This document shows, in pieces, positions 1-37,405 of a stretch of DNA of 37,405 bases (its first letter is position 1; each line of letters opens with the position of its first letter). The notes below the pieces were generated by a model. That model was not told the origin of the DNA. It ran no database searches and saw only the letters and a list, made by a program, of their open reading frames with translations. This DNA is from Bryobacterales bacterium (GTDB taxonomy: Bacteria > Acidobacteriota > Terriglobia > Bryobacterales > UBA6623), in contig JAPPLB010000005.1 of NCBI GenBank assembly GCA_028819575.1, positions 1 through 37,405 of the forward strand, given 5' to 3'. The position numbers and the translations under genes were made by a program.

Positions 1-159
1 GAGGCGCGAGCCGGGCGGAGGAAAAAGGCGCGAGCCGCTTGGCGCGCGCAGGCGTGCTTGAACAGTACGTTGAGCACGGCAAGCAAGCGTTGCGAAGGAA
101 AAGCGAAGTCATGGCGGTCGTATCGCGTGCTTCGACCGTCTGGTGGTGAGAAATGCAGG
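1..159 (+). repeat. MITE/REP-like repeat copy 1, left end cut by window edge
   Basis: The right end reads GGTGAGAAATGCAGG at 145-159, preceded by a CGTGCTTCGACCGTC block. Positions 37-89 match the reverse complement of 10697-10749 with two differences in 53 bases, so this is the same long-form element as the copy at 10638-10814 in the opposite orientation. No transposase is encoded inside. Confidence 0.8.
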
Positions 160-608
160 TTAATGTCCAATAAAGGATGTTATTGGGCTGGAGGAGAGAT
201 CGAGCTCGGCGAAGCAGGCACGGTTGCTGGGCTCGGCAGGCCGATTCAAGTGACAGGCCGCTGGTTACGTAGTTGAGGTCGAGTCCGAATACAATCAGCG
301 CAAAAGTGCGTTCGTACGGAAGTAAGAGCTATCGTCTTCTCGTGTAAGACCTGCCGGAAGTAATACCCATGCCCCGCTTACCCGTCGTGAAGTCTGAAAC
401 CCGTCTCGCGTTCGAACGAAGCGGTTTCGTGTCGATCCTGTTCGCGATTGTTCGCCCGAGAGACGCCAAGGCTGCGGCAGTCAATGAGAAAACGCTGACG
501 CTGACGTTTCCGGGAGCTGACGCCACTGCCGGCGTCGCCACTCACTGAGTGGCAACACTACCGGGCGCGCTTACCCTGATTTTTACGTCAGGTAATGGGG
601 CAGCTCTT
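160..608. other. intergenic stretch without a convincing gene
   Basis: Nothing recognisable lies between the repeat copy and the 3' end of the alpha/beta hydrolase gene. A 59-codon open frame at 369-548 on the + strand is the only candidate and is listed separately. A GGTCGAGTCC string near 277 resembles a tRNA T-arm, but no cloverleaf can be drawn around it. Confidence 0.5.
369..548 (+). CDS. possible small hypothetical protein, 59 aa
   Basis: An ATG at 369 opens a 59-residue frame that begins MPRLPVVKSE and ends GVATH. It has a short hydrophobic patch (FVSILFAIV) around residues 20-28 and moderately GC-biased third positions. There is no clear Shine-Dalgarno sequence and no family is recognised. 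It could equally be the remnant of a longer gene or a chance frame. The opposite strand is also open here, which weakens the case. Confidence 0.15.
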   Translation: MPRLPVVKSETRLAFERSGFVSILFAIVRPRDAKAAAVNEKTLTLTFPGADATAGVATH

Positions 609-1568
609 TCATGTGGCGACCTCGTTGTCGGCGAGGAAAGCGTCGAACAGAGCGAAGCACTGCTCCGGCTCCTCGAGCTGCAGGAGGTGGCTGGTATCGG
701 GCACAAAGGCGTATTCGATGCCGAACTCCTCGCAGAATAGCCTGCAACATGTCGCAGTCTTCGGCGCGTCCTCCGGGGCTGGGTCGGAACCGACGATCAG
801 GAGCGGGTGGCCCGCCGGGTTGGGCTGCCGCCATATTTCCAGTTCGGTGACGTCGGTATAGAGATCCGCCTCGACGGTGCCAGGGCAACGGAGCAGCCAT
901 TCTCCGCTGGCGGGATCGAAGTGCATCACCGAGCGTGCGATGAGTTCCGCCACTCCCGGCCGCAGGCGACGGAACTGGCGCAGGGAACGGAACACGTCGG
1001 CAAGTTCCTCGGGGTCCCGGAACCGGTTCTGGCGGACCAGGGTGGCGGCGCGCATCGTCTCGCCCTCGGAGATCCGCGGGTCGCGCCACGGGTTACCCTC
1101 AGGCGGGACCACCGGCGGGTCGAACAATACCAGCGCGTCCCAGTGCCAGACGCCGTCGATGATCGCCAGCAGGGCTGCGATCGCCGTCATCGAATGGAAG
1201 ACTCCGATCGTGGTCTTCTCACCCCATTCTTCCGCAATCGCGCCGTGCACCTGCGCCATGTCGCGCGCGAAGTGGGGATAGTCGTGAGCCTCGCCCGCGT
1301 GAAAGGGGTTGCGCCCACAGTTGCGGACGTCGTACAGGGCAAGGTCGAACCGCTCGAGCATATGTCGCCAGAATGGGAAGTAGGAATCGCTCGTGAAGCC
1401 GTTGCCGTGGCTCAGCACGACACGTGGCCCTGACGGGTTGCCGTGGCGCACGACGCGAATCGGCGCGCCATCGTCCATCACGACATTGAGGGTCGCCAGA
1501 TGTTCGGGAAGGACGAATCCGGCCGTTTTCCGACGGTCTTTTATCGGGGAATATGGTGGGCCTGTCAC
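609..1568 (-). CDS. alpha/beta hydrolase
   Basis: A 319-residue alpha/beta-hydrolase-fold protein, probably a cytoplasmic esterase or C-C bond hydrolase with unknown substrate. The oxyanion-loop motif HGNG is at residues 54-57. The nucleophile elbow is GVFHSMTAI with Ser126, where the usual GxSxG is degenerate (Phe before His-Ser and Thr after Met). The likely catalytic His is 294 in DTSHLLQLEEP, and an Asp near 263 in IVGSDPAPED is the acid candidate. The start is a GTG with a GGGAG-type ribosome binding site about ten bases upstream. There is no signal peptide. The gene stands alone, with repeat DNA on its 3' side and a decayed IS on its 5' side. Family assignment is good; the reaction is not known. 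Confidence 0.85.
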   Translation of the reverse strand: MTGPPYSPIKDRRKTAGFVLPEHLATLNVVMDDGAPIRVVRHGNPSGPRVVLSHGNGFTSDSYFPFWRHMLERFDLALYDVRNCGRNPFHAGEAHDYPHFARDMAQVHGAIAEEWGEKTTIGVFHSMTAIAALLAIIDGVWHWDALVLFDPPVVPPEGNPWRDPRISEGETMRAATLVRQNRFRDPEELADVFRSLRQFRRLRPGVAELIARSVMHFDPASGEWLLRCPGTVEADLYTDVTELEIWRQPNPAGHPLLIVGSDPAPEDAPKTATCCRLFCEEFGIEYAFVPDTSHLLQLEEPEQCFALFDAFLADNEVAT

Positions 1569-1772
1569 GTGTAAACGTCTCCCTGCAGCGGCACTGTCGG
1601 CGATACGATCGCGGATTATCTGCGAATATACCGTTTCAAAGGGTGCTTCGGCGCCGCTTTCCTGGTCTCCCTCCCCTTCGCGCCCGGATCATTTTGCGCT
1701 CTTCCTTGAGGCGTTACGCCATCAGCTTCGGGGCGCGTAACGCCGCCCGCGTGACTTTTGACACATGGATAT

Positions 1773-2451
1773 TTATCGGATCGCGCCGGGATAGAGCCGG
1801 AAGTAGAAGTTGCGCAGCGTCAGCCCTGCTGAGACGGAAAGCCTCTGCCAGTTGAAGTTGAACGGTAGGATGGGCGTCTTGCCGCGTGGCGCCCAACTGC
1901 GGCAACGGTGCGGCTTCTGGCTCAATCCGCTTTCGTCGATGAAGACTATGGTGCGGCCTTCGGTGCGGGCTTTTTTTTAGGCCCGGTCAGGTCTTGCGCT
2001 TCCAGGTGCGGATCGCCTCTTCGTTGCGCTCGCGCGCCTGGCCGACCGGGCGTTGGGGGCTCCAGCCCAGCCCCCGCAGGACCTTCCAGACGTGGCCTTC
2101 GTGGTAGTCGACTCCGAACTCGTCCCGGATCAGGAGAGCCACCCGCGGACAAGTCCACAGCGGCGTCGGGAAGCCGTGCGCTTCGGGACCTTCCAGCAAC
2201 AACGCCGTCAAGCGTTCCCGCTGCGCGGCGTCCAACAGCGGCTTGCGCCCGGCCCGCCCGGCGCGCCGCAAACCAGCGCTGCCCCGACGGCGATACTCCC
2301 CCACCCAGCGGCTCACACTCTGTTGCGCCGCTTTCACCTGCCGCGCCGCTGCGGATTGACTCCAGCCTTGCTCCACCACCAGCCGCACGGCCTCTCGCCG
2401 CCGCTTCTCCAAAGCTTCGAAGTCTCGTCGTACTCCTCTCGGGTTCCCCAT
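1773..2451 (-). pseudogene. IS630-family transposase, decayed
   Basis: The first frame (2451 to 1987) encodes 154 residues: a helix-turn-helix region (SQSAAARQVKAAQQSVSRW) and a winged-helix segment ending in TWKRKT. A second frame from about 1972 down to 1773 continues with RTIVFIDESGLSQKPH, which holds the first Asp of the DDE triad, then WAPRGKTPIL, and stops after YPGAIR. Between them a TGA sits where IS630 relatives typically have Trp, and a run of eight A (minus strand, 1971-1978) shifts the frame. The second Asp and the Glu of the triad are missing. The copy therefore has a nonsense mutation, a frameshift and a 3' truncation and cannot be active. No convincing terminal inverted repeats were found. 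Confidence 0.85.
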
Positions 2452-2492
2452 GTCTAGTAAGACGTGAAAAAGCCCCTTAAGGTTACCTTATA

Positions 2493-2681
2493 TTATGCGG
2501 GATTCAATAGATGCCAAACGAATAGGATCTCCGCATTTCCTCGAATAGCGATACCGAAAGTACTGAAGAGGCCTACAAAAACCAATCTGAACAACGTAGT
2601 AGTGATACCCACAAGTAAGCCACCAACAGCACCTCGCCAAAGCAAAAGCCACCCTGCACGGAGGCTCTCTTGATAAGACAT
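2493..2681 (-). CDS. small membrane protein, probably truncated
   Basis: The frame starts with ATG at 2681 (MSYQESLRAGW) and gives 62 residues with two hydrophobic stretches, roughly residues 10-30 and 33-50, typical of an inner-membrane protein. It stops at 2493, about 40 bases before the start of the IS630 relic, and the C-terminus (HLLNPA) looks abrupt. The local sequence is visibly richer in A+T than the surroundings. The likely history is an IS insertion that removed the 3' part of a longer gene; a small intact gene is the alternative. An in-frame upstream start at 2702 would add seven residues. No family is assigned. Confidence 0.4.
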   Translation of the reverse strand: MSYQESLRAGWLLLWRGAVGGLLVGITTTLFRLVFVGLFSTFGIAIRGNAEILFVWHLLNPA

Positions 2682-2755
2682 GGCTTTATCTGATCTGCCC
2701 ACAAAGTTGTACCACTTTCCAAGTTAGGAACCAGCCTGCCCTGGGGCCGTTTGGC

Positions 2756-3151
2756 TCAGGCGGGTTCAAGGTCGAAGATGGGAATGTCCATCGCGCGGGC
2801 GAGAGCAATCATCCGACCGTCATAACTGGCAAGCGCAATCGACTGGCCCTGATTGCGCAGGAACTCGCAAGACGCCAAATGCAGGGCATCCAGCGTACGC
2901 ACGGATGTGGGAAAGGCATCCAGCGCGCGCTCCAGCACCGGAGGGGAAAGCTCCAGCAGCATGATTCTCCCAATGAGTAAGCGAGCCGCCTCACCGTGGG
3001 ATTCGGCGAGCCTGCGCGCATGCAGCCGGGTCCAGATCTCGTATTCCATCAACCGGCTGGCCGCCAGGGTTTCATGCCAGAGACCGGCGGGCGGGCGGCG
3101 GTCTTCGGCCAGGAGATGGGCGAGCACAACCGAGGTATCGACGTAGATCAC
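2756..3151 (-). CDS. PIN-domain toxin (VapC type)
   Basis: A 131-residue PIN-domain protein, a presumed Mg-dependent endoribonuclease and the toxin of a type II toxin-antitoxin module. The acidic active-site residues are visible: Asp5 in MIYVDTS, Glu38 in YEIWT, Asp88 in RTLDALHLA and Asp111 in ASYDGRM. The start is a GTG overlapping the antitoxin stop codon by four bases (GTGA), so the two genes are translationally coupled and cotranscribed. VapC toxins cut tRNA or rRNA; the target here is unknown. The gene sits next to a dead IS and a truncated gene, typical accessory-DNA company. Confidence 0.9.
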   Translation of the reverse strand: MIYVDTSVVLAHLLAEDRRPPAGLWHETLAASRLMEYEIWTRLHARRLAESHGEAARLLIGRIMLLELSPPVLERALDAFPTSVRTLDALHLASCEFLRNQGQSIALASYDGRMIALARAMDIPIFDLEPA

Positions 3152-3441
3152 CGTTCGCTTCTGTCATCATCCAATTCGCGCAGCAGGTCTCGGAGCGGTG
3201 CAACAGGTTCCGGTGCGGGTGGCTTTCCGGCAGCGGGCAGCACCGGCGGCGTCAACCAGCCCCGGCGCACCGCCTCGGCCAACAGCGCATCGGCAAGAAT
3301 CGGGCTCCTGGTTCCTTTGGGAGGACCGATTTCCGCGACCACCCGGTCACGGTCCGTCACCAGAACGGTTTCACCGGATGCCGCCAGCCGCACGTACTCG
3401 CTCAGCCGGCTGTTGAGCACTTTCACGCCCACTGACCTCAT
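3148..3441 (-). CDS. Phd/YefM-type antitoxin
   Basis: A 97-residue antitoxin. The N-terminal part (residues 7-41, VKVLNSRLSEYVRLAASGE then VLVTDRDRVVAEIGP) matches the DNA-binding Phd/YefM fold. The C-terminal half is Pro-rich and then acidic, and is likely the toxin-binding tail. The ATG at 3441 is chosen because it begins the conserved fold and lies seven bases after a good -10 element; a much longer upstream frame in this register is the shadow of the sulfatase-like gene. It overlaps the toxin gene by four bases. Autoregulation is likely because an inverted repeat sits between the -35 and -10 elements. Confidence 0.88.
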   Translation of the reverse strand: MRSVGVKVLNSRLSEYVRLAASGETVLVTDRDRVVAEIGPPKGTRSPILADALLAEAVRRGWLTPPVLPAAGKPPAPEPVAPLRDLLRELDDDRSER

Positions 3442-3447
3442 GAATAA

Positions 3448-3476
3448 AAAGTAGCAACTGGAAGCTACCTTGTCAA
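3448..3476 (-). promoter_or_regulatory. toxin-antitoxin promoter with internal operator
   Basis: On the minus strand TTGACA (3476-3471) and TACTTT (3453-3448) are 17 bases apart. The spacer and -10 edge carry the inverted repeat GTAGC-8 nt-GCTAC (3451-3468), an obvious site for the antitoxin to block RNA polymerase. The predicted transcription start coincides with the A of the antitoxin ATG at 3441, which would make the mRNA leaderless. Confidence 0.7.
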
Positions 3477-3578
3477 ATCCAGGGCCTGACACACTGTCTG
3501 AGGGGCCGCGTGCACTCGCCGCGCAGTGGCGTTGCGCCGTTGTAGGCTTTGGTGGGCAGGGGCCTCGGCCTGGCGCTC

Positions 3579-5168
3579 TCAGGCTTCGATGAACTGTTGC
3601 TCGTGCTCGACCAACTCGCGGGTGAAGTCGCGGGCCATTCGGTCCATGGCTTCGGCGCGCTCGGGCTCGGCGGCGATGAGGTTGTTGTGCTCTGTGGGGT
3701 CGTCGGCCGTGTTGTAGAGCTCGGGGCCTTCCTTGAAAAGCTTGCTGCCTTCTTTCTTCTTGGCGTCGCCGTCGAGAAAGTAGTGGTAGCTCCAGTTGTC
3801 GTGGCGTAGATTGACGGACTTGCCGTAGTGGCAGCAGACCGCGAAGTCGCGCACCTTCTCTTCCCGTCCCAGGATGAGCGGCAGGAGGCTGCGTGAGGTC
3901 ATCGCCGGCGGTGGAGCGATGCCGAGGTGGTCGAGTATGGTGGCGGTGACGTCGGTGAGCTGCACGTACGACTCGACGCGTTCGACGCCCCGTCCGCCGG
4001 GTTCGCGAATCATCAGGAAGGTGTGCGCCAGCTCTTCGTAGGCCCAGGGACGGGCTTTTCGGATGATGCCGTGATCGCCGAACGGCTCGCCGTGGTCGGT
4101 TCCGATCACGATCATCGTGTTGTCGTAGAGCCCGATTCGCTTGATTTCGTCGAGGAAGTTGCCGACGCAGTGGTCCACGAAAGCGACGACGGCGGCGTAC
4201 AGCGACAGGATGCCGTTCATCTCCTCTGCGTCGAGGTAGCCCTCGGAGTCGCCGGGCGTCGGGAGGATCAACCTCTTGCCTCCAAAGTCGGGAGCGGCGA
4301 GTTTCAGGAAGCGGTCCGGCGGATCCCAGGGCTCGTGCGGGCAGAAGGAATCGATCCAGAGGAACAGGTTCTCCTTGCGCTCCCGGCTGTTGAGCCAATC
4401 GAGGGCGTGCCCCATGACCCGCGGGGTGAAGTGGTCGTCCTCGCTTTGCCAGTCGTGGCGGTTGCTGAGGTACTGGCGGATCTGGTCGGCTTCTTTCGGC
4501 TCGCCGGTGCGGGATTTGTAGAACGGTTCGATGTCGACCTGGATGCGCGGGTCGCGCACGTAGGGGTCGCCCTCCTGTCCGCGTAGCCAGATGACATCGT
4601 CGAAGCCGCGGCTGAAACCGTACCCGGGCTTGTGCATGTGGTACGTGTCGGAGACGAGGCAGGAGCGGAAACCTTCGCTCCAGAGAATCTCGGCGAGCAG
4701 AGGATGGTCTTCCGGGTGCAGCACCTGCCAGGGTCGGAAGGGATAGGTGAACTTGCCGCTGAACAGGCTCGTGCGCACCGGGATGGTGGGCAGGCCCTCG
4801 GGATAGCAGCGCGTGAACAGCGTCGATTCGGCGGCGAACCGGTCGAGGTTCGGGGTGTGCGCTTTGGAGTTTCCGAACGCGCCGAGATGATCTGCGCGGA
4901 AGCTGTCGAGCATGATGACGATGACGTTCTTGGCGTCCCAGCTCGAACGAATGGACGGGCCCCAGCCGGGAGGACGGCGGTAGTTGTCGCGGCCCGGAAG
5001 ATTGACGGGAGAAAACGGGTCGTCGGAGAGGCGCTCCAGACGCGGCTTGGCCGGTTCTTTCTCAGGGCCGCAGCCGGCCAGGAGCGCTCCGGAGGCGACT
5101 GTGGATGCGGCGGCTTTCTTGACAAAGGTTCTCCGGGAGGGTTGACGGTCATCGCGGCGTTTCTTCAT
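3579..5168 (-). CDS. exported sulfatase-like hydrolase (alkaline phosphatase superfamily), Tat lipoprotein
   Basis: A 529-residue sulfatase-fold protein. The N-terminus has a twin-arginine motif (SRRTFVKK, residues 11-18), a hydrophobic stretch and a lipobox-like LLAGC with Cys33, so it is probably exported by Tat and lipid-anchored. The metal site is partly visible: Asp88 in VIMLDSFRADHLG and Asp358-His359 in GTDHGEPFGDHG. At the position where sulfatases carry the formylglycine-forming Cys or Ser (C/S-x-P-x-R), the sequence is Thr128-I-P-V-R. It is therefore unlikely to be a formylglycine sulfatase; a Thr-nucleophile phosphodiester or phosphonate hydrolase is possible. ATG 5168 is preferred over an upstream in-frame start because the Tat signal follows it directly. 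It is divergent from the DUF1549/DUF1553 gene. Confidence 0.85.
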   Translation of the reverse strand: MKKRRDDRQPSRRTFVKKAAASTVASGALLAGCGPEKEPAKPRLERLSDDPFSPVNLPGRDNYRRPPGWGPSIRSSWDAKNVIVIMLDSFRADHLGAFGNSKAHTPNLDRFAAESTLFTRCYPEGLPTIPVRTSLFSGKFTYPFRPWQVLHPEDHPLLAEILWSEGFRSCLVSDTYHMHKPGYGFSRGFDDVIWLRGQEGDPYVRDPRIQVDIEPFYKSRTGEPKEADQIRQYLSNRHDWQSEDDHFTPRVMGHALDWLNSRERKENLFLWIDSFCPHEPWDPPDRFLKLAAPDFGGKRLILPTPGDSEGYLDAEEMNGILSLYAAVVAFVDHCVGNFLDEIKRIGLYDNTMIVIGTDHGEPFGDHGIIRKARPWAYEELAHTFLMIREPGGRGVERVESYVQLTDVTATILDHLGIAPPPAMTSRSLLPLILGREEKVRDFAVCCHYGKSVNLRHDNWSYHYFLDGDAKKKEGSKLFKEGPELYNTADDPTEHNNLIAAEPERAEAMDRMARDFTRELVEHEQQFIEA

Positions 5169-5241
5169 GACCCGTCCATGGTAAGCACTCGACCACAAGA
5201 GATGGGACTTTGGAAAGCCCTCTGCGGATCATCTGTTCGCA

Positions 5242-5270
5242 TTGACACTTGCAGAGGGCGGGCGTACCAT
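5242..5270 (+). promoter_or_regulatory. sigma70-type promoter of the DUF1549/DUF1553 gene
   Basis: TTGACA at 5242-5247, a 17-base spacer and TACCAT at 5265-5270 put the transcription start near 5277. The ATG at 5303 follows with a GGAGG ribosome binding site six bases upstream. Confidence 0.6.
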
Positions 5271-5302
5271 ATCGTTAGCTTCGTCCAGCTTGGAGGCCGC
5301 TC

Positions 5303-7144
5303 ATGAAGCAGGCGGGAAGCATATTTGTGTGCGCGTTGCTGGCAGCTTCGATGCTGTCCGCGCAGAAACAGGACGAGCCGCGCGAGGCTCGCCCCGAAGT
5401 TCTCACCCCGGAGAAGTTTTCCGAGACGCATGGCTCGTTGTTCGACCGTCCGAAGTCGAAGGAAGCGGCCGAGTTGACGGATCGGCTGCTCGGGTCCGAG
5501 CCGGGCTCGGAGCCGGGCCGCGTCGAGCGGCGGAACTTCATCGACGAGCACATCTTCGGCAAGATGGAGCGCGACGGCGTGCCGCATGCGCCGCCGGCGT
5601 CGGATATCGAGTTCCTGCGCCGCGTGACACTCGATCTGACGGGGCGCATCCCGGCCCGGGCCGAAGTGCGCGCCTTCCTGGCGGATGATGACCCCGGCAA
5701 ACGAGACAAGCTGATCGACCGCTTGATCGACAGCGAAGAGTATGTCGAGAAGTGGGCCTACCACTTCATGGACCTGTTCCGCGCGAACGGCAAGATGGGA
5801 CGCGGACAGCACCTCTTCCACTACTGGATGAAGCAGAACCTGCGGGCCAACAGGCCCTACGACGAGGTCGCGTACGACATCATCGCGGCGTCGGCGAAGA
5901 GCAACCATGTGGTCGCCGCCTCGAATGTGATCGCGCGCGAGCACATCCAGGGGGCGCCGCAGCCGAAGGACGGCGACGACCTGAGCATGGTGCATCAGCT
6001 CGATACGCACGATGAGCTGGTGATTCAGTACGCCAAGATCTTCATGGGACTGAATCTGTCGTGTATTTCGTGCCACGACGGGCAGGGACACCTCGAGAAG
6101 GTGAACGTCTGGCTCAGCACGAAGAGGCGCACCGAGTTCTTCCAGACGGCGTCGTTCCTGGGCCGTTCGCGATATCTGATGTATTTCGAGAACGGTAAGC
6201 CGCAGTCGGGCGAGTTTCTGCTGGATGACGGCAATCCCGGATACGATACCGAGGGCCACAGCATGGTGCGCGTCGCACGGCTGGGCGGACCGGAAAATCC
6301 GGCGTTCCTGCTGAACGGCGAAGAGCCGCGGCCCGGCGAGGAGCCGCGCGAGGCGCTGGGGCGGATCCTGACCGCGCATCCGCAGTTCGCTCGCGGCACG
6401 GTGAACCGCTTCTGGGCGAAGTTGATGGGCTTCGGGATCGTCGAGCCGTTCGACGAGTTCGATCTGCTGCGGCAGGACCCGGACAGCGTGCCCGAAGGCT
6501 GGGAGTTGCAGCCGTCGCACCCGGAGCTGTTGGACGAGTTGGCGCAGAGCTTTCGAGACAGCGGACACAGCATCAAGGAGTTGATGCGGACGATCACCAG
6601 GTCGAGCGCCTATCGCTTGTCGGCGCGGTTCCAGGGCGAATGGAAGGAGTCGTACGCCGAGTACTTCGCGCGCAAGTTCGTGCGCCGTCTGAATGCCGAG
6701 GAGTTGCACGACGCGATTGCGCTCGCCACGGACCGGCCCGGGGAGTTCAAGTTCGGAGACGAAAAAGTCGGCATGGCGATGAGGCTGTCGGGGCCTTCGG
6801 GCGGCCGCGATGTGAGGACGTTCCTGAAGACGTTCGGCCAGTCGGACCGCAATACGCCGCCTCGGGAGGTTCCCGGTTCGCTGCTGCATCCGTTGGCGCT
6901 GATGCAGTCGCCGGTGGTCACGGACCGGGTCGTCGCCAGGGAAGACAGCCGCGTGAAGAACCTGCTCGACAGCTACGACAACGATCGGGTGGTTGACGAG
7001 ATGTTCATGGGGACGCTTTCGCGGCCGCCGTCGGGCGAGGAGAAAGAGATTGCCTTGGCGGCCTTGAACAACGACCGTGTCGCGGGGGCGGAGAACTTGC
7101 AGTGGTCGCTGCTCAACAGCGTGGAGTTCTTCTTCAACTACTAG
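5303..7144 (+). CDS. DUF1549/DUF1553 exported protein with CxxCH motif
   Basis: A 613-residue protein with a signal peptide (residues 1-20, ending LSA). The DUF1549 region spans about residues 75-290 (LRRVTLDLTGRIPARAEVR, then YVEKWAYHFMDLF). The DUF1553 region spans about 350-610 (ILTAHPQFARGTVNRFWAK, then ELMRTITRSSAYRLSARF). A single haem-c-type motif, Cys254-Ile-Ser-Cys257-His258, lies inside DUF1549. These families are common in Planctomycetes, Verrucomicrobia and Acidobacteria, usually beside a DUF1501 gene as here, and are suspected to act on surface polysaccharide; no member's activity is assumed here. The DUF1501 gene follows 78 bases downstream in the same direction. Confidence 0.88.
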   Translation: MKQAGSIFVCALLAASMLSAQKQDEPREARPEVLTPEKFSETHGSLFDRPKSKEAAELTDRLLGSEPGSEPGRVERRNFIDEHIFGKMERDGVPHAPPASDIEFLRRVTLDLTGRIPARAEVRAFLADDDPGKRDKLIDRLIDSEEYVEKWAYHFMDLFRANGKMGRGQHLFHYWMKQNLRANRPYDEVAYDIIAASAKSNHVVAASNVIAREHIQGAPQPKDGDDLSMVHQLDTHDELVIQYAKIFMGLNLSCISCHDGQGHLEKVNVWLSTKRRTEFFQTASFLGRSRYLMYFENGKPQSGEFLLDDGNPGYDTEGHSMVRVARLGGPENPAFLLNGEEPRPGEEPREALGRILTAHPQFARGTVNRFWAKLMGFGIVEPFDEFDLLRQDPDSVPEGWELQPSHPELLDELAQSFRDSGHSIKELMRTITRSSAYRLSARFQGEWKESYAEYFARKFVRRLNAEELHDAIALATDRPGEFKFGDEKVGMAMRLSGPSGGRDVRTFLKTFGQSDRNTPPREVPGSLLHPLALMQSPVVTDRVVAREDSRVKNLLDSYDNDRVVDEMFMGTLSRPPSGEEKEIALAALNNDRVAGAENLQWSLLNSVEFFFNY

Positions 7145-7155
7145 GTGGGGGAAGC

Positions 7156-7175
7156 GGGCGCGGCATGCCGCGCCC
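7156..7175. repeat. perfect 20-bp palindrome
   Basis: GGGCGCGGCA is followed directly by its own reverse complement. It lies between the stop codon of the DUF1549/DUF1553 gene and the ribosome binding site of the DUF1501 gene. It is not followed by a T-run, so it is not a classical intrinsic terminator. It could be an intercistronic RNA hairpin or a small dispersed repeat. Confidence 0.7.
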
Positions 7176-7222
7176 CTGCGTTGGGCAGTGGCCGGAGCGG
7201 TTTGTAATAGGGAGGTGTTCTG

Positions 7223-8632
7223 ATGACGAAGCCTGGAAAAGTAGGAGACCTGCCGGGGTCGCGGCGCGATCTGCTGCGGCTGGGCGGGCTCGGTCTTCTC
7301 GGCGCCTCGATGGACGGCGTCTGGCCGCTGCAGGTATCCGCCAAGCAAACCGGCGCCAAGGTGCAGCCTCGCGGGACCGCCCGGAACGTTCTCTTCTACG
7401 AGATGTCGGGCGCCATCAGCCACGTCGAGTCATACGATTTCAAGGAAAACGCCGGGTCGCCCAAAGACCTCGAGATGACGCAGTTGGCGCCGGACCTGCA
7501 CATGTCGCAGCGCCTGCTGCCGAAGATGTCGCAGCACATGGACAAGCTCGCCGTCGTGCGGTCAATGAAGAGCCATGAAGAGGTGCACTTCCGGGCGCAG
7601 TATTACCTGCAGACCGGACGGCAGATGAACCTGGCGTTCGCGCGCGAGATTCCCGCAATCGGCTCGGTGATCGCCGCCGAGTTGGAAGAGCGGCGGCGTC
7701 CGGCCGATACCTTCCCCACCTACCTGTCGTTCAACTTGGAGAAAGGTGCGCCCGGGGCTCTGTCGACGGGCTTCCTTCCGGCGCGGTTCTCGGTCGTTGA
7801 CATCAATACCGAGGCGGCCGTGGATTCACCTTCGTTCGATCAGAAGATGGTCGAGCTGCTGGAAGAGCGCTGGGCGCTCTTGAGCAAGTTGCGCGACGTC
7901 GGGCACAAGCGGCTTTCCGGCTTCGGGCGGAAGATGTCGAGCTACGACGACTTCTACAGCGCGGCCTATAGCCTGCTTTCGGATGAGCGCTGGCCGGCGG
8001 CGTTTCGCATCACCGAGGAAGACAAGCAGCGCTACGGAACGCACCGGGCGGGCATCTCTTCGATCCTGGCGCGCAATGTGTTGGCGCAGGATGCCGGAAC
8101 GCACTACATCCATATCTGCCACCCCGGTTGGGACCATCACACCTACATCTGGGATCATTCGAAGAAAGTGAATCACTACACGCTCTGCGCCGAGTACGAT
8201 CAGGCGTTCTCGGCGTTGCTCGAGGACCTCGCGGCGATTCCGTCAAAGACCAATCCGGAGAAGACCCTGCTCGACGAGACGCTGGTCGTGAATATGAGCG
8301 AGTTCGGCCGGACGCCGGGCGCGCTGAACAACATGGCGGGCCGCGACCATCACAACCCGGTTTACCCGGCCCTGTTCGCGGGTGCGGGCGTGAAGGGCGG
8401 CGTGCGGCACGGAGCGTCCGATGCGGGCGGCGCGAAGTGCGCGGAGACGGGTTGGGCCCACAAGCAACAGCCTCGCAACGAGAACGTTCTGGCAACCATG
8501 TATTCGGCGCTGGGGATTGACTGGTCCAGGCAGATTCGCAATACTCCTTCGGGGCGCCCGTATGTGTACGTCGATCCGCTGGGCGCGAACGGCTACATCC
8601 CGACGGATGAGATTTCCGAAATCTACGGTTAG
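7223..8632 (+). CDS. DUF1501 protein, Tat-exported
   Basis: A 469-residue member of the DUF1501 family, which is related to the alkaline phosphatase/sulfatase fold. The N-terminus carries a Tat signal (SRRDLLRLGGLG, residues 13-24). Family landmarks are visible: VVRSMKSHEEVH, IHICHPGWDHHTYIWDH, NMSEFGRTPG and GRDHHNPVYPA. The start ATG has a GGGAGGTG ribosome binding site five bases upstream. It follows the DUF1549/DUF1553 gene at the usual position for this pair and precedes the FGE-fold gene, so a three-gene transcription unit is likely. The substrate is unknown. The SEFGRTP segment is typical of DUF1501 proteins, which makes the family call firm. Confidence 0.9.
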   Translation: MTKPGKVGDLPGSRRDLLRLGGLGLLGASMDGVWPLQVSAKQTGAKVQPRGTARNVLFYEMSGAISHVESYDFKENAGSPKDLEMTQLAPDLHMSQRLLPKMSQHMDKLAVVRSMKSHEEVHFRAQYYLQTGRQMNLAFAREIPAIGSVIAAELEERRRPADTFPTYLSFNLEKGAPGALSTGFLPARFSVVDINTEAAVDSPSFDQKMVELLEERWALLSKLRDVGHKRLSGFGRKMSSYDDFYSAAYSLLSDERWPAAFRITEEDKQRYGTHRAGISSILARNVLAQDAGTHYIHICHPGWDHHTYIWDHSKKVNHYTLCAEYDQAFSALLEDLAAIPSKTNPEKTLLDETLVVNMSEFGRTPGALNNMAGRDHHNPVYPALFAGAGVKGGVRHGASDAGGAKCAETGWAHKQQPRNENVLATMYSALGIDWSRQIRNTPSGRPYVYVDPLGANGYIPTDEISEIYG

Positions 8633-8792
8633 CTGTTGCACCGCCCGGCATGGCTCCGCGCGGCCTTCCGTTGATGTAGCTGCCTGCAATCGAAACCGGT
8701 ACGGCCCGCCGGGGCGCGTACTCCGCTTCCTTCGGCTGTCTTGCCTGCTGCTCGGGGTCGTGGCGCTGTCACTGCCCGCCGCCGAGCCGGGC

Positions 8793-9503
8793 ATGGTGTT
8801 CATCCCCGGCGGAGAGTTCCTGCGAGGGCGTTCCCATCCCCTTCCCGATGACGGCTTGAAGTGGCAGCCGACGCTGCTCAAGGACTCTCGGCCGGCGAAG
8901 AGAATCCATGTCGATCCGTTCTACCTCGATGAGCACGAGGTGACGAACGAGGCGTATCTGCGGTTTCTCGAGGCGACGGGTCGGGAACGGCCGTTCCATT
9001 GGGTGGACGGCGAGTTCCCGGCGGGCGAGGAGAAACATCCGGTTGTGAACGTGAACTGGTTCGAAGCGACGGCCTACTGCGAATCGTTGGGAAAGCGCCT
9101 TCCGACGGAGGCCGAATGGGAGCGGGCGGCGCGCGGGATGGCCGAAGGGGCCAAGTTTCCCTGGGGCGAGGAGGAGCCCACCAAGGGCGAGCAGGCGCAT
9201 TTCAATGTGCTCGACGGCCCGCGCTCGGTCTGCCGGTTTGCCAGGAACACGTTCGGACTGTGCGACATGGCGGGCAATGTCTGGGAGTGGTGCTTCGACC
9301 GCTATGACCGGCTCTACTACGAGCGGTCTCCCGAGAAGAACCCGCGAGGGCCCGATGAGGGTATGTACCGCATGCTGCGCGGCGGGTCCTGGGCCGATGT
9401 GGCGAAGTATCTGACTTGCGCCTATCGAAGTTACGCGCGGCCTCGCGAGCAGAGCCCCAATATCGGCTTCCGTTGCGCCGGAAGTTTCCTGCAAAGCCGC
9501 TGA
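8793..9503 (+). CDS. exported FGE-sulfatase-domain protein (formylglycine-generating-enzyme fold), start uncertain
   Basis: The protein has the FGE-sulfatase/SUMF1 fold: MVFIPGGEFLRGR, VDPFYLDEHEVTNEAYLRF, PVVNVNWFEATAYC, RLPTEAEWERAARG, GLCDMAGNVWEW and MLRGGSW, ending IGFRCAG. In true FGE two Cys follow the GGSW/Y segment. Here the first position is Asp202 and only one Cys (209) remains, so it is probably not a formylglycine-generating enzyme. From the ATG at 8793 it has 236 residues. The in-frame upstream codons 8721-8789 encode a perfect signal-peptide core (LRLSCLLLGVVALSLPAA) but contain no ATG and only one GTG (8760), so the true start is unresolved. A start in a different frame (ATG 8650) runs into a stop after nine codons. 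Confidence 0.8.
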   Translation: MVFIPGGEFLRGRSHPLPDDGLKWQPTLLKDSRPAKRIHVDPFYLDEHEVTNEAYLRFLEATGRERPFHWVDGEFPAGEEKHPVVNVNWFEATAYCESLGKRLPTEAEWERAARGMAEGAKFPWGEEEPTKGEQAHFNVLDGPRSVCRFARNTFGLCDMAGNVWEWCFDRYDRLYYERSPEKNPRGPDEGMYRMLRGGSWADVAKYLTCAYRSYARPREQSPNIGFRCAGSFLQSR

Positions 9504-9538
9504 CGACGGCCAAGCAGCCCTGTTCACGCCAAAAACGA

Positions 9539-10609
9539 TCACGAACTACTTACAGGCACGGTAAGCACGAGCATTCGCTTGGGGGCTTTGCCCTTGGGAA
9601 GCTGGATGCGCGTCCGCTCCTTCTTGCTAGCCCGGTCGATGACGGAGATCGTGTCGTCGGCGGTGTTGGCGGTGTAAACGGTCTGCCCGTCGGGAGTCAT
9701 CGTCAGCCACAGCGGAGTGTTGCCGGTCTTGATCTTCGCGATTTCCACCGGCGGGTCTTGGGTGACGTCGAAGGCGTGAACGAAGCCGTGATTGATGTTG
9801 GTGGACCAGACCTCTTTGCCGTCGGGTGAGACGCCGATTCCGTGAGAACGGCTTGGAGTGGCCTGCTCCTCGCGAGTGAGTGTGTATTCCGCCGTCTGGA
9901 TGACTTCGCGCTGTGCCGTGTCGATGACGAGGAACCCCATCAGGTTGTCCGTGTTGACGTAGAGGCGCGAACCGTCGGGGCTGATCGCCGTGGGACGGGG
10001 CGTGTTGCCGGTCTGAATCTTGTCGACGACGCTCCGTGTGGCGGTATCGACGACGTAGATCTTCTTGTTGAGGCTGACGGGCCGGCCCCGCGCCTGTTGC
10101 GCTTCGATGCTGAGCGCCCCCCGGTCATGCGGGACGAGATACATGTACTTGTCGTCAGGCGATACCACGGTATTGTGCGGCGTGCCGTCGGTGGGGATGC
10201 GGGTAACGATCTCTTCTTTCCGGGTGTCGAAGATCTCGTAGCGCCCGTCACCCATCGCCGGCACGTAGACATAGCGGCCGTCGGAGGTGCATTCGATTTC
10301 GTTGGGCCGCTTGCCGAAGAAGTCGTATTTCTTGATCAGCGTGTCGTTGACCGGGTCGACGACCGCCAGCCCGTCGTCGCCTTCGGTGGCGACATAGAGT
10401 GGGAACTGGGACTTGGGTGTTGCGATGCCGTGAGGCAGTTCGCCGACCTCGACGGAGGTCAGGATCTCGTTCGTCGCGACATCGATCACGGTAACGTCGT
10501 TCGAGTTGCTGCTGAGCACGTAGAGCTTCTGGAGGGTCTGGCCATTCGGGTCGGCTGAACAAGCTGCCAGCACGAGGAGCAATCCGATCACAGGGCAACG
10601 TTTGAGCAT
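9539..10609 (-). CDS. YncE-like beta-propeller lipoprotein
   Basis: A 356-residue protein with a lipoprotein signal (MLKRCPVIGLLLVLAAC, lipobox Cys17). It is followed by about six repeats of the 40-residue YVTN/YncE propeller type, for example KLYVLSSNSNDVTVIDVAT, KKIYVVDTATRSVVDKIQTG and QTVYTANTADDTISVIDRAS. These proteins are periplasmic or surface binding scaffolds with no known enzymatic activity. The ATG at 10609 is chosen because the signal peptide begins there; the longer frame upstream runs through a repeat element and the Rieske gene. It is convergent with the FGE-fold gene. A repeat element occupies its upstream region, so its promoter may lie in or next to the repeat. Confidence 0.88.
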   Translation of the reverse strand: MLKRCPVIGLLLVLAACSADPNGQTLQKLYVLSSNSNDVTVIDVATNEILTSVEVGELPHGIATPKSQFPLYVATEGDDGLAVVDPVNDTLIKKYDFFGKRPNEIECTSDGRYVYVPAMGDGRYEIFDTRKEEIVTRIPTDGTPHNTVVSPDDKYMYLVPHDRGALSIEAQQARGRPVSLNKKIYVVDTATRSVVDKIQTGNTPRPTAISPDGSRLYVNTDNLMGFLVIDTAQREVIQTAEYTLTREEQATPSRSHGIGVSPDGKEVWSTNINHGFVHAFDVTQDPPVEIAKIKTGNTPLWLTMTPDGQTVYTANTADDTISVIDRASKKERTRIQLPKGKAPKRMLVLTVPVSSS

Positions 10610-10637
10610 GGTTCGACTCTCCGTGGGAGGAGGCCAG

Positions 10638-10814
10638 CCTGCATTTCTCATCTCCCGACGGTCGAAGCACACGATACGACCGCCAGGACTTCGTTGCGCT
10701 TGCTTGCCGTGCTCGACGTACTGTTCAAGTACGCCTGCGCGCGCCAAGCGGCGCGCGCCTCGTCCTGACGGCCCTCTCACGCACTTCGCCTCGCCGCGTG
10801 GGGAGAAATGCAGG
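10638..10814 (-). repeat. MITE/REP-like repeat copy 2, complete long form
   Basis: The 177-bp element starts with CCTGCATTTCTCA at 10638 and ends with GGGAGAAATGCAGG at 10814. In the orientation of copy 1 it carries the GC-rich arm CGCGGCGAGGCGAAG next to one end and CTTCGACCGTCGGG next to the other, extending the terminal inverted repeats to about 30 bases imperfectly. The last base abuts the stop codon of the Rieske gene. It carries no open frame of its own. Confidence 0.8.
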
Positions 10815-11351
10815 TCAGAGCACGGCGGCTGCCTCGACCTCCCGTATCTCGACGACATCATCGCGCATTTGGAAGCGGAAGCGAAACAGGCCGCGTTCCG
10901 CGGGGCCTTCGAGCAGCGCCCCCTCCTTTTGCGGATCGAAGACGCTGAAATGGCACGGGCAGACCAGCAGGGGGTGATCAGGGCGCTCGCTCTGCTCGAG
11001 CCGCACGTGTTGCAGGTCCTCGACAAGCTGGACGTAGCAGAGTTCGTGCGGACAATGCAGGCACAGCGCTCGCAGACTCTCCGGCCCGGGCTTCCCGCTT
11101 GCCCGCACCAGGATGCCTTTGAGCAGGCGCTCGGCGGCGGGCTCGCCCTCCGCCGCGGGCTTGTCCACCCACGCCGAGAACGGATGAGGCCGCCAAGGTT
11201 GGAGATCGCCGACCGCGATCGAGACCGGCTCTTTGAGACGAAGATACGACGCGCCGGGAGTCGGGGCGGTTGCCGGAAGGCCTTGCGCGCCCAGAGCGGT
11301 CAGGCAGGCTTGGAGCCACATCCGGCGGGTTGCGGGCGGCTCGGGCGTCAT
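10815..11351 (-). CDS. Rieske [2Fe-2S] protein, bc1/b6f-like
   Basis: A 178-residue Rieske protein. The two cluster-binding boxes are of the respiratory type: box 1 Cys100-Pro-His102-Glu-Leu-Cys105 and box 2 Cys131-Pro-Cys133-His134-Phe-Ser. They include the pair (Cys105, Cys133) that forms a disulfide in high-potential Rieske proteins. The N-terminus has an RR motif (TRRMWLQACLTALG), consistent with Tat export and a membrane anchor. No cytochrome b or c1 gene lies nearby, so its partner is unknown; it may act with a distant complex III or an alternative one. The stop codon touches the end of a repeat element. The MOSC gene is divergent, 100 bases away. Confidence 0.87.
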   Translation of the reverse strand: MTPEPPATRRMWLQACLTALGAQGLPATAPTPGASYLRLKEPVSIAVGDLQPWRPHPFSAWVDKPAAEGEPAAERLLKGILVRASGKPGPESLRALCLHCPHELCYVQLVEDLQHVRLEQSERPDHPLLVCPCHFSVFDPQKEGALLEGPAERGLFRFRFQMRDDVVEIREVEAAAVL

Positions 11352-11431
11352 GGCGCGGACCCTGTCACTCGCTTCAGTAGGCTGATTCTACCGCACTGCC
11401 GGCGTCGGACCCGGCTGCAGGGAGCCCTACA

Positions 11432-11455
11432 ATGAACTTCCGGCGCAAGACATGA
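11432..11455 (+). CDS. seven-codon leader ORF before the MOSC gene
   Basis: ATG at 11432 opens a frame MNFRRKT whose TGA overlaps the MOSC start (ATGA). It is preceded by AGGGAG seven bases upstream, whereas the MOSC ATG has no ribosome binding site of its own. It could load ribosomes for the downstream gene by translational coupling. The frame is very short and the evidence is positional only. Confidence 0.35.
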   Translation: MNFRRKT

Positions 11456-12234
11456 ACCCGCACCTCGCACGCATTCGAATCTTCCCTTTCAAGTCGCTCG
11501 ACGGCCACGATGTCGCCGAAGCCGTCGTGCTGCGGTCGGGTGCGTTGGCGCATGACCGGGAGTACCGCTTTCTCGACGAAGAGGGCTCGGTGGTCAATGG
11601 CAAGCGGGCTGGCGAGCGGATCATGCGGATTCGTTCCGTATTCGACTTCGGCTTCGGTCAGGTGAAGCTCTCCGATCGGCAGGACTCCGCCGCTTTCTTC
11701 CCTCACCGCGAGCAGGAGCCGATCGAATCTTGGGTCGGTGAACGGATGGGGTTTGCAGTCCGCTTGCAGCACCATGCGGACGGCGGCTTCCCGGATGACA
11801 CCGATGCGCCGGGCCCAACCGTCGTCAGCACGGCGTCGCTGAAAACGGTCGCCTCATGGTTCGGCTTCACCCTGGAGGAGACCCGCCGCCGCTTTCGCGC
11901 GAATCTCGAAGTCGGCGGCGTGCCGGCGTTCTGGGAAGACCGGCTGTACGGTCCCGGAGATGAGAAAGGGCGCTTCCGGATCGGCGACGTCCTGGTCGAA
12001 GGGGTCAACCCCTGCCAAAGATGCGCCGTGCCGGGGCGGAATCCGGAAGACGGCAGCCTCACGCCGGCCCACTTCGCGAAGATGTTTGCCGAGAAGCGAC
12101 GCGAGACGCTGCCCGCCTGGGCCGAGCCAGGCCGCTTCGACCACTACTACCGTCTCACGGTCAATACTTGCATCCCCGAAACCGAAGCCGGCAAGGTTCT
12201 CGAAGTCGGCGACACGATCGATATCGTGAACTGA
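11452..12234 (+). CDS. MOSC-domain protein
   Basis: A 260-residue protein with an N-terminal MOSC beta-barrel segment (HLARIRIFPFKSLDGHDV, EYRFLDEEGSVVNG) and a C-terminal MOSC domain that contains NPCQRCAVPGRNPEDG with Cys188 and Cys191, then NTCIPE. MOSC proteins handle sulfur or reduce N-hydroxylated compounds with a molybdenum cofactor, as in YcbX and mARC. A conserved Cys of this segment is the expected Mo or sulfur ligand. The protein has no signal peptide, so it is cytoplasmic. There is no partner ferredoxin or Moco gene beside it. The start lacks a Shine-Dalgarno sequence and may depend on the short leader frame at 11432. It is convergent with the PLP-enzyme gene, with a compact repeat hairpin between them. 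Confidence 0.87.
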   Translation: MNPHLARIRIFPFKSLDGHDVAEAVVLRSGALAHDREYRFLDEEGSVVNGKRAGERIMRIRSVFDFGFGQVKLSDRQDSAAFFPHREQEPIESWVGERMGFAVRLQHHADGGFPDDTDAPGPTVVSTASLKTVASWFGFTLEETRRRFRANLEVGGVPAFWEDRLYGPGDEKGRFRIGDVLVEGVNPCQRCAVPGRNPEDGSLTPAHFAKMFAEKRRETLPAWAEPGRFDHYYRLTVNTCIPETEAGKVLEVGDTIDIVN

Positions 12235-12301
12235 TGTGAAACAAACCCTCGGCCCCAGTGTTTCCCACTCGAATGATCCGCACTGGGCGGGCGAAAAACT
12301 G

Positions 12302-12337
12302 GCCTGCATGTCTCATCAGGAGGTGAGAAATGCGGGC
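12302..12337. repeat. compact hairpin form of the MITE/REP-like repeat
   Basis: GCCTGCATGTCTCATC (12302-12317) and GGTGAGAAATGCGGGC (12322-12337) pair at 13 of 16 positions around a four-base loop. These are the two element termini with the interior deleted. It lies between two convergent genes, where an RNA hairpin could act on either transcript. Confidence 0.7.
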
Positions 12338-12342
12338 TCGCC

Positions 12343-13584
12343 TTAAACGTGACCTCGTGCGCCGATCGGCCACACTTCGACGACGTTCTCTCCACGGACG
12401 CAATAGGCTCGGTCGTAGAGGTTCACGTTGGGATCGCAGTGAGGCACGAGCAGGCGGATCTTGTCCCCGAGTTTGACAGGCCGGCTGGGCTCGCTGATGG
12501 TCAGGATCCCGTGTTCGTCGCCGCCGAAACGATACTCCACGCCGGTCAGCCCGAGAACCTCCGGACCGAACTCTCGGTCGGTGGCGAACGCCTTGAGCCC
12601 CGCGTCCAGTGTCGCCCGGTCGTCGTAGTTCTTGCTGATGACCGTGGCGAGAACGGTCAGTGACGCCTGAAAGTCGTTGTACACCGCGCTGTTCTTGCCG
12701 CCGATGCTGCGATAGTCGACATCCATGAATACGTAGGAGCCGGCCTGCATCTCGGTCATGCCCCTCATGCCGGAGTCGATGTTGTACGTGCCGGTGCTCG
12801 CTCCGGACATGATCTCGGCCGGCAAGCCGTTCCTCTTCATCTTCTCGAACGTCTCGATCGGAGCCGCCATCACGGTCTCGGAATGCTTCTTCCGTTCCAG
12901 GAATCCGTCCACATGCGACGATCTCCCCGAATAGCTGTGAACGCCCCGCAGCTTCAGCCTCGGCAGCTTGTCCACCTGTTGGGCCAGCTTCATCGCCGGC
13001 TCGCCGGACTGAACTCCGGTGCGGCGTCCGACCGGGTCGATGTCGATCATGATGTTCAGATCGACCTTTGCGGCGGCTGCCGCTTCGCTGAGTCGCTCGA
13101 CGTTGTGCGGGTTGTCGACAACGGCCATGGTGTCGGGATGCTTGGCGGTCATGCGGACCAGCCGTGAAATCTTGTTTACCCCGACGGACTCTGACGTAAT
13201 CAGAATGCCGGGGACGCCGGCGTCGGCCATCCGTTCTCCTTCGCTGATCGAGGCCGAACAGAGGCCCAGTGCCCCGGCCTTGATCTGACGGAGCGCTATT
13301 TCGGGACATTTGTGCGTCTTGCCGTGCGGACGCAGGTTGATCGGCGCCGCCTGGGCGTGGTTCGCCATCTTGGCGATGTTCCCCTCGAGTCCGTCAAGAT
13401 CGATGATGAGCGACGGCGTGGGCAGGTCGTCGAGAGTAACGCCGCTTATGCTCTTCTCTTTCTTGAGCTTGGACTCGACTTCGTCCACGCTGTAGCCCCA
13501 AACCGGTTTCGCAACCAGGAAAAAGGGAGCGGACGCCCCCACGCTCGCGCTTGTGCGGAGCCAGTCTCGCCGAGTCGTCTTCAT
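12343..13584 (-). CDS. Tat-exported D-threonine aldolase/alanine-racemase-fold PLP enzyme
   Basis: A 413-residue fold-type III PLP enzyme of the D-threonine aldolase/D-serine dehydratase (DSD1) family. It has a Tat signal (TRRDWLRTSASVGA, residues 4-17). The PLP lysine is Lys89 in RPHGKTHKCP. The C-terminal metal site of the family is His382-Cys-Asp384 in PHCDPNVNLYD. GVHSYSGRSSHV and GASTGTYNID are further family segments. Members cleave or dehydrate beta-hydroxy-D-amino acids with PLP and a divalent metal. The Tat signal means the PLP-loaded enzyme is probably exported folded to the periplasm, where it could act on D-amino acids from peptidoglycan or the environment. The start has a GGGAGG ribosome binding site about ten bases upstream. 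Confidence 0.87.
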   Translation of the reverse strand: MKTTRRDWLRTSASVGASAPFFLVAKPVWGYSVDEVESKLKKEKSISGVTLDDLPTPSLIIDLDGLEGNIAKMANHAQAAPINLRPHGKTHKCPEIALRQIKAGALGLCSASISEGERMADAGVPGILITSESVGVNKISRLVRMTAKHPDTMAVVDNPHNVERLSEAAAAAKVDLNIMIDIDPVGRRTGVQSGEPAMKLAQQVDKLPRLKLRGVHSYSGRSSHVDGFLERKKHSETVMAAPIETFEKMKRNGLPAEIMSGASTGTYNIDSGMRGMTEMQAGSYVFMDVDYRSIGGKNSAVYNDFQASLTVLATVISKNYDDRATLDAGLKAFATDREFGPEVLGLTGVEYRFGGDEHGILTISEPSRPVKLGDKIRLLVPHCDPNVNLYDRAYCVRGENVVEVWPIGARGHV

Positions 13585-13962
13585 TGCGGATCAACCTCCC
13601 GAAGCTTCATCGTAGCTTGACCCGAGTGCCCTGACAATTCGGTTTCAACCTGCCTTTCTCACCTCGCGGCGAGGTGAGAAAGGCTAGCTAACCCTTACGG
13701 GGTGCGAAACATTGGCTGTTATAATGCCGTTTCGTCGACCGGCGCGCCTCCTGGCTGGGATGTCAGTTACGCATGGGAGACCTTGAAGCCGGTATCTCCG
13801 ACGCCGAAGCCATCGCCGGTCTGGATGTCTCACCGCGCGGCGAGGCGAAGTGGGTGAGAGGGCCGCGCAGCAACACGGTTTTTGCGGTTTTTCACGAATC
13901 ACGAGTTACGAAACACGATTCACGGCCTTTTTTCGCGTGCTTCGGCCGTCGGGTGGTGAGAA
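13585..13962. other. divergent intergenic region carrying two repeat copies
   Basis: This region separates the divergent PLP-enzyme and gatB genes. It holds a compact palindrome (13653-13684) and a longer element (13821-13968), both listed separately. A TATAAT is at 13720-13725 without a good -35 and could serve gatB with a leader of about 230 bases. A short frame opening at the ATG 13773 (MGDLEAGISDAEAIAGL) has coding-like codons but runs into the repeat after about 20 codons; it could be a gene interrupted by the repeat or chance. Confidence 0.5.
13653..13684. repeat. compact palindromic form of the MITE/REP-like repeat
   Basis: TTCTCACCTCGC (13657-13668) and GCGAGGTGAGAA (13670-13681) form a perfect 12-bp stem around a single G, extended by GCC/GGC across a one-base bulge. 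The sequence combines the TTCTCACC terminus with the CGCGGCGAGG arm of the longer element. Confidence 0.7.

Positions 13963-13968
<6 letters not shown>
13821..13968 (+). repeat. MITE/REP-like repeat copy, short-interior form, overlapping the gatB start
   Basis: The left end is CTGGATGTCTCACCGCGCGG followed by CGAGGCGAAGTGGGTGAGAG. The right end is CGTGCTTCGGCCGTCGGG then TGGTGAGAAATGCAG at 13954-13968. The interior differs from copies 1 and 2: it holds a run of ACGA-rich direct repeats (about 13890-13922) instead of their shared 53-base block. The right terminus includes the ATG of gatB at 13963. Confidence 0.8.
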
Positions 13969-15405
<1,437 letters not shown>

Positions 15406-15417
15406 CTCCGACGCGCC

Positions 15418-15825
15418 GTGTGCCCCCATCTCTTCGTCTACGGCACTCTGCAAAGCTCATTTGACCACCCGGTCGCCCGCTCTCTGGCCGTCCAGTCTGA
15501 GCTCTTGGGTCCCGCCCGATTGTGCGGCCGTATCTATCGGGTCACGCCCCGCTACCCCGGTCTTGTCTTGTCAGAGGATCCGCGTGATCAGGTTCACGGC
15601 GAAGTTTATTTCCTGCGCGATCCGCCGGCTCTGCTTGAAACCCTGGATCGCTACGAGGGCTGTAGTCTCAACAGCCCCAAGCCCTTCGAATATGAGCGCG
15701 TTCTCGCTTCCGCCCGGCTTGAAGGCGGACGATCGATCGAGGCATGGACCTACGTTTACCGTCGACCCGTTCGGGACGAAGATCTCATCACATCCGGCCT
15801 CTACGAACCTCATTCGCCTGTCTGA
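15418..15825 (+). CDS. gamma-glutamylcyclotransferase-family protein
   Basis: A 135-residue protein of the GGCT/AIG2 fold. The substrate-cavity motif YGTL is at residues 8-11 and the catalytic Glu is probably Glu80 in LDRYEGC. EYERV and the AWTYVYRRP end also fit. The fold opens gamma-glutamyl-amine or gamma-glutamyl-amino-acid bonds to give 5-oxoproline. It starts with a GTG twelve bases after gatB, so it is probably cotranscribed with gatB. The true substrate cannot be read from sequence. Confidence 0.85.
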   Translation: MCPHLFVYGTLQSSFDHPVARSLAVQSELLGPARLCGRIYRVTPRYPGLVLSEDPRDQVHGEVYFLRDPPALLETLDRYEGCSLNSPKPFEYERVLASARLEGGRSIEAWTYVYRRPVRDEDLITSGLYEPHSPV

Positions 15826-15887
15826 GCATCGCATGTGAGAATATTGAGACGCCGCTCCGTCTTCGAGGCGGCCAAGGAGAGAAAGAA

Positions 15888-16817
15888 ATGTCGGAATGGA
15901 GCCGTAGAAACCTCCTGATCGCCGCCGCCGGCGCCGTGACCGCAAGCAAGGCCCAGGCCGCAAGGACCGATGAGCGCAAGAAACCGACTCTCTGCCTCTT
16001 CTCCAAGCCCTTGCCCTTTCTCGGATACACCGATCTCGGCAAGGCGCTTCATCAAATCGGAATTCCCGGCGTCGACTTGACCACTCGTCCCAGAGGACAC
16101 GTGTTGCCTGAGAACGTCGAGCAGGACCTGCCGAAAGCCCACGCCGAGCTCAATGCGCAAGGCGTGGAAATCTCGATGATCACTACGGGTCTGACGTCCA
16201 TCCAGGACCCCGCCGCCCGGCCCACGCTCTATACCGCGGCGCGCCTTGGGGTTCCTTTCTTCAAGTTGGGCTACTACCGCTATCCGAAAGATGTCACGCA
16301 TCTGGAGGACGTCTTGGCGAAAGTGAAGACGGAGGTGGAAGGTCTGGCCGGTCTCGCGCAGCACGCCGGTATCCCAGGCGGCTTTCACAACCATTCCGGA
16401 ATGTACGTCGGCGCCGCGATGTGGGATCACTGGTGGTTGATGCGCGACGTCGACCCGCAGTGGATGGGATTCTACTTCGACCCCATGCACGCCACGATCG
16501 AGGGTGGCTACGGAGGCTGGAAGATCGGTTTTCTGCGCCTTGCACACAACCTGAAGATGGTCTCGATCAAGGATTTCTACTGGGAGAAACGGGACGGTGT
16601 ATGGAAGCGCCGCGTATGTCCTCTCGGCGAGGGCATGGTGCCGCTCGCGGAGTTCTTCCCCTTGCTTGCGGCAACCGGCTTCGATGGGCCGGTCACGCTC
16701 CACATGGAATACGAGATCGACGGGCCGACCGAATCCGCCCGCCGCGACAACGTCTTGGCGGCTATTGAAAAGGACTACCGGTATCTGGCGAAGCTTTACG
16801 CCGAGGCCTTCGCATAG
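15888..16817 (+). CDS. Tat-exported sugar-phosphate isomerase/epimerase (xylose-isomerase-like TIM barrel)
   Basis: A 309-residue AP-endonuclease-2/xylose-isomerase-like TIM barrel. A Tat signal SRRNLLIAAAGAVTASKA is at residues 5-22. Barrel landmarks include GIPGVDLTTRP, GGFHNHSG, MGFYFDPMHATIEGG, MVSIKDFYWE and VTLHMEYE, which supply the expected His, Asp and Glu metal ligands. ATG 15888 follows AAGGAGAG and is preferred over an in-frame upstream start. These Tat-exported isomerase relatives are abundant in Acidobacteria and Planctomycetes; their substrates are mostly unknown. It lies in the gatB-to-fpg run of + strand genes. Confidence 0.87.
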   Translation: MSEWSRRNLLIAAAGAVTASKAQAARTDERKKPTLCLFSKPLPFLGYTDLGKALHQIGIPGVDLTTRPRGHVLPENVEQDLPKAHAELNAQGVEISMITTGLTSIQDPAARPTLYTAARLGVPFFKLGYYRYPKDVTHLEDVLAKVKTEVEGLAGLAQHAGIPGGFHNHSGMYVGAAMWDHWWLMRDVDPQWMGFYFDPMHATIEGGYGGWKIGFLRLAHNLKMVSIKDFYWEKRDGVWKRRVCPLGEGMVPLAEFFPLLAATGFDGPVTLHMEYEIDGPTESARRDNVLAAIEKDYRYLAKLYAEAFA

Positions 16818-16896
16818 CAGCCCTGCCGGAAGGGTGTTCTGGTGACAGCCACCGAAGAGAGCCGTCCGATTGTGTAGAACGGCGGAGGACGCGACC

Positions 16897-17694
16897 GTGG
16901 AAACGATCAAGATCGGTGCTGCACAGATCCCGCAGACCACCGACATCCGGCAAAACCTCGCTGCGGCTTTGGGAGCAATCGAGCAGGCGGCCGGCCAGGG
17001 AGTCGAGTTGCTCTGCCTGCCGGAAACGCATCTCGCGGGGTACCGGGTCGGCCTTTCCTGCCCCGACGCGCCTTGTGACGCCCGGGCTCTCGATCAAGCC
17101 CTGGCCGAGATCGCTGAGGCCTGCCGTTCGCACCGTATCGGCGCTGTCGTTGGAACGGAAACTCCCAATGGAGACGAGAAGCCGTTCAATAGCGCCGTCG
17201 TCATTGACGATCAAGGCAGGCAGCTTGCCGTCCATCACAAGACCCGGCTGACTCCGGGCGATGCCCAGGGTTACTCTCCGGGAACGGAAGAGACGCTGTT
17301 CGAATGCAAGGGCATTCTGATGGGTGTGGTGATTTGCTTCGAAGGGTTCCGGTTCCCGGAAACGGTCCGTTCGCTGGCCCGCGCCAGCGCACGCGTTGTC
17401 TTTCATCCGCAGTTCAATCATGTTTTGCCCAACATGGAGTGGAAACTGCCGGTCCACGAAGCCCTGCTGACCGCGAGAGCCGCTGAGAACACCGTCTATC
17501 TTGTTTCCGCCAACATGTGCCACCCCCGCAACAACTGCCGCTCGCTGATCATTGGGCCGGACGGCTTGGTCATCCAGGCCTCCGAACTCGGCGAAGAAAG
17601 CCTGCTCGCAGCCGTGATCGATCCGAGGAGGGCGACCCACGCCTTCCTCAAGGATGACCCCGCAGCCATGGCGAAGGCCCTGGCGGAAGCATAG
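16897..17694 (+). CDS. carbon-nitrogen hydrolase (nitrilase superfamily)
   Basis: A 265-residue nitrilase-superfamily amidase. The Glu-Lys-Cys triad is complete: Glu43 in CLPETHLAGY, Lys115 in AVHHKTRLTPGD and Cys147 in GVVICFEGFRFPE. A GTG start at 16897 is preferred because GGAGG lies eight bases upstream and the protein then begins METIKIGAAQIP as usual; an upstream TTG at 16870 has no ribosome binding site. The protein is cytoplasmic and likely hydrolyses a small amide, such as a carbamoyl or omega-amide substrate. It is 80 bases after the isomerase gene and 30 bases before the fpg gene. Confidence 0.9.
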   Translation: METIKIGAAQIPQTTDIRQNLAAALGAIEQAAGQGVELLCLPETHLAGYRVGLSCPDAPCDARALDQALAEIAEACRSHRIGAVVGTETPNGDEKPFNSAVVIDDQGRQLAVHHKTRLTPGDAQGYSPGTEETLFECKGILMGVVICFEGFRFPETVRSLARASARVVFHPQFNHVLPNMEWKLPVHEALLTARAAENTVYLVSANMCHPRNNCRSLIIGPDGLVIQASELGEESLLAAVIDPRRATHAFLKDDPAAMAKALAEA

Positions 17695-17723
17695 TCGGAA
17701 GCGGGTCTCGACCATCACCGGAC

Positions 17724-18629
17724 GTGCCGGAACTACCCGACATCACGGTCTACATTGAAGCGCTGGAAGAAAGGATTCTCAGTCAGCCTCTCGAACGTGT
17801 CCGCCTCGCGGCGCCATTCCTGTTGCGCACCGTCGACCCGCCCCTCCGTGCCGCCGAAGGCCGTGTCGTCAGGCAGTTGCGCCGGCTTGGCAAGCGCATT
17901 GCCATCGGCTTGGAAGGCGACTTCTGGCTGATCCTGCACTTGATGGTTGCCGGACGCCTGCACTGGAAGCCGCCGCAAGCAAAAATTCCCGCTGGCAGGA
18001 GGGGTTTGGCGGCTTTCGACTTTCCTCCCGGCACGCTCGTTCTCACGGAGGCGGGCTCAAGGAAACGCGCGGGCCTCTACCTCAGCTCGGGGAAAGCAGC
18101 CCCGGACTCATACGACCCCGGCGGACTCGATGTTTTCGAGGTCGGCTACGAATCCTTCAGGGCGGCCATTACATCCGCCAATCATACGCTGAAACGGGCG
18201 CTTACCGATCCGCGCATTCTTGGCGGCATCGGCAACGCCTACTCCGACGAGATTCTCCACCGTGCTCGCCTTTCGCCGGTGACGCTCACACGGAAGCTCT
18301 CCGGCGATGAGCTCCGTCGCCTGTTCGATGCCACCCGCGGAACTTTGCTGCGCTGGATCGAAAAGCTTCGCAATGACCGTGGCGGCGGCTTCCCCGAGAA
18401 GGTAACGGCCTTTCGTCCCGGCATGGCCGTTCACGGGCGTTACGGCAAACCCTGTCCCGACTGCGGAGCAAAGGTCCAGCGCATTCGATACGCGTCCAAC
18501 GAAACGAACTATTGCGCACGCTGTCAAACCGGCGGCAAGCTCCTCGCGGACCGAGCGCTCTCCCGCCTTCTCAAGAAAGATTGGCCCGCTACCATCGAGC
18601 AGCTCGAATCCCTCCACAAGCCACGCTGA
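17724..18629 (+). CDS. formamidopyrimidine-DNA glycosylase family (Fpg/Nei)
   Basis: A 301-residue base-excision-repair glycosylase/AP lyase. The N-terminal PELPD supplies the catalytic Pro and Glu. Lys57 in RRLGKRIAIG is the conserved beta-hairpin Lys. A helix-two-turn-helix is visible (TDPRILGGIGNAYSDEILHRA). The C-terminus has a Cys4 zinc finger (CPDC then CARC with 16-18 residues between). Fpg enzymes remove oxidised purines such as 8-oxoguanine. The start is GTG 17724. Sequences around the finger (YASNETNYC) differ somewhat from E. coli MutM, so an Nei-like specificity is possible. It is the last gene of the + strand run and converges on guaA. Confidence 0.9.
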   Translation: MPELPDITVYIEALEERILSQPLERVRLAAPFLLRTVDPPLRAAEGRVVRQLRRLGKRIAIGLEGDFWLILHLMVAGRLHWKPPQAKIPAGRRGLAAFDFPPGTLVLTEAGSRKRAGLYLSSGKAAPDSYDPGGLDVFEVGYESFRAAITSANHTLKRALTDPRILGGIGNAYSDEILHRARLSPVTLTRKLSGDELRRLFDATRGTLLRWIEKLRNDRGGGFPEKVTAFRPGMAVHGRYGKPCPDCGAKVQRIRYASNETNYCARCQTGGKLLADRALSRLLKKDWPATIEQLESLHKPR

Positions 18630-18641
18630 TAGGAGCTGGCA

Positions 18642-18659
18642 GGTGGTGAGAAATGCGGG
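18642..18659 (+). repeat. right-end fragment of the MITE/REP-like repeat
   Basis: GGTGGTGAGAAATGCGGG matches the right terminus of the other copies. No left terminus is seen upstream, so it is a partial copy. It lies between the convergent fpg and guaA genes. Confidence 0.65.
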
Positions 18660-18671
18660 CTTTGCCTCGAG

Positions 18672-20465
18672 TTACTCCCATTCGATCGTCGAGGGAGGCT
18701 TGTGGGAAAGATCGTAAAGCACGGCCTCTACGCCGCTGAGCGCCTTCAACTCACGAGACAGGCCGTTGATCTTGCCCGCTGGCAGTTGCGCCGTCTCGGC
18801 TGTCATGCCGTCGACGGATGTGACCGGGCGAAGCGCGATCGTCTCGCCGCCGTTACGGCTCAACGGCACCAACACGACAGGACACTGCCAAACCCGGCGA
18901 TAGAAGCCTTGATTCCGCAAAAACTCCGTCACGATGCTGTCCGCTTCCTGCAGCAGCGCGATCCGCTTCCTCGTCAGCGTCGCCTTGTGCACGCTCCACT
19001 CGCCCGGACGCCATCGCTTCGGCTCCAGCGCGAGCACGACCCGATTGGTCTGCCGGTGCCGGTTGGTGATTTCCGTGGCGAGAGGGAGCAGGCTGCGGAA
19101 GTCGAGTGGCCCCCCATGGAGAACGGTCAGGTTGGCGTAGCTGCGGCTGTCGCCTTGCACGCCGACGCTTCGAATCGGCAGCAGGAATCCACGGTAGCCG
19201 GCGTTCTTCGCCATGCCGTCGATGGCGGAGTCCGTGAGCACTTTTTCGTCCTCTTTCGTGCACAGGCACCGAATCGCCAGCCCGGGTCCCGGAAAGGGAT
19301 GACGCCAGATCAGTTGTTGCGGCAGCCCCAGTACCCTCCCCAGCGTCCTCACTTCATCTTTGTAGAAGTCGGCCAGGGGCTCCAGGATCCGCCCTTCCTT
19401 GATCAGCTTCGTGATGCTGTCAACCCGATTGTGATGCGTCTTGATCACCGCCGAGTTCGTGCTTGCTCCTGACTCGATGCGGTCCGGGTAGATCGTCCCC
19501 TGCCCGAGAATCCAGTCGCTCCCGGCGAACTCTTCCTGCTCCAGGACCTGCTCTTGCACATCGACGAACAACCGCCCGATGATCCGCCGCTTCTTCTCCG
19601 GGTCAACGACATTCCGCAATCTGCTCAGGAATTGTCCTCGCGCCGCTACCACTTCGAGCCGTCCGTACCCCAGGTGATCGAAGGCCTCCTGGATCTCCCG
19701 GGTCTCATCCAGACGCATGAAGCCCGTGTCGACGTATACGCCATGAACCCGCTCCGTCCCGAGCGCCTTCACCGTAAGCGCGTACGCCACCGTGGAATCA
19801 ACGCCTCCGCTGAGGAAGAACAGAACCCATCGATCTTTCACAGTCCGCCGGATCGTCTCGAAAATCTTGAGGACGCTGTCTTCCGGATGCCAATCCATAC
19901 GGCAGCGGCATACCCGGAACAGGAAGTTGCGCAGGATCTCCGAGCCGTATGCGGTGTGAACCACCTCGGGATGGAACTGCAACCCGAAGTATTTGCGCTT
20001 CAGATCGCCCATCGCCGCCACCGAGCACTGGCGCGTGTCGCCCAGCGTTTCAAATCCGGGCGGCAGTTTCGCGACGTGGTCGCCGTGGCTCATCCAGACT
20101 CTTTGGCGCAACGGCAATTCCGCGAAGAGAGGCAATTCGTGCCTGATCCGCACATCGGCTTGCCCGTATTCGTTATCCCTGCCCTTCTCGACCTCGCCCT
20201 CGAGGTATTGCGCCATGAGTTGGTGCCCGTAGCAGATCCCCAGCAACGGGCGGTCGAGTTGAAACAGGCTCGGTTTCGGTCGCGGGCTCCCCTTCAGGAA
20301 AACGCTTGCAGGACCGCCGGAGATAATGACGCCTTTGTATCGACTGAGCCTCTTGGTGGTCGTTTCCAGGGGCAGAATCTCAGCGTAGACGCCGAGTTCG
20401 CGCACTTTCCGGGCAATCAGGTGACAGTACTGTCCGCCCGAGTCCAGGACGGCTATTTTTTCCAT
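18672..20465 (-). CDS. guaA: GMP synthase (glutamine-hydrolysing)
   Basis: A 597-residue GMP synthase that converts XMP to GMP with ATP and glutamine. The class I glutamine amidotransferase domain has its triad Cys78 (LLGICYGHQ), His165 and Glu167 (FGLQFHPEV). The ATP-pyrophosphatase domain has the PP-loop SGGVDST at 219-225, then ILGQGTIYPD and HHNRVD. The C-terminal dimerisation domain ends PPSTIEWE as in all GuaA. It is about 70-80 residues longer than E. coli GuaA; the extra length is in the C-terminal part, after PIRSVGVQGD. It starts at ATG 20465, divergent from glcD; the 82-base intergenic space holds a strong hairpin. Confidence 0.96.
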   Translation of the reverse strand: MEKIAVLDSGGQYCHLIARKVRELGVYAEILPLETTTKRLSRYKGVIISGGPASVFLKGSPRPKPSLFQLDRPLLGICYGHQLMAQYLEGEVEKGRDNEYGQADVRIRHELPLFAELPLRQRVWMSHGDHVAKLPPGFETLGDTRQCSVAAMGDLKRKYFGLQFHPEVVHTAYGSEILRNFLFRVCRCRMDWHPEDSVLKIFETIRRTVKDRWVLFFLSGGVDSTVAYALTVKALGTERVHGVYVDTGFMRLDETREIQEAFDHLGYGRLEVVAARGQFLSRLRNVVDPEKKRRIIGRLFVDVQEQVLEQEEFAGSDWILGQGTIYPDRIESGASTNSAVIKTHHNRVDSITKLIKEGRILEPLADFYKDEVRTLGRVLGLPQQLIWRHPFPGPGLAIRCLCTKEDEKVLTDSAIDGMAKNAGYRGFLLPIRSVGVQGDSRSYANLTVLHGGPLDFRSLLPLATEITNRHRQTNRVVLALEPKRWRPGEWSVHKATLTRKRIALLQEADSIVTEFLRNQGFYRRVWQCPVVLVPLSRNGGETIALRPVTSVDGMTAETAQLPAGKINGLSRELKALSGVEAVLYDLSHKPPSTIEWE

Positions 20466-20490
20466 GGGGAGGAGCGTACTGATGAAGAGA

Positions 20491-20518
20491 ACACAGGCCT
20501 TCCGGGAAAGGCCCGTGT
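20491..20518. promoter_or_regulatory. hairpin between guaA and glcD
   Basis: ACACAGGCCTT (20491-20501) and AAGGCCCGTGT (20508-20518) pair at 10 of 11 positions around a six-base loop. On the minus strand it lies in the probable leader of guaA, about 25 bases upstream of the ATG. It may be a 5'-UTR control hairpin or an operator shared by the divergent genes. No purine-riboswitch core was recognised. Confidence 0.4.
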
Positions 20519-20547
20519 CTGCAACGGACTAGTATATCATTGGTGAT

Positions 20548-21981
20548 GTGATCGTCCCCGAAGCCATTGAAAAACTGAGAGATATCGTCGGTTCAAAGGG
20601 TCTTCTCGAGCACTCCCAGCAGCTCATGCTCTACGAATACGACGGCAGCATCGAGAAGGGCCGTCCGGAGTGTGTCGTTTTTCCCACATCCACCGAGGAT
20701 GTCGTTGCCATCGTAAAGATCGCTCGCGATTTCAACCTGCCGCTCGTCGGACGCGGTGCCGGCACCGGTCTGAGCGGCGGAACGATTCCCACCGAGGGCG
20801 GCATCATGATCGCCTTCGCTCGCATGAACAAGATCCTTGAGATCGATCTGGCGAATGAGTGCGCCGTCGTTCAGCCGGGCGTCGTCAATATCGACATCAC
20901 GCTTGCCGTGCAAGGCGACGGCTACTACTACGCGCCGGACCCCTCGAGCCAGCGGGCCTGTACGATCGGCGGCAACGTGGCGGAAAACTCCGGTGGACCG
21001 CACACGCTGATTTACGGAGTCACCACCAATCACACTCTGGGCGTCGAGGCTGTGCTTCCGGACGGCGCCGTCATTCGGACAGGCGGGAAAGAAGCCGATC
21101 CGGCGGGCTACGACCTGACCGGGCTCCTCACCGGCTCGGAGGGCACCATGGCCCTGATCACCAAAGTCATCGTGCGTCTGATGCGCGCCCCTGAAAAGGT
21201 GAAGACGCTGCTTGCCATCTACGACAGCCCCGAAGATGCTGCCGCCACCGTCGGTGCGATGACGGCTCGGGCGGTCATTCCGGCCGCGGTCGAGATGCTT
21301 GACGGCGTAATGCTGCGGATGGTCGAGGAGGCGACTCATGCGGGCTATCCGATGGACGCCGATGCGGTTCTGCTGATCGAGCTCGAGGGGCCGACCGAGG
21401 CTGTCGACGAACAGGCGGAGCAAGTCGACGCTGTCTGCAAGGAGTGCCGCGCCCGAGAAGTCAGGGTCGCCAGGTCGGACGAAGAGCGCGCACTGCTATG
21501 GAAAGGCCGCAAGAACGCCTTTGGCGCCGTCGGACGCGTCAGCCCCACCTACTATGTTCAGGATGGTGTCGTTCCCCGAACTCGCGTCGCTGACACGCTG
21601 CGCTTCATCTATGAGGTCTCGGAGAAATACGGCCTCACCATCAGCAACATCTTTCACGCCGGCGACGGTAACATGCACCCGATCATCCTGTTCGACCCTC
21701 GAAAGGCGGGTGAACTCGACAAGACCAAGAAAGCCGGAGCCGAGATCCTCGAATATTGCGTCAACGCCGGCGGCTCGATCACCGGCGAGCACGGCGTCGG
21801 CATGGAGAAAAACGACCTCATGCCGATCGCTTTCAGCCAGGACAGCCTCGACATGATGGAGACCCTCATCAAGGTCTTCGATCCCGACCGCCGTTTGAAC
21901 CCTGGCAAGATTCTCCCCACAGGCAAAGGCTGTCTCGAAGTCCGCCCGATGACACCCAGGGCCCGTGAGATGGTGTGGTAG
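20548..21981 (+). CDS. glcD: FAD-linked oxidase, glycolate oxidase subunit GlcD-like
   Basis: A 477-residue flavoprotein of the FAD_binding_4/FAD-oxidase_C family. The FAD-binding core includes PLVGRGAGTGLSGG (about residues 66-79), DPSSQRACTIGGNVAENSGG and LTGLLTGSEGTM. The C-terminal part has ISNIFHAGDGNMHPIILFDP and ITGEHGVGMEKND, with the conserved His residues of the catalytic site. The best match is GlcD of glycolate dehydrogenase, but D-lactate dehydrogenases look alike, and no glcE or glcF gene follows. The GTG start at 20548 has only a weak GGTGAT ribosome site and lies ten bases after a TATATC, so the leader is short. The NfeD-like gene follows twelve bases downstream. Confidence 0.87.
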   Translation: MIVPEAIEKLRDIVGSKGLLEHSQQLMLYEYDGSIEKGRPECVVFPTSTEDVVAIVKIARDFNLPLVGRGAGTGLSGGTIPTEGGIMIAFARMNKILEIDLANECAVVQPGVVNIDITLAVQGDGYYYAPDPSSQRACTIGGNVAENSGGPHTLIYGVTTNHTLGVEAVLPDGAVIRTGGKEADPAGYDLTGLLTGSEGTMALITKVIVRLMRAPEKVKTLLAIYDSPEDAAATVGAMTARAVIPAAVEMLDGVMLRMVEEATHAGYPMDADAVLLIELEGPTEAVDEQAEQVDAVCKECRAREVRVARSDEERALLWKGRKNAFGAVGRVSPTYYVQDGVVPRTRVADTLRFIYEVSEKYGLTISNIFHAGDGNMHPIILFDPRKAGELDKTKKAGAEILEYCVNAGGSITGEHGVGMEKNDLMPIAFSQDSLDMMETLIKVFDPDRRLNPGKILPTGKGCLEVRPMTPRAREMVW

Positions 21982-21993
21982 CATCTCCGCTCG

Positions 21994-22386
21994 GTGAGCA
22001 CGCTTACCCGTTATTGGCTCCTCCAGATTCCCGGATGGGTTCTTCTGATCCTGGTCCTGGGACTGGCGCACGACCGGTTCGATCTCCCTGCCTGGGTCGG
22101 CGGAATCATCTTGCTGCTCTGGGTCGCCAAGGATGCGATCCTCTATCCCATTCTGAAGCCGGGTTACGAAACAGGAGTGAAGACCGGATCAGAGCGCCTT
22201 GTCGGCCTGATCGGCATCGCCAGGCAGGATCTCGGCCCCGACGGCTATGTTCTCGTTAACGGTGAACTCTGGAAGGCTGTCGCCGACCCTCTCGACACTC
22301 CCATTCCAGCCGGCGCTGACGTTCGGGTCAATGCGGCGCGCGGGATGCTCCTCAGCGTTGCCCGGGTTCAAGATCCGGACCGCTAG
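21994..22386 (+). CDS. NfeD-like membrane protein
   Basis: A 130-residue protein with two transmembrane segments (about residues 8-25 and 34-52) and a C-terminal OB-fold of NfeD type (GLIGIARQDLGPDGYVLVNG then ELWKAVADP, and IPAGADVRVNAARGMLLSV). NfeD-family proteins usually partner SPFH/stomatin or membrane proteases. Here it stands with glcD and no stomatin gene is nearby, so its partner is unknown. GTG start at 21994, twelve bases after the glcD stop, suggests cotranscription. Confidence 0.83.
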   Translation: MSTLTRYWLLQIPGWVLLILVLGLAHDRFDLPAWVGGIILLLWVAKDAILYPILKPGYETGVKTGSERLVGLIGIARQDLGPDGYVLVNGELWKAVADPLDTPIPAGADVRVNAARGMLLSVARVQDPDR

Positions 22387-22482
22387 CGCTGAGTGAAACA
22401 AGCGGATCGGATCGACGCGTATCGCGTATTTCGCACTCCGCGCCGAGCGGCTGCTGAGTCCGTCCCTGCTGCCACGGGACTT

Positions 22483-24459
22483 TCAGGGAATGACGATACG
22501 CAGAATCCGCGTATCGGTCGTGATGCGGTCAAGCAGATCGTCGCCCGAGACGAGACGGCCGAAGTTGGTGTAGCGCCCTTCCCACAGCGGCTGCGGCGCC
22601 AGACAGATGAAGAACTGATTCCCCGCCGCATCCTTCTCGTCCTCTGCCATCGCCAAGCTTCCGCGCAGGAACGGTTCATAGTGAATCTCGGTGCGAATCG
22701 TGTGCTCCGGGCTGCCGGAGCCATCCTGATCTCCCGCCTTGGCGTACGCGCCCGGGATGACCTCCATGAATCGCTTCCCGTCATAAAACCCCCGTTCGGC
22801 CAGTTCGACAAAGTTCCTGGAAGTGAGCGGGGCATTGGCATAGTCGAGACGGAGCTCCATCAACCCTAACGACGTTTCCATGCGAATGAGGCGGCTGCGG
22901 GAACGCGCCAGCTCCTGGTAGTGCTTCGGCTTGAGGTCGACTTCGATGGCCCCGATTCTCTGGTCGTGGCTTTCGCCGAAAAGGACCCGCAGATAGCGCA
23001 CTGCGCGCTTTCTGATCCGACGGTCAGGGTCGTCAAGCGCTTTGAGCAACAAGGCGCGCGCACCGCTCCGGTCCGCCGAGCGGGCCACGGTGGTGAGCGC
23101 ATTCGCCCGCAAGCCGGTATCATTCGCCTGAAGGCCGTAGCCGTACAAAGCTCGGCAGTTTTCGAGCGGCGGCTCGGTTGTCAGCAGCAAGGCCGCGCTG
23201 ACGACACGTTGGTCTTCGTGATTCAGCGCTTCGTCCAACAGGCCCTCGGTTTGGGGAACCTCGCGGGCCAGCAACTCGGGAAGGATCTTCGGCTTCGCGG
23301 CGCTCAAGTCTTCGCTGTCGGAACGCCACAGGCCGAGCAGGTAGTACGTGGCGTCCTCGGTCTTGCGCAGTCGTAAAGAGTCCAACAGCGTATACAGACC
23401 CGCACCCCGATAGCGCGGGGGCAGAGCTCCCGGTTCCGTCGGGAGCACAGCGAAAACATCCAGACGCGCCAGGGCCAACTCGGAGCGCAGTGACAGCAGG
23501 CGCCCCTCGCTCAGCAGTGATTCAAGTAATGGACGGGCACGGGAATCGCCCAGCAACCCCAACGAATCCACTGCGGCGGCGCGCACGTTTTCGTTTGCGT
23601 CCCCGAGAGCCTTTACGAGGACTTTGAACACTTCGGGCTTGCCGGTCTTGGCCAACGAGGACATTGCTTGCATACGGACCTTCGGGTCCGCGTCGTTCGA
23701 CATCCGTGTCAAGAGGTCAAGCACCTCCTGGGAAGGCTGTGCGCGGCCGAGGCCGCGCACGGCTTCGATGCGCATCCACGGATTGCGATCTTTGGTGAGG
23801 TTGATAAAAGACCGCGTCAGTTCGTCATCAACATTCGCTCCGAGATCGAGAAGAGCGCGGGTGGCAGCCCAGCGGGTCTCCGCATCATCGGAGCGGCGGC
23901 GAGCCGCGATCCAGGGAACGGCTTTGCGGTCGCCCATTCGAACCAGGGCCCTCATCGTTACCGGCAGCGGGGCGGGTGTTCGTGTGATATGCACCGACGC
24001 CGCTTTCCAGCGCAGCTTTCCCAGCGCTTCGACGGCATGTTCGACGACCGTCCGATGACGGTCCCGGAGAGCAGCGATCAGTGCGCTAGCGGCTTTCTTC
24101 CGCGGTTTGTGGCCGGTTTCAGCCACCGTGTCACGGTCCTCCATCTCTCCGATCGCGAAGGCGGCGGCGGCGCGTACACGGGGAATCGGGTCTCGAAGCG
24201 TCTGGACGAGGATGCCGAGTGTGTCAGCTTTGCCGATACGGCCGAGCGCGAGGCAGGCCCGGGCGCGGTGCTCCGCGATGGGGTTCCGGAGCTGTTCAAG
24301 CAGCCAGCGGTCGACCGTTCGACGGTCCTCCCGCTGCAGGAAATCACCCTCGATCGAGTGCGGAGGGCGTGTCAGGATAAGCCATCCGGCCGCCAAGCCG
24401 AACAGCACCATGCAAACGGCGAGATACTTGAGCTCGTGTCTCCTGACGATATCGACCAT
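22483..24459 (-). CDS. HEAT-repeat protein fused to a cyclophilin-type PPIase domain
   Basis: A 658-residue protein. An N-terminal hydrophobic segment (residues 12-30) anchors it in the inner membrane or acts as a signal. About ten HEAT-like helical repeats follow (for example ARACLALGRIGKADTLGILV and VRAAAVDSLGLLGDSRARPL). A cyclophilin domain occupies about 528-658: SRNFVELAERGFYDGKRF, AGDQDGSGSPEH, RGSLAMAEDE, GNQFFICLAPQP and TNFGRLVSG. At the position of the catalytic Arg55 of human CypA (F-H-R) the sequence is F-M-Glu566, so prolyl isomerase activity may be reduced or lost. The role is probably scaffolding or folding of envelope proteins. It is divergent from the metallophosphoesterase gene. 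Confidence 0.88.
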   Translation of the reverse strand: MVDIVRRHELKYLAVCMVLFGLAAGWLILTRPPHSIEGDFLQREDRRTVDRWLLEQLRNPIAEHRARACLALGRIGKADTLGILVQTLRDPIPRVRAAAAFAIGEMEDRDTVAETGHKPRKKAASALIAALRDRHRTVVEHAVEALGKLRWKAASVHITRTPAPLPVTMRALVRMGDRKAVPWIAARRRSDDAETRWAATRALLDLGANVDDELTRSFINLTKDRNPWMRIEAVRGLGRAQPSQEVLDLLTRMSNDADPKVRMQAMSSLAKTGKPEVFKVLVKALGDANENVRAAAVDSLGLLGDSRARPLLESLLSEGRLLSLRSELALARLDVFAVLPTEPGALPPRYRGAGLYTLLDSLRLRKTEDATYYLLGLWRSDSEDLSAAKPKILPELLAREVPQTEGLLDEALNHEDQRVVSAALLLTTEPPLENCRALYGYGLQANDTGLRANALTTVARSADRSGARALLLKALDDPDRRIRKRAVRYLRVLFGESHDQRIGAIEVDLKPKHYQELARSRSRLIRMETSLGLMELRLDYANAPLTSRNFVELAERGFYDGKRFMEVIPGAYAKAGDQDGSGSPEHTIRTEIHYEPFLRGSLAMAEDEKDAAGNQFFICLAPQPLWEGRYTNFGRLVSGDDLLDRITTDTRILRIVIP

Positions 24460-24512
24460 GCCGTCGCTATCTTAGCCGGTTTCGTTAGACTGGACCTCCG
24501 GGGTATATCGTG

Positions 24513-25106
24513 ATGCGCATCCAGATTTTTTCCGACATCCACAACGATCTGAAGCAGCTCGAGCGGGTGGTGAGCCAGGACGCCGATATCTACATCTCGG
24601 CCGGCGATCTCGTCACGTGGGCCAGAGGTCTGTCCGACTGTGCAAAGGTTCTCAAACCTCTCGGCGAGAGGTTGTGGGTATTGCCGGGCAACCACGAATC
24701 CTCCGACCAGATCGCGATGTTTTGCGGGGATCACGGCTTTCGGAACTTTCACGGCCAGGTCTTCGACATGAACGGTTGGCACTTCGCCGGGCTCGGCTAT
24801 TCGAATCGCACGCCTTTCAGCACGCCGGGCGAGTTCAGCGAGGATCAACTCGCGGAGCGGCTGGCGAAGTTCGCGGGGCTGTCACCGATGGTCCTGGTCT
24901 GTCACGCGCCACCGCTCGACACGGATCTCGATGGCGTGAAGCCCGGCCAGCATTTCGGCAGCCCCAAGGTGCGCGAGTTCATCGAAGCCGAGCAGCCGCG
25001 GTTTTTTTTCTGCGGCCACATTCATGAAGCGGCGGGAAATGAGGTGAAGATCGGCGAAACCGTTGGCCGCAACGTTGGCAAGCAGGGATACCTTCTGGAG
25101 CTGTGA
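24513..25106 (+). CDS. calcineurin-like metallophosphoesterase
   Basis: A 197-residue phosphoesterase with a complete two-metal site: D-x-H (Asp8, His10 in FSDIHND), GD (Gly31-Asp32), GNHE (residues 59-62), His in VCHAPP and GHIH near the C-terminus. It is of small single-domain type and cytoplasmic, with no signal. An ATG at 24513 is preferred over the overlapping GTG at 24510. The substrate is unknown. It is divergent from the HEAT/cyclophilin gene and convergent with the alkaline-phosphatase-superfamily gene. Confidence 0.88.
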   Translation: MRIQIFSDIHNDLKQLERVVSQDADIYISAGDLVTWARGLSDCAKVLKPLGERLWVLPGNHESSDQIAMFCGDHGFRNFHGQVFDMNGWHFAGLGYSNRTPFSTPGEFSEDQLAERLAKFAGLSPMVLVCHAPPLDTDLDGVKPGQHFGSPKVREFIEAEQPRFFFCGHIHEAAGNEVKIGETVGRNVGKQGYLLEL

Positions 25107-25139
25107 GTGCCCGCTGAGGGTATGCCTGAAAGCCGGGAC

Positions 25140-26765
25140 TCAACGCAGGACTTCTTTGAGCAGACGGCCGTCTGTCTCGGGCGGCATGGGCACTCCGATG
25201 ATGCGGGCGAGTGTTGGCGCCACGTCTACGGGCCCCGCTGGTTGGCTGAATCGTCCTGAAGGGATACTCCCACCCAGGAACATGATCGGCACATGGCGGT
25301 CATAGTCGTAGGGACTGCCATGGCCGGTGCTGCCCTGGGCTCGATCGACGTAGTGGTGTTTTTTGATTTGGACGATGAGATGTTGGCTGCGCGGCGGGTA
25401 GAAGGAGTTGCGGTAGAGCTTTTCGATCGCATCGCCGGACGCCTCTCCTTGTAAATCGGAATGACGATAGACCTTTTCGACGTACCCGGTTTCGAGGATG
25501 GCTTGGCGGCCGAGTTCCTCGGCCTCCTCCCGTGAGATCCCCAACTCCTCAAGGCGCTTGAGATCGAAGAAGATGTGCGGCGGATCGAAATAGGCGACTA
25601 CTTCACCGGCTTCGGGGTGCATTTTGTTGATCGCGCGGTTCACCGCATCAGGGATCAGGTTCTTCGGGAATCGTTTCGCCCTCTTTCCCTGTAGGGCGAG
25701 ATGCTCCACCAGAGGCAGCACGCCATGGTCGGCCGTCAGGGCGATAGCGGTTTGACGCAGTCCGATCCGTTCGTCCAACTCATCGAATAGGCGGCCCAGG
25801 ACGTAATCGAGCCGCAGGATCTGATCCATGGCTTCTTGGCTGAACGGCCCGAAGTCGTGCCCTACGCGATCGACGCCCGCGAAACTCAAGGCGAGCAGGT
25901 CGGGGGTGTCGTCGGCCCCGAGTTCGTGTCCTTCGATGGCCGCGAGAGCCGCCGCGAGCACGATCTCGTCGCCGAGAGCCGAGTTCATCAGGTCGTAGTA
26001 GAATTCCTGATCCGGCGGGTTCCCTCGAAGGCGGTGCGGGAAACTCGTGTCGAGCCCGTACTTCTCTTCGGGAAAGTCGTCTCTTCGCGCGTACCGCTCG
26101 TACAGCGAGCGGTCCTGGAGAAAGGGTTTCCATGTTTCCCCGTAGAAACTGTCTGCGAGTTGCCGCACGTTGAAAGCCGCAAGCCACTGCGGAGCCTCCG
26201 TTTGGTAGTAGCTGCTCGTTACAAGACATCCGCAATCGACCGAGACCCAGTAGGCGGCGTCCGCCTTCTTGCCGGCCAGAAGAATCGCCGAGCGGTCTTT
26301 CGAAGCGACGGCAACCACCTTGGCTTCAGGATGCTCGGCCTTCAACCGGTCGCCCAAAGCGGACGTTTCGAGAATGCGCGGGGATGAAGTGCTGCCCGTC
26401 CCTCCCACCGCTTGCTCGGACGGGTCGTACACCGCGCCGACGCGTTTGCCGTATTTCGGGTCGTAGCGGTTGTTGGCGGTGACGCCATGCGTCGCGGGAT
26501 GACGGCCGGTCGAGATGGTAGCGTGTCCGGGGGACGTCAGAGTAATGGCGTGTTGCAACTTGGCGTTGATGAAGACGGCCCCGTCGTCGAGAAGCCGTCG
26601 AAAGCCGCCCTTGAAGAGATCATCGAAGCGCGTGAGGTAGTCGTAACGGAGTTGGTCAATGACCAGCAGTACGACAAGCTTGGGGCGGTCCGGAGTCGGT
26701 TTTTCGGTTGCGATGACTCCGAGTGTCAGAACACCCAGCAGAGTGAAAGCCAGGAAGCGGCTCAT
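25140..26765 (-). CDS. exported alkaline phosphatase superfamily enzyme (PafA/NPP-like)
   Basis: A 541-residue protein with a signal peptide (MSRFLAFTLLGVLTLGVIA). The AP-superfamily core is clear: Asp37 in LLVIDQLRYDYL, a Thr nucleophile at Thr77 in LTSPGHATISTGRHP, SFAGVDRVGHDFGP, and ADHGVLPLVEH for the second metal site. The Thr-x-Pro-Gly-His context resembles PafA-type periplasmic phosphatases and nucleotide pyrophosphatase/phosphodiesterases. It would release phosphate from monoesters or cleave diesters in the periplasm. Its ATG overlaps the stop of the DUF2007 gene (ATGA), so the two are coupled. Confidence 0.9.
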   Translation of the reverse strand: MSRFLAFTLLGVLTLGVIATEKPTPDRPKLVVLLVIDQLRYDYLTRFDDLFKGGFRRLLDDGAVFINAKLQHAITLTSPGHATISTGRHPATHGVTANNRYDPKYGKRVGAVYDPSEQAVGGTGSTSSPRILETSALGDRLKAEHPEAKVVAVASKDRSAILLAGKKADAAYWVSVDCGCLVTSSYYQTEAPQWLAAFNVRQLADSFYGETWKPFLQDRSLYERYARRDDFPEEKYGLDTSFPHRLRGNPPDQEFYYDLMNSALGDEIVLAAALAAIEGHELGADDTPDLLALSFAGVDRVGHDFGPFSQEAMDQILRLDYVLGRLFDELDERIGLRQTAIALTADHGVLPLVEHLALQGKRAKRFPKNLIPDAVNRAINKMHPEAGEVVAYFDPPHIFFDLKRLEELGISREEAEELGRQAILETGYVEKVYRHSDLQGEASGDAIEKLYRNSFYPPRSQHLIVQIKKHHYVDRAQGSTGHGSPYDYDRHVPIMFLGGSIPSGRFSQPAGPVDVAPTLARIIGVPMPPETDGRLLKEVLR

Positions 26766-27025
26766 TCCGCGCCGTCTCCGCCATCTTCATTGCCGCTGTC
26801 TTCGCTGACGCGAGCGGCTTGAATCAACTGCTCCGTTTCCTCTTTGTACGAAGAAAAAACCTTCACCGACACGCGGCCGACGGGCATTTCGAGGACGTTC
26901 TCACGAACGATCAGCGACTCGATCCCGGAGGATTCAAGCAGGCCATGGATGGCTTCCGCCTCGATTTCGGCCGAGTGGCTTCGAGAAGAAAAGACAGTGA
27001 CAAGTTCGTCGGTTGCGTCGGGCAC
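26762..27025 (-). CDS. DUF2007-type putative signal-transducing protein
   Basis: An 87-residue protein matching the DUF2007 pattern: VTVFSSRSHSAEIEAEAIHG, LLESSGIESLIVRENV and VSVKVFSSYKEETEQLIQAA, followed by an acidic tail. The fold is a small ferredoxin-like ACT/PII-related module whose ligand is unknown. The GTG start has AGGAG five to six bases upstream. It overlaps the alkaline-phosphatase-superfamily gene by four bases, so it is the first gene of that pair. Confidence 0.82.
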   Translation of the reverse strand: MPDATDELVTVFSSRSHSAEIEAEAIHGLLESSGIESLIVRENVLEMPVGRVSVKVFSSYKEETEQLIQAARVSEDSGNEDGGDGAE

Positions 27026-27104
27026 GGAGTCTCCTGGCGGCCGGCGTCACAGGCGCTGCTTTCTGCGGTCCCGGTGTCGGCGTGTTCAATTTCAGCGCTC
27101 TCAG

Positions 27105-27520
27105 TATAATTCGCCCGAGCTTGTGTCGCCGCCTCGGTGGTGGTGTCGATTGGCTGGGTTTGTGACATCTTCATGGCGCCCACCGTCAATGAAGACCGCT
27201 GGAATTCCCGCCAGGCGTGGCGGCGCCCCACCCCACAACGGAAACGGTCCGTGGTGTGAGCGCGGGCCGTTTTCTTCTCCAGGAGTGCGCGCAGGAAATC
27301 CTGGGTTCTTCTTGGCCATGCATTGCGAACTGAATCATTCAGTTTGTCAGGGGATGTTCCCTGACCAAGAGACGGCTGATCCGAAACAAGCACGGTTTTG
27401 GGAAAGGCGGACGCTCCTCCTGCCTGCCCCCCTCTGAGGTGTATTCGCAATGGGAGAAGTTCCCCTGGTGACCCGCGGAAACGTTGCACTTTGGTACTGA
27501 AGCCCTTCAGTCTTTTTTTC
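27105..27520 (+). ncRNA. candidate structured RNA or attenuated leader
   Basis: A TATAAT at 27105-27110 (only a weak -35) would start a transcript near 27117. It would contain several hairpins: CCGCCA/TGGCGG (27208-27223), AACTGAA/TTCAGTT (27328-27344) and GTCAGGG/CCCTGAC (27346-27365). It ends in ACTGAA/TTCAGT plus seven T (27496-27519). The ACTGAA and TTCAGT arms occur both in the internal hairpin and in the terminator, so they could swap partners. Checks for tmRNA, RNase P and SRP RNA signature strings were negative. A 237-codon frame on the opposite strand covers part of the region but resembles no protein. Confidence 0.4.
27496..27519 (+). terminator. intrinsic terminator
   Basis: ACTGAA-GCCC-TTCAGT (27496-27511) is followed by C and seven T (27513-27519). 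No + strand coding gene ends just upstream, so it would end a non-coding transcript or attenuate transcription into the gene at 27758. Confidence 0.65.
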
Positions 27521-27757
27521 TGCTGTCTGAGCAGCGTCCGTCGTTCTCGGTCGGCCTCGCGACGAGCGCTGTTCTCCGCAGTTCCCATCGACCTCCGGGC
27601 TCGTTCCGTTCTGGCGAACGCCAAACGACCCCATGTCGTGAAAGGGCAAGTTCTCTATTGCGTCGACATGACCCCCTTGCGGTTGACACCGCAAGTCAAA
27701 AAATGTTTCCATTGCGGGGCGGTGGAAATCATCCGCCGGAGGATGAGGGAGACTCTC

Positions 27758-28879
27758 ATGGACCGAAGGCGATTCATCTCAGTAAGTGGTTCGGCCGCCG
27801 GCGCGGCGGCCCTGACAGGCTGCGGCCCATCTGCATCCAATGGCGGCGATGCAGGCGCGAAAACCGAAATGAAACCGATGCGGATGCACGTCGGCACGCA
27901 GCGCGGCCCGACGAATCCGGAGATGCTGCAGTACTTCAAGCGGCACGGGCTCAACCACATCTGCGGCTACCCGCCACGGCCGCCGGCCGACCGCGGGTAC
28001 TGGCTCGACGAGGAAGTCGCGCAAACGCGCGAGGTGTGCGAGAAGCACGGCATCGAGCTGGAGGTGGTCGCTTTGCCGTTCCTGAGCTCGAGTCACATCG
28101 ATCGCGAGAAACGTGGAGCGATCATGATGGCCGATTCGCCCGAGCGCGACCGCGATATCGATCACATCCACAAGATGATCATCGCCTGCTCGAAGGCAGG
28201 AGTTCCCATTCTGAAGTACAACATGAGCTTGCTCGGCGTTTTGCGCACCGAGCGTACGCCCGGCCGGGGCGGTTCGACCTACAGTACGTGGGACCTCTCG
28301 AAAGCCAAGCCCGATCCGCCGCTCACTCGCGCCGGAAGGATCAAAGATGAACAAGCCTGGGAGCGAATTACGTACTTCCTGGACCGCGTGATCCCGGTCG
28401 CGGCCGAGTACAAGGTTCACATGGCGTGCCACCCGCATGATCCGGGCGTTCCGCCCGAAGGGTATCAGGGGATTGTCCGTGTGCTGGGCACGCCGGAAGG
28501 GCTTTTCAAATTCGTGAGCATCCAGGACAGTCCCTATCACGGCCTGAACCTGTGCCTGGGCACGACGGCGGAGATGCTCCACAATCCCGACGAAGAGATC
28601 CACGACGTGATCCGCCACCTCGGCACACGCAGGAAGATCTTCAATATTCACTTCCGCAATATCCGCGGCGGCCGGGACGACTTCCAGGAAGTCTGGCCCG
28701 ATGAAGGCGACATGAACATGGTCAACGTCGCGCGCACTCTGTGGGAAGTCGATTATCCGCACATGGTGATGCCCGACCACGTCCCGCGGCACGAAGACGA
28801 CCCGTATGGGCGGCAAGGCTTCGCGTTCGCCTATGGTCATATCATCGGCATCTTGCAGTCGTTGCAGACGATGGGCTAG
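27758..28879 (+). CDS. Tat-exported mannonate dehydratase (UxuA)-like TIM-barrel protein
   Basis: A 373-residue protein similar to mannonate dehydratase. The N-terminus has a twin-arginine lipoprotein-type signal (DRRRFISVSGSAAGAAA, then LTGC). UxuA-like segments follow: MACHPHDPGVPPEGYQGI, KIFNIHFRNIRG, WPDEGDMNMV and MVMPDHVPRHEDDP, carrying His, Cys, Asp and Glu residues typical of the metal site. Classical UxuA is cytoplasmic and dehydrates D-mannonate to 2-keto-3-deoxygluconate; the export signal here suggests a periplasmic enzyme on a related acid sugar. ATG 27758 has GAGGGAGA upstream and precedes the signal directly. A long upstream in-frame extension is non-coding leader. Confidence 0.85.
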   Translation: MDRRRFISVSGSAAGAAALTGCGPSASNGGDAGAKTEMKPMRMHVGTQRGPTNPEMLQYFKRHGLNHICGYPPRPPADRGYWLDEEVAQTREVCEKHGIELEVVALPFLSSSHIDREKRGAIMMADSPERDRDIDHIHKMIIACSKAGVPILKYNMSLLGVLRTERTPGRGGSTYSTWDLSKAKPDPPLTRAGRIKDEQAWERITYFLDRVIPVAAEYKVHMACHPHDPGVPPEGYQGIVRVLGTPEGLFKFVSIQDSPYHGLNLCLGTTAEMLHNPDEEIHDVIRHLGTRRKIFNIHFRNIRGGRDDFQEVWPDEGDMNMVNVARTLWEVDYPHMVMPDHVPRHEDDPYGRQGFAFAYGHIIGILQSLQTMG

Positions 28880-29005
28880 CGGAGCCGGGACTAGCGCGGG
28901 CAAGTGCTAGAATGAGCCGATTCCCGCGAGCAGCGCAGGCTCGCTGGCCTGAAATATCCTCCTGATCAAGGGGTGTTGACGCCGCTCGGGGTGTTTCCCG
29001 CTTGT

Positions 29006-29467
29006 ATGATCTGCGCGTCGGCGGAGGAAAAACTTGCCTTGAAGAAAGTCCAGGAAATCCTGCCGAGCGTCTATCGCGAGGTGGTCTCCGACCCCATCGC
29101 TGATGAGGATCTGCTGCTTTCGTACTGGCCCTCGACCGTTGGACCTATGATCGCCTGCCGCACGCGCCCATTGGGAGTGTTCGGTGACAAGCTGTTCGTC
29201 GAAGTCACCGATTTGCCGTGTCTGAACGAGTTGCGCGCCTTGAGATGGCGGGTCACACGGCAGCTCAACGAGGCAGTGGGACGGCGCGTCTTGTCGGACG
29301 TGAGTTTCCGGTTGGGGCGCGCTCACCGAAAGCCGCCGGCCCGGGCGGCGCGCGTGAGTGGTTCGGAAGCCGCCGATGGAGACGAAGCCGACGAGATTCG
29401 CGACCCGAACTTGCGGCGGATCTTTCGCGCCCGCCGCAAAGCGGCCGAAAAAAAAAGCGGATCATGA
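29006..29467 (+). CDS. DciA-like DUF721 protein
   Basis: A DUF721-family protein; DciA members load or assist the replicative helicase DnaB. The conserved core is LLLSYWPSTVGPMIACRTRPLG and DKLFVEVTDLPCLNELRALRWRV, with a basic, low-complexity C-terminal tail (RIFRARRKAAEKK). Its start is uncertain: ATG 29006, GTG 28973, and TTG 29039 with a GGAGG eleven bases upstream are all in frame; the last would begin MKKVQEILPS like other members. The stop overlaps the gatC start by four bases (ATGA), so the two are coupled. Confidence 0.78.
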   Translation: MICASAEEKLALKKVQEILPSVYREVVSDPIADEDLLLSYWPSTVGPMIACRTRPLGVFGDKLFVEVTDLPCLNELRALRWRVTRQLNEAVGRRVLSDVSFRLGRAHRKPPARAARVSGSEAADGDEADEIRDPNLRRIFRARRKAAEKKSGS

Positions 29468-29763
29468 AGATCACCAAAAAGGAAGTCCGCTATATCGCGC
29501 GGCTGGCGAACCTCGAGTTGAGCGAAGAGGCCATCGCGCAATACAGCAAAGATATGGAAGAGATTCTCACCTATGTGGACAAGCTGAACGAACTCGACAC
29601 CAGAGATGTCGAGCCGATGGCCCAGGTCATCTATGACGGGATTGCAATCTCGACAATGAAAGACGATGCGCCGGCACCCTCCTTCGACCAGGAAAAAGCG
29701 CTGCGCGAGTCCCCCCTGTCGGGAGCCGGCCACTTCAAGGTGCCGAAGGTGATTGAGCGCTAG
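29464..29763 (+). CDS. gatC: aspartyl/glutamyl-tRNA amidotransferase subunit C
   Basis: A 99-residue GatC, the small linker subunit that wraps between GatA and GatB. The family pattern is clear: ITKKEVRYIARLANLELSEE, YVDKLNELDTRDVEPMAQV and the C-terminal FKVPKVIE. The ATG at 29464 overlaps the DUF721 stop. gatA follows 132 bases later, whereas gatB is 14 kb upstream in a different operon. Confidence 0.95.
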   Translation: MKITKKEVRYIARLANLELSEEAIAQYSKDMEEILTYVDKLNELDTRDVEPMAQVIYDGIAISTMKDDAPAPSFDQEKALRESPLSGAGHFKVPKVIER

Positions 29764-29895
29764 CGGCAGTGAACAATGGCGAGCGCTGCCCGCGGCAACG
29801 CGCTTGCTTCCGATGCCGGCAGGGGGTGTGAAGAGAACCGTTCCTCATAGATCCCTCACCGCCCTTCCCTCTCAGGGCTCCGTTTCGTAATCAAG

Positions 29896-31347
29896 ATGGA
29901 AAACTACAAGACTTTGACGATTGACGAGATTCAGCAGGGCTTGCGCTCCGGGAGCTTCAGCGCCGGGGAACTGGCCCATGAAGCCCTGCGTGTCTCTAAA
30001 GCTGAGAACGAGCGATATAACTCGTTCATACACTTCTGCCCTGAGCGTGCGATGGAAGCGGCCGAGCGCGTGGATGCCGAGTTGGCCGCCGGCAAGGATC
30101 TCGGTCCGCTGGGCGGCGTGCCCGTGGCTGTGAAAGACGTCATCATGACCGAGGGCCTGCGCACTACTTGCGGCTCTCGCATCCTTGAGAACTACGTTGC
30201 GCACTACGACGCCACTGCCGTCGAACGGCTCGAAAAAGCTGGTGCCGTGATTTTCGGGAAGACGAACTGCGATGAGTTCGCGATGGGCTCGTCCAACGAG
30301 AACTCTGCCTTTGGGTCCGTCAGGAACCCTGCTGTACCGGAACGCGTTCCCGGCGGCTCGAGCGGCGGTTCGGCTGCGGCGGTCGCGGGGGGATTTGCTC
30401 CTGTTTCGCTCGGCACCGACACCGGCGGGTCCATTCGCCAGCCGGCGTCGTTCTGCGGTGTGGTGGGCGTGAAGCCGACCTACGGGCGCGTCTCGCGTTA
30501 TGGTTTGACGGCCTTCGCGAGTTCGCTCGACAACATCGGCCCATTCGCACGCACGGTCAAGGATGCCGCGACTGTTCTGGGCGTAATCGCTGGCTACGAT
30601 GCGAAGGATTCGACCTGCGCGAACGTTGACACTTCCGATTATCAAGCGGCTCTTGACGGCGACGTCAAAGGCCTGAAGATCGGAGTTCCCAAGGAGTACT
30701 ACGCCGAGGGATTGGACGCGGAAGTTCGGGAGCGCATCGAGTGCGGGCTCAAGCTTCTCGAATCTCTGGGCTGCGCGATCGTGGAGATCAGCCTGCCGCA
30801 CACCGAATACGCTGTTGCGACCTATTATCTGATTTGTACTGCGGAGGCAAGCGCAAATCTGGCGCGGTACGACGGCGTGCGCTACACCCGGCGTTCCAGT
30901 GAAATGGGAACGCTCGAACAGATGTATGCCAAGACGCGCGCTGAAGGTTTCGGCGCTGAGGTCACCCGGCGCATCATTCTTGGCACCTACGTGCTGAGCG
31001 CCGGCTATTACGACGCCTACTATCGCAAAGCACAGAAAGCACGCTCCTTGATCGCCGCCGATTTCAAGAAAGCTTTCCAGACCGTTGATGCGATCGTGAC
31101 ACCGGTCTCACCGTTCCCGGCGTTCAGGCTGGGTGAGAAGGTGTCCGATCCGCTCGAGATGTATCTGTCGGACATTTATACGCTCACCAGCAGTCTGGCG
31201 GGCAACACCGGCATCAGCGTTCCATGCGGTGAGACTTCCGAAGGTCTGCCGATCGGAATGCAAATCCTGGCCGACCATTTCAACGAGGTGACCATGCTGA
31301 AGTTGGCGGACGCATTCGAGCGAGGCGTCGGGTTCGAAGTCCAATAA
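29896..31347 (+). CDS. gatA: glutamyl-tRNA(Gln) amidotransferase subunit A
   Basis: A 483-residue GatA, the amidase subunit that produces ammonia from glutamine for transamidation of Glu-tRNA(Gln). The amidase-signature triad is complete: Lys80 (VPVAVKD), the cis-Ser Ser155 in [15 protein letters not shown] and the nucleophile Ser179 in [12 protein letters not shown]. The C-terminal part ([10 protein letters not shown] and [12 protein letters not shown]) is normal. The ATG at 29896 has no obvious Shine-Dalgarno sequence. It lies downstream of gatC with 132 bases of non-coding DNA in between, in which no promoter is obvious. Confidence 0.97.
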
Positions 31348-31442
31348 CGCGTTGTATCGCCAACTAGGTCCTGCCGCCGCCGCCCGTTAAGCTAAGGACT
31401 TGATCCGAGTCGCCACGAGCCGCATCCGACCTTTCTTCCTTT

Positions 31443-32597
31443 ATGCATATTCGCAAGCTTCGTCTGTTGACGCCAGGGCCGACGCCTCTTTATCCACCAG
31501 CGGTGCGCGCCATGGCCGGTGCGGATATTCATCACCGCACTGAAGACTTCCGCCGGCTATACAGGAAGACCCTTACGGACTTGCAGTACTTCATGGGGAC
31601 GTCCAACGACGTCATGGTCTTCACGTCCTCGGGGACCGGTGCGATGGAAAGCGCTGTGTCGAATTTGTTCTCCCCTGGTGACAAGGTCGTTGTTGCGGCC
31701 GCTGGAAAATTCGGTGAGCGCTGGGCGGAAATCACGAGGGCTTTCGGCTTGGATGTTCAGATTCTCGAGGCGCCGTACGGTGATTCCGTGACGCCCGAAA
31801 GGGTCGCTGCGGCCCTGAATGCCAACTCGGAGATCCGAGGTGTATTTGTGCAGGCGACCGAAAGTTCGACGGGCGTCTCGCACGACGTAGAGGGTATGGC
31901 TGAAGCGGTGGGGAAAACGGGGGCGTTATTCGTCGTCGACGCAATCACCGGCCTCGGCACGAGTTCCCTCGACATCGACGGCTGGGGCCTTGACGTCGTC
32001 ATCGGAGGATCACAAAAGGCAGCGATGATCCCGCCGGGCCTTGCCTTCTTGTCACTGAGTGAAAAGGCATGGGAGCGGATCGATCCGCGCCGTCCGACGT
32101 ACTACTACTTCGATCTGCTGAAACATAAGAAGAGCGCAGAAAAGGGCGAGTCGCCCTGGACACCGGCTACTTCTCTGTTGCTGGGCCTATCGGAGTCGTT
32201 GCGGTATATCCGCGAGGTGGGGCGTGAGAATCTGATCGAAAACGCCCAACTGCTGGCGAAGGCCACCCGCGAGGCCGCCGAGGCGCTAGGCCTGAAGCTT
32301 TTCGCCAGGGGAGTCCCAGCCGGTGCGGTGACGTCGATTCGGGCGCCCGAAGGCGTCAGTTCGAATGACATCGTCGAGCAGTTCAAAACCCGCTTCGGTG
32401 CGATCGTAGCAAACGGCCAGGGGTCAATGAAGGGCGAGATTTTCCGAATCGCGCACCTCGGCTACTTTGACTTTGCGGATTTGTTTGGCGTGATCGCCGA
32501 ACTGGAAATCATCCTTCATTCGCTAGGACAACGCGTGGAGTTCGGACGAGGTGTTGGGCGAGTGCAAGAGGTGTATGTGGCAGCGTCCGGGGAGTGA
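31443..32597 (+). CDS. class V aminotransferase (serine/alanine-glyoxylate type)
   Basis: A 384-residue fold-type I PLP enzyme. Segments LTPGPTPLYPPAV, DIHHRTEDFRRLY, FTSSGTGAMESAVSNL, FVVDAITGLG and GGSQKAAMIPPGL are diagnostic, and Lys192 in the last is the PLP lysine. This family includes serine-pyruvate and alanine-glyoxylate aminotransferases, and bacterial members can act as phosphoserine aminotransferase in serine synthesis. No serA gene follows within the window, so the substrate is open. It stands alone between gatA and the transglycosylase gene, 95 bases after gatA. Confidence 0.9.
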   Translation: MHIRKLRLLTPGPTPLYPPAVRAMAGADIHHRTEDFRRLYRKTLTDLQYFMGTSNDVMVFTSSGTGAMESAVSNLFSPGDKVVVAAAGKFGERWAEITRAFGLDVQILEAPYGDSVTPERVAAALNANSEIRGVFVQATESSTGVSHDVEGMAEAVGKTGALFVVDAITGLGTSSLDIDGWGLDVVIGGSQKAAMIPPGLAFLSLSEKAWERIDPRRPTYYYFDLLKHKKSAEKGESPWTPATSLLLGLSESLRYIREVGRENLIENAQLLAKATREAAEALGLKLFARGVPAGAVTSIRAPEGVSSNDIVEQFKTRFGAIVANGQGSMKGEIFRIAHLGYFDFADLFGVIAELEIILHSLGQRVEFGRGVGRVQEVYVAASGE

Positions 32598-32664
32598 ACG
32601 CATCGCACGATTATTCGAGGCGGGGAGCTGTTTGGGACAGCGAGCGGCAAGGCGCCTTTGCTTA

Positions 32665-32693
32665 TTGACCCGATTCCGATTGTCTGTTACGAT
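32665..32693 (+). promoter_or_regulatory. sigma70-type promoter of the transglycosylase gene
   Basis: TTGACC (32665-32670), a 17-base spacer and TACGAT (32688-32693) predict a start near 32700, giving a leader of about 58 bases before the ATG at 32758. Confidence 0.5.
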
Positions 32694-32757
32694 CTAGGCT
32701 TCACGCGAGCTTTCCCGGTCCCCGCAGGCCGCACGGGGTTCAAGTCACTCCAGACGA

Positions 32758-35646
32758 ATGAAAAAACTCGCCCGCCAGTGGCTTGTTCCGGTAGTGTGCT
32801 GTGTATGTCTTGCTTGCTCGCCAGGGATCGGCACCCGGACGCGGGTGAACCCGCCTGAGGCGCCCTCCAATCTCCCTTCCGAATCGACCGGCTCTAAACC
32901 GGTGGACGCGGCCCTCGGCAAAGAGTACGCGGTCAACCCTGAAGCCTCCGGTCCGGGATTGGGCGCGGAGGAGGATCCGATCATTGCCGAACCGGAGGAA
33001 GGCAATCTTCCTGCAGTGGAAGAACCTCCCCTCGAAACACCCTCGTCCGAACTCGCTGATCTTGCGGCTGACGCGCCGGATATCGCCGATATCGTACCGG
33101 AATCGGAGCAGGCTTCAGAAGAAGAGTTGGCGCTGATTGACGAGTTGAACGCCATCTCCGTTCCGGAAGACTTCGAGTTGGAGGGAACTCGTCAGGAGCG
33201 TCTGAATAATACGAAATCCGAGTTGCCGGTGGTATTGAACTCGCAGGTCGCTCAGTTTATCAACTACTTCACGGGCCGCCGGGGGAAAAAGACGGTGGTT
33301 CGTACGCTCGAGCGCGCAGGCGCCTACCGGGACATGATCGAGCGCATCCTCGAGGAAGAGGGTGTTCCGCAGGAAATGTTTCATTTGGCCCAAGCCGAGT
33401 CTGGTTTCCGTCCCATGGCTCGCTCCCGGGCCCTCGCCACCGGGATGTGGCAGTTCATGAAGTTTCGTGGCCGTCAGTACGGCCTGCGTCAGGACAAGTA
33501 CATCGACGAGCGTTACGACCCCGAGAAGGCCACCCGCGCGGCGGCTCGTCACTTGCTTGATCTGTATATCCAGTTCGGCGATTGGTACCTTGCCATGGCT
33601 GCATACAACGGCGGACCCAATCGGGTGAAGCGCGCTGTTCAGCGCACCAAGAGCTACGACTTCTGGACGCACAGCCGGCGGCGGTTGCTCCGTCGCGAGA
33701 CCCGTAACTATGTCCCGATCATTCTCGCGATGACATATGTCGGGAAGAATCTCGACATGTACGGGATTGAGATTAAAGATCCGGCGCCGCCGCTTGAGTA
33801 CGACACGATCGAAACAGACTCGGAGATCCATCTCGATCTCATCGCGGACATAGCGGGCACGACGGCAGAGGCAATCAAACAACTGAATCCGGCGCTGCTG
33901 CGTTCGGCGACACCTCCGTATTCCTATGACTTGCGGCTGCCGCAAGGGTCGGGCAAGACGTTCGTCAGCGAGTTGCAGGCAATCCCGAAGGAAAAGCGTC
34001 TCGCTTGGCGGCGCCACAAAGTACGGGAGGATGACTCCCTCGCGGCGATCGCAAAGCGGTACAAGATCCAGCAGTCACAGATCCTGGTCCACAACCAAGT
34101 CCAGGATGAGGGTCTTGCCGCAGGCTCCTGGCTCACGATTCCTACGCCGCAGAGGAGGCTGCGCTACTACCGTTCATCAGGTGGCGGCGCCGGTGGTTTT
34201 CTCGAACCCGGCACAGGAAGGTACCGCATCGCGCGCGGAGATACGCTGGGGGGCATCTCCCAACGGTTTGGTACGTCGATCGCCAACCTTAGAAATTGGA
34301 ATGGTCTGTCGAGCACTCGCATCATTGCCGGCCGGTATTTGATCGTCAAACCGGAAGGCGTCGGAGCCAACGCCGCTTCAGCAAGTTCGCGCCCACCGTT
34401 GAATTCGCGAATGTACCGCATTGCAAGTGGCGATACGCTCGGAACCATCGCGCGCCGGTTCGGCATCAGCGTAGCGCAGCTCAAGGCCTGGAATGGGCTG
34501 AACAGCAATCGGATCCGAGCGGGCGATCGCCTGATCGTTGGTGAGAAACCGGCTCAGCGTCCGGCAACGTCAAGCCGGTCGAGTCAGACCGCAAGCAGCC
34601 GATCGACGGGCGGCTCAGTAGCAGGACCTTCTGAAGGTGGGCAGTATCGAATCCGCCGCGGTGACAACCTTGCAACGATCTCGTCTCGCTTCGGTGTCAC
34701 AGTAGAGGATCTCAAAAGATGGAACGGGTTGCGGTCGAGCCGGATCAGAGAAGGGAAATACTTGATCGTCCGGCCCCGTTCTAGGACAGCAGCTTCGAAC
34801 TTGGCGGCATCAAAAAGCAGTAGCCGGACCATTGCTAACCCTGTTAGCGGGAGCGGGCAGCAATACCGGATTCGCCGCGGCGACAACCTCGCGTCGATCG
34901 CGCGGCGCTTTGGCGTCAGCGTTAACGACCTCAAAGCGTGGAACGGTTTGCGCGGCACGAGGATTACGGCTGGTGAGAACCTCATTGTCAGTCCGGAACG
35001 GAGAAATGCCGCAAGCGAGGCCCCGGTTCGAGTTGCTGCGAGGAAGGAGGCAGCGGCGTCGGCGCGTGCATCCAAACCGACGATCCACACCATTCGCCGC
35101 GGCGACAGCCTCGGTGCGATCGCGGAACGGTACGGCGTCACCGCTTCCGAGCTTCGACGTTGGAATGGCATTAGAGGCAATCGGATTACAGCCGGCGATA
35201 CCCTCAAGGTGTATCCCGCAGTCAACTTCCCAGGGACTGAACGGACCGTGTCCGCCTCCAAGCGAATCTCCACCTCGGCTCCTCCGAACGGTGTCTACAT
35301 GATCCGCAGGGGGGACAATTTGGGGAATATCGCGGAACGGTTCGGCGTGAGCATCAGAAACCTGCAGCGCTGGAATGGTCTGAATGGGACGCGTATCACG
35401 GCAGGCCAGACACTTATCGTCAGCGGGACGGTCGCAGCAAAGAATGGCAGCGGGGCGACGACGCTTGAAGCGACAGGCAAGATTCGCTACCGGATCCGTC
35501 GAGGGGACTCGCTTGCCGTCATCGCCAAGCGATTCGGTGTCAGTGTGGACGATCTTAAACGCTGGAACGGCTTGCGCACCACTCGCATTCGCGAGGGGCA
35601 TTATCTTACCGTCTCGCCGGGTGCCAAAGATGGAGACGGCTCCTAG
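32758..35646 (+). CDS. MltD-like lytic transglycosylase lipoprotein with eight LysM domains
   Basis: A 962-residue envelope enzyme. A lipoprotein signal (MKKLARQWLVPVVCCVCLAC) is followed by an acidic, low-complexity linker to about residue 130. The SLT transglycosylase domain occupies about 190-310 with catalytic Glu214 in AQAESGF, then ATGMWQFMK and MAAYNGGPNRV. A degenerate LysM-like segment (about 350-390) precedes eight clear LysM domains from about residue 420 to the end, each with the pattern YRIRRGDNLATIS...RWNGL...RI..G..LIV. E. coli MltD has only two or three. The enzyme would cleave the glycan strands of peptidoglycan, with the LysM tail anchoring it to the wall. The repeats are closely alike, suggesting expansion by duplication. 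Confidence 0.93.
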   Translation: MKKLARQWLVPVVCCVCLACSPGIGTRTRVNPPEAPSNLPSESTGSKPVDAALGKEYAVNPEASGPGLGAEEDPIIAEPEEGNLPAVEEPPLETPSSELADLAADAPDIADIVPESEQASEEELALIDELNAISVPEDFELEGTRQERLNNTKSELPVVLNSQVAQFINYFTGRRGKKTVVRTLERAGAYRDMIERILEEEGVPQEMFHLAQAESGFRPMARSRALATGMWQFMKFRGRQYGLRQDKYIDERYDPEKATRAAARHLLDLYIQFGDWYLAMAAYNGGPNRVKRAVQRTKSYDFWTHSRRRLLRRETRNYVPIILAMTYVGKNLDMYGIEIKDPAPPLEYDTIETDSEIHLDLIADIAGTTAEAIKQLNPALLRSATPPYSYDLRLPQGSGKTFVSELQAIPKEKRLAWRRHKVREDDSLAAIAKRYKIQQSQILVHNQVQDEGLAAGSWLTIPTPQRRLRYYRSSGGGAGGFLEPGTGRYRIARGDTLGGISQRFGTSIANLRNWNGLSSTRIIAGRYLIVKPEGVGANAASASSRPPLNSRMYRIASGDTLGTIARRFGISVAQLKAWNGLNSNRIRAGDRLIVGEKPAQRPATSSRSSQTASSRSTGGSVAGPSEGGQYRIRRGDNLATISSRFGVTVEDLKRWNGLRSSRIREGKYLIVRPRSRTAASNLAASKSSSRTIANPVSGSGQQYRIRRGDNLASIARRFGVSVNDLKAWNGLRGTRITAGENLIVSPERRNAASEAPVRVAARKEAAASARASKPTIHTIRRGDSLGAIAERYGVTASELRRWNGIRGNRITAGDTLKVYPAVNFPGTERTVSASKRISTSAPPNGVYMIRRGDNLGNIAERFGVSIRNLQRWNGLNGTRITAGQTLIVSGTVAAKNGSGATTLEATGKIRYRIRRGDSLAVIAKRFGVSVDDLKRWNGLRTTRIREGHYLTVSPGAKDGDGS

Positions 35647-35751
35647 CGCATGACAAACTCCGAACCGCCTTCCCTGCAGAATGTGAACATGTAGCTGTAT
35701 CGCCCCCGGCCTGGCGAGAACAGCGCACAGGACTCCTCTCGCCTTCCGTCG

Positions 35752-36117
35752 TCAAGCGGCCTTGTCGAAGCGGCTTCCGCTTTCCGCGAGGTCATGCTCT
35801 TCCTGGCAAGAGACACATAGGGTCGTCCACGGAATCGCCTCGATCCGCTTCGGATTGATGTCTTCGCCGCAGTGTAGGCAGATGCCGTACTCTCCCGTTT
35901 CGAGCAACGCCATCGCTGTCTCGATCGCCTTGCGGGTCTTCCAGGTTGAATCGATTACATGGACAGTGAGGTCCAAGTCTTGCCGGGATTGCACTTGATC
36001 CATCGGATCGCTCGACCACTCCGTGACGAGTCCGTTGCGAAGAGTTCCGTTCCCGCTAAGTTCAGCCAACTTGTTTTCAAGTCGTTGGTGGATCTGTTCA
36101 GTTACTTGCTTGGTCAT
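35752..36117 (-). CDS. DksA/TraR-family zinc-finger protein
   Basis: A 121-residue protein with an N-terminal coiled-coil helix pair and a C-terminal four-Cys zinc finger (Cys80, Cys83, Cys101, Cys104 in CLHC and CVSC). The coiled-coil tip holds DPMD (residues 37-40), resembling the DxxD of DksA that reaches into the RNA polymerase secondary channel. ATG 36117 is preferred over a long upstream in-frame extension without a fold. It probably modulates RNA polymerase in stress or ppGpp responses. A strong palindrome lies 30-60 bases upstream of its start. UDG is the next gene upstream on the same strand. Confidence 0.88.
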   Translation of the reverse strand: MTKQVTEQIHQRLENKLAELSGNGTLRNGLVTEWSSDPMDQVQSRQDLDLTVHVIDSTWKTRKAIETAMALLETGEYGICLHCGEDINPKRIEAIPWTTLCVSCQEEHDLAESGSRFDKAA

Positions 36118-36142
36118 GGCGGTTGTCCTATCTCCGTCCAGG

Positions 36143-36183
36143 TGTATAGATGCACCCCACCGATCGGTGGTTGCATCTTTTTT
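36143..36183. promoter_or_regulatory. palindrome upstream of the DksA-like gene with a T-run on the + strand
   Basis: GATGCA...TGCATC (36149-36177) encloses CCACCGATCGGTGG (36158-36171), making a nearly perfect 29-bp inverted repeat with two mismatches. On the + strand it is followed by TTTTTT (36178-36183) and would be an intrinsic terminator. On the minus strand it sits beside TATACA (36148-36143), a possible -10 element of the DksA-like gene, so it may instead be an operator. Which role applies is open. Confidence 0.45.
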
Positions 36184-36269
36184 CTCCGTCGTCGAAAGTT
36201 TTTCTGTCTGGTGAGTCAGGCCTGCGGCAGACAAGATAAGCGGCACATTCTAAACGTTTTTTCCTCTCC

Positions 36270-36971
36270 TTAACGGAGCAGCCGCCGCGCCGAGCGGAAG
36301 ACCTGGAGGAACATCGAGGGAGTGAGTCGTCCTGTCTGAGTATTCTGACGGCTGGGATGGTAGCTGCACAGCAACACAGGCAGGCTCCCGGGAAGGCAGT
36401 GCTGCACGGCATGACCGAACGGGTAGACAGATCGCTTCTCGATCCGCCCTTGACCCTGCAGGATGGTCAAATAGGAATCGAGGGCCAAGCGCCCCAGAGC
36501 GATCACGACTTGCACACGTGAAAGGAGTTGCAACTCTTCGACGAGGTAGGGGCGGCAGGCTTCGAACTCCTCCCGGGTGGGTTTGTTGCCTGGAGGAGCA
36601 CATCGGGCGGCGGCGGTGATGTAGGCGTCTCGAAGTTCGAGCCCATCTCCTCGATGCGTCGACACGGGCCGCGAGGCGAAGCCGGTCTCATACAGCGTGC
36701 GATAAAGGAAGTCGCCAGAGCTATCTCCGGTGAACATGCGTCCGGTGCGATTGGCGCCGTGGGCGCCGGGCGCAAGGCCAATAATCAGGAGCTTGGCCAT
36801 TGGATCGCCGAACGACGGCACGGGTTTGCCCCAGTAGTTCCAGTCGCGGTACGCACGTCGTTTCACACGAGCCACCTGCAAGCAGTGCTTGCGTAAACGA
36901 GGGCAGCGGGTGCAGGCGACAACTTGCTGCTCGAGGTCGGCAAAGAGCTGTGGGACGCCGTGACGAGACAT
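36270..36971 (-). CDS. uracil-DNA glycosylase, family 5 (UDGb)
   Basis: A 233-residue iron-sulfur uracil-DNA glycosylase. The motif GLAPGAHGANRTGRMFTGD identifies family 5 (UDGb) rather than family 4, which has a Glu-containing motif here. The C-terminal LLCSYHPSRQNTQTG is motif 2. The cluster cysteines are CTRCPRL near the N-terminus and RCAPPGNKPTREEFEAC. It removes uracil and hypoxanthine-like lesions from DNA and starts base-excision repair. ATG 36971 (MSRHGVPQLF) is preferred over an upstream in-frame start because the latter overlaps the divergent relic. Confidence 0.92.
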   Translation of the reverse strand: MSRHGVPQLFADLEQQVVACTRCPRLRKHCLQVARVKRRAYRDWNYWGKPVPSFGDPMAKLLIIGLAPGAHGANRTGRMFTGDSSGDFLYRTLYETGFASRPVSTHRGDGLELRDAYITAAARCAPPGNKPTREEFEACRPYLVEELQLLSRVQVVIALGRLALDSYLTILQGQGRIEKRSVYPFGHAVQHCLPGSLPVLLCSYHPSRQNTQTGRLTPSMFLQVFRSARRLLR

Positions 36972-36987
36972 GATCCAGCATAGCTCA

Positions 36988-37405
36988 CTGACAAGAAATT
37001 CCGTATACACCAGTGTCATTCCCAACTTGTTGGTCGAGAGTATCCCGGCGGCGATTCTCGAGTTACAAGCTCCCGTTGTCTATATTTCGAACCTGAGTGG
37101 CAACCAGGTGAGACCGACGGCTGTTCGGCATCGGACCATTTTCGCGCGATGCACGAACACACCTCTCCCGACCTCGTAGACATGGTCGTGCTCAGCTCAT
37201 CGAGAATCCCCTCGGCCGCCCGTCGTCGCTATGCCGACCACGAAGCGCAGCTGCTCAAGAACGATCGCCACCGGCTGGAGGGAATGGGTGTATCTGTCAT
37301 CCAGGAGGACTTGACTGCGACCGACCGGACGATTCGGCACGACCCGTACCGGCTAGCGCGGTTGCTGGTTCGACTCGCTGGTCAGTTCGCTGAGCCTCTG
37401 GGAAC
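36988..37405 (+). pseudogene. YvcK/CofD-family gene relic, 5'-truncated and frameshifted, running off the window
   Basis: The frame from 36970 encodes SVYTSVIPNLLVESI and VVYISNLSG, matching the YvcK segment around GSLYTSVIPNLLV and VCNLMTQPGETDG. After about 37100 the homology jumps by one base (-1) to another frame: QPGETDGCSASDHFRAM, VVLSSSRIPSAARRRYADHE and IRHDPYRLARLL, all typical of the YvcK C-terminus. The roughly 200 N-terminal residues are absent because the UDG gene lies there on the other strand. YvcK proteins are needed for growth on gluconeogenic carbon sources and cell-wall synthesis. One base missing near 37101 could be a sequencing error, but the missing 5' part cannot. Confidence 0.75.

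Follow-up and report, generated by a model that had tools for sequence, protein, structure and literature searches.

A probable IS1380-type miniature inverted-repeat element with a conserved one-strand fold in a Bryobacterales genome

The window analysed here is a complete contig (C69) of 37,405 nt from the 5.37-Mb Bryobacterales genome G000. An earlier note on this DNA described inverted-repeat termini recurring at six places, all of which exist. The copies, together with the gene that one of them enters, are as follows; R2 denotes a covariance model whose E-values, like those of the related model R1, are rough, and G003 is the sister genome Bryobacterales bacterium APA_bin_29 (JAPOOG010000058.1, locus L090).

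1–159, + strand (folding strand +): truncated copy, cut at its 5′ end, with an intact right terminus at 145–159; R2 match over model positions 28–177.
10638–10814, − strand (folding strand −): full-length 177-bp element with flanks CCAG/TCAG; full-length R2 match (156 bits, E 1.7e-35).
12303–12336, no strand assigned: putative 34-bp remnant, two termini and a 4-base loop; the orthologous site in the sister genome holds a ~150-bp element (R2 match L262:9763–9909).
13649–13687, no strand assigned: putative 39-bp element remnant; the same site in G003 holds a 174-bp element.
13820–13969, + strand: 150-bp variant element interrupting gatB at its ancestral 5′ end (R2 E 9e-9); missing from gatB of genome G004.
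13963–15405, + strand: gatB, encoding aspartyl/glutamyl-tRNA amidotransferase subunit B (PF02934 1.1e-121, PF02637), with an ATG inside the element terminus.
18645–18659, + strand: isolated terminus with no partner within 400 bp.

Terminus sites with up to three mismatches number 12 in the window, against 0.87 expected in shuffled sequence. Only the one at 145–159 is perfect, the remainder carrying one to three mismatches. The truncation of the copy at 1–159 comes from the contig boundary: the window is an entire contig, and its first base falls within the element. This copy and the one at 10638–10814 are mutually inverted and do share an interior, as the earlier note held, over an extent that we correct from 53 bases to 94 nt at 83% identity and 56 nt at 91%. 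At the site of the 10638 copy, G003 carries a truncated copy in the opposite orientation. Given the ~150- and 174-bp counterparts in G003, the 34- and 39-bp copies are most simply read as remnants of longer elements. The description of the copies as always lying between genes was mostly borne out, but failed for the 13820 copy, which interrupts what was ancestrally 5′ coding sequence of gatB. Elsewhere in the window, a 962-aa ORF (32758–35646) contains six degenerate 55-nt direct repeats (34013–35348), ~210–400 nt apart, which by appearance resemble repeated LysM-type domains, a putative assignment.

In G004 the N-terminal region of gatB runs through without a break (MEALEMRIADPATVAKYETVIGLEVHVQLG). 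The ancestral start is out of frame in G000, and in G003 its frame ends at a TGA within the terminus. The right terminus of the 13820 copy offers a Shine-Dalgarno-like GGTGAG and an ATG, and in both genomes the ATG of this start sequence (GGTGAGAAATG) is the first in-frame start before the conserved GatB domain. Translation of gatB thus probably begins at the terminus ATG. Start-codon donation by the terminus as a genome-wide phenomenon was rejected for G000, where the ATG frame of 307 termini was not enriched for long open frames (40 vs 65 and 24 in the other frames; 23 vs 38 and 17 after a codon-bias filter). In the sister genome the ATG frame was higher under the same filter (15 vs 8 and 3). 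We therefore take gatB as one isolated strong case. Separately, in G003 an element (L237:12048–12244) lies a few bases upstream of an apparent fmt gene (MRVVFMGTPAFAVPT) and supplies an ATG that is in frame and five codons ahead of the native one; this site is empty in G000.

Genome-wide, the termini are not limited to the window, and the copies have common boundaries. The 15-base terminus, allowing up to two mismatches, occurs 1263 times (642 + 621) in the 5.37-Mb genome, compared with 6 times (5 + 1) for a reversed control pattern; from this terminus count we estimate ~600 copies, roughly 2% of the genome. The terminal inverted repeats (TIRs) span 15–17 bp, with a 15–16-bp repeat, CCYGCATTTCTCACC, as the presumed recognition sequence. 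Within the 1.44 Mb read directly, 115 convergent terminus pairs lie within 400 bp, their lengths peaking at 176/177, 186/187 and 201 bp and extending up to ~300 bp, and 105 of the 122 neighbouring termini up to 400 bp apart are convergent. The element is short (177 bp), has TIRs and lacks a transposase gene, its longest open frame being at most 59 codons.

A rough ORF caller places 16–17% of copies deep within an ORF; the figure is 44% for YTAR sites and 73–81% for random points. The intergenic bias is thus due in part to target choice and in part, probably, to selection. Contig ends of G000 fall inside a copy at 55/83 starts and 34/48 ends (~66–71%), against 9/500 random points; the repeat is chiefly responsible for the assembly breaks in G000 and explains the high fragmentation of this assembly. 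In a sizeable minority of G000 copies, the interior is replaced by unrelated modules of the CACGAATCACGAG type, which makes the core inessential for residence and not strictly required for spread. At L032:7965–8242, L037:18151–18431 and window positions 13880–13930, we observed the core replaced by modules of short tandem units (CACGAATCACGAGTCACGAAACACG) in longer or variant copies.

The earlier note saw no transposase with matching ends in the window; in the genome as a whole, G000 has two intact IS1380-family genes (PF13701 3e-148). NF033539 matched the two transposases at 4e-115 and 3.2e-115 (scores of 385 bits against a cut-off of 180 bits). Both IS1380 copies measure ~1.72 kb, start with CCYGCATTTCTCACC and finish with GGTGAGATATCCGGG, and their target duplications read CTAA/CTAA and CTAG/CTAG. 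The second is inserted in a copy of the short element, whose paralogs show an uninterrupted CTAG (GCGCCTAGTCC). Alignment of the short element's end with the IS1380 copy at L052 revealed 16 identical base pairs followed by no similarity, ruling out an internal deletion of the resident IS1380 as its origin. IS1380 relatives in many phyla have CCYGSATTTCTCACC ends and mostly CTAG or CTAA flanks, in a search that favoured matching flanks. The two G000 copies (L051:1257–2979 and L052:1256–2979) are themselves nearly identical save for a central block in the transposase gene (alignment columns ~910–1430), as if a segment had been received from a diverged relative.

The flanks of the short element likewise conform to YTAR (CTAG, CTAA or TTAA, mostly CTAG). 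Left and right 4-mers are equal in 26/114 pairs (23%), against 10.9 in shuffled pairings; unequal flanks are often one transition apart, even between perfect TIRs, where 7/25 pairs are identical. Comparison with the sister genome revealed collinear empty sites, with G003 elements facing a single CTAG or CTAA in G000 and a G000 element facing TTAA in G003, supporting insertion with a 4-bp duplication. One G003 element is flanked by TTAG/CTAG and its empty counterpart reads CTAG, so unequal flanks also occur at a genuine junction. Imprecise duplication by the transposase is disfavoured as their source by the finished genome of Singulisphaera acidiphila, in which IS1380 copies show exact 4-bp duplications in 14/14 cases. 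Unequal flanks may instead reflect age, homogenisation of interiors and TIRs, and the mutability of CTAG. At sites common to G000 and G003, interior lengths often differ (190 vs 279, 149 vs 256 and 232 vs 208 bp), and copies appear to swap TIRs and interiors, with the short flanks drifting meanwhile. At several sites the insertion is not common to the compared genomes.

These common ends, common targets and empty sites, together with the copy number, are what the sequence itself displays, and on this basis the repeats in G000 are very probably an IS1380-type MITE. The proposal of a non-autonomous MITE mobilised in trans, made in the earlier note, is thereby supported: IS1380-family elements resident in G000 share its termini and its 4-bp YTAR target.

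Nearly the entire element forms an imperfect palindrome, and on one strand its full length folds into a single long, imperfect hairpin. In alignment A3, both-side changes affected 27/52 pairs, with 112 double-change cells against 35.8 in shuffled data and at most 22 in slid controls. The reverse strand folded better in 35/36 sequences (−107.7 vs −92.5 kcal/mol). We then considered alignment A7, made with MAFFT on the reverse strand and not model-fitted, which includes phylum members found with R1. Here, double changes were present in 46/54 pairs; with the TIRs masked, they were present in 34/38, with 280 double-change cells against 86.1 shuffled (0/500) and at most 68 in slid controls, a control that ignores relatedness. 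Mean z-scores of the interior were −5.6 on the folding strand and −3.6 on the other. When the helices were folded without wobble pairs, G.T exceeded A.C among single mismatches (82 vs 37, p 4.5e-5 with copies treated as independent). Together, the G.T bias, the better-folding strand and the covariation point, in our judgement with good confidence, to selection on one folded strand. As wobble pairs are common and such mismatches would weaken a DNA hairpin, we lean towards RNA rather than single-stranded DNA as the selected molecule. Rfam 15 gave no hit in the window at gathering score and none at E ≤ 1 in eight element loci.

The alternative that survives best is that of an ordinary MITE in which template switching between the arms of the quasi-palindrome generates apparent covariation without selection. 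Arm correction by template switching is established for quasi-palindromes, and the near-complete palindromy of the element and its lack of an orientation bias both fit this process. However, template switching yields perfect Watson–Crick arms, whereas here mismatches are kept and biased towards G.T on one strand. In addition, conservation extends to stretches around GGATACAAGG and CAACGCAGTAGAC that are asymmetric and mostly unpaired, and length is held at 172–180 bp in most carriers. We therefore regard this explanation as unlikely.

Less likely still is a cis-regulatory repeat kept by the host, with mobility being secondary. Roles as an RNase III site, mRNA stabiliser or terminator have been proposed for ERIC and NEMIS (PMC2229807) and provide a precedent, and both the long stable hairpin and the scarcity of copies inside ORFs relative to YTAR sites agree with it. 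Against it, the folding strand shows no sense preference relative to flanking genes (36 sense vs 33 antisense, p 0.81), leaving a strand-dependent effect in cis on neighbouring mRNAs unsupported; orientation is also unbiased with respect to GC skew. Insertions that differ between genomes at several sites and a patchy distribution further weigh against host function. We prefer the interpretation that the fold serves the element itself rather than neighbouring genes.

A REP/BIME family mobilised by a RAYT (Y1 transposase), the other option raised in the earlier note, shares the palindromic, intergenic and high-copy character of these repeats but is very improbable given elements of ~177 bp with IS1380 transposon TIRs and 4-bp YTAR duplications at empty sites, and the short window copies read as remnants of long ones rather than as 20–40-bp REP units. 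Equally improbable is a misjoining of copies and flanks during metagenome assembly: contig breaks at copies and the many mismatched flank pairs would fit, but the same sites, flanks and elements recur in the separate sister genome, and the empty sites are collinear.

The distribution of the MITE was then assessed at increasing taxonomic distance. Termini with at most one mismatch number 1041 in G000, 538 in G003 and 11 in G004; within the family, bulk carriage occurs in the genus only. Homologues of the 177-bp consensus were detected in 21/257 genomes of the order (13/84 genera), mostly 175–177 bp long with CCYG-type ends and CTAG usually on both sides. Model R1, built from 19 elements, matched 13/399 genomes of the class and 51/396 genomes sampled over the phylum Acidobacteriota (36/211 genera), nearly always over all 177 positions. 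Among 36 genomes picked for related IS1380 genes, R2 matched eight, with some counts including both strands of one element: a Chlamydiota MAG (40 matches), an Acidobacteria MAG (22), Deltaproteobacteria CSP1-8 (20), Azoarcus taiwanensis (10), a Desulfobulbaceae MAG (8), a Pseudomonadales MAG (3), Scalindua (3, weak) and a further Acidobacteriota MAG (1, weak). The Acidobacteria MAG of locus L154 has hit coordinates identical to those of G631, one of the phylum genomes matched by R1. The element thus occurs in Gammaproteobacteria as well as in Chlamydiota, Azoarcus and Desulfobulbaceae, and sequences read from R2 carriers are mostly 172–180 bp with YTAR-type flanks.

An IS1380 gene above the cut-off was present in 6/28 element-bearing genomes of the phylum and 1/28 without the element (p 0.10), and most element-bearing draft assemblies outside this genus show none. 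Drafts lose repeats, yet another transposase could act in carriers elsewhere. R1 had no match near IS1380 copies of other phyla in 65 loci, and the G000 consensus had none in the plasmid records searched. The elements of CSP1-8 (L341 and L342; 159–162 bp) and Scalindua (L344) have a similar folded core with different terminal repeats (TGCACCGTCTCGTAAATA with CTAG flanks, and GTTGGACTAAAACTG), which suggests that the core can combine with other ends.

The open literature, with subscription papers outside the scope of our search, yielded no account of this element family. Its IS1380 parent type (NF033539) has the same terminal repeat, CCYGSATTTCTCACC, and 4-bp YTAR/CTAG duplication but measures ~1.7 kb and encodes a transposase, and the interior of the MITE shares nothing with it beyond 16 bp. 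Correia/NEMIS, CIR and RPE differ from this family in termini, lengths, targets and hosts. Like it, they are small bacterial palindromes that move, and they give rise to folded transcripts or to gene fusions in frame (PMC2229807, PMC10969869); the terminus of the present family would provide a start codon rather than an in-frame insert. MITEAba12, paired with ISAba12, keeps its target duplication in 40% of copies and reaches at most 22 copies per genome (PMC6382973). Like it, the family described here is short, lacks a transposase, has TIRs matching a resident IS and target duplications, and is presumably mobilised in trans. Unlike it, this family has ~600 copies, an IS1380 parent and YTAR targets, and across genera and phyla it keeps a conserved interior whose pairs covary.

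ERIC reaches up to 711 copies in Photorhabdus (PMC10969869). ERIC/IRU elements are likewise imperfect palindromes (~130 bp for ERIC), high in copy number, intergenic and conserved beyond species, and RNA-level effects have been proposed for them. ERIC has been described from Enterobacteriaceae and Vibrionaceae with no assigned IS1380 link, whereas the present family spans several phyla. ERIC targets TA, compared with YTAR/CTAG here. We regard the family as an ERIC-like, structured mobile element.

Overall, we consider it likely that the repeats are an IS1380-type MITE with an old interior module whose fold selection has preserved. An IS1380-family transposase supplied from another place in the genome would recognise the terminal repeat CCYGCATTTCTCACC and move the element to YTAR (mostly CTAG), duplicating 4 bp, with mobilisation in trans deduced from the shared ends and targets. 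The interior would be neither filler nor a shrunken IS but an old module that retained its fold as its sequence changed. Copies would decay to 34–39-bp terminus pairs or swap interiors, and the host may occasionally co-opt a terminus as ribosome-binding site and start codon, as proposed for gatB. More tentatively, the interior could be a mobile structured RNA that is transcribed from a single strand and that depends on itself to propagate, carried across phyla and re-fittable with new termini, as the CSP1-8 and Scalindua elements suggest; such an RNA may recruit or regulate the transposase, or protect the element.

Bacterial MITEs are usually viewed as short-lived debris of one IS, with arbitrary interiors. 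Here, the interior has the same fold and almost the same length in several phyla, and its wobble pairs belong to a particular strand. In addition, gatB offers a clear case of a core gene whose translation probably starts in a transposon end. If confirmed, these findings would mean that the interior of a MITE can have a function, and the persistence of ERIC-like palindromes would become testable in a family with a known likely transposase.
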